Source: Sphingomonas sp. Leaf412 | GTDB taxonomy: Bacteria; Pseudomonadota; Alphaproteobacteria; Sphingomonadales; Sphingomonadaceae | Assembly: GCF_001425405.1 (NCBI RefSeq) | Contig: NZ_LMQP01000003.1 | Location: 387,715 to 451,714 of the forward strand | Reading direction: 5' to 3' | DNA length: 64,000 nt | Part shown: positions 1 to 64,000 of the stretch, one piece after another | How positions within the stretch are numbered: the stretch's first letter is position 1 | How the letters are laid out: every line of letters begins with the position of its first letter | The notes under the pieces: generated by a model | Databases searched by the model: none | Told to the model about the DNA's origin: nothing | Seen by the model: the letters and a program-made list of their open reading frames with translations, nothing else | Translations under genes and position numbers: made by a program

Positions 1-212
1 GCGGCGCGACATCCTCGACCGGGATGTGTCGACGTTAACCAACGACCCGTCGAATACTTACAAATTTCCATTTCGGGACAGATTGCGGGCCACAGCCAAG
101 GTTAATCCCGTAAACATCCCGTTCATCTTCTGGCAGAGGATTTGTCGAACACGGCGGATGCCAATCGCGCCACCGTGATCGATCGACGAATGCTTTCGAC
201 AGGGGACCGAAC

Positions 213-827
213 ATGAAGACCTTGCTTGCGACCGCGACCGCCGCCGTGGCCATGATCGCCGCGATGCCCGCCACCGCGACCACCACCGTCTACACCGACC
301 AGGCCGCGTTCGACGTCGCGGCGGGCACGACCGCGGTCGAGGATTTCGGCGACACGATGCTGGTGTCGGGCCTCACCTATTCCTCCACGGTCGGAACGAT
401 CGGCAGCGGCGTGTTCAACGACCGGCTGGTCATCGGCGCGCAGACGACGACGTTCAACTTCGCGGACGGCACGACCTCGTTCGGGGCGAATTTCGACCTG
501 ACCCCCGGCGGCCAGGGCCTGGGCATCAAGTTCCTGCTGTCGCTGGCCAGCGGCGGCACCGAAATGGTCAGTGCGGAAGTGCCGCAGGCCTTCTCGGGCC
601 AGTTCTTCGGCTTCACCTCCAGCAGCGCCTTCACCAGCGTGACGTTGCAGGGCGGCACGCAGTCGGGCGTCGCCGAGACGTACAACCTCGATAACCTGCG
701 CTTCGGCGTGTCGGCGGCGGGCGGCGTGCCGGAGCCGGCGACGTGGGCGCTGATGATCCTGGGCTTCGGCGCGGTCGGTGGCGCGATGCGCCGCCGGTCG
801 GGCCAGGGGGTCGCCGTCGCGGCCTGA
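213..827 (+). CDS. PEPxxWA-CTERM sorting domain protein
   Basis: Secreted protein of 204 residues for the sphingomonad exosortase system. An N-terminal signal peptide (about 1-23, ending near ATATT) is followed by a beta-rich body typical of extracellular PEP-CTERM proteins. Near residue 173 lies the signal PEPATW, then a hydrophobic helix (LMILGFGAVGGAM), then a basic end (RRR). This is the PEPxxWA variant known from sphingomonads. The exosortase that would cut it is not in this window. The ATG at 213 directly precedes the signal peptide. A terminator-like hairpin follows at about 862-884. The adhesive or matrix role is family inference. Confidence 0.85.
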   Translation: MKTLLATATAAVAMIAAMPATATTTVYTDQAAFDVAAGTTAVEDFGDTMLVSGLTYSSTVGTIGSGVFNDRLVIGAQTTTFNFADGTTSFGANFDLTPGGQGLGIKFLLSLASGGTEMVSAEVPQAFSGQFFGFTSSSAFTSVTLQGGTQSGVAETYNLDNLRFGVSAAGGVPEPATWALMILGFGAVGGAMRRRSGQGVAVAA

Positions 828-861
828 TCCTGCCGCGCGCGCGGGGAGGGGGGCGTCGTCC

Positions 862-884
862 GGGGGGGCGTCGTCCCCCTTTTC
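862..884 (+). terminator. Rho-independent terminator-like hairpin
   Basis: A run of G (862-868), a short CGTCGT loop and a run of C (875-879) are followed by TTTT. This GC stem with a T tract lies 35 bases after the PEP-CTERM gene and before the next plus-strand gene. The stem is short, so strength is uncertain. Confidence 0.5.
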
Positions 885-953
885 GTTCTTGCGCGGCGGG
901 GGCGACGCTCCCATGTGTCTTATAACGGCAATACACGGCGCAGGAGCAAGCGG

Positions 954-1280
954 GTGAGCAAGAAGGCGAAGCGGATTCCCAAGACCATCGCGGGCGTGAA
1001 GGTGCCCAAGGAATTGCGCAAGGCGGGCGAGCGGCTGCTGGACGAGGTGCAGCGGCCCGAGAACCAGGCGAAGATCGCGGGCGTGCTGACGATGGCGGCG
1101 GGCGCGGTCGCGGCGGCGGCGGCGAAGAAGCGCGCAGGCGCGGCGCCCGAGGACGTGCGGCGCCCGGGCGAGGGCGGGACGCGCGAGGGCGGGGCGAAGG
1201 GATTCGACGGGCAGCAGGTGGCGGACGCGCTGGGGCAGGCGGCGGAGCAGGCGCTGGGGCGGATTTTCGGGAAGAGGTGA
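954..1280 (+). CDS. Small basic Lys/Ala-rich hypothetical protein
   Basis: A protein of 108 residues that I do not recognise. The start chosen is GTG at 954, because AGGA at 942-945 is spaced about 8 bases before it. A longer reading from GTG at 915 adds 13 residues with no visible ribosome binding site. The N-terminus is Lys-rich (SKKAKRIPKT). A central segment AGVLTMAAGAVAAAAAKK resembles a short hydrophobic helix or Ala-rich linker, and the C-terminal part (about 80-108) looks helical. The composition would fit a nucleic-acid or envelope-associated small protein, but no function can be given. Palindromic repeat sequence follows it. Confidence 0.6.
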   Translation: MSKKAKRIPKTIAGVKVPKELRKAGERLLDEVQRPENQAKIAGVLTMAAGAVAAAAAKKRAGAAPEDVRRPGEGGTREGGAKGFDGQQVADALGQAAEQALGRIFGKR

Positions 1281-1286
1281 TCGGGG

Positions 1287-1395
1287 CCTCGCCGGGGCGG
1301 GGGTGAGGGCAGGGGTTGGCCGGTGGCGTTGCGCTGCCGGCCAGCCCCCTCCACCGGCCTGCGGCTGGTCCCCCTCCCCGTGCCGGGGAGGATAA
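1287..1395. repeat. Intergenic palindromic repeat (CCCCTCCC/GGGGAGG type)
   Basis: This stretch between the small protein gene and the next receptor gene is built of imperfect inverted repeats: GCCGGGGCGGGGGTGAGGG on one side and CCCCCTCCCCGTGCCGGGG on the other, with a GGCCGGTGGC/GCCGGCC core. Related CCCCTCCC hairpins occur at 4535-4558 and 52343-52364. It is probably a dispersed non-coding repeat. Confidence 0.55.
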
Positions 1396-1458
1396 AGGCG
1401 TTGACCGGCCAAGATTACGGTTGTAATCGTCGGCTGACGGTCTGGAGGGGTTCATCGA

Positions 1459-3579
1459 ATGCGATATCGGCGGTGGCGCGGCGCCCTTCGGGCGACCGCG
1501 GGGATCTGTCTGCTGCCTGCCGTACCGGCGGTCGCGCAGGTCGTGACGCAGGAGCAGGTCGCGGAGAAGACGCCCGCGGTGAACGAGGGGCCGCAGCCCG
1601 CGGGACAGCCCGATCGCGTCACCGGGCGGCGCACCTACGACGCCGCCTATTTCGCGCAATATGCCCCCGGCAGCGCGTTGCAGATGGTGCAGCGGGTGCC
1701 CGGCTTCACGATCGAGCAGGTGGACGAGTCGGTCCGCGGGTTCGGGCAGGCGGCGGGCAACGTCGTCGTCAACGGGCAGCGCCCGGCGGCCAAGAGCGAC
1801 GGGGTCGAGACGATCCTGGGCCGCATCCCCGCGGGCCGCGTCCTGCGCATCGAGGTGGGGCCGGGCGACCTGTTCGGCGCCGAATTCTCGGGCAAGGCGC
1901 AGGTGCTGAACGTCGTCACGACCGCGGGCGGGGGCGTGTCCTCCACGCTGGAGGGGTCGTATCGCCGCGTGTTCACCGGCGCGATCCTGCCCGAGGGACG
2001 CGCATCCACGCTGGTGCAGCGCGGGCGATCGACGTTCAACCTGTCGATCGACGTCGACAACGACACCAGCGACGAGGCGGGTTTCGACCGCGTCACGACG
2101 CTGCCCGGCGGGGTCGAGACCGAATATCGCGCGAAGCACAATTTCATCCGCGATCCGACCGCGACCCTGTCGGGCAGCTGGGGCTTCGACGACGGGACGA
2201 ACCGCACCGCGCACGTCAACGCGCGCGCCGCGCTGGGCCGGTTCCGGCTGGCGCAGGACAATGACGTGTCCTTCCCGTCGGGCGCCGTGCGGCGGGACGC
2301 GTTGCGGCAGCAGCGGCGGTTGCGCGAGTACGAGGTCGGCGGCGACGTCACCCGGCCGCTGGCGGGCGGGGGGCTGAAGCTGATCGGGCTGGCGACGCGG
2401 CGGCGGCGCGATTCGGACGACCTGTCGCTGTTCGACCTGTCCGCGCCGCGCGGGTTCGAACAGACGCTGGACGAGGATTATGCCGAGACGCTGGCGCGGA
2501 TCGTGTGGAACCGCGGCGACTGGTCGGGGTGGACCGTGGAGACGGGGTTCGAGGGGGTCGTCAACCGGCTGGCGAGCCGCAACGACCTGGTCGAGTTGGC
2601 GACCGGTGGCGGACGGACGCGGATCGACCTGCCGGTCGACGATGCGGTGGTGAAGGAGGTGCGCGGCGAGGGCTTCGTCAACGTCGGGCGCGCGCTGTCG
2701 CCGACGCTGCGCTTCGACGGGGGCGTGACGCTGGAGGCGTCGCGGCTGACCGTGACGGGGGACGTGTCGGCGGCGCGGACATTGTCGTTCCTGAAGCCGC
2801 GGGTGGTGCTGGACTGGCGGCCGACGCCGAAATGGCGGTTCCAGCTGACGCTCCAGCGGACGGTGGCGCAATTGCAGTTCAGCGACTTCATCTCCACCGC
2901 CGAGCTGGGCGTCGAGCGCGTCAACGGCGGCAATGCGCAGCTGGTCCCGCAGCGCGCGTGGGAGGGGCTGGCCGTGATCGAGCATCCGATCCTGGGCGAC
3001 GGGATCGTGCGCGTGGAGGCGGGATACCAGAAGGTGCAGATGGTGCAGGACCGCGTGCCGACGCCCGAGGGGTTCGACGCGCCGGGCAACCTGGGCGACG
3101 GGCGCATCCTGATCCTGCGCCAGCGGGTGGAGGCGCCGCTGACGACGCTGGGGGTGAAGGGCGGGCGGCTGGTCCTGTACGGATCGATCGTCGATACGCA
3201 GGTGCGCGATCCGTACACCGCGGACCTGCGGCCGTTCAGCGGCAACAGCCTGTTCTACGGCGAGGCGACGTTCCGGCAGGACCTGGGCAAGTTCGCCTGG
3301 GGCCTGTCGCTGGAGGGCGGGACCGCGGGGACCAGCTATCGCCGCGAGGAGACCGACCGGCGCTGGTCCGATCCCTATGCCAGCGTCTTCGCCGAATGGC
3401 GGCCAAGCGCGCGCACGACGGTGCGGTTCGATATCGAGAACCTGCTGGACGGCGCAGGCTATGCCGACCGCCGCTTCTACGACCCCGACCGCCGCGCGCC
3501 CGCCCCGTTCCTGCGCGAGCAGCGCAAGCGGAGCCAGCATCTGGTGCCGATGATCGGGTTCCGGCAGACGCTGGGGTAG
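1459..3579 (+). CDS. TonB-dependent receptor (706 aa)
   Basis: Outer-membrane receptor with a signal peptide (about 1-26, ending AVAQ), a plug domain (about 60-155, including VPGFTIEQVDESVRGFG and VVVNGQRP) and a long beta-barrel ending in an aromatic-poor strand (GFRQTLG). GGAGG at 1444-1448 precedes the ATG at 1459. The plug lacks the usual long TonB-box text, and VTGRRTYDA is the nearest equivalent. At 706 residues it is on the short side for the family. The substrate cannot be read from sequence. The gene stands alone, followed within 60 bases by a crotonase gene that is probably unrelated. Confidence 0.85.
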   Translation: MRYRRWRGALRATAGICLLPAVPAVAQVVTQEQVAEKTPAVNEGPQPAGQPDRVTGRRTYDAAYFAQYAPGSALQMVQRVPGFTIEQVDESVRGFGQAAGNVVVNGQRPAAKSDGVETILGRIPAGRVLRIEVGPGDLFGAEFSGKAQVLNVVTTAGGGVSSTLEGSYRRVFTGAILPEGRASTLVQRGRSTFNLSIDVDNDTSDEAGFDRVTTLPGGVETEYRAKHNFIRDPTATLSGSWGFDDGTNRTAHVNARAALGRFRLAQDNDVSFPSGAVRRDALRQQRRLREYEVGGDVTRPLAGGGLKLIGLATRRRRDSDDLSLFDLSAPRGFEQTLDEDYAETLARIVWNRGDWSGWTVETGFEGVVNRLASRNDLVELATGGGRTRIDLPVDDAVVKEVRGEGFVNVGRALSPTLRFDGGVTLEASRLTVTGDVSAARTLSFLKPRVVLDWRPTPKWRFQLTLQRTVAQLQFSDFISTAELGVERVNGGNAQLVPQRAWEGLAVIEHPILGDGIVRVEAGYQKVQMVQDRVPTPEGFDAPGNLGDGRILILRQRVEAPLTTLGVKGGRLVLYGSIVDTQVRDPYTADLRPFSGNSLFYGEATFRQDLGKFAWGLSLEGGTAGTSYRREETDRRWSDPYASVFAEWRPSARTTVRFDIENLLDGAGYADRRFYDPDRRAPAPFLREQRKRSQHLVPMIGFRQTLG

Positions 3580-3632
3580 CCGTGTCCATAAGTCCTGTTA
3601 TGGTGCCCGCAGACAGCGAGCGGGAGAGTGGC

Positions 3633-4526
3633 ATGGCCTATGAGCAGATCGATTATGCGGTGGCGGACGGGATCGCGACGATCACGCTGAACCGGCCGGA
3701 GAAGCTGAACGCTTTCACGGGCACGATGATGGCCGGGATGATCGCGGCGTTCGACGCGGTGGATGCCGACGACGACGTCCGGTGCGTGATCGTGACCGGC
3801 GCGGGGCGCGCGTTCTGCGCGGGCGCGGACCTGTCCGCCGGCGCCAAGACGTTCGATTACGACAAGCGCACCGACCGGCCCGAGAAGGGCGGCGGCGAGA
3901 AGACGCTGACGTACGACATGGAGGAGGCGCGCGACGGCGGCGGGCGGTTGACGCTGCGCATCTTCGAATGCCTGAAACCCGTGATCGGCGCGATCAACGG
4001 CCCCGCGGTGGGCGTGGGATCGACGATGACGCTGCCGATGGACATCCGGCTGGCGAGCGACGGCGCGCGGATGGGCTTCGTCTTCGCGCGGCGCGGGATC
4101 GTGCCGGAGGCGTGCTCCAGCTTCTTCCTGCCGCGCGTGGTGGGGATCAGCCAGGCGCTGGAATGGTGCTATTCGGGGCGGGTGTTCGATGCCGCGGAGG
4201 CGCTGGCGGGGGGCCTCGTCAAGGAAGTGGTGCCGGCGGACCGCCTGCTGGCACGCGCGACCGAGCTGGCGCGCGAGATCGCGGACAATACCGCGCCGGT
4301 ATCGGTCGCGCTGACGCGGCAGATGCTGTGGCGGGGGCTGGGGTTCCAGCATCCGATGGACGCGCACAAGGTGGACAGCCGCGCGATCCTGGCGCGCGGG
4401 CGGTCGGGCGATGCGAAGGAGGGCGTGACGTCCTTCCTCGAAAAGCGGACGCCGGTCTATCCCGACCGGGTGAGCGGCGACATGCCCGATTTCTACCCGT
4501 GGTGGGACGAGCAACGATATTCGTGA
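3633..4526 (+). CDS. Enoyl-CoA hydratase/isomerase (crotonase) family protein
   Basis: Cytoplasmic acyl-CoA enzyme of 297 residues, a normal length. It has the crotonase N-terminal strand pattern (ATITLNRPEKLNAF), the first oxyanion-hole loop (GRAFCAGADLS, about 57-67) and the second (GAINGPAVGVG). The acidic residue in GIVPEACSS sits where the catalytic Glu of hydratases lies. A Gly-rich charged insertion of about 30 residues follows the first oxyanion loop. GAGAG at 3623-3628 precedes the ATG at 3633. Hydratase versus isomerase activity, and the substrate, cannot be settled from the sequence. Confidence 0.88.
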   Translation: MAYEQIDYAVADGIATITLNRPEKLNAFTGTMMAGMIAAFDAVDADDDVRCVIVTGAGRAFCAGADLSAGAKTFDYDKRTDRPEKGGGEKTLTYDMEEARDGGGRLTLRIFECLKPVIGAINGPAVGVGSTMTLPMDIRLASDGARMGFVFARRGIVPEACSSFFLPRVVGISQALEWCYSGRVFDAAEALAGGLVKEVVPADRLLARATELAREIADNTAPVSVALTRQMLWRGLGFQHPMDAHKVDSRAILARGRSGDAKEGVTSFLEKRTPVYPDRVSGDMPDFYPWWDEQRYS

Positions 4527-4534
4527 CCGTCACA

Positions 4535-4680
4535 CCCCTCCCGCTTGCGGGAGGGGGCGGGGGAGGGCATTTCGTCGGGCGTGACGCCGGATAGCCCCTT
4601 CCCCAAATCCGCTTCGGGTAACCCCTGCCCCCGGCAGGAGTTAGACAGCGCGGGGCGCTGTCGACCCGAAGCGCGCGAGC
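4535..4680. repeat. Palindromic repeat abutting and entering rpiA
   Basis: CCCCTCCCGC/GCGGGAGGGG forms a tight hairpin at 4535-4556. The segment ends in another GCGGGAGGGG near 4678-4688, and an inner pair reads CTTCGGGT at 4613-4620 and ACCCGAAG at 4664-4671. The repeat runs without a break into the conserved part of rpiA at about 4689. Confidence 0.6.
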
Positions 4681-5327
4681 GGGAGGGGAGCGACAAGCGG
4701 CTGGCGGCGGAGGCGGCGCTCGGCGAGGTGCGCGACGGGATGCTGGTGGGGCTGGGCACGGGGTCGACGGTCGCGTTCCTGATCGCGGCGCTGGCGCGCG
4801 ACCGGCCGCGGATCGAATGCGTGGCCACCAGCATCGCGAGCGCGGCGGCGGCGCGGGCGGGCGGGTTGATCGTGCGCGACTTCGCCGATGTCGCGCGCGT
4901 CGACCTGACGATCGACGGCGCGGACGAGATCGACGCGCGGCTGTTCGCGATCAAGGGTGCAGGCGGCGCGATGCTGCGCGAGAAGGTGGTCGCCGCCGCG
5001 AGCGACCGGATGGTCGTGATCGCGGACGGATCGAAGCGGGTGGGCGCGATCGGCCGCGCGAAGGTGCCGGTCGAGGTGCTGCCGTTCGCGCGCGCCTTCG
5101 TCGCGGGGCGGCTGACGGCGCTGGGGGCGGCGGTGGCGGTGCGGGAGGGCGTGACGGACAACGGCAATTTTATCGTGGACGCGCGCTTCGCCGCGATGCC
5201 CGATCCGCGCGCGCTGGCGATGGCGATCGATGCGATCCCGGGCGCGCTGGGGCATGGGCTGTTCCTGGACGAGGTGGATGCGGCCTATGTCGCGGATGGC
5301 GGGGTCGTGACGCGCTTGGGCAGGTAG
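4581..5327 (+). CDS. rpiA: Ribose-5-phosphate isomerase A
   Basis: RpiA interconverts ribose 5-phosphate and ribulose 5-phosphate in the non-oxidative pentose phosphate branch. Diagnostic motifs are GLGTGSTVAFLI (phosphate loop), TIDGADEID (catalytic Asp), IKGAGGAMLREK and ADGSKRV. Homology begins at about 4689 (SDKRLAAEAAL), but the codon before it is GGG rather than a start. The reading frame continues upstream into palindromic repeat DNA, with possible starts only at GTG 4581 or TTG 4545. A late GTG at 4728 would remove the first helix. I chose 4581, but the start is uncertain. tkt and tal follow within 5 kb. Confidence 0.85.
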   Translation: MTPDSPFPKSASGNPCPRQELDSAGRCRPEAREREGSDKRLAAEAALGEVRDGMLVGLGTGSTVAFLIAALARDRPRIECVATSIASAAAARAGGLIVRDFADVARVDLTIDGADEIDARLFAIKGAGGAMLREKVVAAASDRMVVIADGSKRVGAIGRAKVPVEVLPFARAFVAGRLTALGAAVAVREGVTDNGNFIVDARFAAMPDPRALAMAIDAIPGALGHGLFLDEVDAAYVADGGVVTRLGR

Positions 5328-5343
5328 GCGGGGGATCGGGCGG

Positions 5344-5907
5344 TTACCTTGCGACCGACGGCTTCCTCATCGCGACGATAGCGTAAACGTAGGTCAGCGC
5401 CGCTGCACCGGCGATGGCTGCGGCCCGCATCTCCTGCGGAACGAACAGATAGGCGGCGTAGCAAAGAACGGCCCGCATCACGAAATGAGTGAAGCCGGCA
5501 GGGTCATCCGCTCCCCAACCATGAGGCACCCACACCATTCCGGCGAGGATCGCCAGGCCGAGGATTAGAAGATCGAGGCTGCCGGCCGCCTGGGCTGCGA
5601 TGATGACGAAGGGGATAAGCAACGCAACGACGGTGATAAATCCCATGAACAATTGCGTCACCGGATTGCGTCGACTGTCCGTCCGTATCCCGGGCTCGCC
5701 GCGAATTTTATCGATCACCAGGGAAAGGGGAAAGGGAATGGCTGCGGCGACGAAGGGCGCGAAGCTCGGCAGACGGTTGCCGAGGATATAGGCTGCGGCG
5801 GCAAGCGCGCTCCACGCGATGAGGCCCGCAATCGGCATTCCGGTCGTACTTGTCGCCAGATAGTCACGCCGCGCATCCGCGAGTGATATCGTCGAATAAT
5901 CCCGCAT
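5344..5907 (-). CDS. Multi-pass membrane protein, DUF7010-like
   Basis: Inner-membrane protein of 187 residues with an N-terminal cytoplasmic segment (MRDYSTISLADARRDY) and about six hydrophobic segments (for example AGLIAWSALAAAAYI, AILAGMVWVPHGW). The short polar head followed by paired helices resembles the uncharacterised DUF7010 group, but that match is from memory and weak. It is convergent with rpiA, 16 bases apart. Its codon use is slightly less GC-extreme than its neighbours. No function is assigned. Confidence 0.7.
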   Translation of the reverse strand: MRDYSTISLADARRDYLATSTTGMPIAGLIAWSALAAAAYILGNRLPSFAPFVAAAIPFPLSLVIDKIRGEPGIRTDSRRNPVTQLFMGFITVVALLIPFVIIAAQAAGSLDLLILGLAILAGMVWVPHGWGADDPAGFTHFVMRAVLCYAAYLFVPQEMRAAAIAGAAALTYVYAIVAMRKPSVAR

Positions 5908-6039
5908 TCTTTATCCCCCTATACTCCATTCGTCCAAGCCTATGGAGTGCAGCTATTCCCCAAAACCCGGTCCCGAAGGGAAGCGTCGTCGGGCTTTCCC
6001 GCCGCTCCCCTTTTCAGAAAGGCGATTGGGCCGGTCAAC

Positions 6040-6555
6040 TCAATAATCGAACGTCATCCCGCGGCATGACGCCGGGCGCAGGCGATAGTCCGCGAAGACC
6101 GATGGCGGCTTGTCCTTCGTCTCCTCGGTGATGGTCCAGCGCCAGCCGGTGCCGGAGCGGCCGAAGCGATTGACATAGGTCGCGTCCGGGAAGCGGTAGC
6201 GTTGCACGAACCCGTCCTGCTCCAACTCGCCAAGACCGAGCGAGGGTTCGTACAGGCCGCCGAAGGTGTCGGAGAACATCGAACCGATGGCGCGGGGCTT
6301 CTCACCGGCGCCGTAGGTGATCGCGGCCTCATACGGGTCCGATCCGGTGGCGCGCAGGTGCAGCGTGAAATAGCGTCGGCCCAGATGCCATTCGCCACGC
6401 GCGATCGACGGCGATTCCTTGCCCTGAACCTGCCCGTCGACCCGCCAGCAGCCTTCCAGGCCGGCCATGACCGCCAGGCCCGGCGGTACGGCGTAGGGCG
6501 GGGTCGCGAGCATCAGAATCAATGGCAGCACGATCGTCTCCCGTTCCGCCGCCAT
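6040..6555 (-). CDS. Small secreted protein, DUF1579/lipocalin-like
   Basis: A protein of 171 residues from ATG at 6555. The first 30 residues ([20 protein letters not shown]) look like a signal peptide or anchor. After it comes a beta-rich domain starting [11 protein letters not shown] and containing [23 protein letters not shown] and WRWTITEE, a layout like DUF1579 or lipocalin-type barrels. The frame stays open further upstream to 6858, across the tkt start region, but no signal peptide is seen there. Function unknown. It is divergent from tkt with about 290 bases between. Confidence 0.65.
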
Positions 6556-6847
6556 CGTGTGCAGCCGGGCGCGAATAGCAAGCCCGATCGAAACGGTCGG
6601 GCAGGTCCGCCCGGATGGCATGGCGTGTACCCGCGGGTCGGGCGGCGGTGGCCGGACGCGGTGGCGGGGGCGCGCGTTCCCCGGCCCCTGCGTGGACGGA
6701 TCGAACGCCGCCACAATACCCGCGCGGTCGTTACGCGGCTGGAACGCGGCACGTCCAGTCGTTAAGGGGGCCGGGACTCGGCAACCCGGCCATGTCCGGT
6801 GCGTTCGATCCACATTCCCAGATTTCTGGCCCGACACGAGGACTGGC

Positions 6848-8920
6848 ATGACCGACACCGCGACCCCGCCCGCTGGCGTTCACGAGGACGGCAGCCCCGA
6901 GCGGCTTCAGATCGATACGATCCGCACCCTGTCGATGGACGCGGTGCAGGCCGCCAATTCGGGGCATCCGGGCACGCCGATGGCGCTGGCGCCGGTGGGC
7001 TGGACGTTGTGGACGCAATTCCTGCGCTACGATCCCGGCGCGCCGCAATGGCCCAACCGCGACCGCTTCGTCCTGTCGGTCGGCCATGCGTCGATGCTGC
7101 TGTACAGCCTGCTGCACCTTGCGGGGGTCGAGGAGGTCGACGGGTCGGGGAAGAAGACGGGCGCGCCGGCGGTGAGCCTGGACGATATCCGGCAGTTCCG
7201 GCAGCTGGGGTCCAAGACGCCGGGGCATCCCGAATATCGCCACACCACGGGGGTCGAAACCACCACCGGCCCGCTGGGGCAGGGATGCGGCAATTCGGTC
7301 GGCATGGCGATTGCGGAGCGCTGGTTCGCGGCGCGGTACAACCGGCCGGGCTTCACGCTGTTCGACCACGACGTCTACGCCCTGTCGGGCGACGGCGACA
7401 TGATGGAGGGCGTGAGCGCGGAGGCGGCGAGTCTTGCGGGGCATCTGAAGCTCAGCAACCTGTGCTGGCTTTACGACAGCAACCATATCTCGATCGAGGG
7501 CGGGACCGACCTGGCGTTCGACGAGGACGTGGGGAAGCGTTTCGAGGCCTATGGCTGGAACGTCATCCATGTCGACGACGCGAACGACGTCGGCGCGCTG
7601 AAGGCCGCGGTGCAGACGTTCCGCGACACGAACGACCGGCCGACGTTCATCGTCGTCCACTCCGTCATCGGCTGGGGTTCGCCGCGTGCGGGCACGGAAA
7701 AGGCGCATGGCGAGCCGCTGGGCGCCGAGAACGTGGCGAAGACCAAGGAAGCGTACGGCTGGCCGGTCGATCGGGACTTCTACATCCCGGACGGGGTGCA
7801 GGAAGGCTTCGAGGGCGCGGTGCGCGGGCGTGGGCAGAAGGCGCGCGAGGAATGGGAGGCGACGTTCGCGAAATATCGCGATGCGTTCCCGGCCGAGGCG
7901 GCGGAGCTGGACCATATCCTGGCCGACACGTTGCCCGAGGGATGGGATGCGGACATTCCGATGTTCGACGCGGATGCCAAGGGCGTCGCGAGCCGCGATG
8001 CGGGCGGCAAGGTGCTGAACGCGATCGCGAAGCGCGTGCCGTGGCTGCTGGGCGGATCGGCGGATCTGGCGCCGTCGACGAAGACCGATATCAAGGGCGC
8101 CGGTTCGTTCGAGGCGGGGAATTACGCGGGCGCGAACTTCCACTTCGGCGTGCGCGAGCATGGCATGGGCGCGGTGGTGAACGGCATGACGCTGTCGCAC
8201 CTGCGCGGCTATGGCTCCACCTTCCTCGTCTTCCTCGATTACATGCGCGCGCCGGTGCGGTTGTCCGCGTTGATGGAGATCGGTGCAGTGTGGGTCTACA
8301 CGCATGATTCGATCGGCGTGGGCGAGGACGGGCCGACGCACCAGCCGATCGAGCACCTCGCGACGATGCGCGCGATCCCCGGCCTCGACACGATCCGGCC
8401 GTGCGATGCGAACGAGGTCGCGGCGGCGTGGCGCGCGGTGATGCAGGACGGCAGCACGCCCGCCGCGCTGGTCCTGTCGCGGCAGGCGCTGCCGACGCTG
8501 GACCGGACGAAATATGCGAGCGCGGACGGGCTGGCGAAGGGCGGCTACGTGCTGGCGAGCGGGGAGGGCATTCCCGACGTGATCCTGATCGCCACGGGGT
8601 CCGAAGTGTCGCTGGCGGTCGAGGCGTACGAGCAGCTGACCGCGGAGGGCGTCAATGCGCGCGTTGTGTCGATGCCGAGCTGGTATCGCTACGAGCGGCA
8701 GGACGAGGCGTATAAGGAAAGCGTCCTGCCCGGCGACGTGATCGCGCGCGTGGCGATCGAGATGGCGGGCGAGATCGGCTGGGACCGGTATACCGGCATG
8801 AAGGGCAAGATCATCGCCATGTCGACCTTCGGCGCGTCGGCCCCGATCGCGAAGTTGCAGGACAAGTACGGGTTCACGGTCGACAATGTGGTGAAGGTGG
8901 CGAAGGGGCTGCTGGGCTGA
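6848..8920 (+). CDS. tkt: Transketolase
   Basis: Thiamine-diphosphate enzyme of 690 residues that moves two-carbon units in the pentose phosphate pathway. Visible motifs are [12 protein letters not shown] near 38, the ThDP/Mg site [25 protein letters not shown], the catalytic Glu region [14 protein letters not shown], and [13 protein letters not shown] typical of bacterial transketolase. The start at 6848 is the first codon of the family-like N-terminus ([22 protein letters not shown]). The frame is open upstream but without homology. tal follows after a repeat. Confidence 0.96.
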
Positions 8921-8934
8921 CCGCCTGACAACCG

Positions 8935-9024
8935 TGTGCTCCCGCGAAGGGCACCCATCAAAGTATTACTTTGATGGGACCCAAGGCGGGAGCCCAGACT
9001 GGGTCCCCGCCTGCGCGGGGACAC
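8935..9024. repeat. Element B palindromic repeat with nested hairpin (tkt-tal spacer)
   Basis: CTCCCGC...GCGGGAG encloses a perfect ten-base inverted repeat, CCCATCAAAG (8954-8963) and CTTTGATGGG (8969-8978), around TATTA. After it comes GCCCAGACTGGGTCCCCGCC and a second small hairpin, CCCCGCCTGCGCGGGG. A reverse-orientation copy without the nested insert lies at 11762-11826. It occupies the whole tkt-tal spacer and could act as a processing or attenuation stem. Confidence 0.7.
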
Positions 9025-9040
9025 AAATAAGGAAGTGAAC

Positions 9041-10135
9041 ATGGGCAAGCTCAACGACCTCAGCGCCGCGGGGACCGCGGTGTGGCTGGATTTCGTGGAC
9101 CGCAAGTTCCTTGCCGACGGCGGGTTGCAGAAGCTGGTCGATCAGGACTCGCTGACCGGCGTCACGTCCAACCCGACCATTTTCGAGAAGGCGATGGGGC
9201 AGGGCGACGTCTATGCGGAGGGCTTCGCGGCGTTCGACGCGGCGAACCCCGGCGCGGAGCCGATGGCGCGGTATGAATCGCAGGCGATCCTGGACATCCA
9301 GGCGGCGTGCGACACGCTGCGCGGCGTGTACGACGCGACCGACGCGCGCGACGGCTATGTCAGCCTGGAGGTGTCGCCGTATCTGGCGATGAAGGGGCCG
9401 GAAACCGCGGAGGAGGCCGCGCGGCTGTGGGATGCGGTCGACCGGCCGAACCTGATGATAAAGATCCCCGGCACCGCCGACGGCGTGCGCGCGATCCGCG
9501 ACACGATCGCCAAGGGGATCAACGTCAACGTCACCTTGCTGTTCGGGATCGAGGCGTACCGGAACGTCGCGCAGGCGCATGCCGAGGGGCTGGAGGAGCG
9601 GGTCGAAAAGGGCCTGCCCGTGGACCGGATCGCCAGCGTCGCCAGCTTCTTCATCAGCCGCATCGACGGGAAGATCGACGCGAAGATCGATGCCGGTACG
9701 GGCGGCGAGGAGGCCAAGGCGCTGAAGGGCAAGGTGGCGATCGCCAACGCGAAGCTCGCCTATGCGTGGTGGCAGGAATTCGTCGCTTCGCCGCGCTGGC
9801 AGACGCTGGAGGCGAAGGGCGCGATGCCGCAGCGGTTGCTGTGGGCGTCGACGGGGACGAAGAACCCGGACTATCCCGACACGCTGTACGTCGACGAGCT
9901 GATCGGGCCGGAGACGGTCAACACGATGCCGCCCAAGACGATGGATGCGTTCCGCGACCATGGCACGGTCGCGCAGACGCTGACGCAGGATGTCAGCGGG
10001 GCGAAGGCGGTGCTGGCCGATGCGGAACGGCTGGGGCTGAACCTGGACGGGGTGACGGCGGAGCTGGTCGAGGAAGGCGTGGCGAGCTTCGCCAAGTCGT
10101 TCGACGATCTGCTGGCGGCGATCGGGAAGGAATAA
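9041..10135 (+). CDS. tal: Transaldolase
   Basis: Class I aldolase-type transaldolase of 364 residues, which shifts dihydroxyacetone units between sedoheptulose 7-phosphate and erythrose 4-phosphate. Motifs are GVTSNPTIFEKAM (about 40-52), the Schiff-base lysine in LMIKIPGT (Lys141), NVNVTLLFGIEAY, and WASTGTKNPDY. The length matches the longer bacterial transaldolase group. AAGGA at 9029-9033 supports ATG 9041 over the upstream GTG 9035. It is very likely co-regulated with tkt just upstream. Confidence 0.95.
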   Translation: MGKLNDLSAAGTAVWLDFVDRKFLADGGLQKLVDQDSLTGVTSNPTIFEKAMGQGDVYAEGFAAFDAANPGAEPMARYESQAILDIQAACDTLRGVYDATDARDGYVSLEVSPYLAMKGPETAEEAARLWDAVDRPNLMIKIPGTADGVRAIRDTIAKGINVNVTLLFGIEAYRNVAQAHAEGLEERVEKGLPVDRIASVASFFISRIDGKIDAKIDAGTGGEEAKALKGKVAIANAKLAYAWWQEFVASPRWQTLEAKGAMPQRLLWASTGTKNPDYPDTLYVDELIGPETVNTMPPKTMDAFRDHGTVAQTLTQDVSGAKAVLADAERLGLNLDGVTAELVEEGVASFAKSFDDLLAAIGKE

Positions 10136-10146
10136 TCGAGGCCGTC

Positions 10147-10213
10147 CGTTCGCCCTGAGCGACGTCGAAGGGCATGCACGGCGCGTGGGCTTCGACTTCG
10201 CTCAGCCCGAACG
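10147..10213. repeat. Element C inverted repeat between convergent genes tal and wecB
   Basis: CCGTTCGCCCTGAGCGACGT pairs with CTTCGCTCAGCCCGAACGG, and the inner GTCGAAG pairs with CTTCGAC. The same type recurs at 11462-11583 and 13204-13275, with a half copy at 19333-19363. Its place between convergent genes would suit a bidirectional terminator. Confidence 0.65.
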
Positions 10214-10230
10214 GAAGTTTGGCGCGGCGG

Positions 10231-11391
10231 TCAGCTTGCCGCCCGCTCCACGCGTTGCGCGCCCCACGCCACCAGGGCGTCGACGATCCGTGGCACGGCG
10301 CGGCCGTCGCCATAGGGGTTGTGGACCCCCGCCATCGCGGCATGTGCGGCGGGGTCGGTCAGCAGTTGCGTCGCCGCCGCCACGATCGCATCCGTGTCGG
10401 TGCCGACGAGGCGGACGGTGCCTGCCGCCACTGCCTCCGGCCGTTCGGTCGTGTCGCGCATGACGAGGACGGGCTTGCCCAGCGAGGGCGCCTCCTCCTG
10501 CACCCCGCCGCTGTCGGTCAGCACCAATGTCGCGGCGTCGAGCATCGCGACGAAGGGGAGATAGTCGAGCGGGGCGATCAGGCGGATGTTGGCGCGGTTC
10601 GACAGCAGGCGCGTCACCGGCTCCTGCACGTTGGGGTTCAGGTGGACCGGGTAGACCACGTCCACGTCCGCGAACCGGTCCGCGATCCGCGCCAGCGCGG
10701 CGCAGATGCGGTCGAAGCCCGCGCCGAAATTCTCGCGCCGGTGGCCGGTGACCAGCAGCAGGCGGCGGCCGGGGGCGGGGAGGGGGAGGTCGAGCGTAAC
10801 CCGCGCCAGCAGCGCCTTGTCGTCGCGAAGGCGCGCGACGACGCGCAGGAGCGCGTCGATGACGGTGTTGCCGGTGACGTGGATCGTGGCGGGATCGACG
10901 TTCTCGCGCCGCAGGTTCATCGCGGCGCGTTCCGTCGGCGCGAAGTGCAGCGCGGCGAGCCCGCCGGTCAGGCGGCGGTTCGCCTCCTCCGGCCAGGGGG
11001 AATACAGGTCGCCGGTGCGCAGCCCCGCCTCGACATGCGCGACGGGGATGCGGTGCCAATAGGCGGACAGGCTGGCGGCGAGGGTCGTCAGCGTGTCGCC
11101 GTGGACGAGGACGATGTCGGGGCGGTCCTTCGCGAACACGTCCGCCATGCCCGACAGGATCGCGGTGGCGGTGCCGGTCAAATCCTGTCCGGGGCGCATG
11201 ACGGCAAGGTCGTGGTCGGCGGACAGGCCGAACAGGCGCATGACCTGGTCCAGCATCTCGCGATGCTGCCCCGTCACGCACACGCGCGCATCGAACCGCG
11301 CGTCTGCGGCGAGCGCGAGCGCGAGCGGCGCCATCTTGATCGCTTCGGGACGGGTGCCGAAGACCGATAGGACCCTGATCGTCACCGCCAT
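10231..11391 (-). CDS. wecB: UDP-N-acetylglucosamine 2-epimerase (non-hydrolysing)
   Basis: Cytoplasmic enzyme of 386 residues that converts UDP-GlcNAc to UDP-ManNAc, the precursor that wecC oxidises. Visible motifs are VFGTRPEAIKMAPL at the N-terminus, VTGQHREMLDQV, VHGDTLTTLAAS (Asp), VAHVEAGLRTGD...PEEANR (Glu), TGHRREN and LTDSGGVQEEAPSLGKPVLVMR for the nucleotide site. ATG 11391 is chosen because family homology starts with its fifth residue. wecC lies on the same strand 1.9 kb upstream with ugd between, giving a UDP-ManNAcA pathway. Confidence 0.93.
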   Translation of the reverse strand: MAVTIRVLSVFGTRPEAIKMAPLALALAADARFDARVCVTGQHREMLDQVMRLFGLSADHDLAVMRPGQDLTGTATAILSGMADVFAKDRPDIVLVHGDTLTTLAASLSAYWHRIPVAHVEAGLRTGDLYSPWPEEANRRLTGGLAALHFAPTERAAMNLRRENVDPATIHVTGNTVIDALLRVVARLRDDKALLARVTLDLPLPAPGRRLLLVTGHRRENFGAGFDRICAALARIADRFADVDVVYPVHLNPNVQEPVTRLLSNRANIRLIAPLDYLPFVAMLDAATLVLTDSGGVQEEAPSLGKPVLVMRDTTERPEAVAAGTVRLVGTDTDAIVAAATQLLTDPAAHAAMAGVHNPYGDGRAVPRIVDALVAWGAQRVERAAS

Positions 11392-11834
11392 CCCCCCTGT
11401 CGACGCATCAGGGCATAGGGGGGAAAGGTGGACAAGGGGTTTCGTGCGTCCCCCACCTTCCGTTCGGCCCGAGCCCTTCGACTGCCTGCCAAGGCAGGCG
11501 CTCAGGACAGGCTTCGGCACGTTGTGCCGAAGTCGAAGGTTAGGCGCGGCGCCTGTGCTTCGACTTCGCTCAGCACGAACGGGGGTGGCGCAAGGGCCGG
11601 GGTGGCGGGTGTGCGGGGCGAACGTCCCGCCTGTCGCCTTCCGTCATGCCGGGCTCGTCCCGGAACCCACCGTGCCGCGCCGCCGCCGGGTCGAGGGGCG
11701 CGGCACGGTGGACCCCGGCACAAGGCCGGGGTGACGGGCCGGGGTGACGGTGTGGCCGGGGGCATCTTCCGTATCCCCGCGACGGTGGGGATCCAGTCTG
11801 GGCTCCCGCCTTCGCGGGAGCACAACAAAGGGTG
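11392..11834. repeat. Gene-free spacer of stacked dispersed repeats
   Basis: No gene is seen in this 443-base spacer between ugd and wecB. It holds an enlarged element C (11462-11583, with internal pairs CTGCC/GGCAG and CTTCGGCAC/GTGCCGAAG), a full element A (11642-11736) and an element B copy in reverse orientation (11762-11826). Three unrelated repeat families in one spacer suggest a tolerated insertion site. Confidence 0.65.
11642..11736. repeat. Element A palindromic repeat
   Basis: It begins CGTCATGCCGGG and ends GGCCGGGGTGACG, with a hairpin at each end (CCGGGCTCGTCCCGG and CCCCGGCACAAGGCCGGGG) and an inner pair ACCGTGCCGCG/CGCGGCACGGT. This is one of the cleaner full copies in the window. 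Confidence 0.75.
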
Positions 11835-13139
11835 CTACCGCCCGATGGAGGTGTAGCGGAACCCCATGCGCGCCGCCTCCGCCGGGGAATAGACGTTGCG
11901 CAGGTCGACCATGACGGGGGCGGCCATGACGCCTGCCAGCCGCTTCAGGTCCAGCCCGCGGAACTCGTTCCACTCGGTCACGATCGCGACCGCGTCGGCG
12001 CCCTTCGCGGCGTCATAGGCGTCGGTGCAATAGGTGATGCCGGGCATCTCCTTCTTCGCCGCCTCCATCCCCTCGGGATCGAAGCCGCGGACGGTGACGC
12101 CCGCGTCGAGCAGGGCCTGCACGATCGACAGGCTGGGCGCGTCGCGCATGTCGTCGGTGTCGGGCTTGAACGTCAGGCCGAGGACCGCGACGGTCTTGCC
12201 CTTGTGATCCTCGCCGAGCGCATTGAGCACTTTCCGGCCCATGGCGCGCTTGCGGGCGTCGTTCACCTTCACCACCGCCTCGACGATGCGCGACGGCGTG
12301 TCGTAATCCTCCGCGGTCTTGAGCAATGCCAGCGTGTCCTTGGGGAAGCACGAGCCGCCGTAGCCGGGGCCGGCGTGGAGGAATTTCTTCCCGATGCGAT
12401 TGTCGAGGCCGATGCCGCGGCTGACGTCCTTCACGTCCGCGCCGACCGCCTCGCACAAATCGGCGATTTCGTTGATGAAGGTGATCTTCGTCGCGAGGAA
12501 GGCGTTGGCGGCGTACTTTATCAGCTCCGACGTGCGGCGGCCGGTGAAGAGGATGGGGTTCTCGTTCAGGTACAGCGGGCGGTAGACCTCGCGCATCACG
12601 GCCATCGCGCGCGGGTCCTCGGTGCCGATGACGACGCGGTCGGGGCGCTTGAAGTCGCCGATCGCGGCGCCCTCGCGCAGGAATTCGGGGTTGGAGACGA
12701 CCGCGACGCTTTCCGCGCCATGGCCTGCGTCGCGCAGGATCGCCTCCACCTTGTCGCCCGTGCCGACGGGGACGGTCGATTTCGTGACGACGACGACGGG
12801 GCCGTCGATCGCGCCTGCGATCTCCTGCGTCGCGGCGAAGACGTAGGTGAGGTCGGCGTGACCGTCGCCGCGGCGCGACGGCGTGCCGACCGCGATGAAG
12901 ATCGCGTCCGCGCCCGACACCGCGGCCTTCAGGTCGGTGGTGAAGGTGAGGCGGCCCGCCTTGACGTTGTCCGCCACCAGCGTGTCGAGGCCGGGTTCGT
13001 AGATCGGCATCCGCCCGGCGTGGAGCGCGTCGATCTTCGCCTGGTCCTTGTCGACGCACACGACGTCGTGGCCGAAATCGGAGAAGCAGGCGCCGGAGAC
13101 GAGGCCGACATAGCCCGAGCCGATCATGGTGATCTTCAT
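11835..13139 (-). CDS. ugd: UDP-glucose 6-dehydrogenase
   Basis: NAD-dependent enzyme of 434 residues making UDP-glucuronate from UDP-glucose. It has a Rossmann start MIGSGYVGLVSGACF, IFIAVGTPSRRGDGHADL, TKSTVPVGT, the central helix with SELIKYAANAFLATKI, and the catalytic cysteine at about residue 264 in GPGYGGSCFPKD. The C-terminal domain contains GLTFKPDTDDMRDAPS. The start lies directly at the Rossmann strand. It sits between wecC and wecB in a surface-polysaccharide precursor group. No glycosyltransferase or polymerase gene adjoins it here. Confidence 0.95.
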   Translation of the reverse strand: MKITMIGSGYVGLVSGACFSDFGHDVVCVDKDQAKIDALHAGRMPIYEPGLDTLVADNVKAGRLTFTTDLKAAVSGADAIFIAVGTPSRRGDGHADLTYVFAATQEIAGAIDGPVVVVTKSTVPVGTGDKVEAILRDAGHGAESVAVVSNPEFLREGAAIGDFKRPDRVVIGTEDPRAMAVMREVYRPLYLNENPILFTGRRTSELIKYAANAFLATKITFINEIADLCEAVGADVKDVSRGIGLDNRIGKKFLHAGPGYGGSCFPKDTLALLKTAEDYDTPSRIVEAVVKVNDARKRAMGRKVLNALGEDHKGKTVAVLGLTFKPDTDDMRDAPSLSIVQALLDAGVTVRGFDPEGMEAAKKEMPGITYCTDAYDAAKGADAVAIVTEWNEFRGLDLKRLAGVMAAPVMVDLRNVYSPAEAARMGFRYTSIGR

Positions 13140-13203
13140 GAATGGTCCTTGATGAAGCGTGTTGTGGCGCGTTTAGGGGGCGAGGGGGAGCGGGGCAACG
13201 TCC

Positions 13204-13275
13204 CACATCCGTTCGCCCCGAGCGACGTCGAAGGGCAGGCGCACAGGCTTCGACGTCGCTCAGCCCGAACGAAAG
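13204..13275. repeat. Element C inverted repeat between wecC and ugd
   Basis: CCGTTCGCCCCGAGCGACGT pairs with CGTCGCTCAGCCCGAACG, with an inner GTCGAAG/CTTCGAC pair. It fills the spacer between two same-strand genes, so it may attenuate read-through. Confidence 0.6.
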
Positions 13276-13281
13276 GGGGGA

Positions 13282-14661
13282 TCAGCTCGCGAGGCGCAGG
13301 GGTTCCGCCGTCGCCGGTATGCGCGGCTGGTCGGGCCAGATGCCGCGGGTGTCGTACACGTGCTTGCCCGCGCGTTCGTCCAGCGGGACCGAGCGGAACA
13401 GGTCGTGGTCGACCAGCACGATCATCGCCGCGCATTCCTCGATCGCGGTGTCCAGGTCGGTCAGCGTCGCGCCCGATCCGTCGAAGGCGGGCGGCAGCGT
13501 CGCGGCATAGGGTTCGACCACGCGGACGCGCGCGCCGAAGCGATGCGCCAGCGCGGCCGCGACCTTCAGCGCGGGGCTTTCGCGGAAGTCGTCGATATTG
13601 GCCTTGAACGCGAGGCCCAGGCACGCGACCGGGCCGGGAACGGCGGCGATCAGCGCGGCGGCGCGTTCGACGACATGGTCGCTCTTGGCGTCGTTCACCA
13701 GCCTCGCGGTGCGGATCAGCGGCGTGTTGGCGGGGTCGCCGTGGACGAGGAACCACGGATCGACCGCGATGCAATGCCCGCCGACGCCGGGGCCGGGTTG
13801 CAGGATGTTGACGCGCGGATGGCGGTTGGCGAGGCGGATGACTTCCCACACATCCACCCCCAAGGTGTCGGCGACGCGGCTCATCTCGTTCGCGAAGGCG
13901 ATGTTGACGTCGCGGAAGGCGTTCTCGGTCAGCTTCGTCATCTCCGCCGCGCGCGCCGTGGTGGTGACGCAGGCGCCGCGGACGAAGCGGCGGTAGAAAT
14001 GCAGCGCCTTGCGCGCGCAGCGCGGCGTGATGCCGCCGATGACGCGGTCGTTGTCGATCAGTTCGACCAGGATGCGGCCAGGCAGGACTCGTTCCGGGCA
14101 ATAGGCGATGGCGACGTCGTGGCCGCCGGCCCCGGGCAGTTTCAGGTCGGGGCGCAGCTGCGCGAGGAAATCGCGCACCTGCTCGGTCGTGCCGACGGGG
14201 GAGGTGGATTCCAGGATGACGGTGTCCCCGGCCTTCAGCACCGTGGCGATCGCGGTCGCGGCCTTCAGGACGTAGCCCACGTCGGGGGCGTGGTTCGCAT
14301 CGAAGGGCGTGGGCACCGCGATTACGAACACGTCCGCGGGCGCGACCTGCGTCGCGGCGACCAGGTTGCCGCGCGCGACGACGCCCGACACGAGGCCGTC
14401 GAGGTCGACCTCCTCGATATGGACGCGGCCGGAATTGACCGTCTCCACGACCTGCGCCGACACGTCGACGCCCAGCACCATCGCCCCCGTCCGCGCGATG
14501 ACCGCGGCGGTGGGCAGGCCGATGTAGCCAAGGCCGAGGACGCAGACCCTGAGTTCGGTTTCGTCGCGCAACGCCGGTTCCTTCGCGAGGGAGAAGCGCG
14601 CGTCATGCGGGGGGAGGGGTTGAGATTTGGTTGTTTTCGGGGGGTGGGCTCGTGTCGTCAT
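13282..14661 (-). CDS. wecC: UDP-N-acetyl-D-mannosamine dehydrogenase
   Basis: Member of the nucleotide-sugar dehydrogenase family, 459 residues as called. It oxidises UDP-ManNAc (from wecB) to UDP-ManNAcA. Motifs are VLGLGYIGLPTAAVIA (42-57), AVPTPFD, ESTSPVGTTEQV, YCPERVLPG, the catalytic Cys297 in GPGVGGHCIAVDPWF, and LGLAFKANIDDFRESPA. The HCIAVDP form favours WecC over Ugd. The first 35 residues have no family similarity. The ATG at 14661 is part of the terminal ATGACG of a palindromic element A, so the true start may be a later codon, such as the TTG of ALRDETE. Confidence 0.9.
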   Translation of the reverse strand: MTTRAHPPKTTKSQPLPPHDARFSLAKEPALRDETELRVCVLGLGYIGLPTAAVIARTGAMVLGVDVSAQVVETVNSGRVHIEEVDLDGLVSGVVARGNLVAATQVAPADVFVIAVPTPFDANHAPDVGYVLKAATAIATVLKAGDTVILESTSPVGTTEQVRDFLAQLRPDLKLPGAGGHDVAIAYCPERVLPGRILVELIDNDRVIGGITPRCARKALHFYRRFVRGACVTTTARAAEMTKLTENAFRDVNIAFANEMSRVADTLGVDVWEVIRLANRHPRVNILQPGPGVGGHCIAVDPWFLVHGDPANTPLIRTARLVNDAKSDHVVERAAALIAAVPGPVACLGLAFKANIDDFRESPALKVAAALAHRFGARVRVVEPYAATLPPAFDGSGATLTDLDTAIEECAAMIVLVDHDLFRSVPLDERAGKHVYDTRGIWPDQPRIPATAEPLRLAS

Positions 14662-15687
14662 GCCGGGTTTGTTCCGGCATCCATGGTGCCGCGAGGGGAT
14701 CGGCGGTTGCGTGCGCGGCGCGGTGGAGCCCGGGACGAGCCCGGGGTGACGGTGGGGTGCCGGGCGTCGTGCGTGGCTTGTTCGGCGTCCATGATGCCGC
14801 GAGGGGATCGGCCGTTGTCTTCGCGGCGCGATGGACCCCGGATCAAGTCCGGGGTGACGGGGGGGGCGTCATGCCGGGCCTGTCTTGGCATCCGTGGTGC
14901 CGCGAGGGGATCGGCCGCTGCGTGCGCGGCGCGGTGGAGCCTGGGGTGACGGTGGGGTGCCGGGTGTCGTGCGTGGCTTGTCCCGGAAGCGGTCGACATT
15001 CGATTTGCCGTGCAGGGTGTTCGCGCGAAGCCGCGAAGACGCGAAGTGAAGGAGGAGACTGGTTCGCGCGGAGGCGCGGAGGACGCGGAGAGTGGCCTGT
15101 GGCGCGGGGCGGCGCTGCCTTCATGGAAGCAGCGATGTCGGGCCGCGGCCGGTAATCGGCGTTGCGAGCTGCCCGGTGCGCGACACCTCCGCGTCCTCCG
15201 CGCCTCCGCGTGAACCCCGACTTCCTTGCGTCTTGGCGGCTTCGCGCGAACACCCTGCACCGGCAAATCGAATGTCGATCTGGCTTTGCATTCATGGAGC
15301 TGCGACACCGGCCGTTGTCTTCGCGGCGCGATGGACCCCGGATCAAGTCCGGGGTGACGGTGGGTGGCTGGTCGTCACGCCGGGTCTGTCCCGGCATCCA
15401 CCGTGCGGCGGGAACGTCGGCCGTTGCGTGCGCGGCGCGGTGGACCCGGGGACGGGCCCGGGGTGCGGGGTGGTGGTGGCGTCGGCCTGCGCCTCTTTAC
15501 CGTCCTGCTCGCGGGCGGGGACGGTCGGGAGGCGACCGGGGCGGCGGGCGGCGTGTCGTCGGTCTGGCCTTTCCGACCGGGCCCCGGCCCGCGCCGGGGA
15601 ACGGTCCCGTATCGGGCACGCAAATCCGGTTTACGCGCACGGAAGGATGCGCCAACCATGCGCGCCGCAACGATACGGGGGATTCGC
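14656..15687. repeat. Gene-free repeat island upstream of wecC
   Basis: About 1 kb without a credible gene. It holds element A copies at 14656-14751, 14766-14859 (left end degraded), 14867-14951, 15308-15359 (right half) and 15373-15467. Between them is a large imperfect inverted repeat with arms 14994-15090 and 15187-15278. The remaining 15468-15687 is spacer leading to tspO, in which I see only a possible AAGGA at 15642. Frames that stay open here are by-products of the GC bias. Confidence 0.75.
14994..15278. repeat. Large inverted repeat (arms about 95 bp, loop about 95 bp)
   Basis: The left arm reads CGACATTCGATTTGCCGTGC, then GGTGTTCGCGCGAAGC and GGAGGCGCGGAGGACGCGGAG. The right arm is its reverse complement with a few mismatches (CTCCGCGTCCTCCGCGCCTC through GCTTCGCGCGAACACC to GGCAAATCGAATGTCG). 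The middle of about 95 bases differs from the arms. The GCGCGGAGGCGCGGAGG text also appears in the tandem array at 17310 and 17610. Confidence 0.75.
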
Positions 15688-16242
15688 ATGGGGTCGATCG
15701 CGTCCAGAGGCCAGCTGCGGATGTCGTTCCTGCGCTGGGCGGCGGTGATCGTGCCGCTGGTCCTGCTGCTGGGGTTCCTGTCGGGGCGGACGGTGGCGTC
15801 GGGGGACGACAGTGCGTGGTACGTCGCGCTGGCCAAGCCGTCGTTCACGCCGCCGGGGTGGGTGTTCCCGGTCGCCTGGTCGATCCTGTATGCGATGATG
15901 GGCGCGGCGATGGCATTGGTGCTGTCGGCGCGGGGCGCGCGGCTGCGCGGATTGGCGACGGCCTTGTTCGTCGGGCAGCTGGCGCTGAACCTCGCGTGGA
16001 CGCCGTTGTTCTTCGGCGCGCACAAGGTGGACGCGGCGTTGCTGGTCATCGTCGGGATCTTGGGCCTGGCGCTGATGACCACGATCGTGTTCGCGCGGAT
16101 CCGGCGGGCGGCGGCGTGGCTGATGGTGCCGTATCTGGCGTGGCTGCTGTTCGCGGGCGCGCTGAACTGGCGGATTTCGGTGCTGAACCCTGATGCCGAA
16201 CATCTTGTGCCCGGCGGCGCGGCGTCCCAGATGATCGGCTGA
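15688..16242 (+). CDS. tspO: TspO/MBR family protein
   Basis: Five-helix membrane protein related to the bacterial tryptophan-rich sensory protein TspO, which binds porphyrins. Seen: a first helix (AAVIVPLVLLLGFLSG), the signature WYVALAKPSFTPPGWVFPVAWSILYAMMG, LNLAWTPLFFGAHKVDAAL, and YLAWLLFAGALNWRISVLN. From ATG 15688 it has 184 residues. ATG 15721 (173 residues) is closer to the usual length of about 160, and ATG 15658 is also possible. GGGGGA before 15688 supports the choice. It is followed by ubiK after 22 bases. Confidence 0.87.
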   Translation: MGSIASRGQLRMSFLRWAAVIVPLVLLLGFLSGRTVASGDDSAWYVALAKPSFTPPGWVFPVAWSILYAMMGAAMALVLSARGARLRGLATALFVGQLALNLAWTPLFFGAHKVDAALLVIVGILGLALMTTIVFARIRRAAAWLMVPYLAWLLFAGALNWRISVLNPDAEHLVPGGAASQMIG

Positions 16243-16264
16243 CACCATCCGGGGAAGACGATCG

Positions 16265-16519
16265 ATGCAGTCCGAAAACCGCCTGTTCGGCGATGCCGCC
16301 AAGATCCTGACCGGTGCCGCGGGCACGATCGCGGGCGCCGCGCGCGAGGCGGAGGCCGGGGTGCGCGACCGCGCGCGCGAATTCATCGGCGGGCTGGACT
16401 TCGTCAGCCGCGAGGAATTCGAGGCGGTGAAGGCGATGGCGGTCGCCGCGCGCGACGAGAACGACGCCCTGCGCGCGCGGATCGAGAAGCTGGAAGCCGC
16501 CGCCGTACCGAAAGTATAG
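16265..16519 (+). CDS. ubiK: Accessory factor UbiK family protein (BMFP)
   Basis: A protein of 84 residues with an N-terminal amphipathic region (LFGDAAKILTGAAGTIAGAA), the conserved FVSREEFEAVKAMAVAARDEN core and a C-terminal coiled coil (ENDALRARIEKLEA). UbiK aids ubiquinone synthesis in Enterobacteria and binds membranes as a trimer. That role here is inferred. ybjN follows 29 bases downstream. The typical third partner proC is displaced 1.1 kb away by repeat DNA. Confidence 0.85.
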   Translation: MQSENRLFGDAAKILTGAAGTIAGAAREAEAGVRDRAREFIGGLDFVSREEFEAVKAMAVAARDENDALRARIEKLEAAAVPKV

Positions 16520-16548
16520 AAACGCGCGGCGCCGCGTGCGATAATGCC

Positions 16549-17061
16549 ATGATGCTCGACGAAGCCGATCGCGATACCGAGGCGGATGCGCCGCTGGACA
16601 TGCTGGAGTCGTATTTCGCGGCGCACGGCTGGCCGACGGAACGCCATGACGACGAACTGACCGCGACGGTCAAGGGAAGCTGGACCCAGTACGAGCTGCG
16701 CGCGCTGTTCCGCGAGGAGGACAGCGTGTTGCAGTTTCTCGCCTTTCCCGACGTGAAGGTCGCGGACGAACGCCGCGCCGCGATCCACGAGACGCTGGCG
16801 CTGGTGAACGAGCAATTGTGGGTCGGCCATTTCGAATTATGGTCGTCGAGCGGCATCCTGCTGTACCGCAACGCCACGATGGTCGACGCGGGCGACGACG
16901 AGGATGCCACGCTGTCGCTGGCGGCGGCGGAGCTGCTGGTCGAGAGCGCGATCGACGAGTGCGAGCGTTTCTATCCCGTGTTCCAGTTCGTCCTGTGGGG
17001 CGGCAAGAGCCCGCGCGAGGCGATCGCGGCGGCGATGGTGGAGACGCAGGGCGAGGCGTGA
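16549..17061 (+). CDS. YbjN domain-containing protein
   Basis: A protein of 170 residues with the YbjN fold pattern: an acidic start, LDMLESYFAAHGWPTERHDDELTATV, LQFLAFPDVKV, ETLALVNEQLWVGHFELW, ILLYRNATMV, and a C-terminal ERFYPVFQFVLWGGKSPREA. The fold resembles type III secretion chaperones. The ATG at 16549 is immediately followed by a second ATG at 16552. In sphingomonads it lies between ubiK and proC, which is the order here. The biochemical role is not known. Confidence 0.85.
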   Translation: MMLDEADRDTEADAPLDMLESYFAAHGWPTERHDDELTATVKGSWTQYELRALFREEDSVLQFLAFPDVKVADERRAAIHETLALVNEQLWVGHFELWSSSGILLYRNATMVDAGDDEDATLSLAAAELLVESAIDECERFYPVFQFVLWGGKSPREAIAAAMVETQGEA

Positions 17062-18159
17062 GGCGTGCGCGGGGGTGTTCCGCGGGGGCGGGTCGGGTGA
17101 TGTGCGGTGCGGGGTGTGGGGTTTGATCCTGTGGCCGCTGTGCCGAGCGAATGGTCGTCGTGGCGCGTGTGGCGTGGTGGACCCCGGAACAGGTCCGGGG
17201 TGACGGAGTGGGTGGGGTTGGCGGCGTGGCCGTTGCACCCGCCGTCATGCCGGACCTGTTTCGGCATCCAGGGGTCCGCTGGACCGTGCATGGCGAGGGG
17301 GGCGCCAGGAAGGGGTTTGTTCGCGCGGAGACGCGGAGGGCGCGGAGGCGTTCCGTGCGGGGATGTCGGGGGTTCCGCTGTCCGACGTTGGTTCGATGAT
17401 TTGCGGTGCGGGCGTGCGTGACCGTATCTTGGGGCCGCTGTTTCGTTTGAGTTCGTGTCGTGGGATGCGTGGCGCGGTGGACCCCGGAACAAGTCCGGGG
17501 TGACGGAGTTGGCCGCGTGGCCGTTGCGCCTGCCGTCATGCAGGACCTGTTTCGGCATCCACGGGTCCGCTGGACCGTGCATGGCGAGGGGGGCGCCAGG
17601 AAGGGGTTTGTTCGCGCGGAGGCGCGGAGGGCGCGGAGGGGTTCCGTGCGGGGATGTCGGGGGTTTCGCTGTCCGACGTTGGTTGGGTGATTTGCGGTGC
17701 GGGCGTGCGTGACCGCATCTTGGGGCCGCTGTTTCGTCTGAGTGCGTGTCGTGGGATGCGTGGCGCGGTGGACCTCGGAACACGTCCGGGGTGACGGGGT
17801 GGGTCGGGTTGGCCGCGTGGCCGTTGCGCCTGCCGTCATGCAGGACCTGTTCCGGCATCCACCGGGCCGCTGGACGGTGCGTGGCGGGGCGCGGGTTTGT
17901 GGCCGGATGTGTGGCGGCGGCGTAGATGCCGGGCGAGGCGTGAGACGGTGGCCTGTGCTTCCGCACCGCCCGTCACCCCGGACTTGATCCGGGGTCCATC
18001 GTGCCCCGAAGCAACGGGTCGTTGTACTTGCGGCGCGATGGATGCCGGATCAGGTCCGGCATGACGGAGGTCGGGTTGTTCGTACCGCGAGGCGACCGGC
18101 GGTTGTCTGTGGCGCGATGGATGCCGGATCGGGTCCGGCATGACGGGGAGTGACGTGAC
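17062..18159. repeat. Gene-free tandem repeat island between ybjN and proC
   Basis: No credible gene in 1.1 kb. A unit of about 295 bp occurs nearly three times: the marker ACCCCGGAAC is at 17181 and 17481, and ACCTCGGAAC at 17772 (periods 300 and 291). Each unit carries element A half-hairpins in reversed order (right half, then CGTCATG left half), a TTCGCGCGGAG block and a shared unique stretch (GGGGCCGCTGTTTCG). The third copy is cut short after about 110 bases. A full element A (17971-18066) and a partial one (18081-18144) follow, up to 16 bases before proC. Confidence 0.8.
17971..18066. repeat. Element A palindromic repeat
   Basis: CGTCACCCCGGACTTGATCC opens the element and CCGGCATGACG closes it, with end hairpins CCCCGGACTTGATCCGGGG and GCCGGATCAGGTCCGGC. 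The two ends are of different subtype (CCCCGG and GCCGG). Confidence 0.75.
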
Positions 18160-18957
18160 ATGCGGGTGTGGATGATCGGATGCGGGAACATGGGGTCGGC
18201 CATGTTGCGGCGGTGGATCGCGAGCGGGGTGGTGGCCGCGGCGGACGTGTTCGTCGTCAATCGGCAGGACCGCGCGCTGCCCGCGGGCGTCGTGCAGGGA
18301 CGTGTCCTGCCCGATCTGCCCCCGCCCGACGTGGTCGTGCTGGGCATCAAGCCGCAACAGCTGCACGCGGTCGCGGCGGTCCATGCCGCCGCGGTCGCGA
18401 AGGCGCCGCTGCTGGTATCGATGCTGGCGGGGGCCGACCCCGCGGCCTTGTCGCGCGCGTTTCCGGGGCCGGTGGCGGTGCAGACGATGCCGAACCTGCC
18501 GGTCGAGCTGGGGCGCGGCGTCGTCGCGGTCCATGCGCCGGGGATCGACGCCGCGGCGCGGGGCGCGACCGACCGGCTTCTGGCGCCGCTGGGGCTGGTG
18601 GAATGGTTCGACGATCCGGCGCGCTTCGCCGCGGCGGGCGCGCTGTCGGGGACCGCGCCCGCGTTCCTGTTCCGCTTCGTCGATGCATTGGCGGCGGGCG
18701 GAGTCGCGATCGGGCTGGACCCGCGCGAGGCGGCGGCGATCGCGCTGGCGAGCGTGGAGGGCGCCGCCGCGATGGCCGCGGCGAGCGACCGTTCCCCCGC
18801 CGCACTGGCGGATGCGGTGGCGAGCCCGGGGGGGATGACGCGCGAGGGGCTGAACGTGCTGGACGCGGATCGCGCGCTGGCGGCGTTGCTGGAGGAGACG
18901 CTGCGCAGCGTCGCGCGGCGCGGGGTGGAGATGGCGACGGCGGCGCGGGAGGCTTGA
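18160..18957 (+). CDS. proC: Pyrroline-5-carboxylate reductase
   Basis: NAD(P)H-dependent last step of proline synthesis, 265 residues, cytoplasmic. Seen: the Rossmann start MIGCGNMGSAMLRRW, VVLGIKPQQL, VSMLAGAD, VQTMPNLPVELGRGV, and the C-terminal family region ALSGTAPAFLFRFVDAL followed by SPGGMTREGLNVLD. The start ATG is 16 bases after an element A end, so the native promoter with ubiK-ybjN is separated by 1.1 kb of repeats. It overlaps the next gene. Confidence 0.93.
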   Translation: MRVWMIGCGNMGSAMLRRWIASGVVAAADVFVVNRQDRALPAGVVQGRVLPDLPPPDVVVLGIKPQQLHAVAAVHAAAVAKAPLLVSMLAGADPAALSRAFPGPVAVQTMPNLPVELGRGVVAVHAPGIDAAARGATDRLLAPLGLVEWFDDPARFAAAGALSGTAPAFLFRFVDALAAGGVAIGLDPREAAAIALASVEGAAAMAAASDRSPAALADAVASPGGMTREGLNVLDADRALAALLEETLRSVARRGVEMATAAREA

Positions 18958-19265
18958 GCGGGGCGCTGCTCGATGTCGCGTTCGACGGCGTGGTGATCGA
19001 GTGGCACGGGCCGGCGCCGTTCTTCTTCGTCGCGCTGCCCGCGGACGACGTGGCGGCGGTGCGCGCGGCGGCGCGGGGTGCCAGCTACGGCTGGGGCGTG
19101 GTGCCGGTCGCGGCGACGATCGGCGACGTCGACTTCACGACCTCGCTGTTCCCGCGCGACGGCGGCTACCTGCTGCCGCTGAAGGATGTGGTGCGGCGCG
19201 TTGCGGGCGTCGTTCCGGGGAGCGTGGTCGCGGTGCGGATGCGGGTGATGCGGCGCGAACCATGA
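18954..19265 (+). CDS. DUF1905 domain-containing protein
   Basis: A protein of 103 residues with the DUF1905 pattern: FDGVVIEWHGPAPFFFVALP, GWGVVPVAATIGDVDFTTSLFPRDGGYLLPLKDVVR, and a final VAVRMRV strand. DUF1905 is a small beta-barrel found in proteins related to YdeI, and its function is unknown. The proposed start is TTG at 18954, overlapping the proC stop (TTGA) and preceded by GGGAGG at 18947-18952. This suggests translational coupling with proC. Confidence 0.75.
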   Translation: MSGALLDVAFDGVVIEWHGPAPFFFVALPADDVAAVRAAARGASYGWGVVPVAATIGDVDFTTSLFPRDGGYLLPLKDVVRRVAGVVPGSVVAVRMRVMRREP

Positions 19266-19332
19266 CGGCCGCGGCGGCCACCGACATCGGTTCGGGATGA
19301 GCGCGGGCGAGGGCGCCGCGTTCGCGCAGGCC

Positions 19333-19363
19333 CGTCGACTTCGCTCAGGGCGAACGGGATTGA
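19333..19363. repeat. Half copy of element C
   Basis: CGTCGACTTCGCTCAGGGCG with ACGGG matches the right half of the element C copies upstream. The 19266-19449 spacer otherwise holds only a short GAAAGCGGTCCGACCGCTTTC hairpin near 19388-19408, which may end transcription between the convergent genes. Confidence 0.5.
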
Positions 19364-19449
19364 GTGAATGAACGTCCCAAAGTGGTGGAAAGCGGTCCGA
19401 CCGCTTTCGGACTGCAATCTCGATTAGCGGACGTTCAACGCCCCTCCGG

Positions 19450-19806
19450 TTACGGGAGGATATACTGCTCCAATTCGAGCGCTCTGCTTCGGGTCAGATC
19501 TAACATGCAATAAGCGCCCTGAATGTAATGGGCGCTGCCGGGGGCCAAATTGTAGAAATCGCAAGTCGCGTCACGATATTTCAGCCACGCCGATTGAGCA
19601 CGCTGTAAGGCTTTGCGCTGCGGGCCATCGACAAACTCAAGGGTCAGTGGGTAAGCCGCATTTAGCCTCTTCTGCCAAGCATCGGCATGTTCTGAATAAC
19701 ACGACGATGGAGTGACAGTGCCATCTTTGTCATTGCATCCCTCGGTCGTGTCGCGAGGCAGGCCGCTGAGCGTAACCTGAAGGGCTATGACGGCGACAAT
19801 AGGCAT
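19450..19806 (-). CDS. Lysozyme inhibitor LprI-like (DUF1311) secreted protein
   Basis: A protein of 118 residues with a short signal-like N-terminus (MPIVAVIALQVTLSG). The DUF1311/LprI core follows: SEHADAWQKRLNAAY, RKALQRAQSAWLKYRDATCDFYN and YCMLDLTRSRALELEQYI. Cysteines at the expected places fit a periplasmic disulfide-bonded fold. LprI in mycobacteria inhibits lysozyme, but many family members are uncharacterised. The ATG at 19806 gives the only plausible signal peptide. Base composition here is lower in GC than the neighbours, a possible sign of transfer. Confidence 0.75.
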   Translation of the reverse strand: MPIVAVIALQVTLSGLPRDTTEGCNDKDGTVTPSSCYSEHADAWQKRLNAAYPLTLEFVDGPQRKALQRAQSAWLKYRDATCDFYNLAPGSAHYIQGAYCMLDLTRSRALELEQYILP

Positions 19807-20002
19807 GTTTACGGTCCCATGCTGGCGGAAGTAAGTGGCCGCTTTCGGCCTGCCTTGTCGAGGGGACGAATGACGAGTTTTGGGCGTTAGCGGACATAAC
19901 GCCTGCGTCGGCAAATATCGATCTCGCGCGACCCGACGCGTGTCCGGTTGGCGGTTACCCCCGTCACGGTTGCCACTTCGCATCGCGCGCGGGCCGGCGA
20001 GG

Positions 20003-20491
20003 CTACCGCCGCAATTCCTCGACCCGCGGCATTTCATCGGGCGGGATCAATCCCTCCAGCACCGCCCAGAAGCCCGTCACCGCTTCCTGCCCCGCGCGCG
20101 AATAGGCGGCGGACAGGCGTTCGCGCAGCGCGTCGAAAAGGCTGGATTCCAGCGCCGCCCCCTCCGGCGTCAGTTTCAGCAGCCGTTGCCGCCGGTCCTT
20201 CTCGCCGGGCCGGGTATCGACCAGCTTGCGCTCGATCAGTTCGTTCAGGACGCGGCCCAGCGATTGCTTGGTGATGTTCAGCAGCGCCAGCAGGTCGCTG
20301 ACCGTCAGGTCGGGTTTTCGCGCGATGAAATACAGCGCGCGGTGATGCGCGCGGCCCAGCCCCTGTTCCGCCAGCCCGCGATCGATCGCGCGCGTGATGT
20401 GGCTGTTGCCGAAATAAAGCAGCTCCATCCCGCGACGCAGCTCGGGCTCGCGCAGGAAGAGGGCCGATGCGGACTGGTTCGGGGCAGCCAT
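20003..20491 (-). CDS. MarR family transcriptional regulator
   Basis: A protein of 162 residues with a winged helix-turn-helix: LELLYFGNSHITRAI-like dimer helix, HHRALYFIARKPDLTVSDLLALL, the recognition helix region TKQSLGRVLNELIERKLV, and the wing RPGEKDRRQRLLKLTPEG. C-terminal helices complete the dimer interface. ATG 20491 is used, and ATG 20509 is possible. It is divergent from ilvE with only 64 bases between the start codons, so it may regulate ilvE and itself. Confidence 0.88.
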   Translation of the reverse strand: MAAPNQSASALFLREPELRRGMELLYFGNSHITRAIDRGLAEQGLGRAHHRALYFIARKPDLTVSDLLALLNITKQSLGRVLNELIERKLVDTRPGEKDRRQRLLKLTPEGAALESSLFDALRERLSAAYSRAGQEAVTGFWAVLEGLIPPDEMPRVEELRR

Positions 20492-20555
20492 GTTGACCAG
20501 CCTTGCCATCGGCCCTAACCGGCCGCAACCCTTGCCAGCCAGGAGCCGTCCGCCC

Positions 20556-21635
20556 GTGTCGTTCCCGTTCGTGCCCAACCCGTCCCCCGTGTCCGCCCAG
20601 GAGCGCGCCGGGCGGCTGGTCGATCCCGGGTTCGGGCGCGTCTTCACCGACCATATGGCGACGCTGCGCTGGTCCGAGGCCGCGGGCTGGCACGATGGCC
20701 GCATCTGCGCGCGCGCGCCGTTCCAGATCGATCCGGCGTCCGCGGTGCTGCATTACGCGCAGGAGATATTCGAGGGATTGAAGGCATATCGCCTGGACGA
20801 CGGCGCGCTGGCGCTGTTCCGGCCGGAGCAGAACGCGCGCCGGTTCCAGCGGTCGGCGCGGCGGCTGGCGATGCCCGAACTGCCCGAGGACCTGTTCCTG
20901 CAATCGATCGAGGCGCTGGTGCGGGCCGACGCCGACTGGGTGCCGGGGCAGGAAGGCGGGTCGCTGTACCTGCGCCCGTTCCTGATCGCGAGCGAGGTGT
21001 TCCTGGGCGTGAAGCCGGCGTCGGAATATCTGTACGTCGTACTGGCGAGTTCGGCGGGATCGTATTGGAAGGGCGGGGCGCGCGCGATCTCGCTGTGGGT
21101 CAGCCACGATTATACCCGCGCCGCGCCGGGCGGCACGGGCGAGGCGAAATGCGGCGGCAATTACGCCACCAGCCTGGTCGCGCAGCAGGAGGCGATCCGC
21201 CGCGGGTGCGACCAGGTCGTCTTCCTCGACGCGGGCGAGCGCCGCTGGATCGAGGAACTGGGCGGCATGAACATCTTCTTCGTCTTCGCCGACGGCACGA
21301 TCCGCACGCCGCCGCTGGCGGGCACGATCCTGCCGGGCATCACGCGCGATTCGATCCTGGCGCTGGCGCGTGCCGAGGGGTTGCGCGTCGAGGAGGAACC
21401 CTATGCGATCGCGGACTGGCGCGCGGACGCGGAGAGCGGGCGGCTGACCGAATCGTTCGCGTGCGGCACCGCGGCGGTGGTGACCCCGATCGGGCGCGTC
21501 GCCGGGCCGGATTACGGCTTCACCGTGGGAACGGGCGCGACGGGGCAGGTGACGCAGCATTTCCTGGACCGCCTGACCGCGATCCAGCGCGGCCGCGCGC
21601 CCGACGCGCACGGATGGGTGCAGAGGATCGGTTGA
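20556..21635 (+). CDS. ilvE: Branched-chain amino acid aminotransferase
   Basis: PLP enzyme of fold type IV, 359 residues, for the last step of Leu, Ile and Val synthesis. Motifs: HYAQEIFEGLKAYR, FRPEQNARRFQRSARRLAMP, LYLRPFLIASE, the catalytic lysine in GEAKCGGNYATSL, EELGGMNIFFV and the phosphate-binding GTAAVVTPIG. AGGAG at 20541-20545 lies ten bases before GTG 20556, supporting that start. A later GTG at 20589 is also possible. It has a divergent MarR gene upstream and tRNA-Gln 36 bases downstream. Confidence 0.93.
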   Translation: MSFPFVPNPSPVSAQERAGRLVDPGFGRVFTDHMATLRWSEAAGWHDGRICARAPFQIDPASAVLHYAQEIFEGLKAYRLDDGALALFRPEQNARRFQRSARRLAMPELPEDLFLQSIEALVRADADWVPGQEGGSLYLRPFLIASEVFLGVKPASEYLYVVLASSAGSYWKGGARAISLWVSHDYTRAAPGGTGEAKCGGNYATSLVAQQEAIRRGCDQVVFLDAGERRWIEELGGMNIFFVFADGTIRTPPLAGTILPGITRDSILALARAEGLRVEEEPYAIADWRADAESGRLTESFACGTAAVVTPIGRVAGPDYGFTVGTGATGQVTQHFLDRLTAIQRGRAPDAHGWVQRIG

Positions 21636-21671
21636 GCTTTCCCGCGCGCGGCGCTAAGCGCGCGGGCCTGC

Positions 21672-21746
21672 TGGGGCGTCGCCAAGTGGTAAGGCAGCGG
21701 CTTTTGGTGCCGCCATTCGCAGGTTCGAATCCTGCCGCCCCAGCCA
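21672..21746 (+). tRNA. tRNA-Gln (anticodon TTG)
   Basis: A 75-base cloverleaf with CCA encoded. The acceptor stem TGGGGCG (21672-21678) pairs with CGCCCCA (21736-21742), with discriminator G and CCA at 21744-21746. The D arm is GCCAAGTGGTAAGGC. The anticodon stem GCGGC/GCCGC surrounds the loop TTTTGGT, giving anticodon TTG at 21704-21706 (glutamine). The T arm GCAGGTTCGAATCCTGC is canonical. Confidence 0.97.
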
Positions 21747-21763
21747 ATACGTCATCGGGCGCC

Positions 21764-22957
21764 TCACTCCGCGTGTCGGTCGTCGCCCGTGCGGTTGCGG
21801 TTGTCGGGGTCGAAGAATGCCGCGCGCAGCGGGAGGGTGGCGGCGCCGATGGCTGCGGCGTCGCCGTCGATCGCGGAGGCCGCGATCCGGGGGGACGGGC
21901 GGTGGAAACCGCGCCGTTCGGGATTCGTCAGCGCGATCCGGGCGATCATGCGGTCGGCGAGGGACGCGGGAAGGCGCCCGCCCAGCACGATCATGCCGGG
22001 ATCGAGCGTGGCGGAAATGGCCGAGGCGATCAGGTCGACCGACGGCATCACGGCGTCGAGCCACGATCCGACCGCGGGATGATCGGGATCGAAGCGGTCG
22101 AGCATCGCGTGAAGATCGGGATAGGATATGCCCGCATCCGCGAACGCGAGGCGCAGCGCCTCCAGATTGGGGTGCGGCCAGCCGCCGGGCAGGATGGAGG
22201 CGAATTCGCCCGCGTTGCCGTGTCGCCCGCGCAGCAGCCGGCCCCCGGCGATGACGCCGCCGCCAAAGCCCGCGGAGAAATAGAGGTAGGCGAGGTCCGG
22301 CACGGTGCGGCCGTGGCCCAGCATGGTTTCGCCCACCGCCGCGACGTTGCCGTCGTTCTCGACCCACACCTTCGTCCCGAAGGCGTCGGCCAGCATCGTG
22401 TCGAGCGGGACCAGCGCCCAGGGATCGAGCAGGCGCGGGGGATTCAGGCGCGCGCCGTCGCCGATGAAATAGCCGGTGATGCCGAAGCCGATCCCGACCA
22501 GCGCCGCGCGATCGTGCCCGGTTTCGGCGATCGCGGCATCGATCATGCGTCCGATCTGCGCACAGGCGGGCGCGATCGCGGTATCGGCGAGGCGCGCGCT
22601 GCGGCCCGCGGCGACGGTGCCCGCCAGGTCCAGCACGACCAGCGATACGGCGTCGGTCATCACCGACACGCCGATGGAGAAGGCGGCGGCGCCGTTCAGC
22701 GCCAGCCGCGCGCTGGGCTTTCCACGGCCCGCGATCACCGGTGCCCCCTCCGTCAGCAGATCGCGCGCCAGCAGGGGCTCGACGAGGCGGGTGATCGAAT
22801 GCGGCGCCAGGCCGGTCAGTCGCGCCAGGTCGGCCCGGCTCGCGGCGCCCAGCCGCGACAGCAGGTCCATCACGACGCCTTCGTTCGCGGTGGCGGTGCG
22901 CCAGCCGTCGCCGCGCAGGAAGCGGGTGGGGAAATCGCCCGCGGTATTGCCCGTCAT
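21764..22957 (-). CDS. ROK family transcriptional regulator
   Basis: A protein of 397 residues. Residues 25-80 form a winged helix (GVVMDLLSRLGAASRADLARLTGLAPHSITRLVEPLL). The rest is an ROK (NagC/XylR-like) sugar-kinase fold with VGIGFGITGYFI, WVENDGNVAAVGETM and LYFSAGFGGGVIAGG. The usual zinc motif (CxCGxxGC) after the GHxG segment is absent: HGNAGEFASILPGG runs straight on without cysteines. It overlaps the upstream MFS gene by ATGA, so both are translated together. A likely local regulator, with the palindrome at 25122-25144 as candidate operator. Confidence 0.88.
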   Translation of the reverse strand: MTGNTAGDFPTRFLRGDGWRTATANEGVVMDLLSRLGAASRADLARLTGLAPHSITRLVEPLLARDLLTEGAPVIAGRGKPSARLALNGAAAFSIGVSVMTDAVSLVVLDLAGTVAAGRSARLADTAIAPACAQIGRMIDAAIAETGHDRAALVGIGFGITGYFIGDGARLNPPRLLDPWALVPLDTMLADAFGTKVWVENDGNVAAVGETMLGHGRTVPDLAYLYFSAGFGGGVIAGGRLLRGRHGNAGEFASILPGGWPHPNLEALRLAFADAGISYPDLHAMLDRFDPDHPAVGSWLDAVMPSVDLIASAISATLDPGMIVLGGRLPASLADRMIARIALTNPERRGFHRPSPRIAASAIDGDAAAIGAATLPLRAAFFDPDNRNRTGDDRHAE

Positions 22958-24105
22958 GACTGCGACAAGCCGTGGCGCCGCGGCGAAGTCAAGCGCCGTG
23001 CCACCAGCAGCGCGGCGACGAGGCAGGCCAGCGCGATGGCCGCGGCGAAGCGGGCGAACACGTCCGGCGCGAACACCGGCACGTGCCCCAGCCCGCCCGC
23101 CAGCGCCAGCCCGGCCGCGCCCAACGCCAGCTTGGATGCCATCGTGTAGACGCCGTAGCCCCGCGGGCCCTGCGCCAGCGCGGGCAGCAGTGCCCAGCCG
23201 ATCAGGTTGGTCACCCCCATCACGACGCCGAGCGCCACCAGCATCGCGGGCGCGGTGCTCCAGGCGAACCCCGCGGCGACGGATCCGCCCGCGACGAAGG
23301 CGGCGGATTGCAGGATCAGGCCGTGGCGCGGCGCCGACCCCAGCCGGATCGGGATCAGCGCGGCCGCCGATCGGCCGACGATCAGCAGCGCGAGGATCGA
23401 CACGCCGTCATTCGCGGCGTGGGGGGCGACGGCGGGGAGGTGGAGGACCGCCTTGGCCAACGCCCCCAGCGCGACGATGCCGATGACGTTGGCGGCCAGG
23501 AAGGTCGGCGGCAGGCCGATCGACCGCCCCGGGCGCGGTCGCCGGTCGTCCGGGACCGGGGGAAAGCGGGAAAGCAGCGGCAGCATGGTCGACCCGATCA
23601 GCAGCGCGGCGCCGGCGATGGCCCACAGCATCGGCGCGGTGGCGATCCGGGCCGATCCGCCGACCCCCCAGGCGGCGAACAGCGCGGCGAGCGCGGTCCC
23701 GATCGTGCGCACCCGCGCCAGCCAGGCGGCCCGTGCCGGAATGCCGCCGAGCCGGGTCATCAGCGCGTTGTGCGGCACATCGCAGCCCGCATAGGCGATG
23801 CGGAACGCCAGCGTCGCGCCGAGCAGCGCGACCGGGCCGTGCGGCGCCAGCAGGACCGTCGCCGGGAAGCTGGCCGCCGCGACCGCCAGCCCGATGCCCG
23901 CAAGCCGCGCGGCATGATGCGGGCGGCGCCCCAGCCAGATGCCGACGGCGAGGTCCGCGACCGCGTTCGCCGCCAGTCCGGCCAGGAACAGCGCGCCCGC
24001 GACGATCGGGTCGACCGAATAGACCGATACCAGCAGGTAGAGCGTCAGCAGGTCGCTGGCGGTCCACAGCAGGCTCTTGCCCACATGCGCGACGCCGTAC
24101 GCCAC
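22954..24105 (-). CDS. MFS transporter, sugar/cation symporter-like
   Basis: Integral membrane protein of 383 residues with 11-12 hydrophobic segments, for example LTLYLLVSVYSVDPIVAGALFL and LAANAVADLAVGIWLGRR. The cytoplasmic loop WLGRRPHHAARLAG after the second pair and YAGCDVPHNALMTRL resemble glycoside-pentoside-hexuronide symporters. The first in-frame start is GTG 24105 within WVAYGVAH, just past the stop of the preceding gene. The frame is open further upstream but overlaps that gene. It is coupled to the ROK regulator. Substrate unknown; an organic phosphate or sugar is inferred from neighbours. Confidence 0.78.
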   Translation of the reverse strand: MAYGVAHVGKSLLWTASDLLTLYLLVSVYSVDPIVAGALFLAGLAANAVADLAVGIWLGRRPHHAARLAGIGLAVAAASFPATVLLAPHGPVALLGATLAFRIAYAGCDVPHNALMTRLGGIPARAAWLARVRTIGTALAALFAAWGVGGSARIATAPMLWAIAGAALLIGSTMLPLLSRFPPVPDDRRPRPGRSIGLPPTFLAANVIGIVALGALAKAVLHLPAVAPHAANDGVSILALLIVGRSAAALIPIRLGSAPRHGLILQSAAFVAGGSVAAGFAWSTAPAMLVALGVVMGVTNLIGWALLPALAQGPRGYGVYTMASKLALGAAGLALAGGLGHVPVFAPDVFARFAAAIALACLVAALLVARRLTSPRRHGLSQS

Positions 24106-24122
24106 CCATGCGCGGCGCCAGC

Positions 24123-25070
24123 CTAGCGGATCCAGCGGACCTTGTAGAGGCGCATCCCCTCCACCGGGATCCGCACCGGATCGCTGCCGTCCGCGCGCGC
24201 GATCGTGAAGCCCTTCGCCCACCAACTCTCCTCCGCCTGGACCCAGGCCAGTCGTCCGCCCATCATCCCCACCGCCTTCACGCGCGGCCGCGGGTTGAGC
24301 GCGGGCAGCGGGGTGTACGTGCCGGGCGCGGGCGGTCGCCCCTCCGGTCGTCCCCCCGCCGGCCCGGCCGCATCGCCCGCGTCCGGATCGCCTGCATCCG
24401 GATCGAACGTCCAGACGCCGTCGTCGGTCGTCACCAGATAGCGGCCATCGGGGCGGCGCGACAGGTCGTGGCCGTCGCGGCGTCCCGGCAGGGTCCAGCG
24501 TGCCGACTCCGTCAGGACGGGGGCGGACGACGTGCCCGCGACGCGATACGCCTGGATCAGGTCGTGCGACAGGACGAACAGCCGGTCCCGCGCGCGATCC
24601 CATACCGCGCCGTGCCCCGACGGCAGCGGCAGGTGGAGCAGCGGCGTCTCGCTGCGCGTGCGGTCGTACACCTCCAGGCGATCGCCCTTCGGATCGATCG
24701 ACAGGGCGACCGCGATCATGCCGCCGGGCAGCATGTCCGCGGAATGGGCCATCGGCGCGGTCGCACGGAAGGTGACGCGACCGCTCACGCGCTCGATCAG
24801 GACCACGCCCCCGGTCGACGCGGTGACCAGAATGCCGCGACCGCCGTCCACCGGTTTGCAATCGTCGATATGCGCGAGCAGCGCCGTGCGATAGCGCGCG
24901 GGCAGGTCCGTCGCGTCGGCCGCGCGCCACCGCCACACCTCCACCGACCGGCCGCTTTCGATGCGATATTCGCGGATCTGGTCACCGCCGCAGGCATAGA
25001 GCCGCGGTGCGGCGTCAGCCGGGGCGGGGGCGGACGCGACGGCGGCGGCAATTATCATACTGATCGGCAT
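24123..25070 (-). CDS. Secreted beta-propeller-like protein (DUF6528-like)
   Basis: A protein of 315 residues with a signal peptide (about 1-21, MPISMIIAAAVASAPAPADA) and repeated four-strand units typical of a beta-propeller: RLYACGGDQIREYRI, ILVTASTGGVVLIERVSG, RLEVYDRTR, DRLFVLSHDLIQAYRV, YLVTTDDGVWTFDPD. A Gly/Pro/Asp-rich linker lies near 225-250. The match to DUF6528 is from memory and tentative. It is the first gene of the operon with MFS and ROK, divergent from the receptor across the palindrome. A periplasmic ligand-binding role is plausible. Confidence 0.65.
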   Translation of the reverse strand: MPISMIIAAAVASAPAPADAAPRLYACGGDQIREYRIESGRSVEVWRWRAADATDLPARYRTALLAHIDDCKPVDGGRGILVTASTGGVVLIERVSGRVTFRATAPMAHSADMLPGGMIAVALSIDPKGDRLEVYDRTRSETPLLHLPLPSGHGAVWDRARDRLFVLSHDLIQAYRVAGTSSAPVLTESARWTLPGRRDGHDLSRRPDGRYLVTTDDGVWTFDPDAGDPDAGDAAGPAGGRPEGRPPAPGTYTPLPALNPRPRVKAVGMMGGRLAWVQAEESWWAKGFTIARADGSDPVRIPVEGMRLYKVRWIR

Positions 25071-25121
25071 AGTAATATCTGTCCGTTCACGAGATCGGTG
25101 CAAACAGCCTAAGCCACCGTC

Positions 25122-25144
25122 ATAACTATGTCACCTATAGTTAT
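25122..25144. promoter_or_regulatory. AT-rich perfect palindrome, candidate operator
   Basis: ATAACTAT (25122-25129) and ATAGTTAT (25137-25144) are perfect inverted arms around a seven-base spacer. The site lies midway between the divergent starts at 25070 and 25192, in a markedly AT-rich patch of very GC-rich DNA. The right arm runs into TATAGTTATTAAAT, which contains a -10-like sequence. ROK regulators bind AT-rich palindromes, and one is encoded in the adjoining operon. The link is inference. Confidence 0.6.
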
Positions 25145-25191
25145 TAAATGGGAGGGCGCGTCGACGCCGGTTCGACGAGGGGGATGCCATC

Positions 25192-27941
25192 ATGATGCCG
25201 ATTGCCTTGCGTAGCGTGTTGCTGGTTTCGAGCGCGCTGTCCTGCCTGTCCATGGCGCCGGGCGCGCGCGCGCAGGACGGGGCGGTCGATGCAGGAGCGG
25301 CCACGGCGGCCGCGGGCGCGCAGGCCGCCGGCGCCCAGGCCGCGGCGGAGGAGGCGCCGACATCGTCGTCACCGGTGCGCGCCTGCAAGCCGCGCGCGAG
25401 ATCGAGGCGAAGCGCACCATCTCGGTCATTTCCGACAGCATCAGCGCGGACGAGATCGGCACGCTGCCCGATTTCGGCCTGGGCGAGGCGCTGACCCGCG
25501 TTCCCGGCGTGTCGACGGTGCAGAACAATGCGCGCGGCGAGGCGCAATTCCTGTCGATCCGCGGCCTGAACGCGGATTACAACCTGGTCGAGATCGACGG
25601 CGTGCCGCTGCCCGCGAACGAAGTGGGGCGGCGCAACGTCTCGCTCGACGTCATCCCCTCCTCGCTCGCCAGCCGGGTCGAGGTGTACAAGTCGGTCAAC
25701 GCGTCGATGAACGGCAACGCCATCGGCGGCGTCGCCAACCTGCGGACGCGCAGCGCGTTCGACAACGGCGGGAAGACGTTCGTGGGCGGGCGGTTCGACA
25801 TCGGCAAATATGATTTCGAACGGACGCGGGGCACGCGGACGCCGTCGGGACAGGTGGAGGTCGTGGCGTCGACCACGTTCGGGCCGGACGGCATGTTCGG
25901 CGCGGTGGTATCGGGCAGCTATTTCCGCCGCGATTCCGCATCGCTCAATTCCGCGACCGACAATTACCTGTACCTGGACCCCGCGACGGGCACCCGGCGG
26001 CTGTCGCCCGCCAACGACGTGTCCGACGCGCTGGTCGCGCCGGACCGGCGGCGCTGGCTCCATTACGACAATCTGCGCCAGCGGTACGGCGTGTTCGGCA
26101 AGCTGGAGTTCGACGACCATCGCATGTTCAGGGCGGCGTTCACGCTCGCCGATTTCCGCCACAAGAACGACGAGGAACGCCAGTCGAACGCGATCATCGC
26201 GAATACGGCGGTGACCGCCGCGACCAACCGCTACACCAATTTCACGAACGTGACCGCGGCGGGCGGCGCGGTATCGAACGCCAACGCGCAGGTCGACCTG
26301 GCCCAGTTCGCGCAGCAGCGCCGCGTCCGCTACGGCGATTTCCACGCCGAATTGTCGCCGGGCAGCGGCATCCACGCCGATCTGGGCGTCAATTACGCGG
26401 TGTCGACCTATCGCCAGGACGCGACGTTCGCCACGTACCGGATCGCGAACACGAACAGCCTGGCCTATACCTACACCATCACGCCGGGCGAGTTCACGCG
26501 GTTCACGCCCGCCAATCCCGCCTTCGCCTTCGATCCGGCGAACTATCGCCAGTTCGAATACGGCACGGCCAAGGACGACAATCGCGAACGCGCGCTGACC
26601 GCGCAGGGCAACCTGGGCATCAACATGCAGGCGCAGGATCGCGGGTTCGGCATCCAGACGGGCGCCTACGCCCGGTTCCTGAAGCGCGGCTACGATTTCA
26701 CGGTGCGCAATTTCCGGCCGCTGGGCACCAGCAACTACCTGTTGTCGGCGGTCGACGATCCCGATGCGCGCTATTCGCCGTACAACGGCGGCGGCCAGTC
26801 CCTGCTGTTCGTCGACCCGAAGGCCGCCGCCGCCTTCTACGCCGCCAATGCCGCGGGCTTCACCCCCAACAGCGCCAATACGTCGGGCAGCCTGACCCCC
26901 GACTACACCCTGGGCGAGGATATCGTGGCGGCCTATGCCATGGGACGGTTCGCGACCGAGGCGGTCGAGCTGACCGCCGGCGTGCGGTACGAACATACCG
27001 ACCTGCGGACAGGCTCCACCGCCGGGGTGACGCGGGGCACGGCGACCAGCTTCGTCTTCGCGCAACAGGGGCAGCGCTACGGCTATTGGCTGCCCTCCGC
27101 GCAGGTGAACTGGGACGTGACGGACCAGTTGAAGGTGCGCGGGGCGGCGAGCCGGACGCTGGGCCGTCCCAATTACGACGACCTGGCCGCGCGCGAGGTC
27201 GTGTCGATCGCGGGCCAGACCGACGGCGGCGGGCGCACGATCACCAGCGGCAATCCCGGGTTGAAGCCGCGCGTGTCCGACAATTACGACCTGAGCGTCG
27301 AATTCTACGCCAACCGCGACATCCTGTTTTCCGCGGGCCTGTTCCTGAAGGACATCAGCGATGAAATCCTGACCGTCCGCAACCAGGCGACGGAAATTGT
27401 CGACGGTCTGCCGACGCTGGTCACCCGGATCCAGCCGGTCAACGCGTCCAGCAGCAAGGTGAAGGGCGTGGAGCTGAACGCGGTGGTGTCGCGGATGCGC
27501 TTCCTGCCGGGGCCGCTCGACGGGTTCGGCCTGTCCGCGAACCTCACCTTGCTGGACCCGACACCGCCGACGATCACGCTGGCGGACCGGGTGACGACGC
27601 GTCGCCTGACCAACCTGTTCGAAAGCGCCAATACCGTCGCGAACGTGAAGCTGTTCTACACCGCCGGGCCGGTGCAGGTGCAGGGTGCGTGGAACCACCT
27701 GTCGCCGCTGCTCTTCTCGGTATCGAACACCGACCCGTTGCAGGACCGGGTCTATGCCGCCAGCAACCTGTTCGACGCGCAGCTGCGCCTGACGGTGAAC
27801 CGTCACCTGACGATCGTGGCGCAGGGCAAGAACCTGACCGATTTCCGTCCGCGGCGGATGTTCGGACCGGATTATCGCCTGCTGCGCGAGGAGATCGACA
27901 ACGGTCGCGCCTTCTACATCGGCGGGCTGGTCCGCTTCTGA
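25192..27941 (+). pseudogene. TonB-dependent receptor, frameshifted after the signal peptide
   Basis: The frame opening at ATG 25192 encodes a signal peptide (MMPIALRSVLLVSSALSC...) and an Ala/Gly linker, then diverges into a nonsense tail stopping at 25494. The next frame (minus one) encodes, from about 25356, DIVVTGARLQAAREIEAKRT, EALTRVPGVSTVQN, FLSIRGLNADYNLVEIDG and an intact barrel to 27941, but has no start codon before GTG 25509. One missing base near 25354-25359 (GCGCCG) explains both. The restored protein would be a TonB-Xanth-Caul type receptor of about 915 residues. This may be a real mutation or a sequencing error. The downstream fusion gene overlaps its stop codon. Confidence 0.82.
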
Positions 27942-29524
27942 TGCGCGCGGCGATCCTGCTGCCGGTGATGGCGCTGGCCACGGGGGTATCGGGGGAGGCG
28001 GCGGCGGGGCAGCGCTACCTTTCCGGGCCGGGGGTGGCGCTGGAACAGGTGCTGCCCGCTCCGCCGGAAACCGGGTCCGCCGCCGATGCGGCGGACCGGG
28101 CGACGTTCCGCGCGACCCGTGGCTTGCAGGGGTCGGCGCGCTGGCGCCGGGCGACCGCCGACGTGGACGAGGCGGTTCCTGCGATGCTGGCCGACTTCGC
28201 GGGCGCGGCGGGCCGCCCGTTGTCCCCGGCCGCGACCCCCGCGCTGGCGCGCCTGCTGACGCGGATGCGCGGCGACGTGGCCGCGGGCGTCAATGCGGTG
28301 AAGCCGGTGTACCGGCGGCGGCGACCGTTCGTGGTCGACGCCGGGCCGATCTGCCAGCCGCGGGAGGCATTGGCGAACAGCTTCGACTATCCGTCCGGGC
28401 ATACCGCCTGGGGCACCGCGGTCGCGCTCGTCCTGGCCGAACTGCTCCCCGCGCGCGCCACCGACATATTGTCGCGCGGGCGGGACTATGGCGACAGCCG
28501 CGTGATCTGCGGCGCGCATAACGCCAGCGCGGTGGCGGCGGGACGGATGGCCGGGGCGGCGATGGTCGCGCGGCTGCACGGCGACGCGGCCTTTCGTGCC
28601 GACCTGAACGCGGCGCGGCGCGAGCTGGACGCGGCGCTGGCCGTCATGGCGCGGATCGCGGATCCGGCGGCGGGACCGATCGTGATCGCGCATCGCGGCT
28701 GCCACGCCGCGGCGCCGGCGCTCGGCCTCGGCAGCGTGCCCGAAAACTCGCTCGCGGCGCTGACGCAGTGCGTGGCGATCGGCGCCGACGTGATGGAAAC
28801 CGACGTGCGGATGACGCGCGACGGGCATCTGGTCATGATCCACGACGCCACCGTCGATCGCACCACCGACGGTCGCGGGCGGATCGCGGACCTGACGCTG
28901 GCGGACATCCGGGCGCTGCGGCTGCGCGACGATCTGGGCGGCGCGGGTGCGCGCGTGACCGATGCCCGCGTCCCGACCCTGGCCGAGATGCTCGACGCGG
29001 CGGCCGGGCGGATCGTCCTGAACCTGGATATCAAGGACGCGGTGCAGGCCGAGACGATCGCGGCGGTCCAGGCGCACGGTGCGCAGGACCGCGTCCTCGT
29101 CAAGGCGACGGCGGGGATCGCCAGCCCCCCGCTGGCCGCCCTGCCGCCGTTCGACCGGGTGGCGTTCCTGCCGATGCTGTCGGGGGGCGACGACCTGCCG
29201 CAGGTGATCGCGCGCCAGGCGGGGGGGCGCATCCGCCCGGTCGGGTACGAGGTTCCGCGGATGTCCCTCGCGCTGCTGGCGCCGACCGCGGCGGCGGCGC
29301 GCGCGGCGGACGGGCGATTGTGGGCGAACACGCTGTGGGACGGATATGTGGCCGGGATCGGCGGGGACGACGAGGCGCGCCGCGACCCCGACCGCGTCTG
29401 GGGGCGGCTCATCCGCGCGGGCGTGTCGATGCTCCAGACCGATGATCCTGCGGACCTGAAGCGCTTCGTCGCCACGCTTCCCGACGCGTCGGGGCGAGGG
29501 GGCGCGACCGGCGCGGATCGCTGA
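27941..29524 (+). CDS. Acid phosphatase (PAP2/class A)-GDPD fusion protein
   Basis: Secreted protein of 527 residues with two enzymes. Signal peptide about 1-23. Residues 90-225 carry the PAP2/class A phosphatase signature: KPVYRRRRP (Lys121, Arg128), PSGH (151-154) and SRVICGAH (Ser186, Arg187, His193). The Asp normally four residues after that His is Ala197. Residues 245-515 form a glycerophosphodiester phosphodiesterase: HRG (251-253), PENS, ETD (Glu287, Asp289), IHD (His301). GDPD would release glycerol 3-phosphate, which the phosphatase could cleave. The ATG overlaps the receptor stop (TGATG), so uptake and hydrolysis appear coupled. The Asp loss may lower phosphatase activity. Confidence 0.85.
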   Translation: MRAAILLPVMALATGVSGEAAAGQRYLSGPGVALEQVLPAPPETGSAADAADRATFRATRGLQGSARWRRATADVDEAVPAMLADFAGAAGRPLSPAATPALARLLTRMRGDVAAGVNAVKPVYRRRRPFVVDAGPICQPREALANSFDYPSGHTAWGTAVALVLAELLPARATDILSRGRDYGDSRVICGAHNASAVAAGRMAGAAMVARLHGDAAFRADLNAARRELDAALAVMARIADPAAGPIVIAHRGCHAAAPALGLGSVPENSLAALTQCVAIGADVMETDVRMTRDGHLVMIHDATVDRTTDGRGRIADLTLADIRALRLRDDLGGAGARVTDARVPTLAEMLDAAAGRIVLNLDIKDAVQAETIAAVQAHGAQDRVLVKATAGIASPPLAALPPFDRVAFLPMLSGGDDLPQVIARQAGGRIRPVGYEVPRMSLALLAPTAAAARAADGRLWANTLWDGYVAGIGGDDEARRDPDRVWGRLIRAGVSMLQTDDPADLKRFVATLPDASGRGGATGADR

Positions 29525-29550
29525 CGGGCGGCGGCGGCGCGGGGCGTCCG

Positions 29551-30039
29551 CTATCCTCTGGCGAACCGCAGGCGAAGGACGCTGTCGCCGCCGCCGGCCT
29601 CCTCGATCATCAAAGCGTCGATGGGGCGGTATCCGTTCCGGCGGAGATACGCCTCCAGCCGGCCGAGATAGGGCAGCTGCGACGGCGCCACGCGCGCGTC
29701 GCCCGCTTCCGACACGGCGGCGGACAGTTCGCACCGGTCGGTGCAGACGATCGTCGCGCCGCCGAGGGTCGGGAACGTCGCCGCCAGGTTCCGGCGGAGC
29801 GTCGCGATGTCGCCGTCGGCGGATCGCGCGTCCGGGGCGGCGGACGACGGCGCGGCGGCGACGGGCGGGCCGACGGGTCGGGCGGGGGCGGTGCCCGTCC
29901 CGCGCACGACCGTGATGCCGCGCGACGGCGCCACGTCCCCCGGACGCGTGGCGAGATACGCCCCGGCCCCCGCGGCCAGGATCGCCCCGGCCGCCAGGAG
30001 GCGGCGCGGGGCGACGCGACCGCGCGCGGGGCCGGTCAC
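29551..30039 (-). CDS. Membrane-anchored hypothetical protein
   Basis: A protein of 162 residues not recognised. There is a single hydrophobic segment (about 14-30, LLAAGAILAAGAGAYLA), a Pro/Ala-rich periplasmic linker (about 35-75), then a small domain with two close cysteines (TIVCTDRCELSAAVSE) and a C-terminal YLRRNGYRPIDALMIEEAG. Topology suggests an inner-membrane anchor with a periplasmic domain. Its ATG overlaps the stop of the parvulin gene (ATGA), so it belongs to the same operon as the isomerase and probably the second GDPD. It converges on the fusion gene. Confidence 0.65.
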   Translation of the reverse strand: MTGPARGRVAPRRLLAAGAILAAGAGAYLATRPGDVAPSRGITVVRGTGTAPARPVGPPVAAAPSSAAPDARSADGDIATLRRNLAATFPTLGGATIVCTDRCELSAAVSEAGDARVAPSQLPYLGRLEAYLRRNGYRPIDALMIEEAGGGDSVLRLRFARG

Positions 30040-30833
30040 TCCGCCCCCGTCGCGAGGGCGTGGACCTTCGGCAGGAGCCGTTCCATCTCGCGCGTCCTGA
30101 TCTCCCGTTCGATGCGGTCGCGGGCGGGGCCGGAATAGGCATGGCGCCGCTGGTTCAGGCGGATGACGTGATAGCCGTCCGTCCCCTTCACGACGTCGCT
30201 GATCTGGCCGTCCTTCAGCGGCGCGATGGCGGCCATGAAGGTCGGCTGGATATCCGCGCCCAAAATCAGCGGAAGCCGGCCGCCGTCGGCCGCGGTGGTG
30301 CCGTCGGCGGACGTTTCCCGCGCCAGAGCGGCGAAGTCCGATCCCTGGCGCAGCTTCGCCACCACCGCGCGTGCGCGCGCCGCGCCGTTCCGATCGGCGT
30401 CGCTCCGCGCATCGGCGCCGGACGGGATGAAGATATGGCTGATGTCGAATTCGTCGTACCGGTCCGGGTCGCGATCGAACCGCGACCGGACCTCCGCCTC
30501 GTCGATGACGATCGTATCGGTCAGCGTCTGCATCAGCTTTTCCGCCAGCAGCATGTCGCGGAACGCCGCCTCCGCCGCGACGACGTCGGTCGCGCGGTCG
30601 AGGCCACGGCGTCGCGCCGCGGCGGCCAGGGCCTGGATCGACGCGGCCTTGCCGGTATTGCGCTGCGTCGCCATTGAGCGCGCGTCATGCTTGGCCGGAA
30701 AGGGGCGGCCGACCTCCGCCCCGCGATCGAGCAGCGCCGCGACCGACGATCCCGCCGCGGCGGGCGGGGCGGCGCGACCGGCGTCGGGATCCGGCGTGGC
30801 CGCCATCAGCATCGATAACATCAGCGTCAGCAT
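30036..30833 (-). CDS. Parvulin-type peptidyl-prolyl isomerase
   Basis: A protein of 265 residues with a short N-terminal signal-like stretch (MLTLMLSMLMAATPD). Helical flanks follow, and then a parvulin domain at about 125-235: FDISHIFIPSG, ARAVVAKLRQGSDFAALARETSAD, GGRLPLILGADIQPTFMAAIAPLKDGQISDVV and GYHVIRLNQRR. It would act in the periplasm, helping fold outer-membrane or secreted proteins, as SurA and PpiC do. It is 62 bases downstream of the secreted GDPD gene and overlaps the following anchored protein, suggesting a dedicated folding factor. That role is inference. Confidence 0.85.
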   Translation of the reverse strand: MLTLMLSMLMAATPDPDAGRAAPPAAAGSSVAALLDRGAEVGRPFPAKHDARSMATQRNTGKAASIQALAAAARRRGLDRATDVVAAEAAFRDMLLAEKLMQTLTDTIVIDEAEVRSRFDRDPDRYDEFDISHIFIPSGADARSDADRNGAARARAVVAKLRQGSDFAALARETSADGTTAADGGRLPLILGADIQPTFMAAIAPLKDGQISDVVKGTDGYHVIRLNQRRHAYSGPARDRIEREIRTREMERLLPKVHALATGAE

Positions 30834-30895
30834 CGAACGTCACTCTTGTAGTGGCGGCCGCCGGAACCCCGGCGGCCGCGATCGTCGGACCCGGA

Positions 30896-32011
30896 TCAGA
30901 ATGCGCCGGGGTGATCCCGACGCTTGCCCTGGCGGCGGAAATACTGGGCCGCGGCGTTGGGGTCGTCCGTGGTGATGAGGTTGAACCGTTCGCGGTTGAG
31001 GAAGCCGAGGTCGCCGCGCCGGTCGTCCGTATCCTTGAAGTTGGGCTTCCATTCGTAATAGAGGTTGGAAAGCTTGTAGCAGCACGCGCCCGTATTCATG
31101 TAGAAGCTGCCGTTGCTCTCGTCTTCGTCGGGGATGGCGTGTAACACGCCGGCTTTCTTGCCCGCTTCCACAACGCGGTCCTTCAACGTGTACATCAGGC
31201 CCCACGGCTGCTTTACGTTCACCTCGATCGCGTTGGCCGAAAACCAGGCGTTGAAGGCGGCGTCGACGTTGATGCGGCCGAGCATGTTGGTGGTGAAGAC
31301 GGGGATGGCCCACATGTCGCCGGCGTCCTTCTCGAACGCCTCGGGCGTCTGGTACAAGGTGGCGTTCACCTTCATCGCCATCTTGTACCGCCCGCCCGGC
31401 ACGAACTTGCGGACCGCGCTGTTCGTGGCCTTGACCGCCTCGGACGTCTTCACGTCGAAGATGATCGGAAGGCTGAAGTGGCGCAGATCGTAGAATCGCA
31501 GCACGTTCTCCAGCTTCGGCAGCGTGTACATGCTCCATCCCGCGCGGCTGGGATTGAGCAGGCGCAGTTTCTCCGCCTCGTCCGACCGGATGGCCGACAG
31601 GGGAGGGTTGTATTCCGGGAGCGTGCCGTCGGTACGCGGATTGTAGCGCCGCCGACCCTTCGTTTCGGAATAGTTCGTCGTCCGCCCGACGTTGAAGTCG
31701 TGGAGGATGAAGGGCACGTTGTCGGACGACAGCTTGATGTCCAGCTCGATCCCGTCGATGCAGGCGGCGTCCGCGTCGATGATCGCACCGGTGGAATTTT
31801 CGGGCATCTGGACCGCGTGCGGATTGTTGGAGCCCCAAAAGCCGCGATGGCCCAGGATCATGACGTCGTTGGTCTTGTTATACCCCATGATCTCGCCGAA
31901 CCGCTGTTCGAGCGACCGGCATGCCTGTGCGGATGCGGTGCCGGCATGGCCCAGGGCGAAGGCAGTCATCATCGCGCCAAGGCCCAGGGCCCTGTAATTG
32001 GTCGGCATCAC
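30896..32011 (-). CDS. Secreted glycerophosphodiester phosphodiesterase family protein
   Basis: A protein of 371 residues with a signal peptide (about 1-29, GTASAQA). It has a GDPD-type barrel: GHRGFWG (His55, Arg56), MPENSTGA, GIELDIKLSSDNVPFILHDF (Glu89, Asp91, His104), IIFDVKTSEAV and a late NLITTDDPNAAAQYF. Sequence after the catalytic core (KVNATLYQTPEAFEKD and a Tyr-rich CCYKLSNLYYEW) departs from bacterial GlpQ, so the substrate may be unusual. Its base composition is milder than the surrounding genes, hinting at transfer. First gene of an operon with the parvulin. Confidence 0.82.
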   Translation of the reverse strand: MMPTNYRALGLGAMMTAFALGHAGTASAQACRSLEQRFGEIMGYNKTNDVMILGHRGFWGSNNPHAVQMPENSTGAIIDADAACIDGIELDIKLSSDNVPFILHDFNVGRTTNYSETKGRRRYNPRTDGTLPEYNPPLSAIRSDEAEKLRLLNPSRAGWSMYTLPKLENVLRFYDLRHFSLPIIFDVKTSEAVKATNSAVRKFVPGGRYKMAMKVNATLYQTPEAFEKDAGDMWAIPVFTTNMLGRINVDAAFNAWFSANAIEVNVKQPWGLMYTLKDRVVEAGKKAGVLHAIPDEDESNGSFYMNTGACCYKLSNLYYEWKPNFKDTDDRRGDLGFLNRERFNLITTDDPNAAAQYFRRQGKRRDHPGAF

Positions 32012-32198
32012 ACATTCCTTTGCTGCACGGGTGGCAAAATGCCCGGTTCCGGAACGACGCGACGTCCGTCGGACATCGCCGCGACCTCCCCCGAGGACCG
32101 CGCGACCTATTTACCCACCCCAGGTGACATATGCATGACGACGGACCGGATCACGGGCGACCGGTGACGGTCCGGATCGGTGGTTGGCGCGCGGCGCG

Positions 32199-32768
32199 CT
32201 ACGCCCGGTCGGGACCGAAGGCGGCGTAGCGGTCGGTCCACGCGCGCACCTCCGCCCGCAGGTGGGGAGGGGGAGTCGTGCCGGACAGCACGTGCTGCGC
32301 CACGTCGGCGTCGGGATGGACCAGCATCTTGCGCGACCCGTCGCTGAACCACACCGGGACCAGCCGATCGCACAGCCCGTCGAGCACCGCCGCCGCGGTG
32401 CCGTCCGCGATCGCGGTGCTGCCCGGGAGCAGGCGGACGTTGATCGCCACCCCCTCGAAACGGTTGCGGGGATCGCGAACGAAGTTGAGCGAGACGAGGA
32501 GGCCGGACCGGTCGGGGCGCGCGGCGTCGGGCAAGGCGGGCACCCGGCGCCAGGCGCAGAACCACGTCCGGCAGATGTGCGGGCGAATCGCATGGATGCC
32601 GCACCCCCCCGCGCCGAGATGCGCGCAGGCGACGTCCGCGGGCTTTTGGAAATCGGGCGAGTCCACCTTCAGGACCGTGCAGCAGATGGTGCAATCGCCG
32701 CAGGTCCGGTCGGCCAGCACCGGCCCCAGCAGCGCGGTTTCCACGTCGGCGTCGGTTTGCATCGGCAT
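32199..32768 (-). CDS. YkgJ family cysteine cluster protein
   Basis: A protein of 189 residues. The N-terminal half carries the cysteine cluster of this family, TCGDCTICC, then CAHLGAGGCGIHAIRPHICRTWFC, which probably binds zinc or an iron-sulfur cluster. The C-terminal half is a small domain without known motifs (VWFSDGSRKMLVHPDADVAQ). ATG 32768 is used. GTG 32786 and ATG 32762 are alternatives, none with a strong ribosome binding site. Cellular role unknown. It is the only gene between the GDPD operon and the glycosyltransferase. Confidence 0.82.
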   Translation of the reverse strand: MPMQTDADVETALLGPVLADRTCGDCTICCTVLKVDSPDFQKPADVACAHLGAGGCGIHAIRPHICRTWFCAWRRVPALPDAARPDRSGLLVSLNFVRDPRNRFEGVAINVRLLPGSTAIADGTAAAVLDGLCDRLVPVWFSDGSRKMLVHPDADVAQHVLSGTTPPPHLRAEVRAWTDRYAAFGPDRA

Positions 32769-32816
32769 GGCCGGGGCCTGTATCACGAAACCGGCATGCG
32801 ATCAGCGCGCCCTGCG

Positions 32817-33560
32817 CTACGCCGCCGGGGAGAGCGGGGCGAGGAAGGGGTGGGCCAGGACGCGCGCGGCGTTGCGCTGCCCGATCGCGGTATCGTTCAC
32901 GAGGCGGCGGCCGCTGACGGTGCGATACAGGCTGACGCAGGCGTCGATGCGGACGAAGCGCGCGCCCGCCGCGGCGGCGCGGGTGTAGAAGTCCCAGTCG
33001 TTGCAATTGTGGAAGCTGGGGTCAAACCCGTCGACGCGCAGGACCGTGTCGCGACGGACCACCGCCCAGCTGGGACCGATCACGCCGCCGCTGGCGAGCC
33101 CTGCGCGGATGCAGGCGCCGTCCCACCCGCATTCGGGCGCGCCGGGCGATCCCCCGTCCTCGCACCGCGCGAAATGGCCGACGACGACGTCGTGCCCGGC
33201 GGTCGCGTGCGGATGGAGCAGCGACCGCGCCGCGCCGGGCAGCCACACGTCGTCGCTGTCGACGAACGCGATCCATTCGGCGCGGGAGAGCGCGGCGCCG
33301 GTGTTGCGCGCCTGCGATGCGCCGACGTTGCGGGGAAGCAGCACCGCCTCCACCGTCCGGTGGCGCGCGGCCAGATCGCGGATCACCGCGGCGCTGTCGT
33401 CGCGCGACCCGTCGTCGACGACGATCACCCGCGTCGGCGCATGATCCTGTGCCAGCACGCTTTCGACCGTATCCGCGACGACGTGCGCGCGATCGTGACA
33501 GGGCACGACGACGTCGTAGCCGGGATAATGCAGGGCCAGCAGGTCGGGTTGATACGGCAT
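32817..33560 (-). CDS. Family 2 glycosyltransferase
   Basis: GT-A fold enzyme of 247 residues. Seen: YDVVVPCHDRAHVVADTVESVLAQ, VIVVDDGSRDDSAAVI, NVGASQARNTGAALSRAEWIAFVDSDD (DxD metal motif), a GPSWAVVRRDTVLRVDGFD acceptor region, and CNDWDFYTRAAAAGARF. No membrane helix, so cytoplasmic or peripheral. Donor and acceptor unknown. ATG 33560 chosen over 33587 because homology begins soon after it. It lies between the YkgJ gene and a large receptor gene, all on the minus strand, and does not obviously belong to either. Confidence 0.85.
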   Translation of the reverse strand: MPYQPDLLALHYPGYDVVVPCHDRAHVVADTVESVLAQDHAPTRVIVVDDGSRDDSAAVIRDLAARHRTVEAVLLPRNVGASQARNTGAALSRAEWIAFVDSDDVWLPGAARSLLHPHATAGHDVVVGHFARCEDGGSPGAPECGWDGACIRAGLASGGVIGPSWAVVRRDTVLRVDGFDPSFHNCNDWDFYTRAAAAGARFVRIDACVSLYRTVSGRRLVNDTAIGQRNAARVLAHPFLAPLSPAA

Positions 33561-33622
33561 CGCCGCCCCATGACAGGTTGGCGGCACGGATCAAGCGCGC
33601 GGATCGTCCGCGCGCCCCTGCG

Positions 33623-36544
33623 TCAATAGCGTAGCCGCGCGCCGACGTAGAAGAAGCGGCCGAGCGGGGAGATCGGGACGTTCGTGCCATAGGCGGCGGG
33701 ATCGGGCTTCTGGTCCGTGAAATTGGTGACGCCGCCGTAGAAGCCGAAGCCGTCGGGGACCTGATAGGCGATCTGCATGTCGTGCTGCCACAGCGGGTCG
33801 AAACGCAGGTAGCGCGCGGCGGCGACGTCCGGGTTCGCGGCGGTCGTGTTGCGATCGAACGCGCGGGTCGCGTTGAACCACCGCAGATTGTAGTTCACCG
33901 ACACGCGGTCCCGCGTCCACGTGGGTGCGAAATTCGCGTTCCATCGCGGTGCGCCGAAACTGTCCAGATTGTTGTTCACCGGGGCGCCGGGGATGGCGAC
34001 GAAGGTCAGCCGGTCGAGATACCCGCCGATCAGCCGCAGGTCGAACGTCCCGGCATCGCCCGCGTCGAGGCGATAGTCGATCGTGACGTCGAGCCCGCTG
34101 GTGCGGAAGTTCGCCACGTTCTGCGGACCCACGGTGAACCCGCTGATCCGGCCGTTCCCCTGCGTCCGCGTGAAGGCGGCGCAATAGGGATTGTCGAGCG
34201 TCGGGGAATCCACGCACAGGTTGACCAGGTCGTTGCCGCCGACCGTGTTGATCGCGTCGTTGAGGTCGATGTCGTACCAGTCGGCGGAGGCGGACAGTCC
34301 GGGCAGGAAGCCTGGACGCAGCACCACGCCCGCGGTCCATGTCCGCGCGCGTTCGGGGCGCAGCGCGCGATTGCCCTGGGAAATGCCGCTGATGACGAAG
34401 CCGGTGTCGCTTTCGCCCAGCAACGTGTCGCGGCCCGCCGCCGACAGCTGCGCCCGGCAGTTGGCGGCGCGGAACGACGTGCCGTTGCCGACCGACCGCG
34501 TGGTGCACGGATCGTCGAAGAAGGCGGACGTGCTGCTCGTCGGCTGGAACAATTCCCCGATGTTCGGGGCGCGGACCGCCTGGCCGTAGGAGCCGCGGAA
34601 CGAGATGTCGCGCACCGGCGCCCAGATGCCGGTGAACTGCCACGTCCGCGTGCTGCCGACGGTGGAATAATCGGAATAGCGCCCCGCCGCGCCGACCGAC
34701 AGCAGGTGGAAGAAGGGCCGGTCGCGCAGGATCGGCACGTTCACCTCGCCGAACGCCTCCCACACGTCGAAGCTGCCGCGGCTGGGCAGGACGGTGCCCG
34801 GTTCGTCGCCGGGGAAGTAATTGCCCGCCACCAGGTTGGCATTGGGATCGAAGCGGCTGCTTTCGCGGCGATACTCGCCCCCGAAGGAGAATTGCACCGG
34901 GCCGCCGGGGAGCGTGAAGAACTGCCCGAAATCGCCGCTGACCGACGCATTGGCGACATGCTGGTCGATCCGCGCGAAGCTGCGGTCGTTGCGCTGGAAA
35001 TAGGCGAGCGCGGCGGCGTCGGTCGGTCCTGGGCCGAAGGGGTTGATCGGGATGCAGCCATTGCCCGCCGCGGCCAGGGTGGAGCGGCAGACGATCGTCC
35101 CGCCCGGTCCGGCGACCGCGTCCAGCGCCTCGAGATAGCGCGAGGCCAGGCGGCTGCCGAGGCGGGTGATGGCCAGGTCGGTGCGGCCATACTGATAATA
35201 GGCGTCGTAGGTCGCGTGATCCGACAGGCGCCCCGATGCCGCGACGACGCCGCGATACGTCTCGCGCCGGTCGCTTTCGCCCAGCCGGCCGAAATCGATG
35301 TTGTGGCGGTTGAGGAACAGATTCTCCGCGCCCTGTTCCACCGCCGCCGCACGGATGCTGCCGGGGATGAAGGGATTGTCGAGCGCGATCGGCAGGTAAT
35401 AGGTTTCGGGAAACTGGCCGAAGGTCCGCGCATCGGTGCGCGCATATTTGGCGTCGACCGACAGCTTGAACGCGTCCGACACCTCGAACGAGGAAAGCAC
35501 GTTCGCGGTATGCCGCTGGATGCCGGGCGTCAGGTCCCCCTGGTAGAAGCCGGGGACGTCGGTGCTGACCCCGCCCTGATAGTAATAGGCGACGGGGCGG
35601 CCGGGATCGTACGGGCGGCCCAGCCCGTCGAAGCTGGGGTTCGATTCCCCGCCGACGAAGATCGCGCCGAGCGGCGAGATGTACGTGTATTTCAGGTTGC
35701 CCAGCAGCACGTTGTCCGGGACGTTCGGGTCGTCCGGCTGATCGGCGTCGTTGGGGATCAGATAGCGGCGATTGCCCTGGCGCAGATATTTGCGCGCTTC
35801 GTACGGGATCCGGTCCTCCCCGCTATATTCGTACGCGAGGGTGACGTTGGCGCGGCCGTCGGCGAAATTGCGTCCCGCCACGATCGAGGCGAAGCGGGTC
35901 GCGCCGTCGCCATATTGCGACACGCCCATCTGCGCGCGCGCGGACAGGCCGTCGAAATCGCGGCGGAGGATGAAATTGGCCACGCCGGTGACGCCGTCGG
36001 CGCCGTAGACCGCGCCCACCGCCCCGGTCAGGACGTCGACGCGCTGGATCAGGTCGGTCGGGATGGAATTGATGTCGACCGCCGCGTTGCTCGCCTCCGC
36101 CGCGACGTGTCGACGCCCGTCCACCAGCGTCAGCGTGCGGTTGATGCCGAGGTTGCGCAGGTTCAGCTGGTTCAGCCCGGCCTGGCCGAACTGCTGGCTC
36201 GACACCGCGTCCCCGCCCGCCGCGCGCGTGCTGTCGCGCGATCCGACCAGCGCGGGCACGCGCAGGAGAAAGGTCGTGAGGTTGGTGTTGCCCGACTGCT
36301 GGATATCGCGCGCGTCCGCCGACACGATCGGGTTGGGCGCCTCGTAATCCGGGCGGCGGATGCGCGATCCGGTGACGACGATATCGGCGCCGCTCTCCTC
36401 CGTGGCCGCGGCGTCCTCAGCGGCGGCGGCGGCGGGGACCGGTTCGCCGCCCGCGGGCGCCTGCTGCGCCGCGGCGGGGCAGGCCAGTGCCAGCATCCCC
36501 GCGCCGGCCAGCCACCCGCAACGTCCGGTCGTGTTCATGCCCAT
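33623..36544 (-). CDS. TonB-dependent receptor (973 aa)
   Basis: Outer-membrane receptor with a signal peptide (to about residue 28, CPAAAQQ), an Ala-rich linker, a TonB-box-like DIVVTGSRIRRPDYEAPNP, and a plug with FLLRVPALVGS, LNLRNLGINRTLTLVDGRRHV and VDVLTGAVGAVYGADGVTGVANF. The barrel of about 780 residues ends in an aromatic strand (FFYVGARLRY). GGGGGGA 6-7 bases before ATG 36544 supports the start. It is divergent from the ABC transporter operon (180 bases apart) and is likely the outer-membrane gate for it. The substrate is unknown; phosphorylated glycerol compounds or glycosides are the inferred candidates. Confidence 0.93.
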   Translation of the reverse strand: MGMNTTGRCGWLAGAGMLALACPAAAQQAPAGGEPVPAAAAAEDAAATEESGADIVVTGSRIRRPDYEAPNPIVSADARDIQQSGNTNLTTFLLRVPALVGSRDSTRAAGGDAVSSQQFGQAGLNQLNLRNLGINRTLTLVDGRRHVAAEASNAAVDINSIPTDLIQRVDVLTGAVGAVYGADGVTGVANFILRRDFDGLSARAQMGVSQYGDGATRFASIVAGRNFADGRANVTLAYEYSGEDRIPYEARKYLRQGNRRYLIPNDADQPDDPNVPDNVLLGNLKYTYISPLGAIFVGGESNPSFDGLGRPYDPGRPVAYYYQGGVSTDVPGFYQGDLTPGIQRHTANVLSSFEVSDAFKLSVDAKYARTDARTFGQFPETYYLPIALDNPFIPGSIRAAAVEQGAENLFLNRHNIDFGRLGESDRRETYRGVVAASGRLSDHATYDAYYQYGRTDLAITRLGSRLASRYLEALDAVAGPGGTIVCRSTLAAAGNGCIPINPFGPGPTDAAALAYFQRNDRSFARIDQHVANASVSGDFGQFFTLPGGPVQFSFGGEYRRESSRFDPNANLVAGNYFPGDEPGTVLPSRGSFDVWEAFGEVNVPILRDRPFFHLLSVGAAGRYSDYSTVGSTRTWQFTGIWAPVRDISFRGSYGQAVRAPNIGELFQPTSSTSAFFDDPCTTRSVGNGTSFRAANCRAQLSAAGRDTLLGESDTGFVISGISQGNRALRPERARTWTAGVVLRPGFLPGLSASADWYDIDLNDAINTVGGNDLVNLCVDSPTLDNPYCAAFTRTQGNGRISGFTVGPQNVANFRTSGLDVTIDYRLDAGDAGTFDLRLIGGYLDRLTFVAIPGAPVNNNLDSFGAPRWNANFAPTWTRDRVSVNYNLRWFNATRAFDRNTTAANPDVAAARYLRFDPLWQHDMQIAYQVPDGFGFYGGVTNFTDQKPDPAAYGTNVPISPLGRFFYVGARLRY

Positions 36545-36725
36545 GTGCGATCCCCCCACGTGTCCGCCGTCCGCCCCTGCGGGTCCGGCGTGGTGCGTGC
36601 GCGATCGCCCGTTTTCGGATGCGGATCGCGGCGCGCCATCGAAAGCCTCCCTGGATCAGCCGTTTGCGGAAAGATAGCCGATTTTGTCGCTGGTCGGGAC
36701 CGCATGCGGCTGGCACATCGGCGCG

Positions 36726-37994
36726 ATGACAGGGGGGGACCGGTTCGGCCATGCGGGCCTGACGCGCCGCGGCATGATCGCGGGCGGGGCGGCGGGGATG
36801 CTGGCGGCGTGCGGGCGGCGCGATCCCGATGCGCTGACCTTCTGGGCGACGGGATACGAAGGCGATTACTCCCCCCACCTGCTAGCCGCCTTCACCCGCG
36901 CGACCGGGATGGCGACCGATGCGCAGTCGTTGCCGGGCAGCGCGGCGCACGAGAAATACCTGACCGCCTTCGCGGGCGCTTCGCTGCCCGACGTGATGAT
37001 GCTGCCGTCGGGGTGGGTGAGCGAGTTCGCCATGATCGGCGCGATCGAGCCGCTGGCCGATCCCGCGCTGGCCGGGGACGGCTTTCCCGACGTCATGCGG
37101 CCGCTGACCTATGGCGGCGTCGCCTATGCCGTGCCCTGGTCGGTGGGGAGCCAGGTGCAATTCTATCGTCGCGACATCCTGGGGGAGATCGGGTTCGATA
37201 CCGCGCCGTCGACGTGGGACGGATGGCGCACGGTCGGCGCGCGGCTTAAGCGGCGGTATCCCGACCGCTACGCCATGCTGATGTTCCTGAACTGGTGGGA
37301 CACCCTGGTCACGTTCGCGAGCGCGGCGGGCGCCTATCCGCTGCGGGCAGGGGATACGCGCGGGAATTTCCGCACCCCGGCCTATCGCGAAGCGCTGTCC
37401 TTCTACGTCTCGCTGTTCGCGGACGGCTACGCCCCCGGCGTGTCGTCGAACGAGATCCAAGACCCGATGGCGGCGTTCGCGCGCGGGTATTTCACGCTGT
37501 ATCCCAGCGGGCCGACGTTGCTGACCGACCTGCGCCGCCGGGTGGACGAGATCGCGCCCGACCGGTGGGGCACCGCGCGGATGCCGGGGCCGGACGGTCC
37601 GGGGCGCGTATCGGCGATCAACAACAGCCTGGCCGTGTCCACACGATCGCGGCGCAAGGCCGATGCCTGGGCCCTGGTCCGCCACCTCACGTCGGTGGAG
37701 AGCGAGCTGACCTTCCAGCGGATGATCGGCGTCCTGCCCGCGCGCCGCAGCGCATGGCGCGACCCGCAACTCGCCGACCCGGTCCTGCGCCCGTTCGCCG
37801 AGCAGATGGAGCTGCCCGCGCGCCTGCCCACGATCGTGGAATGGGAACGCATCCGGCTGGACGTGCAGATCGTCGCCGAACGCGTGGTGCGCGGCGGGCT
37901 GACGATCGACGAGGGGCTGGCCGCGATGGACACGCGGGTCGACGCGATCCTGGCGAAGCGTCGCGCGCTGGTGGCGGCGGGGCGGATCGCATGA
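36726..37994 (+). CDS. ABC transporter solute-binding lipoprotein (UgpB/MalE type)
   Basis: Family 1 extracellular solute-binding protein of 422 residues. The lipobox LAACG near residue 28 marks a lipid-anchored periplasmic protein. Sugar-binding fold features: LTFWATGYEGDYSPHLLAAF, AHEKYLTAFAGASLPDVMMLPSGW, AYAVPWSVGSQVQFYRRD, FARGYFTLYPSGP and a late INNSLAVSTRSRRKADAWALV. Members bind sugars or glycerol 3-phosphate, and the nearby GDPD genes favour the latter. The stop overlaps the permease ATG (ATGA). Confidence 0.88.
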   Translation: MTGGDRFGHAGLTRRGMIAGGAAGMLAACGRRDPDALTFWATGYEGDYSPHLLAAFTRATGMATDAQSLPGSAAHEKYLTAFAGASLPDVMMLPSGWVSEFAMIGAIEPLADPALAGDGFPDVMRPLTYGGVAYAVPWSVGSQVQFYRRDILGEIGFDTAPSTWDGWRTVGARLKRRYPDRYAMLMFLNWWDTLVTFASAAGAYPLRAGDTRGNFRTPAYREALSFYVSLFADGYAPGVSSNEIQDPMAAFARGYFTLYPSGPTLLTDLRRRVDEIAPDRWGTARMPGPDGPGRVSAINNSLAVSTRSRRKADAWALVRHLTSVESELTFQRMIGVLPARRSAWRDPQLADPVLRPFAEQMELPARLPTIVEWERIRLDVQIVAERVVRGGLTIDEGLAAMDTRVDAILAKRRALVAAGRIA

Positions 37995-38872
37995 ACCGGC
38001 AGGAACGCGCCGCCTGGACCTTCAGCCTGCCCGTGCTGGGCATCACCGCGCTGGTGTTCGTCCTGCCCGCGTTGCTGGCGCTGGGGTTGAGCCTGACCGA
38101 TTTCAGCGTCTACGCGCTGGCCGACTGGTCCAACCTGCGCTTCGTCGGGTTCGACAATTTCCGCGACCTGCTGTCCACCCCGCTGTTCTGGCGCGCGTTG
38201 CGCAACACCGCCTTCTTCGCCCTGCTGGGCGTGCCGATGGCGATCGGCGCGTCGCTGTTCACCGCGCTGCTGCTGCACGACGTCAGCGTCCGGTGGAAGC
38301 CGTTCTGGCGCGTGGCGTTGTTCGCGCCCTACGTGACCGGGATCGTCGCGACCGCGGTCGTCTGGCGCTACGTCCTCAATACGCGGTTCGGCCTGCTCAA
38401 CTGGGCGCTGGCGACGGTGGGCATCGGGCCGGTCGACTGGCTGGGCGATCCGCGCTGGTCGATCCCCGCGATCCTGCTGTTCGTGACGTGGAAGGTGTTC
38501 GGGTACAACATGATCGTGTTCACCGCGGCGCTGGCGGCGGTGCCCGACGAGTTGATGGAGGCGGCGCGGCTGGACGGGGCGGGATGGTGGGCGCGGTTCC
38601 GCCACGTGACCCTGCCCGCGATCGGGCCGACGCTGCTGCTGGCGGCGGTGATGAGCGTCGCGGGGTTCCTGCAATTGTTCGCCGAACCCTATGTCATGAC
38701 GCTGGGCGGACCGGCGCAGTCGACGACGACGGTGCTGTATTTCATGTTCGAGGAGGGGTTCAAATGGTGGAACCTCGGCCAGGCGTCCGCCGTCGCCTTC
38801 GTGCTGTTCGTGCTGATCCTGGCACTGACGCTGGTGCAGACCCGCATCGGGCGGCGGTACGAATGGCTGTGA
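37991..38872 (+). CDS. ABC transporter permease (UgpA/MalF type)
   Basis: Inner-membrane permease of 293 residues with six hydrophobic segments, starting FSLPVLGITALVFVLPALLALGL. The cytoplasmic EAA loop reads MEAARLDGAGWWARFRHVTLPAIGP (about 195-220) and docks on the ATPase. GPAQSTTTVLYFMFEEGF near the end is typical of MalF/UgpA partners. It overlaps the binding-protein gene by ATGA and the second permease gene by 10 bases. Part of a carbohydrate or organophosphate importer. Confidence 0.92.
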   Translation: MNRQERAAWTFSLPVLGITALVFVLPALLALGLSLTDFSVYALADWSNLRFVGFDNFRDLLSTPLFWRALRNTAFFALLGVPMAIGASLFTALLLHDVSVRWKPFWRVALFAPYVTGIVATAVVWRYVLNTRFGLLNWALATVGIGPVDWLGDPRWSIPAILLFVTWKVFGYNMIVFTAALAAVPDELMEAARLDGAGWWARFRHVTLPAIGPTLLLAAVMSVAGFLQLFAEPYVMTLGGPAQSTTTVLYFMFEEGFKWWNLGQASAVAFVLFVLILALTLVQTRIGRRYEWL

Positions 38873-39720
38873 CCCCGCGCCGGTGGAGGGCGGTCGTCCT
38901 GAACGCGATGGTGGCGGCGATGACGCTGGTCACGCTGGCGCCGTTCGCGTGGATGGTGACCGTGTCGTTCATGCCGCGCTACGCCTCCAGCACCTATCCC
39001 CCGCCGATCTGGCCACGCCGGTGGACGTGGGAGAATTACTACGAACTGCTGGTGGAGCGCGTGTACCAGGGCGCGGTCTTCGACTATCGCATCGTGCCCG
39101 CGCTGGCCAACAGCCTGTTCGTGGCGCTGTCGTCGACGGTCCTGGGGCTGATCCTGACCGTGCCGGCGGGCTATGCCTTCGCCAAGTTGCGGTTCCGCGG
39201 GCGCGAGCGGTTGCTGCAACTGCTGATCGCGGGGCTGGTCGTGCCGGGGCAGGTGGCGATGCTGCCGCTGTTCCTGATTTTCCGCGAACTGGGGCTGGTG
39301 GACACCTATGCGGGCGTGATCCTGCCCAGCCTGGCGGGGATATTCGCGATCCTGTTCGTCCGGCAGGCGACGCTGTCGATCCCCGACGAGATGATCGACG
39401 CCGCGCGGATCGACGGGGCGAGCGAGGGGCGGATATTCGTGTCGATCGTCCTGCCGCTGCTGATGCCCGTGGTCGTCACGCTGGCGCTGTTCATGTTCCT
39501 GGGCAGCTGGAACGACTTCCTGTGGCCGCTCATCGTCCTGGCGGACCAGCACATGTACACCCTGCCCGTCGCGGTCGCGGCGATCGGGCGCGAACATGCC
39601 GCCGACGGCGAGCTGATGATGGCGGCGTCGGTCGTCACGACCATGCCGGTGCTGCTGCTGTTCCTGGCGCTCCAGCGCTATTACCTGACCGGCCTGCTGG
39701 GCGGCGGCGTCAAGGGGTGA
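38863..39720 (+). CDS. ABC transporter permease (UgpE/MalG type)
   Basis: Second permease, 285 residues, six segments. Typical MalG-group features are APFAWMVTVSFMP, NSLFVALSSTVLGLILTVPAGYAFAKLRFRG, the EAA loop IDAARIDGASEGRIFVSIVLPLLMP, and the signature GSWNDFLWPLIVL. Start ATG 38863 lies inside the end of the first permease gene. Its last 11 bases overlap the end of the convergent ATPase gene. Confidence 0.92.
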   Translation: MAVTPRRWRAVVLNAMVAAMTLVTLAPFAWMVTVSFMPRYASSTYPPPIWPRRWTWENYYELLVERVYQGAVFDYRIVPALANSLFVALSSTVLGLILTVPAGYAFAKLRFRGRERLLQLLIAGLVVPGQVAMLPLFLIFRELGLVDTYAGVILPSLAGIFAILFVRQATLSIPDEMIDAARIDGASEGRIFVSIVLPLLMPVVVTLALFMFLGSWNDFLWPLIVLADQHMYTLPVAVAAIGREHAADGELMMAASVVTTMPVLLLFLALQRYYLTGLLGGGVKG

Positions 39721-40801
39721 GGCGGGGGTAGGCGCGGCCGTCCGCGTCGAACAGCTGGACCGCGTCCGCCGCGACCGCGAACGACAGGGTCTCGCCCAGC
39801 GTCACCGACCGGTCGCTGGGCAGTTGCGCGACGATCGTGCCCGTCGCCCCGCGCGCGCCGAGATGCGCGAAGGACAGCGGCCCCAGCCGTTCGAACAATT
39901 CCACCGCGCCCGCGAACGGGCCGTCCGGTGCGGGGAACAGATGTTCGGGCCGGACGCCCACCGTGGCCGCGGTGCCGACGGCGGCGGCGGGGACATGCGC
40001 GGCGGCGCGCATCGTCTCCCCGCCCGCCAGCCGCGCGACCGCGCCGTCGGGGCCCGCGGCGACGATCGTGGCGGGCAGGAGGTTCATGCCCGGCGACCCG
40101 ATCGCGGCGGCGACCGCAAGGCCGGCGGGGCGGCGATAGACGTCGATCGGGGCGCCGACCTGCTCCACCCGCCCCTCGCTCATCACCACGATGCGGTTGG
40201 CGAGCGTCATCGCCTCCAGCTGGTCGTGCGTGACGTAGATCATCGTGGCGCCCAGCCGCTGGTGCAGCCGCGCGAATTCGTGGCGCATCCGCGCACGCAA
40301 CGCGGTGTCCAGGTTCGACAGCGGTTCGTCCAGCAACAGCACGCGCGGGCGGCGCACGATGGCGCGGGCGATCGACACGCGCTGGCGCTGCCCCCCCGAC
40401 AGCGCGCGGGGGCGACGATCGAGCAGGTCGGTCAGGTCGAGCATGGCGGCGGTTTCCGCGACGCGTTCCGCGATCTCGCGCCGGTCCAGCCGCGCGACCT
40501 TCAGCGGGAAGCCGATGTTCCCCGCGACCGTCATCTGCGGATACAAAGCGTAGGACTGGAACACCATCGCGACGCCGCGATCGGACGGTTCGGCATCGGT
40601 GACGTCGCGGCCGCCGATCGTCACGCGCCCGGCGCTCGGCGCGTCCAGCCCCGCGATCATCCGCAGCAACGTGGACTTGCCGCATCCCGACGGGCCGACG
40701 AGGACGACGAATTCGCCGTCCGCGACGACCAGGTCGGTGGGATGCAGCGCGACCACGCCGCCGAAGCTTTTCGCCAGCCCCGCAATCTCGACAGCCGCCA
40801 C
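39710..40801 (-). CDS. ABC transporter ATP-binding protein (UgpC/MalK type)
   Basis: ATPase of 363 residues. Walker A GPSGCGKST (about 36-44), Q loop VFQSYALYPQMTV, signature LSGGQRQRVSIARAI, Walker B VLLLDEPLSNLD, and switch His in YVTHDQLEAM. Residues 240-360 form the C-terminal OB-type regulatory domain (VGVRPEHLFP). It is encoded on the opposite strand and convergent with the two permeases, overlapping by 11 bases. So the importer is complete, but its ATPase is expressed from a separate promoter, which is unusual for this class. Confidence 0.93.
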   Translation of the reverse strand: MAAVEIAGLAKSFGGVVALHPTDLVVADGEFVVLVGPSGCGKSTLLRMIAGLDAPSAGRVTIGGRDVTDAEPSDRGVAMVFQSYALYPQMTVAGNIGFPLKVARLDRREIAERVAETAAMLDLTDLLDRRPRALSGGQRQRVSIARAIVRRPRVLLLDEPLSNLDTALRARMRHEFARLHQRLGATMIYVTHDQLEAMTLANRIVVMSEGRVEQVGAPIDVYRRPAGLAVAAAIGSPGMNLLPATIVAAGPDGAVARLAGGETMRAAAHVPAAAVGTAATVGVRPEHLFPAPDGPFAGAVELFERLGPLSFAHLGARGATGTIVAQLPSDRSVTLGETLSFAVAADAVQLFDADGRAYPRLTP

Positions 40802-40831
40802 GATCGTCCTTTTCGACTGTGCCGCGCCGGA

Positions 40832-41227
40832 TCAGCCGGGAAAGTGGATCCCGCACAGCTTGTTGCCGTCCGGATCGCGGACATAGGCCAGGTGGATGGT
40901 GCCCATCGCAGAACTGCGCGGACCCGGCGCGTCCTCGATCGAGGTGCCGCCGTGTTCGACCGCGGTCGCATGGAACAGGGCGACCTGTTCGGGCGAATCG
41001 CACGAGAACGCCACGGTGGCGCCGTTGGCGACGGTCGCGGGCTCGTCGTCGATCGGTTGCGTGACGACGAAGTTCGTGCCGCCTTCGTTGCGGTAGAACA
41101 GGCGGGTGTGCCCGCTCCCCGCCATGTTCACCGTCGCGGGCTCCGTGCCGAGCGCGCCCAGGACCGCATCGTAGAACCGCCGCGACCGTTCGATGTCGTT
41201 CGAACCTACCATCGTGTGAAACAGCAA
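40832..41227 (-). CDS. VOC (glyoxalase/bleomycin resistance) family protein
   Basis: A protein of 131 residues made of two beta-alpha-beta-beta-beta units: MLFHTMVGSNDIERSRRFYDAVLGALG, RLFYRNEGGTNFVVTQPID, and TIHLAYVRDPDGNKLCGIHF. His4 and the final acidic/His positions fit a metal site but are not decisive. VOC proteins include isomerases, dioxygenases and resistance proteins, and no specific reaction can be assigned. It stands 30 bases upstream of the ATPase gene on the same strand and is read before it, so the two may be co-transcribed. Confidence 0.83.
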   Translation of the reverse strand: MLFHTMVGSNDIERSRRFYDAVLGALGTEPATVNMAGSGHTRLFYRNEGGTNFVVTQPIDDEPATVANGATVAFSCDSPEQVALFHATAVEHGGTSIEDAPGPRSSAMGTIHLAYVRDPDGNKLCGIHFPG

Positions 41228-41481
41228 ATCGTCTCTCCCGGATATATTGCGAGCAGGCGGATTCGCCCTTCGCGCGCACCATTAGCCCGGTTTCGCGCGG
41301 GTTCCCAAGCACCATGTCGCATGCGCCCCGTGGGCGGCCCGCGACGGCCGGGTTCCGGCGCACGATCGGCGGCGCGAGGCGGCATTTTCCGACCGCTCGC
41401 GGGATATCGCGGTTTCCGGCAGGTGCCCCGCGCGCGTTGCGTGCTACACCGGTGGTGCACGAGGCTTCAGGTTGCCGCATC

Positions 41482-42210
41482 ATGTCCACCGCCATGCCCG
41501 ATCCCGCCCCCGCGCCGGCCGCCCCCCATGACGAGCGGCACGTCGTCGACCGCATCGGCTGGCTGCGGGCGGCGGTGCTGGGCGCGAACGACGGGATCGT
41601 TTCCACCGCCAGCCTCGTCCTGGGCGTGGCGGCGGCGAATGCGCGGACGCCGGACATCGTCATCGCGGGGACCGCGGGGCTGGTCGCCGGGGCGATGTCC
41701 ATGGCGGCGGGCGAATATGTGTCGGTCAGCGCGCAGGCCGATACCGAACGCGCGGACATCGGCCGCGAGCGCCGCGAGCTTGCCGCCGATCCGGCCGGGG
41801 AGCTGGCCGAGCTGGCGGCGATCTACGTCGCGCGCGGCGTCGACGATGCCACCGCGGTCGCGGTCGCCACGCAATTGATGGCGCGCGACGCGCTGGGCGC
41901 GCATGTCCGCGACGAACTCGATTTGACCATCGGGGCGCGGGCCCGCCCGGTACAGGCGGCCTTCGCCTCCGCGGGCAGTTTCACCGTCGGGGCGGCGATG
42001 CCGCTGCTGGCGGTGTTCGTCATGCCCGCGGACCTGCTGATCCCCGGCGTGGCCGGGTCGTCGCTGGCGTTCCTGGCGGTGCTGGGGGCATTGGGCGCCC
42101 GGGCCGGCAATGCGGGGGTGGGACGGGGGACGTGGCGCGTGACGTTCTGGGGCGCGCTGGCGATGGCGGTCACCGCGGCGATCGGCCATGTCGTCGGCGT
42201 CGCGGTCTGA
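41482..42210 (+). CDS. VIT1/CCC1-family transporter
   Basis: Membrane protein of 242 residues of the vacuolar iron transporter family (Fe or Mn export into a compartment or out of the cell). Seen: WLRAAVLGANDGIVSTASLVLGVAAA, GTAGLVAGAMSMAAGEYVSVSAQADTERADI (metal-binding helix 2 with conserved Gly/Met/Glu), a helical cytoplasmic domain (about 85-150), and three C-terminal helices. ATG 41482 is used, and ATG 41494 is also possible. Upstream 41228-41481 is a divergent spacer in which I see no gene. Confidence 0.9.
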   Translation: MSTAMPDPAPAPAAPHDERHVVDRIGWLRAAVLGANDGIVSTASLVLGVAAANARTPDIVIAGTAGLVAGAMSMAAGEYVSVSAQADTERADIGRERRELAADPAGELAELAAIYVARGVDDATAVAVATQLMARDALGAHVRDELDLTIGARARPVQAAFASAGSFTVGAAMPLLAVFVMPADLLIPGVAGSSLAFLAVLGALGARAGNAGVGRGTWRVTFWGALAMAVTAAIGHVVGVAV

Positions 42211-42241
42211 CCCGCCCGCTGACGACGGGAGGGCGCGATTG

Positions 42242-42817
42242 ATGGCCAAGCTGTATTTCTACTATGCGAGCATGAACGCGGGAAAATCGACCACCCTGTT
42301 GCAGGCCGATTTCAACTATCGCGAGCGCGGCATGGCGACGATGCTGTTCACCGCCGCGGTCGACGACCGTTTCGCCACGGGCACGATCACGTCGCGGATC
42401 GGGCTGAGCGCGCCCGCCACGATGTTCGACGCGGCGACCGACATCGCGGCGGCGGTGACGGAGCGGCATCGACGCGGACACCTGGCCTGCGTGCTGGTGG
42501 ACGAGGCGCAGTTCCTGACCGCGGACCAGGTGCGGCAACTGGCGGGGATCGCGGACGGCCTCGGCGTGCCCGTCCTGGCCTACGGGCTGCGTACCGATTT
42601 TCGCGGGCAGTTGTTCGAAGGCTCGGCGCGTCTGCTGGCGGTGGCGGATGCGTTGATCGAGATAAAGTCCGTCTGCGCCTGCGGAAGAAAGGCGACGATG
42701 AACCTGCGCGTCGATCGGGAGGGTCGCGCGGTGGCGGAGGGGCGGCAGACCGAGATCGGCGGCAACGACCGCTATGTCGCGCTGTGCCGCCGCCATTTCA
42801 CCGAAGCGCTGGAATAG
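42242..42817 (+). CDS. tdk: Thymidine kinase
   Basis: Type II thymidine kinase of 191 residues for pyrimidine salvage: thymidine plus ATP gives dTMP. P-loop YASMNAGKSTTLL (about 8-20), lid-proximal HFDR-like VDDRFATG, DEAQFLTADQV (catalytic Glu region), YGLRTDFRGQLFEGS, and zinc-lasso cysteines in CACGRKA and LCRRHF. Only ATG 42242 gives the family N-terminus (AKLYFYY). It overlaps nothing and converges with rbfA, 5 bases apart. Confidence 0.95.
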   Translation: MAKLYFYYASMNAGKSTTLLQADFNYRERGMATMLFTAAVDDRFATGTITSRIGLSAPATMFDAATDIAAAVTERHRRGHLACVLVDEAQFLTADQVRQLAGIADGLGVPVLAYGLRTDFRGQLFEGSARLLAVADALIEIKSVCACGRKATMNLRVDREGRAVAEGRQTEIGGNDRYVALCRRHFTEALE

Positions 42818-42822
42818 GCGGG

Positions 42823-43206
42823 TTAGGCGTCGTCCAGGTCCTGCGCGACCTTCGGCGCCTTCAGCAGCGCGTCGATGTGCGAGCCTTCGTCGAAACTGTC
42901 GTCCGCCAGGAATTTCAGCTTCGCGGCGAACTTCGTCTGCACGCGCGCCGCGACCTCGCGCTGGAGATAGGCGGTGTTGGTGCGCAGCGCCTTGAGCACC
43001 GCCTCCTCGTCGCGGCCCAGCAGCGGCTTCACGAAGGCGGTGGCGTGGCGCAGGTCGGGGGACATGCGTACCTCCGTCACGCTGACCATGTGCCGGGCCA
43101 GCGTTTCGTCATGCACGTCGCCGCGTTGCAGGATTTCGGACAGGACGTGGCGGATCTGTTCGCCGACGCGCAGCGAACGGACGGACTTTTCGGGTTTGTC
43201 GGTCAT
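42823..43206 (-). CDS. rbfA: Ribosome-binding factor A
   Basis: A KH-like protein of 127 residues that helps mature the 30S subunit and 16S rRNA 5' end. Seen: [42 protein letters not shown], and the Ala-rich helix region [39 protein letters not shown] 43206 starts the conserved part. It is the last gene of the rimP-nusA-ylxR-infB operon, separated from infB by an element A palindrome. Confidence 0.93.
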
Positions 43207-43224
43207 GACGCAGCCTCGTGGGTG

Positions 43225-43305
43225 CGTCACCCCGGCGAAGGCCGGGGCCTCGTGCCGCAGGGACGCTCCCTGCGGCACGAGATGCCGGCCTGCGCCGGCA
43301 TGACG
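43225..43305. repeat. Element A palindromic repeat between infB and rbfA
   Basis: A near-perfect palindrome: CGTCACCCCGGCGAAGGCC at one end, CCGGCCTGCGCCGGCATGAC at the other, and a long central stem CTCGTGCCGCAGGGA/TCCCTGCGGCACGAG around CGC. It sits inside an essential operon, so it must let enough transcription through or be a processing site. Confidence 0.8.
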
Positions 43306-43311
43306 TGATGT

Positions 43312-46074
43312 TTACAACGTGCGTTCGCGCAGTTCGACTTCGTAGGTTTCCAGGAAGTCGCCCGGCTTGATGTCGGTGAAGTTCTGCGTGAACGTGACAC
43401 CGCATTCCAGCCCGGCGCGGACCTCCGCCACATCGTCCTTGAACCGGCGCAGCGACGCGATCTCGCCCTGGTAGATGATGACGTCCGCCCGCGTGATGCG
43501 CGCCTTCAGCGCCTTGCGGATGACGCCCTCGACCACCAGCAGGCCCGCCGCGCGGCCATGCTTGCCCGCGGAGAACACCTCGCGGATTTCCGCGCGGCCC
43601 ACGACGGTCTCGAACGCCTCGGGCCCAAGCTCGCCGGCCATGCCCGCCCGGATCTCGTCGATCAGGTCGTAGATGACGTCGTAGTACTTCAGCGCCACCT
43701 TGTGCCGATCGGCGATCTGCCGCGCATTGGCGTTGGCGCGGACGTTGAAGCCGATGATCGGCGCACCCGAGGCCGAGGCCACGTTCACGTCGCTTTCGGT
43801 GATGCCGCCGACGCCCGAATGCAGGATCCGCGCCTTGATATCGTCGGTCGATATCTTGTTGATCGACGCCACGATCGCCTCGACCGTGCCCTGCGTATCC
43901 GCCTTCACGACCAGCGGATATTCGATCGCCTGGTTCGCCTTCAGCGCCGAGAACATCGATTCCAGGCTGGCGGGCGCGGACGTGGTGCGCTTCTGCGTCA
44001 GCACGCCCTGGCGATATTCCGCCACCTCGCGCGCGCGCGCCTCGTTCTCCACCACCTGCATCGGGTCGCCCGCCGACGGCGTGCCGGTCATGCCGAGGAT
44101 CTCGACCGGCATGGACGGGCCCGCCTCCTTCAGCTGGCGCCCCTTGTCGTCGACGATCGCGCGGACCTTCCCGCTTTCGGCGCCGATGACGAACACGTCG
44201 CCGACCTTCACGGTGCCGCGGGTGACCAGCACGGTCGCGACCGGGCCGCGGCCCTTGTCCAGCTTCGCCTCGACCACGATGCCCTCGGCCGCGCGATCGG
44301 GGTTGGCGGTCAGTTCCATCAACTCGGCCTGGAGCTGGATCTTCTCGATCAGGTCCTCGAGCCCGGTCTTCTTCAGCGCCGACACCTCGACGTCCTGCGT
44401 CTCGCCGCCCATGCTCTCGACCTGCACGTCCTCGCTCAGCAGGCGCTCGCGCACGCGCTGGGCATTGGCGTCGGGCTTGTCGACCTTGTTGATCGCCACG
44501 ATCATCGGCTTGCCCGCGGCGCGGGTGTGATTGATCGCCTCGATCGTCTGCGGCATCAGCCCGTCGTCGGCGGCCACCACCAGGACGACGATATCGGTCA
44601 CGTCCGCGCCGCGCGCGCGCATGGCCGAGAACGCCTCATGCCCCGGCGTGTCGAGGAAGGTGACCTTGGACTTGTCCTTCAGGGTCACCTGATACGCGCC
44701 GATATGCTGCGTGATGCCGCCGGCCTCGCCGCGCACCACGTCGGTGCCGCGCAGCGCGTCCAGCAGGCTGGTCTTGCCGTGGTCGACATGGCCCATGATC
44801 GTGACGACCGGGGGCCGCGGGCGCAGCTCGTCCGGCATGTCCTCGGTCGTGTCGAGCGCGAGGTCGATGTCGCTGTCGGACACACGGACGATGTTGTGGC
44901 CGAATTCGGTCACGAGGAGCTCGGCCGTATCCTGGTCGATCGTCTGCGTCATCGTGACGGGCGAGCCCATCTTGAACAGCGTCTTCACCAGGTCCGCGCC
45001 CTTTTCCGCCATGCGGTTGGCCAGTTCCTGGACGGTGATCGCCTCGGGCACCTGCACGTCGCGGACCATCTTGACCTGCGGTTCGCGCGGGCCGCCGAAG
45101 CCGCGCTTCTCCTTCTCGCGCGCGCGCTTCAGCGCGGCGAGGCTGCGCGCGCGGGCGCCGTCCTCGTTCAGGGCGCGCGTGACGGTCAGCTTGCCGCCGC
45201 GCCGCTCGTCTGCCTTGCGATCGCGCTGCGTCGGGGCGCCGCGCGCGGGCGTGCCGCCGCGCGGCGTCGCCTGGCCCGAGGGCAGCGCGCGGCCCGCGGT
45301 GCCGCCTGCCGTCGCGGGAGCGGCGGCGGAGACGGGCTCCGGCTTCGGCTCGGGCTTGGGCTGGGGCTTGGGGATTTCGGGACGCGCGACGGGCGAGAAG
45401 CGGCGCGGCGCGGGCATCGCCGGATCGCGCGCCAGTTCCACCACGGGCGGCGGGGGCGGCGGCGCGGCGGGCGTCGGCGCGGGAGCGGGCGTCGCCGCCA
45501 CGGGTGCCGGAGCCGGAGCCGGAGCCACCGGGGTCGCAGGCGTGGGCGTGGGGGCGGGCGCCGGGGCGGGCGTCGTGGTGGCCTGGGCCGGTGCCGGCGC
45601 GTCCGCCACGGGGGCGGGCGGCGCAGCGGGTTCGGGCGCCGGCGCGGGCTCGGGCGCCTTCGCGGCCTCCGCCTCGGCGCGCGCGCGCTCCTCGATGCGA
45701 CGCTGCGCTTCCTCGGCGGCGCGCTGCTTCTCCGATTCCTCGCGACGACGCGATTCCTCCAGCGAATGCATCCGCTGATCCTCGGCATCGCGCAGCATCC
45801 GCGCCTGCCGCTCCTGCGCGGTCTCGCCCGACGGGGCGGGGCGCGGGGCGGGGGCGGCCGGGGCGGGCGGCGGGGGCGCCGCGACCGGTTCCGGCGTCGG
45901 TTCCGGGGCGGCACCCTGCGGACCGAGCACGCGGCGACGCTTCACCTCGACCACCACCGTATTGCTACGGCCGTGGCTGAAGCTCTGCTTCACCTTGCCG
46001 GTCTCGACCGTGCGCTTCACGCCCAGCGGCGCGCGCATCCCGAGTTTCGGCTTGTCGTTGTCGGTCTCGCTCAC
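43312..46074 (-). CDS. infB: Translation initiation factor IF-2
   Basis: GTPase of 920 residues that places initiator tRNA on the ribosome. Residues 1-60 contain the alphaproteobacterial start ([32 protein letters not shown]). Residues 60-300 are a low-complexity Pro/Ala/Glu linker. Then the IF2-N helix bundle ([23 protein letters not shown]) and the G domain (GHVDHGKTS near 425, [18 protein letters not shown]) follow. The C-terminal initiator-tRNA domain includes [16 protein letters not shown] and [16 protein letters not shown]. Its ATG overlaps the ylxR stop. Confidence 0.97.
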
Positions 46075-46778
46075 TCAAAATCCTCGTCTGTCGTCACGGC
46101 CGTTCGCACCCGGTCCGGACCGGGCGCCGATGCCCCCTGCGCGGCCGTAGCGCAAGGTGCGGGGATGGGATCAGGGCCGATAAAATGCAGCCAGCGCGAC
46201 AGGGCTTCCCCCGTTCGCGCTGCGGCCGCACGGTCGATGACGCCGATATGTACCACATTGTCGCGGCCCAGCGCCAACGCCAATATGGTGCGCGGCACCG
46301 GCAGCGCCAACCCCCTGAGGTCGGAGCCTTCGCGATCGCTGCCCACGCGCCACGCCTGCGCCAGTTTCCGCGCGCCGTCGTCGCTCGCGTCCTCGGCGTG
46401 ATACAGCGCGTGGAGCTTGCCCGACCGCGCCGCCTGCTCGATCCGCTCCGATCCCGTCAGGACGGTGCCCGCGCGCGATTCGAGGCCCAGCCGGTCGAGC
46501 GCGTTGCGTTCGAGCGCGGCGGCGATGCGCGCGGGCAGATCGTCCGCGACCTTCAGCTCGTTGTCGCGGAACGCGCGGGCGAGCGCGCCGCGCAACCGGC
46601 CCTTCGCGACCGCCAGTTCCAGCTGCGCGCGCGTGACGCCGATCCACGCCCCGCGCCCGGGCGCCTTCGCCCGCACGTCGGGCAGGATGCTACCGTCGGG
46701 CGCGAGCGCGAGGCGGATGAGCGCGTGCGCGGGCGCGCGGTCGCGAGTGAGGATGCAGGAGCGGACGGGGTCGGTCAT
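46071..46778 (-). CDS. ylxR: YlxR (DUF448) RNA-binding protein, fused to an L7Ae-like domain
   Basis: A protein of 235 residues. The N-terminal DUF448/YlxR domain (1-85) has RSCILTRDRAPAHALIRLALAPDG, and RAKAPGRGAWIGVTRAQLELAVAKGRL. Residues 95-190 resemble the ribosomal L7Ae-like fold often attached in alphaproteobacteria (LESRAGTVLTGSERIEQAARSGKLHALYHAEDASDDGARKL split over helix-strand pairs). The tail is disordered. ATG 46778 starts the conserved domain. Normally adjacent to nusA, here separated by 810 bases holding the GIY-YIG gene and a tautomerase gene. Coupled to infB by ATGA. Confidence 0.88.
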   Translation of the reverse strand: MTDPVRSCILTRDRAPAHALIRLALAPDGSILPDVRAKAPGRGAWIGVTRAQLELAVAKGRLRGALARAFRDNELKVADDLPARIAAALERNALDRLGLESRAGTVLTGSERIEQAARSGKLHALYHAEDASDDGARKLAQAWRVGSDREGSDLRGLALPVPRTILALALGRDNVVHIGVIDRAAAARTGEALSRWLHFIGPDPIPAPCATAAQGASAPGPDRVRTAVTTDEDFE

Positions 46779-46792
46779 GCTGTGATCCCGTT

Positions 46793-46889
46793 CGTCATGC
46801 CGGCCTTGTGCCGGGGTCCATCGTGCCACCAGGACGAACGCCGGTCGCACTCGCGGACGGATGGACCCCGGATCAAGTCCGGGGTGACG
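46793..46889. repeat. Element A palindromic repeat, left of the GIY-YIG gene
   Basis: CGTCATGCCGGCCTTGTGCC opens and CCGGGGTGACG closes. The hairpin ACCCCGGATCAAGTCCGGGGT forms the right end, and GGTCCATCGTGCC/GGATGGACC the inner pair. It lies 39 bases upstream of the GIY-YIG start. Confidence 0.78.
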
Positions 46890-46927
46890 GGGGATTGTGC
46901 GACGGTGTCGCGCCCGGCAATCTGCGG

Positions 46928-47236
46928 ATGATGAGGGAGCGGCAACCTTGCGTCTACATCCTGGCGAGCGGCCATTACGGCACGTTGTACGTCGGCGTAA
47001 CGTCCGACCTTCTTGCCCGTCTCATCCAGCATCGCGACGGCACCTTCGCGGGGTTCACCAGCCGCTACGGCGTCATGCGCCTCGTCTGGTTCGACATGGC
47101 CGACACGATGGAGGCCGCCATCGCGACCGAGAAACGGATCAAGAAATGGCGTCGCGACTGGAAGATCGACCTGATCGAACGCGGCAATCCCCGCTGGGAG
47201 GATCTGGCGACCGGTTTCGGTCTGCCGCGTCTGTAG
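46928..47236 (+). CDS. GIY-YIG nuclease family protein (UPF0213-like)
   Basis: A single-domain nuclease of 102 residues. The GIY-like motif is VYIL (9-12) and YIG-like is YVG (21-23). Arg31 and His35 (LLARLIQHRDG) and Glu68 (ATEKRIKKWRR) are the expected catalytic and metal residues. It ends in NPRWEDLATGFG as in the URI/UPF0213 group. The length fits a stand-alone domain. ATG 46928 or 46931. It is the only plus-strand gene inside the minus-strand nusA-ylxR-infB operon and has an element A copy on each side (46793-46889, 47242-47338). That layout suggests arrival as, or association with, a mobile unit. Confidence 0.88.
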   Translation: MMRERQPCVYILASGHYGTLYVGVTSDLLARLIQHRDGTFAGFTSRYGVMRLVWFDMADTMEAAIATEKRIKKWRRDWKIDLIERGNPRWEDLATGFGLPRL

Positions 47237-47241
47237 CGATC

Positions 47242-47338
47242 CGTCATGCCGGGCCCGACCCGGAATCCATCGCGCCGCGCTGGCCCCGATCCGGGGAGCA
47301 TGCGGCACGATGGACCCCGGCTCGCGGCCGGGGTGACG
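47242..47338. repeat. Element A palindromic repeat, right of the GIY-YIG gene
   Basis: CGTCATGCCGGGCCCGACCC opens and GGCCGGGGTGACG closes, with end hairpins CCGGGCCCGACCCGG and CCCCGGCTCGCGGCCGGGG. It starts 6 bases after the nuclease stop codon and is in the same orientation as the left copy. Confidence 0.78.
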
Positions 47339-47363
47339 ATGGATCGGTGAGCGCCCTAGCGCC

Positions 47364-47588
47364 TCATCGGTTGGGAACCGCATGCGCGTCTCCCTTTTTG
47401 GCGTCGCGATCGACCAGCAGGATGCCGCCCGCGCCGTAATTCTCCGTCGACACTTCCTCGATCACGATCTGTACCGCGGCCGGGTTCTTGCCCAGCCGCG
47501 ACACGAGCGAGGACGTGACGTCGGCCACGATCCCCGCCTTCTGCTCCCTGCTCGCGGAGCCCGATATCCTGATCGAGACGAACGGCAT
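47364..47588 (-). CDS. 4-oxalocrotonate tautomerase family protein
   Basis: A tautomerase-superfamily protein of 74 residues. After the initiator Met comes Pro (MPFVSIRISG), the catalytic N-terminal proline of this fold. Then come SREQKAGIVADVTSSLVSRLGKNPAAVQIVIEEVSTENYGAGG with the usual helix-strand layout, and a longer C-terminal tail (VDRDAKKGDAHAVPNR). The reaction is keto-enol tautomerisation of an unknown substrate. Its ATG overlaps the nusA stop by one base (TGATG), so it is translated with nusA, an unusual partner. Confidence 0.88.
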   Translation of the reverse strand: MPFVSIRISGSASREQKAGIVADVTSSLVSRLGKNPAAVQIVIEEVSTENYGAGGILLVDRDAKKGDAHAVPNR

Positions 47589-49216
47589 CAGGCGTCCGAT
47601 CCCTCCGTCGCGTCGGTTTCGGCCACGGCGGGTTCCTCGTCCGCGAACCAGTGCGCACGCGCGGCCATGATGATCTCGTTCCCCTGCTCGTCGGACAGGC
47701 CGTATTCGCCCAGCACGCCGCCCTTGTTCTCGGGACGGTCGGTGCGGCGCGGGGCCTCGTCGTTGCGGCGGCGCGGTTCGGCGCGCTTCTTCTCGACCAG
47801 TTCGTCGGTGGCGAGGTCGGCCAGGTCGTCGAGCGTCTTGATGCCCGCCTTGCCCAGCGTCACCAGCATCGCCTCGGTCAGGTACGGCAGCTCGGCCAGC
47901 GCGTCCTCGACGCCCAGTGCCTGCCGCTCCTCGCGATTGGCGACTTCCTTGCGCTCCAACGCCTCGGCGGCGCGGTTCTGCAACTCGGCCGCCAGGTCGT
48001 CGTCGAAGCCCTCGATACCGGCCAGTTCGTCCAGCTCGACATAGGCGACCTCTTCCAGCGCGCCGAAGCCCTCGGCGACCAGCAGCTGTGCCAGCGTCTC
48101 GTCCACGTCCAGCTCGTTCTGGAACAGCTCGCTGTTCTGGACGAACTCCTTCTGCCGCTTCTCGCTCGCGTCCTGTTCGGTCAGGATGTCGATGCCCTTG
48201 CCGGTCAGCTGGCTGGCGAGGCGGACGTTCTGGCCGCGGCGACCGATCGCGAGGCTGAGCTGGTCGTCGGGAACGACGACCTCGATCCGGTCCTCCTCCT
48301 CGTCGATCACGACGCGCGCGACGTTGGCGGGCTGGAGCGCGTTGACGACGAAGGTTGCGGTGTCGGGCGACCAGGGGATGATGTCGATCTTCTCGCCCTG
48401 CATCTCCTGCACGACGGCCTGCACGCGGCTGCCCTTCATGCCGACGCAGGCGCCGACGGGGTCGATCGAGCTGTCGTGGCTGATGACCCCGATCTTCGCA
48501 CGGCTGCCGGGATCGCGTGCCGCGGCCTTGATCTCGATGATGCCGTCGTAGATTTCGGGCACTTCCTGCGCGAACAGCTTCTTCATGAAGTCGGGGTGCG
48601 CGCGGCTGAGGAAGATCTGCGGCCCGCGGTTCTCGCGCACCACCTTCAGGATCAGCGACCGGATGCGGTCGTTGACGCGCACCACTTCGCGCGGGATCTG
48701 CGCGTCGCGGCGGATCACGCCCTCGGCGCGACCCAGGTCGACGACGACATGGCCGAATTCCACGCGCTTGACGACACCGGTGATGATCTCGCCCGCGCGG
48801 TCCTTGAATTCCTCATACTGGCGCTCGCGCTCCGCATCGCGGACCTTCTGGAAGATCGTCTGCTTCGCGGCCTGCGCCTGGATGCGGCCGAACTCGATCG
48901 GGGGCAGGGGATCGACCAGATAGTCGCCGACCTTCGCGCCGGGTTGCAGCTTCTCCGCCCCCTTCAGGTCGACCTGCTTGTACAGGTCGTCGACCTCCTC
49001 GACCACTTCCACGACACGCCACAGGCGAAGGTCGCCGTTGCTGGCGTCCAGCTTCGCGCGGATGTCCATTTCCTGGCCGTAGCGGGTGCGGGCGGCGCGC
49101 TGGATCGCGTCCTCCATCGCCTCGATCACGATCGCGCGATCGATCATCTTCTCGGTCGCGACCGAATTGGCGATCGCGATCAGTTCCGCGCGGTTGGCGG
49201 TGACGCCCGTGGCCAT
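47588..49216 (-). CDS. nusA: Transcription termination/antitermination protein NusA
   Basis: RNA polymerase-binding protein of 542 residues. N-terminal domain (about 1-125) with ANSVATEKMIDRAIVIEAMEDAIQRAARTRYG, S1 domain (GEIITGVVKRVEFGHVVVDLG), KH1 (GVISHDSSIDPVGACVGMKGSRVQAVVQEM), KH2 (DDQLSLAIGRRGQNVRLASQLTG), and C-terminal acidic helical repeats (LLVAEGFGALEEVAYVELDELAGIEGFD, then a second unit). A charged tail with RRRNDEAPRRTDRPE follows. ATG 49216 is 1 base after the rimP stop codon. Confidence 0.96.
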   Translation of the reverse strand: MATGVTANRAELIAIANSVATEKMIDRAIVIEAMEDAIQRAARTRYGQEMDIRAKLDASNGDLRLWRVVEVVEEVDDLYKQVDLKGAEKLQPGAKVGDYLVDPLPPIEFGRIQAQAAKQTIFQKVRDAERERQYEEFKDRAGEIITGVVKRVEFGHVVVDLGRAEGVIRRDAQIPREVVRVNDRIRSLILKVVRENRGPQIFLSRAHPDFMKKLFAQEVPEIYDGIIEIKAAARDPGSRAKIGVISHDSSIDPVGACVGMKGSRVQAVVQEMQGEKIDIIPWSPDTATFVVNALQPANVARVVIDEEEDRIEVVVPDDQLSLAIGRRGQNVRLASQLTGKGIDILTEQDASEKRQKEFVQNSELFQNELDVDETLAQLLVAEGFGALEEVAYVELDELAGIEGFDDDLAAELQNRAAEALERKEVANREERQALGVEDALAELPYLTEAMLVTLGKAGIKTLDDLADLATDELVEKKRAEPRRRNDEAPRRTDRPENKGGVLGEYGLSDEQGNEIIMAARAHWFADEEPAVAETDATEGSDA

Positions 49217-49217
49217 G

Positions 49218-49796
49218 TTACCGGTTATCCTCTTCTTCCCCATCCGCGTCCGCGGATACGTCGTGAAATTCTTCCTCGTCCGCCCCGTCCATCGACAGCG
49301 GGACGGTCGCGGCGATCAGCTTGTCCGTCAGCACCAGCTTCGCGTCGGCGATCCCGGCGAAGGGCACGTGCGCCAGCTCGCCGGTGCGGTTGCGGATCGC
49401 GATGTCCTGCCCCGTCACGCCCTCCAGCTCGCCGCGGAACTGCTTCTGCCCGTCCAGCGGCTCGTTCAGGACGATCCGCGCCTCGTGCCCGACCCAGTCG
49501 GCGAAATCGCCCAGCCGCGTCAGCGGACGATCGATGCCCGGCGACGACACCTCCAGCCGGTACGCGCCCTCTATCGGATCGCGCCCGGCGGCTTCGAGTT
49601 CGTCCAGGACGTCCGAGATGCGGCGCGACAGCGTGGCGCAATCCTCGATCACCAGCTGCCGCGTGTCGGGCCGTTCGGCCATGATCTGCAACGTCCGTTC
49701 GTCGCCCCGACCCATCAGCCGCACGCGCACCAGGTCGAAGCCCAGCGCGGACGCCTCGGGCTCGATCAATGCGGTCAAAGCGGTGATGTCGGCCAA
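49218..49796 (-). CDS. rimP: Ribosome maturation factor RimP
   Basis: A protein of 192 residues for 30S subunit assembly. N-terminal domain: ALIEPEASALGFDLVRVRLMGRGDERTLQIMAERPD, then VIEDCATLSRRISDVLDEL and YRLEVSSPGIDRPLTRLGDFADWVGHEARIVL. C-terminal SH3-like domain (GQKQFRGELEGVTGQDIAIRN) and an acidic tail (EEEFHDVSADADGEEED). The start is TTG 49796, the only codon just before the conserved part, with GAAGG about ten bases upstream. First gene of the rimP-nusA operon. Confidence 0.92.
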   Translation of the reverse strand: MADITALTALIEPEASALGFDLVRVRLMGRGDERTLQIMAERPDTRQLVIEDCATLSRRISDVLDELEAAGRDPIEGAYRLEVSSPGIDRPLTRLGDFADWVGHEARIVLNEPLDGQKQFRGELEGVTGQDIAIRNRTGELAHVPFAGIADAKLVLTDKLIAATVPLSMDGADEEEFHDVSADADGEEEDNR

Positions 49797-49976
49797 GATA
49801 CACGAACCTTCGGGCAAAGCGGTTTCGCCGCCGCGGGGCCAGCCCCGCGACCCCTTCGCATCTGACGATGTAAGAGAAAGCCCGACCGGTATAGCCGCGT
49901 GGCGCCCGCTTCGCAAGCGGCGGAACCATGCGTCGGCGGGGGCTTTACATCCGCACGTCGCAAAAGGGTATCGCCG

Positions 49977-51137
49977 ATGATCCGCCGTTCCTCCATCCTC
50001 GTCGCGCTGGCCGTCGTGGCCGCCTCCTCGACCGCCTGCTCGGCGCAGGCTCCCGCGGCGTCCGCGGCGCTGCCGTTCACCGCGACGCCGGTGGCGGATT
50101 TCGATTCGCCCTGGGCGCTGGCGTTCCTGCCCGACGGGCGCGTGCTGGTGACCGAGAAGGATGGACGGATGCTGCTGCTGTCCGCCGACGCGAAGCGCCG
50201 GCAGACCGTGGCGACGATCCCGGTCGACGCGGCGGGGCAGGGGGGATTGATGGACGTCGTCCCAGCGCCCGACTTCCCCACCAGCGGCCGCGTGTATTTC
50301 AGCTATTCGGCGGCCGGGCCGGGCGGGAAGGGCGTGATCCTGGCGCGTGGACGGTTGCGCCCCGATGGCGGCGGCGACGGCGGCGGCGAACGGCTGGGCG
50401 AGATCGAGGCGCTGTATCGTGCGGCGCCGTTCGTGGAGGGGAACGGCCATTATTCCGGCCGCATCGCCTTCTCCCCCGACGGCCGATACCTGTTCTTCAC
50501 CGCGGGCGAGCGGCAGAAGTTCGCGCCCGCGCAGGACAAGTCGGCATCGCTGGGTAAGGTCCTGCGGCTGACGCTGGACGGGAAGCCCGCGACGGGCAAT
50601 CCGCTGGCGAGCCAGGGCTTCAGGCCCGAGACGTGGAGCTACGGCCACCGCAACCTGCTGGGCATCGCGTTCGATGCGCAGGGGAATCTGTGGGAGCAGG
50701 AGATGGGCCCCAAGGGCGGGGACGAGCTGAACCTGATCGTGGCGGGGAAGAACTACGGCTATCCCAACGTGTCCAACGGCGACCATTACGACGGCCGCCC
50801 GATCCCCGACCATGCGCCCGGCGACGGATACGAGGCGCCGAAAGTGTCATGGAATCCGGTCATCAGCCCGGCGGGCCTCATGATCTATTCCGGCGACCTG
50901 TTCCCGCAGTGGAAGGGCGACGCATTCATCGGCGGCCTTTCGTCCAAGGCGCTGGTACGCGTCGACCTGAACGGTACCGCGGCCGCGAAGGGCGACCAGT
51001 GGGACATGGGGCAGCGGATCCGCGACGTCGCACAGGCGCCCGACGGCGCGATCTGGATCATCGAGGACGGCGCGCAGGGATCGCAGGGGCGGCTGCTGAA
51101 GCTGACCCCGCCCGCATCGGCAGGGGCGGCGAAGTGA
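49977..51137 (+). CDS. PQQ-dependent aldose sugar dehydrogenase-like protein
   Basis: Periplasmic soluble glucose-dehydrogenase-type beta-propeller, 386 residues. A signal peptide with cysteine (about 1-21, ASSTACSA) suggests a lipoprotein. Family motifs: SPWALAFLPDGRVLVTEKDGRM, GQGGLMDVVPAPDF, YFSYSAAGPGGKGVILARGRL, NGHYSGRIAFSPDGRYLFFTAGERQ, WSYGHRNLLGIAFD, LWEQEMGPKGGDELNLI and GLMIYSGDLFPQWKGDAFIGG. ATG 49977 follows AAAAGGG. It resembles E. coli YliI (aldose sugar dehydrogenase). No PQQ synthesis gene is seen here. Confidence 0.9.
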   Translation: MIRRSSILVALAVVAASSTACSAQAPAASAALPFTATPVADFDSPWALAFLPDGRVLVTEKDGRMLLLSADAKRRQTVATIPVDAAGQGGLMDVVPAPDFPTSGRVYFSYSAAGPGGKGVILARGRLRPDGGGDGGGERLGEIEALYRAAPFVEGNGHYSGRIAFSPDGRYLFFTAGERQKFAPAQDKSASLGKVLRLTLDGKPATGNPLASQGFRPETWSYGHRNLLGIAFDAQGNLWEQEMGPKGGDELNLIVAGKNYGYPNVSNGDHYDGRPIPDHAPGDGYEAPKVSWNPVISPAGLMIYSGDLFPQWKGDAFIGGLSSKALVRVDLNGTAAAKGDQWDMGQRIRDVAQAPDGAIWIIEDGAQGSQGRLLKLTPPASAGAAK

Positions 51138-52336
51138 GGCGCCGGGCAGCCGCGCTGGGCGCGGGCGCGCTGGCGCTGGCGGTATTGGCGTCGTGCGGCG
51201 GGGACGGGGACGGGGGCACGCCCGCTCCGGCGCCGGGCCCGCTGCCGAGCCCGTCCGCCACCGCCTCGCCCGAACCGTTGCCCAGCCCGTCCGCCTCCCC
51301 CGGCGTCACGGGCGTCTCGCGGACCACGATCGCGACGTTCGACAATCCGTGGGCGATGACGTTCCTGCCCGACGGCCGGATCCTGGTGACCGAGAAGGGC
51401 GGCGCGCTGCGCCTGGTCACCGCAGCGGGCGCGGTGTCGGCGCCGGTCGGCGGGTTGCCAGCGGTGGCGGCGGGCGGGCAGGGCGGCCTGCTCGACGTCG
51501 CGCTGGACCCCGCACATGCGACGAACCGGCGCGTGTGGTGGAGCTTTTCCGAGGCGGGCAGCGGGGGCAAGGGACTGGCGGTCGCGCGTGGCACGCTAAC
51601 GGAGGCGGCGTCGGGCGCGGCGTTGTCCGATGTTCGTGTGATCTGGCGGCAGGACCCGAAGGTATCGGGCGACGGCCATTTCGGCGGGCGCATCGCCTTT
51701 TCCCCCGATGGGAAGCTGTTCGTGTCCGCGGGCGAGCGGCAGCAGGGCGCGCCGGCGCAGGACCTGTCGAAGACGCTGGGCAAGATCGTGCGGCTGAACC
51801 TGGACGGGAGCGTGCCGTCGGACAATCCGTTCGTCGGGACCGCGGGCGCGAAGGGCGAGATCTGGTCCTACGGCCATCGCAACCCCTACGGCCTGGTGTT
51901 CGCGGGCGACGGCCGCCTGTTCGAAAGCGAGATGGGGCCGGAGGGCGGCGACGAGTTCAACCTGGTCCGGCGCGGCGCCGATTACGGGTGGGATGCCGTG
52001 TCGGAAGGCAGCCGCTACGGCGGCGCGCCCTATCCGCGGCATTCCACCAACCCGGCACTGGCCGCGCCCCTGATCGCGTGGACGCCGGTGATCTCGCCGG
52101 GCGGCATGATCCAGTATCGCGGCACGCGCTTCTCGGGCTGGACCGGCGATTTCGTGCTGGCGGGCCTGACCGCGCAGGGGCTGGTGCGCGTGCGCGTGAG
52201 CGGCGGCACCGCGACGGATGCGGGGCGCGTGGCGCTGGGCGCGCGCATCCGCGAGGTGGAGGAGGGCCCCGACGGCGCGTTGTGGGTGCTGGAGGACGGC
52301 GCCAACGGGCGGTTGATCCGGCTGGACCCGGCGTGA
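51134..52336 (+). CDS. Second PQQ-dependent sugar dehydrogenase-like lipoprotein
   Basis: A paralogue of the preceding gene, 400 residues. Signal peptide with lipobox LASC near residue 20, a Pro/Ser-rich linker (about 28-60), then the same propeller: NPWAMTFLPDGRILVTEKGGALRL, GQGGLLDVALDPAHA, DGHFGGRIAFSPDGKLFVSAGERQ, WSYGHRNPYGLVF, LFESEMGPEGGDEFNLV and GGMIQYRGTRFSGWTGDFVLAGL. GTG 51134 overlaps the previous stop (GTGA), so the pair is translated together. Tandem duplication with divergence is likely. Confidence 0.9.
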   Translation: MRRRAAALGAGALALAVLASCGGDGDGGTPAPAPGPLPSPSATASPEPLPSPSASPGVTGVSRTTIATFDNPWAMTFLPDGRILVTEKGGALRLVTAAGAVSAPVGGLPAVAAGGQGGLLDVALDPAHATNRRVWWSFSEAGSGGKGLAVARGTLTEAASGAALSDVRVIWRQDPKVSGDGHFGGRIAFSPDGKLFVSAGERQQGAPAQDLSKTLGKIVRLNLDGSVPSDNPFVGTAGAKGEIWSYGHRNPYGLVFAGDGRLFESEMGPEGGDEFNLVRRGADYGWDAVSEGSRYGGAPYPRHSTNPALAAPLIAWTPVISPGGMIQYRGTRFSGWTGDFVLAGLTAQGLVRVRVSGGTATDAGRVALGARIREVEEGPDGALWVLEDGANGRLIRLDPA

Positions 52337-52342
52337 CGCCAG

Positions 52343-52364
52343 CCCCTCCCGCCCGTGGGAGGGG
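52343..52364. terminator. Hairpin between convergent genes
   Basis: CCCCTCCC (52343-52350) pairs with GGGAGGGG (52357-52364) around GCCCGT. It lies between the dehydrogenase and thioesterase genes that converge here, so it may end both transcripts. No T tract is seen. Confidence 0.45.
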
Positions 52365-52373
52365 AGGAGAGGG

Positions 52374-52757
52374 TCAGTCCCGCTCGATCAAATAGTTCAT
52401 CCGTGCCGCCGCGATCGGTTTCGCGCGATCATCCTGCCATGCGACCGCCTCCACGTTGGCGACGCGATTGCCCAGACGGGTGATGATGCCCGCGGCGCGC
52501 GTATCGCGGTCGCGCCCGCCGCGCATGAAATCGACGGTGACGTTGATCGGCTTGATCCGGCCGCCGCCCTCCTCCTCCAGCGCGTGGCGCAGCGCGGCGA
52601 TCGCCGCGACCTCCAGCAGGCCCGAGATCGCGCCGCCTTGCAGGAAGCCGGGCCGCCCCATCACGTCCTCCGCGAAGGGCATGACCATCACCGGCGTCCC
52701 GTCGTCCGCGCGTTCCAGCGTCGCGCCCAGCAGGGCGGCATAGGGAGGCAGCTTCAT
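52374..52757 (-). CDS. PaaI-type (hotdog) thioesterase
   Basis: Hotdog-fold protein of 127 residues. Motifs: PVMVMPFAEDVMGRPGFLQGGAISGLLEVAAIAAL (loop with GG and active helix), RIKPINVTVDFMRGGRDRDTRAAGIITRLGNRVANVEAVAWQ. This fits the acyl-CoA thioesterase family of PaaI. Substrate not predictable. ATG 52757 overlaps the stop of the second thioesterase (ATGA), so the two may form a heteromer. Confidence 0.85.
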   Translation of the reverse strand: MKLPPYAALLGATLERADDGTPVMVMPFAEDVMGRPGFLQGGAISGLLEVAAIAALRHALEEEGGGRIKPINVTVDFMRGGRDRDTRAAGIITRLGNRVANVEAVAWQDDRAKPIAAARMNYLIERD

Positions 52758-53203
52758 GATGCGGCGCGCGTGTAGCTGCCGGTCGGGACCATGAAGGTCG
52801 CCGCGACGTGCGCGATCGGATCGTCGATGTCGCCGTCGTGCGCGATGCCGCGCGTGAACGACACCGATCGCGCGACGCGCAGGCATTCCGCCCGCCCGAT
52901 CACCGTCGCGCCGCTGCGCGCGGGGCGGAAATAGTCGATCCGCAGGTCGAGCGTGGCATGCGGCGCGAACCCCCTGATCCGGTTCCACACCGCCAGGCTG
53001 GTCGCCATGTCCATCAGCGCAATGATCGGGCCGGACGCCAGCACGCCCGTCTCTTCGTCCCCCACCAGTTCCGCCGACCACGGCAGCGCGAGTTCGATCC
53101 AGTCGCGGCCGCGCGCATGGAAGCGGATGCCCAGCCGCCCCCCGTGCCCGCCGAAACGCTCGTCCGTCGCCGTCGGCGGCATCGTCATGGGAATATCGTC
53201 CAT
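52754..53203 (-). CDS. PaaI-type (hotdog) thioesterase
   Basis: Hotdog-fold protein of 149 residues, homologous to its partner. Motifs: WIELALPWSAELVGDEETGVLASGPIIALMDMATSLAV (the HG/NG-type loop has LASGPI), ATLDLRIDYFRPARSGATVIGRAECLRVARSVSFTRGIAHD, and HVAATFMV. First gene of the pair, with ATG 53203 near the divergent spacer to the small peptide gene. Confidence 0.85.
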   Translation of the reverse strand: MDDIPMTMPPTATDERFGGHGGRLGIRFHARGRDWIELALPWSAELVGDEETGVLASGPIIALMDMATSLAVWNRIRGFAPHATLDLRIDYFRPARSGATVIGRAECLRVARSVSFTRGIAHDGDIDDPIAHVAATFMVPTGSYTRAAS

Positions 53204-53317
53204 GGCGGCCCGTCTACACGCCCGATCCGACGGCGCAACGTTACAGCGAATTCACTAACGCCCCCGCCCCCGTCGCGCCGACGATCGCCCCGCAACCGGA
53301 CGAGGGGACAGGACGCC

Positions 53318-53467
53318 ATGGGCATCGATATCGCGCAGATCACCGACCTGGACACCCGGATCGCCAATTGCGGCGCGATCCGTGCGTCGGAGCAGATGGC
53401 GGACGGGACGTTCGAATATACGGTCGCGATCGTCGTGATCGTGGAGAACGATCCGCGCGGCCTGTGA
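53318..53467 (+). CDS. Small acidic peptide of 49 residues, first gene of an uncharacterised cassette
   Basis: Peptide MGIDIAQITDLDTRIANC followed by GAIRASEQMADGTFEYTVAI and VVIVENDPRGL. It is acidic with one cysteine, has a beta-rich hydrophobic segment near the end (YTVAIVVIV), and no signal peptide. GAGGGGACAGGACG stands before the ATG. The stop overlaps the next gene's GTG (GTGA). Its size, position and tight coupling to two larger proteins resemble a precursor or regulatory peptide, but no precursor family is recognised. Confidence 0.6.
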   Translation: MGIDIAQITDLDTRIANCGAIRASEQMADGTFEYTVAIVVIVENDPRGL

Positions 53468-54306
53468 CCGCGCCGGATCGCGTCCGCGCGACATTGTCGA
53501 TCGCGGGCGCCGATGCGCTGACGCGGGCGGGTGTCGACCTGCTGCGCGATCCGTCGTGGGTGCCCGACCTGCTGGGCCCGTGGATCGCGGCGTTGCGGCG
53601 CGATCCGTGGTACGATCCGCCGCTGCGCGCCGCGCGCGACCCGCTGCGGACGGGCGCGGTATTGATGGAGGGGGAGCGCGCGGTGCTGGTCGCGTCGGTC
53701 CTGTCCGCCGCGGCGATGGCGGCGCGGCCGCGGGCGACGACGCTGGCGGTATCGGGGCGCGTGTCGGTGACGCGCTATCACCGGGCGGGCGGCGCGACGT
53801 TGCTGGCGTGGGAAGCGGGGGCGGCGGGCGACGACTTTTCGGCCGCCGCCGCCCCCGTCGCGACGCCGTTGCCGCCGCGCGCGCTGTCGGACGGCGACGT
53901 GCTGACGCTGGACGGCCGGACGCAGGCGTTCCTGATCGAGGGCGCGGCGCGCGACGTCGTGACGCTGACGGTGGCGCCGAAGGGCGACGGGCTGACGCGC
54001 GAATATGACCGCGCGACGGGGCGGCTGCGTCGCATCGCGACCAACGACGAGGCGGGGTCGCGCACGCGCATGCTGCTGACGCTGCTGCGGTCGTGCGAGC
54101 GGACCGATGCCGGCGCCTGTTTCGACGCGGCGACGCGCGACGCGGCGTTCCACCTGCGCTGGGCCGCGATGCGCGAGTGGATCGCGCTCGACGCCGCCGC
54201 CGCGCTGCCGCGGTTGCGGGAGATGGCCGACGATCCGCATGCGGAGGTGCGGGCGGCGGCGCGCGCGACGATCCCACTGGTGGAGGCGCACCCGTGCCCC
54301 GCCTGA
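53464..54306 (+). CDS. Cupin-like/HEAT-like protein, uncharacterised
   Basis: A protein of 280 residues not recognised. An N-terminal helical region (about 1-100: IAGADALTRAGVDLLRDPSWVPDLLGPWIAALRRDPWYDPP) is followed by a beta-rich cupin-like segment (about 138-195: LSDGDVLTLDGRTQAFLIEG, ARDVVTLTVAPKGDGLTREYD). A C-terminal helical repeat resembles HEAT/EZ units (FHLRWAAMREWIALDAAAALPRLREMADDPHAEVRAAARATI). No signal peptide. GTG 53464 overlaps the peptide stop. The layout partly parallels the following gene, suggesting the two products work together. Confidence 0.65.
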   Translation: MTAPDRVRATLSIAGADALTRAGVDLLRDPSWVPDLLGPWIAALRRDPWYDPPLRAARDPLRTGAVLMEGERAVLVASVLSAAAMAARPRATTLAVSGRVSVTRYHRAGGATLLAWEAGAAGDDFSAAAAPVATPLPPRALSDGDVLTLDGRTQAFLIEGAARDVVTLTVAPKGDGLTREYDRATGRLRRIATNDEAGSRTRMLLTLLRSCERTDAGACFDAATRDAAFHLRWAAMREWIALDAAAALPRLREMADDPHAEVRAAARATIPLVEAHPCPA

Positions 54307-55181
54307 TCGACCCCGGACAGGGCGCCGCGATCGGGCTGGAGGAACTGGTCGCGGCGCTGGACGAGGCGCGATTCGATCCACGCGACGAGGATGCGTTCGC
54401 CGCGATGGGGCCGTGGCTGGCGCGGCTCGGGCGGAACCCCGGGTTCCTTTCCGACCTGGCGATCGCGGAGCTGGAGCGGCGCTTCTCGGGCCAGTCCGCC
54501 AACGCCTATGGCGCGCAGGTCCTGCTGCTGGCGCATCCCGACGGCCGCTATGCGCTGCGCGCCAATTTCTGGCCCGCGCGCGACGATGCCGTCGTGCGCG
54601 CGGGCGGGACGGCGCCGTTCTTCTACGACCTGCCGCACGACCATAATTTCTCGTTCCTGACGGTCGGGTACATGGGGCCGGGTTACTGGAGCGATTACTA
54701 CCGTTTCGACGGCGAGCCGCGCCTGCCGGGCGATGCGGCGGGGCTGGTGTTCGAGGAGCGCGCGCGGCTCGAACCCGGAAGGGTGATGCTGTACCGCGCG
54801 CACCGCGACGTCCACGTGCAACTGCCCCCCGACGCCTTCTCGGTCTCGCTCAACATCCTGGGCCACGACCGGACGCAGCAATGGCGCAGCCAGTATCGCT
54901 TCGACATCGGGCGCGACGTCGTGGCGGAGGCGCTGACCGTCGCGCGGTCGGAGGCGCTGGTGACGCTGGCGGTCGCGCTGGGCGGTGCGGCGGGGGCGGG
55001 GCTGGCGGCGGAGATGGCGGTGCGCCACCCCGCACCGCGGATGCGGATGACCGCGATCGCAGCGCTGGACGATCGCCGCGTGCTGGAAAAAGGGTGCGAC
55101 GATCCCGACGCGCTGGTCGCGCGCGCGGCGCGGGCGCGGCTGGCGATCCTGTCCGATCCGGAGGCATCGGTACGCCGCTGA
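54294..55181 (+). CDS. Cupin-type (possible metal-dependent) protein with helical repeats, uncharacterised
   Basis: A protein of 295 residues. Helical N-terminus (1-75), a double-stranded beta-helix at about 80-190 with PHDHNFSFLTVGYMGPGYWSDYYRFD and VMLYRAHRDVHVQLPPDAFSVSLNIL. His115, His117 and His170 or His174 are possible metal ligands. The C-terminal helical repeats contain VTLAVALGGAAGAGLAAEMAVRHPAPRMRMTAIAALDD. GTG 54294 overlaps the preceding gene by 13 bases. It could be a hydroxylase acting on the 49-residue peptide, which is speculation. It lies 26 bases upstream of the winged-helix gene. Confidence 0.65.
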   Translation: MPRLIDPGQGAAIGLEELVAALDEARFDPRDEDAFAAMGPWLARLGRNPGFLSDLAIAELERRFSGQSANAYGAQVLLLAHPDGRYALRANFWPARDDAVVRAGGTAPFFYDLPHDHNFSFLTVGYMGPGYWSDYYRFDGEPRLPGDAAGLVFEERARLEPGRVMLYRAHRDVHVQLPPDAFSVSLNILGHDRTQQWRSQYRFDIGRDVVAEALTVARSEALVTLAVALGGAAGAGLAAEMAVRHPAPRMRMTAIAALDDRRVLEKGCDDPDALVARAARARLAILSDPEASVRR

Positions 55182-55207
55182 CCCGCGCCCGCGGGTACGA
55201 CGGCGGC

Positions 55208-55789
55208 GTGGGCGTACAGGTGCTGATCGACCGGCCGGGCGTGACCGTGGCCCTGGCCGCGCGCGGGGTCGCGGCGGGGCAGGCGGTGCTGGTCGCCCAT
55301 GCCGGCGCCGTCCCGTCGCTGCGCCTGCGCCACCCGCATGCCGCGATGCTGGCGGTCGCGGCCGACGGGGCGGGGGAGGCGGCGGCGCTGGATGCGGGCG
55401 CGGACGATGCGGTGGCGGGCGGCGCGCCCGACGCGCTGGTGGCGATCCGCGCCGAACGGCTGCTCGCGTCGCGCGGCGGGTGGCGCGTCGGCGCGCTGTC
55501 GATCGATCCGGTGGCGCGCGATGCCTGGCGCGAGGGGCGGCGGCTGGCCCCGCTGCCGCGCGAATACGCCCTGCTGGCGCATCTGGCCCGGCACGCGGGG
55601 GAGACGGTGGCGCACGCCGACCTGTATCGCGCGGTGTTCGGCCTGCGCTTCGCACCCGGGACGAACGTGCTGGCGGCGCAGGTGTCGCGGTTGCGCGCGC
55701 GGCTGGACCGCGGCTTCGCCTTCCCCATGCTGCTGACCGACCGCGCGCGCGGCTATCGCCTGGTTGCGGCGGCGGAGCGGGCGGGTTAG
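55208..55789 (+). CDS. OmpR/PhoB-type winged-helix transcriptional regulator with degenerate receiver-like domain
   Basis: A protein of 193 residues from GTG 55208 (GTG 55220 possible). Residues 1-95 resemble a shortened receiver domain (VLVAHAGAVPSLRLRHPHAAMLAVAADG, AGADDAV) but lack the acidic pocket and phosphoryl Asp. Residues 98-190 are a classic winged helix: GALSIDPVARDAWREGRRLAPLPREYALLAHLARHAGETVAHADLYRAVFG, and NVLAAQVSRLRARLDRG, ending RARGYRLVA. Fourth gene of the peptide cassette, 26 bases after it, so probably its regulator. Confidence 0.82.
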   Translation: MGVQVLIDRPGVTVALAARGVAAGQAVLVAHAGAVPSLRLRHPHAAMLAVAADGAGEAAALDAGADDAVAGGAPDALVAIRAERLLASRGGWRVGALSIDPVARDAWREGRRLAPLPREYALLAHLARHAGETVAHADLYRAVFGLRFAPGTNVLAAQVSRLRARLDRGFAFPMLLTDRARGYRLVAAAERAG

Positions 55790-55822
55790 CGGTGGTCAAA
55801 CGACCGACTTAGGAGATGCGTC

Positions 55823-56605
55823 ATGACCGACCGGGTTTCGATCACCGTCACCGATGGCGTCGCCGACGTCCGCCTGACCCGCGCCGACAAGATGAACGCG
55901 CTGGACCCCGCGATGTTCGCGGGGATCGCGGCGGCGATCGCGGACCTGCGCGACCGCCGCGACGTGCGCGTGGCCGTCCTGTCGGGGGAGGGGCGCGCCT
56001 TCTGCGCCGGGCTGGACATGGCCAGCATGGCGGGGGGCGGATCGGGGCTGAAGCTGTCGGAGCGCAGCCACGGCGAGTCGAACCTGGCGCAGCATGTGTG
56101 CACCGGCTGGCGCGAGCTGGGCATGCCCGTGATCGCGGCGATCCACGGCGTCGCGATGGGCGGCGGTTTCCAGCTTCTGTCGGGCGCGGACATCCGCATC
56201 GCGCACCCCGACACGCGCATGGCGATCCGCGAAACCTATTGGGGGCTGGTCCCCGACATGGGCGGCTTCGCGCTGTGGCGCGGGCTGGGGCGGGAGGACG
56301 TGCTGCGCGAGCTGGTCTACACCAGCCGCGAGTTCTCGGGCACCGAGGCGCTGTCCTACGGCTTGGTCACGCATGTCGACGACGCGCCGTACGAGCGCGC
56401 GATGGGGATCGCGCGCGAGATCGCGGGCCGCAACCCGCACGCGGTGCGCGCGGCGAAGCGGATCTTCAACGACCTGCACGACATGGACAAGGCCGCGATC
56501 CTGCGGGCCGAAAGCGCGGAGCAGATCGCGTTGATGGGCACCCCCAACCAGCGCGAGTCGGTGGCCGCCAACATGGGCCGGCGCGCGCCCGCGTTCGTCG
56601 ACTGA
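55823..56605 (+). CDS. Enoyl-CoA hydratase/isomerase (crotonase) family protein
   Basis: Crotonase enzyme of 260 residues with ADVRLTRADKMNALDPAMF, the oxyanion loops GRAFCAGLDMASM and AAIHGVAMGGGFQLLSGADIRIA, and GLVPDMGG. The Asp in VPDMGG replaces the Glu seen in hydratases at that position, more like isomerases of the family. A charged insertion (GLKLSERSHGESNLAQHV) replaces a surface loop. GGAG precedes ATG 55823 by about 8 bases. Distinct from the crotonase at 3633. The substrate is unknown. Confidence 0.9.
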   Translation: MTDRVSITVTDGVADVRLTRADKMNALDPAMFAGIAAAIADLRDRRDVRVAVLSGEGRAFCAGLDMASMAGGGSGLKLSERSHGESNLAQHVCTGWRELGMPVIAAIHGVAMGGGFQLLSGADIRIAHPDTRMAIRETYWGLVPDMGGFALWRGLGREDVLRELVYTSREFSGTEALSYGLVTHVDDAPYERAMGIAREIAGRNPHAVRAAKRIFNDLHDMDKAAILRAESAEQIALMGTPNQRESVAANMGRRAPAFVD

Positions 56606-56683
56606 CGTCCCCGGCCGGGACGCGGCCGGATCCGATCGCCTCTTCCGTTGTGCTGAACGGTGTATTAATGAGGCGGGACGGAT

Positions 56684-57106
56684 GTGGTGGAGTTTTCGGT
56701 GCTGCGACTCGGATCGGCGATGGTGACGAAGGGCGGGGCGGTCGCGCTCGCCCTCCTGCTGTCGTCGCCTGCGGCCGCCGACACCCCCCGCGGTGCGGGC
56801 GCGATCCTGTGGGAGGCGCAGCCCGCCGACCACGGCATCGCGGTCGAGCATGTGCCGGGGGCGGACGACACCGCGTCGCTGGAGCAGGAGATCGCCGCAC
56901 TGGGCGAGGGCGATAACGTCGGTACCGCCGAACAGGGCCCGCTCGACAAGGTGCTGCGCGCCGCGGGGCACCTGCCCGAACCGGCGACCTGGGCGTTGAT
57001 GATCCTGGGCTTCGGCGGGATCGCGGGCGCGATGCGCCACCGGTTGCGCAAGTCCGACGCCGAATTCACCGAACGCGTCCGCCGCATCGCTGACGGCGAG
57101 GATTGA
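56684..57106 (+). CDS. PEPxxWA-CTERM protein with an unusual C-terminal tail
   Basis: A protein of 140 residues. An N-terminal signal (AVALALLLSSPAAAD) leads to a short linker with EQEIAALGEGDNVGTAEQG. The PEP-CTERM signal LPEPATWALMILGFGGIAGAMRH then begins near residue 97. It does not end at the basic residues: about 22 more, acidic and basic (RKSDAEFTERVRRIADGED), follow. In other family members the signal is at the extreme C-terminus. GTG 56684 is used (GAGG about 10 bases upstream); ATG 56720 would still give a signal peptide. Confidence 0.78.
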   Translation: MVEFSVLRLGSAMVTKGGAVALALLLSSPAAADTPRGAGAILWEAQPADHGIAVEHVPGADDTASLEQEIAALGEGDNVGTAEQGPLDKVLRAAGHLPEPATWALMILGFGGIAGAMRHRLRKSDAEFTERVRRIADGED

Positions 57107-57249
57107 TTAGGCGGGCGCGGCGGGTAGGTTCGTAACAAGGTTTGGTCGGACGCGGGGGCGTAGCGCCTGAAACTGCGCGCCATTCGATGACACCACGGGC
57201 ACGGAAAGCCCCGCGGACGCGGCGGGCTAAACCGCCGCGCTACCCGATC

Positions 57250-58512
57250 CTACGTCGCGCGCCGGCCGATGTCGCGGCGGCAGAAGCCGGTCGGGAAGTC
57301 GATCGCGTCGACCGCGCGATAGGCCGCCGCCTGTGCCGCCGCGATATCCGTGCCGCAGGCGGTCACCGCCAGGACGCGGCCGCCCGCCGCGACCAGCGTC
57401 TCGCCGTCCAGGCGCGTGCCCGCCTGGAAAACCGTGGCGCCCGTCGCCTCCGCCGCGTCGATCCCGCGGATCGCGCCGCCCATGGCGGGGGCGCCGGGAT
57501 AGCCGGTCGCCGCCATCACCACCGTCAGCGCGACCTCGTCGCGGAACGCCGGTGCGGGTGCGTCCGCCAGCCGCCCTTCCGCCACCGCCAGCAGCAATGC
57601 GGCGAGATCGCCGTCGTAGCGCGCCATCAGCACCTGGCATTCCGGATCGCCGAAGCGGACGTTGTATTCGATCAGCTTCGGCCCGTCGGCAGTCAGCATC
57701 AGGCCGGCGTACAGCACCCCGACATAGGGCGTGCCCGAGGCGGCCAGCGCGTCGATCGTCGGGCGCACGATCTCGTCCAGCGCGCGCTTCTCCAGGTCGG
57801 GCGTCAGTTCGTGCGCGGGAGAGAAGGCGCCCATGCCCCCGGTGTTGGGGCCGGTGTCGCCCTCGCCGACGCGCTTGTGGTCCTGCGCCGATCCGAACGC
57901 CGCGATGGAGGTGCCGTCCGACAGCACGAACAGCGACGCCTCCGGTCCCTCCATCCGTTCCTCGATCACCGCCTCCACCGGGCCGCCGCGATACAGGTCC
58001 GCGATCGCAGCCTCCGCCTCGGCACGGGTCGCGGCGACGACGACGCCCTTGCCCGCGGCCAGCCCGTCCGCCTTGATGACGCACGCCCCATGGTCGTCGG
58101 CGCCGAAATCGTCGAGGCAGGCGAGCGCCCCGTCGCGCGACGTGACGCGGAAATAGCGCGCGGTTGGGATGCCGACGCGCGCGCACAGATCCTTGGTAAA
58201 GCCCTTCGACCCCTCCAGCCTCGCGGCCTCGCGTCCCGGTCCGAACACCGGCACGCCGATCGCGCGGATATTGTCGGCCAGCCCCTTCACCAGCGGCGCC
58301 TCCGGCCCGATCACGACCAGCCCGATATGCTGCCGCCGGACGAAGTCGACGACGGCGCGGTGATCGTCGACGTCCAGGTCCGGGATCGTGGCGTGTTGCG
58401 CGATGCCGGGGTTGCCCGGTGCGGCGAAGAGCGTATCGAGGGTGGGCGATCGCGCGAGCCGCCACGCCAATGCGTGTTCCCTCCCGCCCGACCCGACCAG
58501 CAGGATGTTCAT
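57250..58512 (-). CDS. purD: Phosphoribosylamine-glycine ligase
   Basis: Second step of purine synthesis, 420 residues, cytoplasmic, ATP-grasp. Seen: [77 protein letters not shown] (ATP site), [57 protein letters not shown] (metal residues). Start ATG 58512 is back to back with xseA: the two ATGs share CATG, and its AAGGGG site lies inside xseA. Confidence 0.96.
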
Positions 58513-59917
58513 GCCCGACCCCTTCAACGATACCCCGACCGGGCGGCTGGTAGCGGAGGCGGTGCCCGGCGACAATGCGATGGCGTTGTCGGTCGGCGAG
58601 CTTTCGGGCCGGTTGAAGCGGATGGTGGAGGGCGAGTTCGGCCATGTCCGCCTGCGCGGCGAGATTTCGGGGTACAAGCGCGCGACGAGCGGCCACGTCT
58701 ACCTCGCGCTGAAGGACGATAGCGCGGTCATCGACGGCGTGATGTGGAAGGGCAGCGCCGCGGGCCTCGCCTTCCGCCCCGAGGACGGGATCGAGGTGAT
58801 CGCGACCGGGCGGCTGACGACCTATCCCGGGCGGTCGAAATACCAGATCGTGATCGAGCGGATGGAGCTGGCCGGCGCGGGCCAGCTGATGGCGCTGCTG
58901 GAGAAGCTGCGCGCCAAATTGGCCGGAGAGGGGCTGTTCGATCGCGACCGCAAGCGCGCGCTGCCGTTCATGCCGCGCGTCATCGGCGTCGTCACCTCCC
59001 CCACGGGCGCGGTGATCCGCGACATCCTGCACCGGCTGGAGGATCGCTGCCCCACGCACGTCGTCGTCTGGCCGGTGAAGGTGCAGGGGCAGGGCGCGGC
59101 GGAGGAGATCGCCGCGGCGGTGCGCGGGTTCGGCGCGCTGGCGCCTGGTAGCGCGGTGCCCCGCCCCGACCTGCTGATCGTCGCGCGCGGCGGCGGGTCG
59201 ATCGAGGATCTGTGGGCCTTCAACGAGGAAGCGGTGGTGCGCGCGGTCGCCGCCTCGCCGATCCCGATCATCTCCGCCGTGGGGCACGAGACCGACACAA
59301 CGCTGTGCGATCATGCCGCCGACCTGCGCGCGCCGACGCCGACCGCGGCGGCGGAGATCGCGGTGCCCGTGCTGGCGGAGCTGCGGCTGGCGCTCGACAC
59401 GATGCGCGCGCGTGCCGCGCGATGTGCCAACCGCCATGTCGAGCGTGGGCGCGAGCGCATCGCGGCGCTGGCGCGGGTGATGCCGACGCGCGACCGGTTG
59501 CTGGGGCCGCAGCGGCAGCGGACCGACGAACTCGGGCTGCGGCTGGACCGCGCGCTGGAACGCCGCGTGGCGCGCGCGCGGACCGAGGTGGACCGCGTCG
59601 CGGGCGCGATCCGCCCCGCGACGCTGGACCGCCGGATCGAAGGGGCGCGGCGGCGGCTGGTCGATATCGGGCGGCTGGTCGAGAGCCTGAATCCCGACCG
59701 CCTGCTGCAACGCGGCTATGTCCGCGTGGAGGCGCAGGCGGGAGGCACGATCACCTCCGCGGCGGGTGCGCGCAAGGCGGGGGCCTTGCGCCTGCGCTTC
59801 AGGGACGATGTGGTCGACGCGCAGGTCGGGCCGGGGAAAGTTGAGAAGGGGAAAGTTGAGAAAGCGCCGTCGCGTCCCTATCCTGCGGCAAAACCCGAGC
59901 AGCCGCGGCTGCTGTAG
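58511..59917 (+). CDS. xseA: Exodeoxyribonuclease VII large subunit
   Basis: A protein of 468 residues that with XseB degrades single-stranded DNA. OB-fold N-terminus: [46 protein letters not shown]. The core has [90 protein letters not shown], then a coiled coil of about 120 residues and [16 protein letters not shown] 58511 or 58505. CAGGA at 58499-58503, its binding site, is within purD. Confidence 0.95.
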
Positions 59918-59932
59918 ATTCGAGTGTCCGTC

Positions 59933-60133
59933 ATGCTGATGTCCCAGACCGAACGCCCCGCGCGGCTCCACTATATGGCCAACGGCTTTCGCGTGCTGAG
60001 CACCGGCGACCATGTCGTGTGCGCGATATCGGGGGCGCGCATCGCGCTGGAGGATTTGCGCTACTGGGATGTGCGGACGCAGCGGCCGTTCGCCAGTTCC
60101 GGGATCGCGGCGGCGGAGATGGCGCCGCGGTGA
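59933..60133 (+). CDS. DUF2093 domain-containing protein
   Basis: A protein of 66 residues with the DUF2093 pattern: ARLHYMANGFRVLSTGDHVVCAISGARIALEDLRYWDVRTQRPFAS. The single compact domain carries one cysteine in the HVVCAISG strand. Function unknown. It is commonly next to xseA in alphaproteobacteria, as here (15 bases after it). ATG 59933 or 59939, or GTG 59924; the start is uncertain. Confidence 0.8.
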   Translation: MLMSQTERPARLHYMANGFRVLSTGDHVVCAISGARIALEDLRYWDVRTQRPFASSGIAAAEMAPR

Positions 60134-60182
60134 CGGATCGCGGCGGGTGTCCGGTCGGTGCGGGGCCTCACCCGGTGACCGT

Positions 60183-60278
60183 CGTCATACCGGATGCGTC
60201 GCGGCATCCGCGGTGCAGCCTCGCCGCCGGTCCGGGAGCGCGCGGCGCGGTGGACGCCGCGACGGGGACGGCATGACG
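60183..60278. repeat. Element A palindromic repeat providing the start of the M23 gene
   Basis: CGTCATACCGGATGCGTCGC opens and GACGGGGACGGCATGACG closes, with inner pair CCGCGGTGCAG...GCGGCGCGGTGG. The closing ATGACG contains the ATG at 60273 that begins the peptidase, and GGGGAC just before it is the only ribosome-binding-site candidate. Confidence 0.7.
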
Positions 60279-61184
60279 CGCCTGCCCGCATCGGCGATCG
60301 TGCCGATCCTGCTCCTCGCGGGCTGCGTCGCCCCGGCGCCGGAACGGCCGCCCGCCGCGCCGCCCGTCGCGACGCCCGCTGCGATGCCGCGCCCTTCGCC
60401 CCCGCCGCCCGCGCTCGCCACGCCTGCATCGTTCCTGCTGGAGGGCGTGGCGCGGCAGGGCGGCCTGCTGCTGGGTATCGCGCCGCCGGGAACCGTCCGC
60501 ATGATGCTCGACGGAGCGCCGGTCAGGCTCGCGGCGGACCGACGCTTCGTCATCGCCTTCGATCGCGACGCCGCGGTGCGATCGGTCCTGTCCGCCACGC
60601 TGGCGGACGGCACGACGCTGACCCTGCCGATCGGCGTCGCCCCGCGGGCCTGGCGGATCGAGCGGCTCGATCGGCTGGCGAAGGTGCCGGTGCCCAGCGC
60701 CGCCTTCGCCGCGCGCCGTCCCGCCGAACTCGCCCGCATCGTCGCGGCCCGCGCGATCGACGGCGGCTCTGAAGGCTGGCGCCAGCGCTTCGTCTGGCCC
60801 GCGCGCGGGCGGATATCGGGCGTGTTCGGCAGCCAGCGAATCTATCGCGGCGAGCCGGGCAGCTACCACGGCGGGGTCGACGTCGCGGCGCCCACCGGTA
60901 CGCCGGTCGTCGCCCCCGCGGACGGCGTGGTGGTGCTGGCGGCGGCGACGCCGTTCACGCTGGAGGGACGGTTGCTGATCGTCGACCACGGCCACGGCCT
61001 GAACAGCGCGTTCCTCCACCTGTCGCGCATCGACGTGGCGGAGGGGCAACGCGTCGATCGGGGCGACACGATCGGCGCCATCGGCGCGACCGGCCGCGCG
61101 ACGGGACCGCACCTGCACTGGGGCCTGACGTGGCGTGGCGCGCGGATCGATCCGGCGGCGGTGGCGGGGGTGAAGGGGCCTTAG
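60273..61184 (+). CDS. M23 family metallopeptidase, lipoprotein
   Basis: A protein of 303 residues. Lipobox LLLAGC near residue 18, Pro-rich linker (20-60), a beta domain (about 60-150: GVARQGGLLLGIAPPGTVRMMLDGAPV), then a LytM/M23 domain: GRISGVFGSQRIYRGEPGSYHGGVDVAAPTGTPVVAPADGVVVLA and DHGHGLNSAFLHLSRIDVAEGQRVDRGDTIGAIGATGRATGPHLHWGL. Zinc ligands in YHGGVD and HLHW are intact, so it should cut peptidoglycan peptides. The only sensible start (ATG 60273) lies inside an element A repeat. Confidence 0.92.
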   Translation: MTRLPASAIVPILLLAGCVAPAPERPPAAPPVATPAAMPRPSPPPPALATPASFLLEGVARQGGLLLGIAPPGTVRMMLDGAPVRLAADRRFVIAFDRDAAVRSVLSATLADGTTLTLPIGVAPRAWRIERLDRLAKVPVPSAAFAARRPAELARIVAARAIDGGSEGWRQRFVWPARGRISGVFGSQRIYRGEPGSYHGGVDVAAPTGTPVVAPADGVVVLAAATPFTLEGRLLIVDHGHGLNSAFLHLSRIDVAEGQRVDRGDTIGAIGATGRATGPHLHWGLTWRGARIDPAAVAGVKGP

Positions 61185-62332
61185 AGCGGGGCGCCGTCAC
61201 CGGCGTCTTCCGCTTCCATCAGGCGGCCAACGGCCAGGCGCTCGGCCATGGAAAGCGCCGGATGCCAAAGATCGAAAATGAAGACGACGCGTGGCTCGTC
61301 GCTGTCGTTGATGGCTTCGTGCTCGATCGTATCGTCGAACACGAACGCCTCGCCAACGCGCCAGGGTCGCGTTTCCGCGCCTACGCGATATCGGCAATTG
61401 TCCGGGATGATGAGTGGCAGGTGGCAAACGAGGCGCGTGTTCGCCACGCCGGTATGCGGCGGTATGCGGGTGTGAGCCTTGAGGAGTGAGAACATCGCGT
61501 TGGGGGATCGTCCGGCGACCCGCGGCTGATCGACCGGATCGATTGCGGCGAGGGTAAGAGGGCAGGCGTCAGCATTGGCGGAAACACGCTGGCCGTTCCG
61601 AAGCAGATGAAATGCGGTCCAGTCCGCCGAATGATTCAAGGCCGCCCATTGGCGCACCGGTTGGCCCGGTTGATATTGTACGTAAGGTTCGGCGCGCATT
61701 CGGTCATGTTGCAGCAACGCCAGATATTCGTCGCGGATCGCCTCGGTCTGCGCTTCAAGCTGTTCGAGCCATGGGAACGAGGCGCGATCGTGAAACTCAC
61801 GTTCCGGTAAGCCGGGATAGTGATAGTGCGTCGGTGCGGAATGAAACACGCGCGTCTGATGCAGGGCATTGCTGGAAAATCGGTCAAGCCGCCGTCGCAT
61901 GTCGGAAGTAAGCCCGGGTACGTCGTCGATGACATCTCGCCATGTCGCCGCGACCCCCTCGACATACGTGTTACCAACCCGGCGGGCATGATCGACCGCC
62001 GAAACAAGATGGGGCGGGACGGGTTCCTGCTCCGGAAGCTGCGCGATCGCGCGAAGGTATGTCCGACCGGCGTCCGATGTCCGCCCCGACAATTCCAGCA
62101 GACGTGCCTGACTCATCAGTGCCATGAAATGGAGGGGGTCTAGGCGCAGCGCGGCAGCAATCGCCTTTTCGGCGCCGGCGTGATCGCCCAGTGCGCGCCG
62201 CACGGAGGCCAGCTTTACCCAAACGTCAATCCGCGTCGGGTCCTGCGTTGCCGTATCCGTCAGCAGTCGCTCCGCTCCGGCGACGTCGCCACGCGCAGCG
62301 CATGCGTCGGCCTCGCGTTCGAGCGCATCCAT
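61181..62332 (-). CDS. TPR protein with aspartyl/asparaginyl beta-hydroxylase domain
   Basis: A protein of 383 residues. Residues 1-100 have three TPR-like units (AGAERLLTDTATQDPTRIDVWVKLASVRRALGDHAGAEKAIAAALRLDP). Residues 200-365 form a Fe(II)/2-oxoglutarate oxygenase like AspH/LpxO: RIPPHTGVANTRLVCHLPLIIP (His293, Arg300, His304) and GEAFVFDDTIEHEAIN (His338). Such enzymes hydroxylate Asp/Asn side chains or lipid acyl chains. Lower GC than neighbours. It converges with the M23 gene by four bases. Confidence 0.88.
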   Translation of the reverse strand: MDALEREADACAARGDVAGAERLLTDTATQDPTRIDVWVKLASVRRALGDHAGAEKAIAAALRLDPLHFMALMSQARLLELSGRTSDAGRTYLRAIAQLPEQEPVPPHLVSAVDHARRVGNTYVEGVAATWRDVIDDVPGLTSDMRRRLDRFSSNALHQTRVFHSAPTHYHYPGLPEREFHDRASFPWLEQLEAQTEAIRDEYLALLQHDRMRAEPYVQYQPGQPVRQWAALNHSADWTAFHLLRNGQRVSANADACPLTLAAIDPVDQPRVAGRSPNAMFSLLKAHTRIPPHTGVANTRLVCHLPLIIPDNCRYRVGAETRPWRVGEAFVFDDTIEHEAINDSDEPRVVFIFDLWHPALSMAERLAVGRLMEAEDAGDGAPL

Positions 62333-62337
62333 CGCTG

Positions 62338-62865
62338 TCAGCGTACCCGCTTCGCACGAACGGTCGGTGCGCGCTCGAAATCGGCGAAATAGCTACCGAA
62401 CATGCCGCGCTTCAACGTGACCTTCTGTCCCGGCTTCACGGCCGAAAACACCGGCCAATCGTCTGTCTGCGCCCACAACGCCCCGTCTTCCAAGGTGAAG
62501 GTGATGCGGCCGCCATCGCCTTGTCCAACGGACTTGATCGTCGCCGTCATTTCCTTCTCGGGCTCACCGGCGCCGTCCAGGGCGCCGATCCGGGGAAGGG
62601 GGATGCCGAAGAGCGTCCGGCGCGCCTTCCGGATATCGTCCTGCTGGACGACGACGATCTTCTTGTTCTTGACCGCCGCGAGCATGGCACCGACCTCGCG
62701 ATCGAAACATGCCAGCCGCTGCGCATCGACGCTCACGTTTACGCAGTCGGCGACGCGTGACATCTGACCGCTGTCGACCGATGGCCGGGTCTGACCGGTG
62801 GCCGCCGCGGGAAAAACATGGAGCAACGACAGCACCGCAACGGCTGCGCATCCCGATTTTCTCAT
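62338..62865 (-). CDS. Secreted hypothetical protein
   Basis: A protein of 175 residues with a signal peptide (about 1-25, HVFPAAATGQ) and a conserved-looking short segment DCVNVSVDAQRLACFDREV (two Cys, typical of small periplasmic domains). It then has KNKKIVVVQQDDIRKARRTLFGIPLP and a C-terminal beta part (GGRITFTLEDGALWAQTDDW, VTLKRGMFGSYFADFE). The C-terminal part suggests a small OB- or SH3-like barrel. No function assigned. Five bases from the hydroxylase gene, likely the same operon. Confidence 0.75.
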   Translation of the reverse strand: MRKSGCAAVAVLSLLHVFPAAATGQTRPSVDSGQMSRVADCVNVSVDAQRLACFDREVGAMLAAVKNKKIVVVQQDDIRKARRTLFGIPLPRIGALDGAGEPEKEMTATIKSVGQGDGGRITFTLEDGALWAQTDDWPVFSAVKPGQKVTLKRGMFGSYFADFERAPTVRAKRVR

Positions 62866-63053
62866 CCTGTTCGCCACCTTCTGCCCCCTGAAACGGCTTG
62901 TTGCAATAAGGTCACACGGTTCTACGAACCCGCGCCGCTTCCCGCGATGTCGTTTACAACCCCGGAGGGGCGTTGCAAACAAATGGCAGTCGGTTCGAAA
63001 AAACGAGCGCCTCGGGACGCTTGCGAGCCTCAAATGGGGAAGGACACGTCACT

Positions 63054-64000
63054 GTGATCAAATCGAAGAGTGCGCTGCTCGGTAGCGCCGCATCGGCATT
63101 TGCCGCCATGGCGCTGTTCGCCGGCCCCGCGCTGGCGCAGACGACTCCGGAGGCCGGTGTCGGTCCGGTCGAGGGTCAGATCGAGCAGGCGTCGTCGGAT
63201 GGCGAGCCGGCCAGCAGCAGCACCGATCTGGTCGTCACCGGTTCGCGCCTGCGGTCGCCGAACCTGGAAAGCGCCAGCCCGATCACGGTGCTGAGCGCAG
63301 TCGAACTGAAGCAGACCGGCACGACCCGCGTCGAGGATCTCGTCAACTCGCTGCCGCAGGTGTTCGCCGGTCAGAACGCTGGCTATTCCAACGGCTCCAG
63401 CGGCACGGCGACGATCAACCTTCGCGGCCTCGGGTCCGAGCGGAACCTCGTGCTGGTCAACGGCCGTCGCTTGATGCCGGGCGATCCGGGATCTTCGGCG
63501 GCTGACATCAATGCTATCCCTGGTGCGATCATCAAGCGCGTGGACGTCCTGACGGGCGGCGCCTCGTCGGTGTACGGTGCCGATGCCGTGACCGGCGTCG
63601 TCAACTTCGTCCTGGACACCGATTTCGAGGGCCTGCGCCTCGACGGCCAGTATTCGTTCTACAACCACAACAATCGCGCCGGCGGCGAGGTGCAGCGGGC
63701 GCTCTCCGCGCGCGGCTTCGGTGCTCCCGACGGGCAGGTTGCGGACGGCGGCACGGTCGACGCGACGATTGCGTTCGGAACGAAGTTCGATGACGACCGC
63801 GGTCACATCACGGCCTATGCAGGCTATCGCAAGATCAACGCGGTGACGCAGGATCGTCGCGATTACAGCGCATGCGCGCTCGGTCAGTCGACCGCGGCTC
63901 AGCGTGCGGCGGGCTTCGGTCGCTACAATTGTGGTGGTTCGGCGACCTCCGCGAACGGCACGTTCTTTACCAACGACGCGACGTTGCAGGTTGGGCCGGG
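63054..64000 (+). CDS. TonB-dependent receptor, cut by the window end
   Basis: The first 315 residues of an outer-membrane receptor. Signal peptide about 1-28 (LFAGPALAQ), TonB-box-like LVVTGSRLRSPNLESASPIT, and plug with VEDLVNSLPQVFAGQNAGYSNGSSGTATINLRGLGSERNLVLVNGRRLMPG and VDVLTGGASSVYGADAVTGVVNFVLDTDFEG. The barrel begins near residue 195. GTG 63054 follows GGGGAAGGA at 63037-63045. The stop lies outside the window. It is divergent from the secreted protein and hydroxylase genes. Confidence 0.9.
   Translation, partial: MIKSKSALLGSAASAFAAMALFAGPALAQTTPEAGVGPVEGQIEQASSDGEPASSSTDLVVTGSRLRSPNLESASPITVLSAVELKQTGTTRVEDLVNSLPQVFAGQNAGYSNGSSGTATINLRGLGSERNLVLVNGRRLMPGDPGSSAADINAIPGAIIKRVDVLTGGASSVYGADAVTGVVNFVLDTDFEGLRLDGQYSFYNHNNRAGGEVQRALSARGFGAPDGQVADGGTVDATIAFGTKFDDDRGHITAYAGYRKINAVTQDRRDYSACALGQSTAAQRAAGFGRYNCGGSATSANGTFFTNDATLQVGP

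Follow-up and report, generated by a model that had tools for sequence, protein, structure and literature searches.

REPs of the GTAG type and their RAYT enzymes (REPtrons, REPINs) combine a small nuclease gene with tetranucleotide-tagged hairpins that bracket it, and GTAG REPs are also dispersed between genes, often as dimers. Homing endonucleases of the I-TevI type carry a GIY-YIG nuclease domain. CGTC-tagged REPs, according to the portion of Di Nocera 2013 (PMC3733652) drawn upon here, form a superfamily without a dedicated transposase that includes Neisseria dRS3 and the R. conorii RPE-6 and RPE-4 elements. They are named there in Neisseriae (as dRS3), A. lipoferum and S. meliloti; no tyrosine transposase gene flanked by them is reported in the species studied, and what spreads them is left open. 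The same portion of text describes no associated transposase and does not contain 'GIY', and the GIY-YIG link described below comes from the present analysis. In the genomes counted here CGTC REPs can number in the hundreds, and they occur in several phyla. No report of a GIY-YIG gene paired with REPs was found in open-access titles and abstracts, a scope outside which preprints and most subscription papers fall.

The window, the whole 64,000-nucleotide stretch of Sphingomonas sp. Leaf412 DNA analysed here, contains a stand-alone GIY-YIG nuclease gene bracketed by CGTC-tagged repeats. The preliminary description had placed this gene antisense within the nusA-ylxR-infB operon, and ORF coordinates together with Pfam matches for the gene and its neighbours agree: nusA, ylxR and infB, all three Pfam-confirmed, lie on the minus strand, opposite to the GIY-YIG gene. 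It had also reported a palindromic element, element A, in the same orientation on each side, and we indeed find 97-bp dimers at 46793-46889 and 47242-47338 with the same unit order. The gaps between gene and elements are small, as it had stated, but measure 38 and 5 bases rather than 39 and 6. The features of the window are as follows.

11642-11736 and 14656-14751: tag-outward CGTC REP dimers without a gene, laid out as element A
17971-18066, no strand assigned: tag-outward CGTC REP dimer without a gene, laid out as element A
43225-43305, no strand assigned: tag-outward CGTC REP dimer without a gene, with 4-nt loops
43312-46074, minus strand: infB (Pfam)
46071-46778, minus strand: ylxR (PF04296, E 2.8e-16), its start assumed to be the ATG at 46778, just past the left dimer
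46793-46820, plus strand: outer CGTC REP unit of the left dimer (CGTCATGCCGG..), tag away from the gene
46862-46889, minus strand: inner CGTC REP unit of the left dimer, inverted (CGTCACCCCGG..)
46928 (or 46931)-47236, plus strand: stand-alone GIY-YIG nuclease gene (PF01541), 102 aa (or 101 aa)
47242-47269, plus strand: inner CGTC REP unit of the right dimer
47311-47338, minus strand: outer CGTC REP unit of the right dimer, inverted, tag away from the gene
47357-47383, minus strand: leader MRFPTDEAL, resembling the leaders of uninterrupted ylxR loci
47364-47588, minus strand: small tautomerase ORF (PF01361) between nusA and the insertion
47588-49243, minus strand: nusA (Pfam)

The leader MRFPTDEAL is probably left over from the 5' end that ylxR originally had, and its frame remains open across the insertion for 202 aa, as far as 46775. 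Most of the genus loci read have this small tautomerase ORF between nusA and ylxR.

The units of element A are CGTC-tagged REPs, and the element, a dimer of them, belongs to the published superfamily. Its two palindromic units are 28 bp each, and the CGTC tag of the outer one points away from the gene. All four units beside the gene start with an unpaired CGTC tag (CGTC, or TGTC/CCTC, being the defining tag of CGTC REPs), and they share the stem of 8–9 bp, the loop of 4–5 nt, the CCA tail and the dimeric arrangement; the left outer unit (46793-46820) has two stem mismatches. The tag, an AT-starting stem, a 4–5 nt loop, the CCA tail and dimers are likewise features of the CGTC REPs in the portion of PMC3733652 used here.

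Repeats of this kind are dispersed between genes and often dimeric, as GTAG REPs are. The left half-pattern of element A matched seven times in the window against 0.04 expected, and the right half five times against 0.00. Genome-wide, the pattern CGTCAY-N15..19-RTCCA, which detects just a part of CGTC REPs, gave 351 matches compared with 5 for the reversed pattern, and many of the about 100 places listed are inverted pairs with starts 67–79 bp apart. Pairs of the opposite layout, with facing tags, also occur in the window (14832-14894, 15332-15400, 17178-17270 and 17769-17861), and the dimer model does not explain them. Single palindromes with a CGTC tag at each end, sought as possible footprints (CGTCAY..RTGACG), outnumbered the reversed control in most genomes, but most of the sites listed do not form hairpins and the pattern is palindromic in itself, and we draw no conclusion from these counts. 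The genome also harbors a second CGTC REP family (CGTCATTGCGAGCG.., CGTCATTGCGAGCGNAGCGAAGCAATCCA) in pairs 47 bases apart, for example at G000:C1:426773-426848; some of the places listed for CGTCAY-N15..19-RTCCA belong to it. This family brackets none of the genome's four stand-alone GIY-YIG genes; a repeat related to the CGTCATTGCGAGCGNAGCGAAGCAATCCA family flanks the gene L091, of the window gene's type (type i), in genome G027.

A PF01541 search of the window's genome returned five places, one of which we take to be uvrC. The remaining four are stand-alone genes, each lying, by eye, between palindromes and each with a different repeat, and element A itself brackets just the window gene. 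One, in a sucD-mdh spacer (neighbors assigned by Pfam), is bracketed by CGTCACCCCGGCGAAGGCCGGGGTCCA; another is flanked by CCCCCGCGCAGGCGGGGG-type repeats; and one that belongs to a second subfamily (type ii) is flanked by CGTTCGTCCTGAGC..TCGAAGG repeats. Flanking repeats were scored throughout as the best local alignment, direct or inverted, of the 250 bp to the left of a gene with the 250 bp to its right, and a gene was called bracketed at a score of at least 16. Three of the four genes reach this score and the remaining one (L037) scores 15.

Bracketing proved to be general in the genus and order. Of 62 stand-alone genes, 46 had a flank score of at least 16; of control positions in their regions, 15 of 2963 did. 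Besides the window gene, this set contains 61 genes from 60 regions, taken from the stand-alone matches listed by genome and rank rather than by their flanks, and it includes one gene of another GIY-YIG type (L092). Grouped by shared context, the 62 genes represent 20 distinct loci, and at 16 of these half or more of the members are bracketed. By subfamily, 34/46 genes of type i and 12/16 of type ii were bracketed. With a strict hairpin detector, no more than 17 of the 62 genes (types i and ii mixed) had a tag-outward pair, as did 1 of 3654 control positions. The preliminary description had proposed such a sphingomonad survey, and had named a lack of enrichment beside GIY-YIG genes as telling against a partnership of nuclease and palindrome; the enrichment found supports that partnership.

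REPs might instead have inserted, or been tolerated, around any small non-essential gene, or have been selected as insulating terminators in operons. REPs do form hairpins between genes, and the unit does sit in operons (ylxR, suf). However, when only genes flanked on each side by a gap of 40 bp or more are considered, 39/53 GIY-YIG genes were bracketed compared with only 7/169 other genes of the same regions. A similar contrast comes from 20 stand-alone GIY-YIG genes of other kinds in the class, presumably UPF0213- or SLX1-like: just one was bracketed (control positions 6/901), unlike the window gene's type, for which the class-wide sample gave 20/30 (two of these loci, L240 and L241, come from genomes also in the genus set). 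Type ii gave 11/16 after 2 of its 18 loci were left out. Passive association is therefore highly improbable. Bracketing as a trait of all stand-alone GIY-YIG genes was likewise rejected on the 1/20 count. Bracketing belongs to certain GIY-YIG subfamilies, and the partnership first suggested for a GIY-YIG gene holds for these and not for stand-alone GIY-YIG genes at large.

The association extends well beyond the class. A cross-phylum set was gathered by protein similarity alone as the best 80 of at least 578 confirmed matches; its loci are mostly from Pseudomonadota but also from Bacteroidota, Planctomycetota, Chloroflexota, Nitrospirota, Bacillota and candidate phyla. Flank scores of at least 16 were found at 54 of 76 testable genes (4/80 left out for short flanks) and at 36 of 2347 control positions, and the shared repeats are mostly CGTC/TGTC hairpins. 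At least one tagged hairpin lies in the flanks of 72/80 genes compared with 118/1499 control positions, and a tag-outward pair was found at 44 of 77 genes (3/80 left out for short flanks) compared with 5 of 2895 control positions. Where units were present on both sides (n = 49), the nearest two pointed outward in 29 cases, inward in 10 and parallel in 10. The genus/order, class-wide and cross-phylum sets thus each show an enzyme gene bracketed by repeats beyond chance, as in a REPtron. Such recurrence across distantly related bacteria makes the nuclease a strong candidate for the enzyme, so far missing, by which these palindromes would be handled or spread.

Individual loci illustrate the arrangement. 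Complete CGTC dimers flank a type-i gene on both sides in N. gonorrhoeae and A. lipoferum, CTCATCCCTGTGC..-type repeats do so in S. meliloti, an inverted pair of CGTCGCCCCGTGC hairpins surrounds the gene in N. aromaticivorans, and A. caviae has a CGTC hairpin on one side together with a shared repeat (flank score 22). Five named records of the plasmid collection gave flank scores of 22–65, all above 16. Three records filed as plasmids (NZ_CP119140.1, NZ_CP119142.1 and NZ_AP026896.1; 2.2–4.9 Mb) are chromosome-like in size.

The window protein has PF01541 (GIY-YIG) as its sole Pfam match (E 2.2e-13), with no second Pfam domain. GIY-YIG nucleases conserve two Tyr, an Arg, a Glu and an Asn with known roles. 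An alignment of 51 sequences, with that of the window among them, shows no variation at Y9, Y20, G22, R30, H34, E67 and N86, in agreement with an active nuclease. GIY-YIG folds are the best matches of the AlphaFold model (pLDDT 93.4). UPF0213 proteins are the closest in the PDB by both sequence (1zg2, E 1e-8; 1ywl, E 6e-6) and fold, where 1zg2 (E 4e-4) is the sole match below 0.001 and is followed by 1ywl, Slx1-Slx4 (E 0.017) and the UvrC N-domain. The protein did not match PF01797, the Y1 domain that defines RAYTs. Carriage by phages was rejected after a tblastn search with the protein gave no match in the phage collection.

Evidence that particular nucleases go with particular repeats is mixed. 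Across different loci of different genomes, repeat similarity tracks protein similarity (rho 0.285), compared with a mean rho of 0.093 (sd 0.030) in within-genome shuffles, 0/300 of which were as high. Hairpins were further divided into forms with odd loops (CTTG form) and even loops (CGAAG form). Loop parity changes 10 times on the protein tree compared with 32 times when shuffled (0/500), a result to which kinship and shared loci contribute. Among nearest proteins at other loci of the genus/order set, 16/31 agreed in parity compared with 14.9 in shuffles, which is no excess. Across orders 34/41 agreed, with 29/2000 within-order shuffles as high, and across classes and phyla there was no excess agreement. 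The comparisons within the genus/order set and across classes and phyla give no support to strict one-to-one pairing. It is possible that what the enzymes recognize is the shared tag.

Filled and empty sites were compared at three places. Around ylxR, 30 loci were read from 61 genomes with the gene. In 8/30 ylxR is uninterrupted, the ATGCGG frame reaching the core within 39–60 bases with no hairpin between, and in four more the core is reached after 111–225 bases. In six (G000, G005, G051, G058, G075 and G076) the 5' end is interrupted by hairpins and a GIY-YIG gene, leaving leader and core 478–620 bases apart; G058 has hairpins on only one side of the gene. The copy in G016 contains an internal stop, and four loci (G053, G008, G045 and G048) have a single hairpin and no gene. 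Between sufB and sufC of A. lipoferum, a dimer-gene-dimer array occupies the 618-bp spacer. The suf region was shorter in nine records, from Azospirillum and others; the three Azospirillum relatives aligned from among them are 94–95% identical around the site and have spacers of 88–130 bp that contain no gene, no CGTCA and no TGACG. In a Sphingobium spacer beside fnrL, the gene lies between two REP arms in the aligned plasmids TomMM15, TomTYG46 and TomMM7A. At the same site TomTYG64 has no gene but one palindrome, CGTCACCCCGGG-TCAAG-CCCGGGGTGACG, identical to what joining the two outer parts would give, and TomTYG74 carries a diverged form of it. Neither target duplication nor recent transposition was caught.

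These sites bear on the main rival explanation, homing, in which a selfish GIY-YIG endonuclease gene inserts into existing CGTC REPs as its target and the REPs spread by other means. Like I-TevI-type enzymes, the window protein has the GIY-YIG nuclease domain and may be encoded within its own target: two outward-tagged halves often enclose the gene, the arrangement expected of an endonuclease gene that splits its own site. The protein differs from them in its lack of a second Pfam domain, and would have a dispersed palindrome as its target. The Sphingobium site matches homing, in which the empty allele is an intact site, the TomTYG64 palindrome being split in the three other plasmids by gene and arms. 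This palindrome is explained equally well by deletion between two ACCCCGGG arms, and since it may be either a deletion product or an insertion target it does not decide between homing and mobilization of the repeats by the enzyme. The Azospirillum site does not match, its gene-free spacers being free of tag motifs, and the eight ylxR loci with neither gene nor hairpin also speak against homing, which we consider unlikely.

The same comparisons bear on a housekeeping role in which a structure-specific nuclease would trim back REP hairpins or cruciforms where they obstruct replication, without moving them. The Slx1-Slx4 match, a processor of branched DNA, favors such a role. However, there is no need for a housekeeping gene to lie between copies of its substrate at loci that change, or to be missing or disrupted in close relatives, as is seen here, and we regard this role as even less probable than passive association.

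Repeat abundance was related to the presence of the gene. Relatives with a stand-alone gene (n = 27) had a median of 73 REP pattern matches compared with 15.5 in those without (n = 14), in a sorting of 41 relatives by hand that counted as lacking the gene one with a broken copy (G019), two with weak partial matches (G013, G014) and two with another GIY-YIG type (G028, G040). Class-wide, the median was 6.3 REP matches per Mb in 57 genomes with a strong type-i match and 3.5 in 136 without. Among genomes of at least 3 Mb, 15/40 with the gene and 3/57 without had at least 10 matches per Mb; across the class 7/136 gene-free genomes reached this density, and many gene-bearing genomes have few repeats. 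The lower counts in gene-free genomes argue against homing, while the existence of REP-rich genomes without the gene favors it. The preliminary description had counted repeats abundant in gene-free genomes against a partnership, and this is in part what was found: G029 has 305 matches, G033 61 and G037 45. The listed REPs of G029 are nearly uniform, some in regular steps of 120 or 144 bases (for example on contig C1 at 1869471-1869979 and 1561879-1562339), and that genome yielded neither such a stand-alone GIY-YIG gene nor a Y1-transposase match. A REPtron-like model gives no explanation for these uniform, clustered REPs.

RAYT/Y1 transposases might mobilize CGTC REPs, as they presumably do GTAG REPs, with the GIY-YIG gene as a bystander, given that GTAG and CGTC REPs are similar in design in the portion of Di Nocera 2013 (PMC3733652) used here. 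Yet PF01797 was unmatched in 33/41 genomes, including the REP-rich G009, G020, G023 and G029, and the species studied in that portion yielded no report of a tyrosine transposase gene between CGTC REPs. This is the least probable of the explanations considered. In the window's genome, a RAYT as mobilizer is disfavored by the absence of a PF01797 match.

We lean towards a REPtron-like unit as the rather probable reading, by analogy, of the gene and its flanking palindromes: the GIY-YIG nuclease would be the dedicated partner of CGTC REPs, its cuts allowing the units to spread. Counting against it are the REP-rich genomes that lack the gene, the mixed results on specificity, the small share of genus/order genes with a strict tag-outward pair, nearest units that do not all point outward, the second CGTC family that brackets none of the four genes, and the failure to catch a target duplication or a recent transposition. 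The comparison with RAYTs and REPs made in the preliminary description holds as a parallel of design, in that an enzyme gene is bracketed by tagged hairpin repeats. The enzyme here is a GIY-YIG nuclease whereas theirs is a Y1/HUH transposase, the tag is CGTC rather than GTAG, and mobilization is what we infer for this system. That the protein recognizes CGTC hairpins and cuts beside them is likely. It would recognize the hairpin as a single strand or a cruciform and cut beside it, and host repair would then join the DNA and thereby spread the REP units; we know of no GIY-YIG nuclease that joins DNA ends. The gene between two REPs would represent the autonomous form, and the abundant REP dimers a non-autonomous, MITE-like form.

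A wider proposal is possible and not yet probable: GIY-YIG nucleases, unrelated to transposases, may constitute a second, independent class of REP mobilizers across bacteria, serving the orphan CGTC REPs and, in a second subfamily, TTCGTCCTGAGC-type repeats as their autonomous partners, the tagged hairpins being cut and host repair joining the ends. How CGTC REPs spread becomes testable by a single assay, given a nuclease that is widespread, has one domain and conserved residues, and lies bracketed by the repeats. If the nuclease does move them, mobile DNA would here depend on a nuclease instead of a transposase, in a system that could settle even within an operon of essential genes.

The second subfamily (L270–L287; the 11/16 of the class-wide sample) is associated with another palindrome family, TCATCCTGAGC..TCGAAGGATGA and TTCGTCCTGAGC..TCGAAGG. 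Of the 16 genes of type ii in the genus/order set, 10 have a GIY-YIG frame that continues via a translated repeat into an RNA methyltransferase frame. This read-on was observed in L037 (a SpoU methylase by Pfam), L046, L055, L059, L067, L072, L076, L078, L080 and L085.
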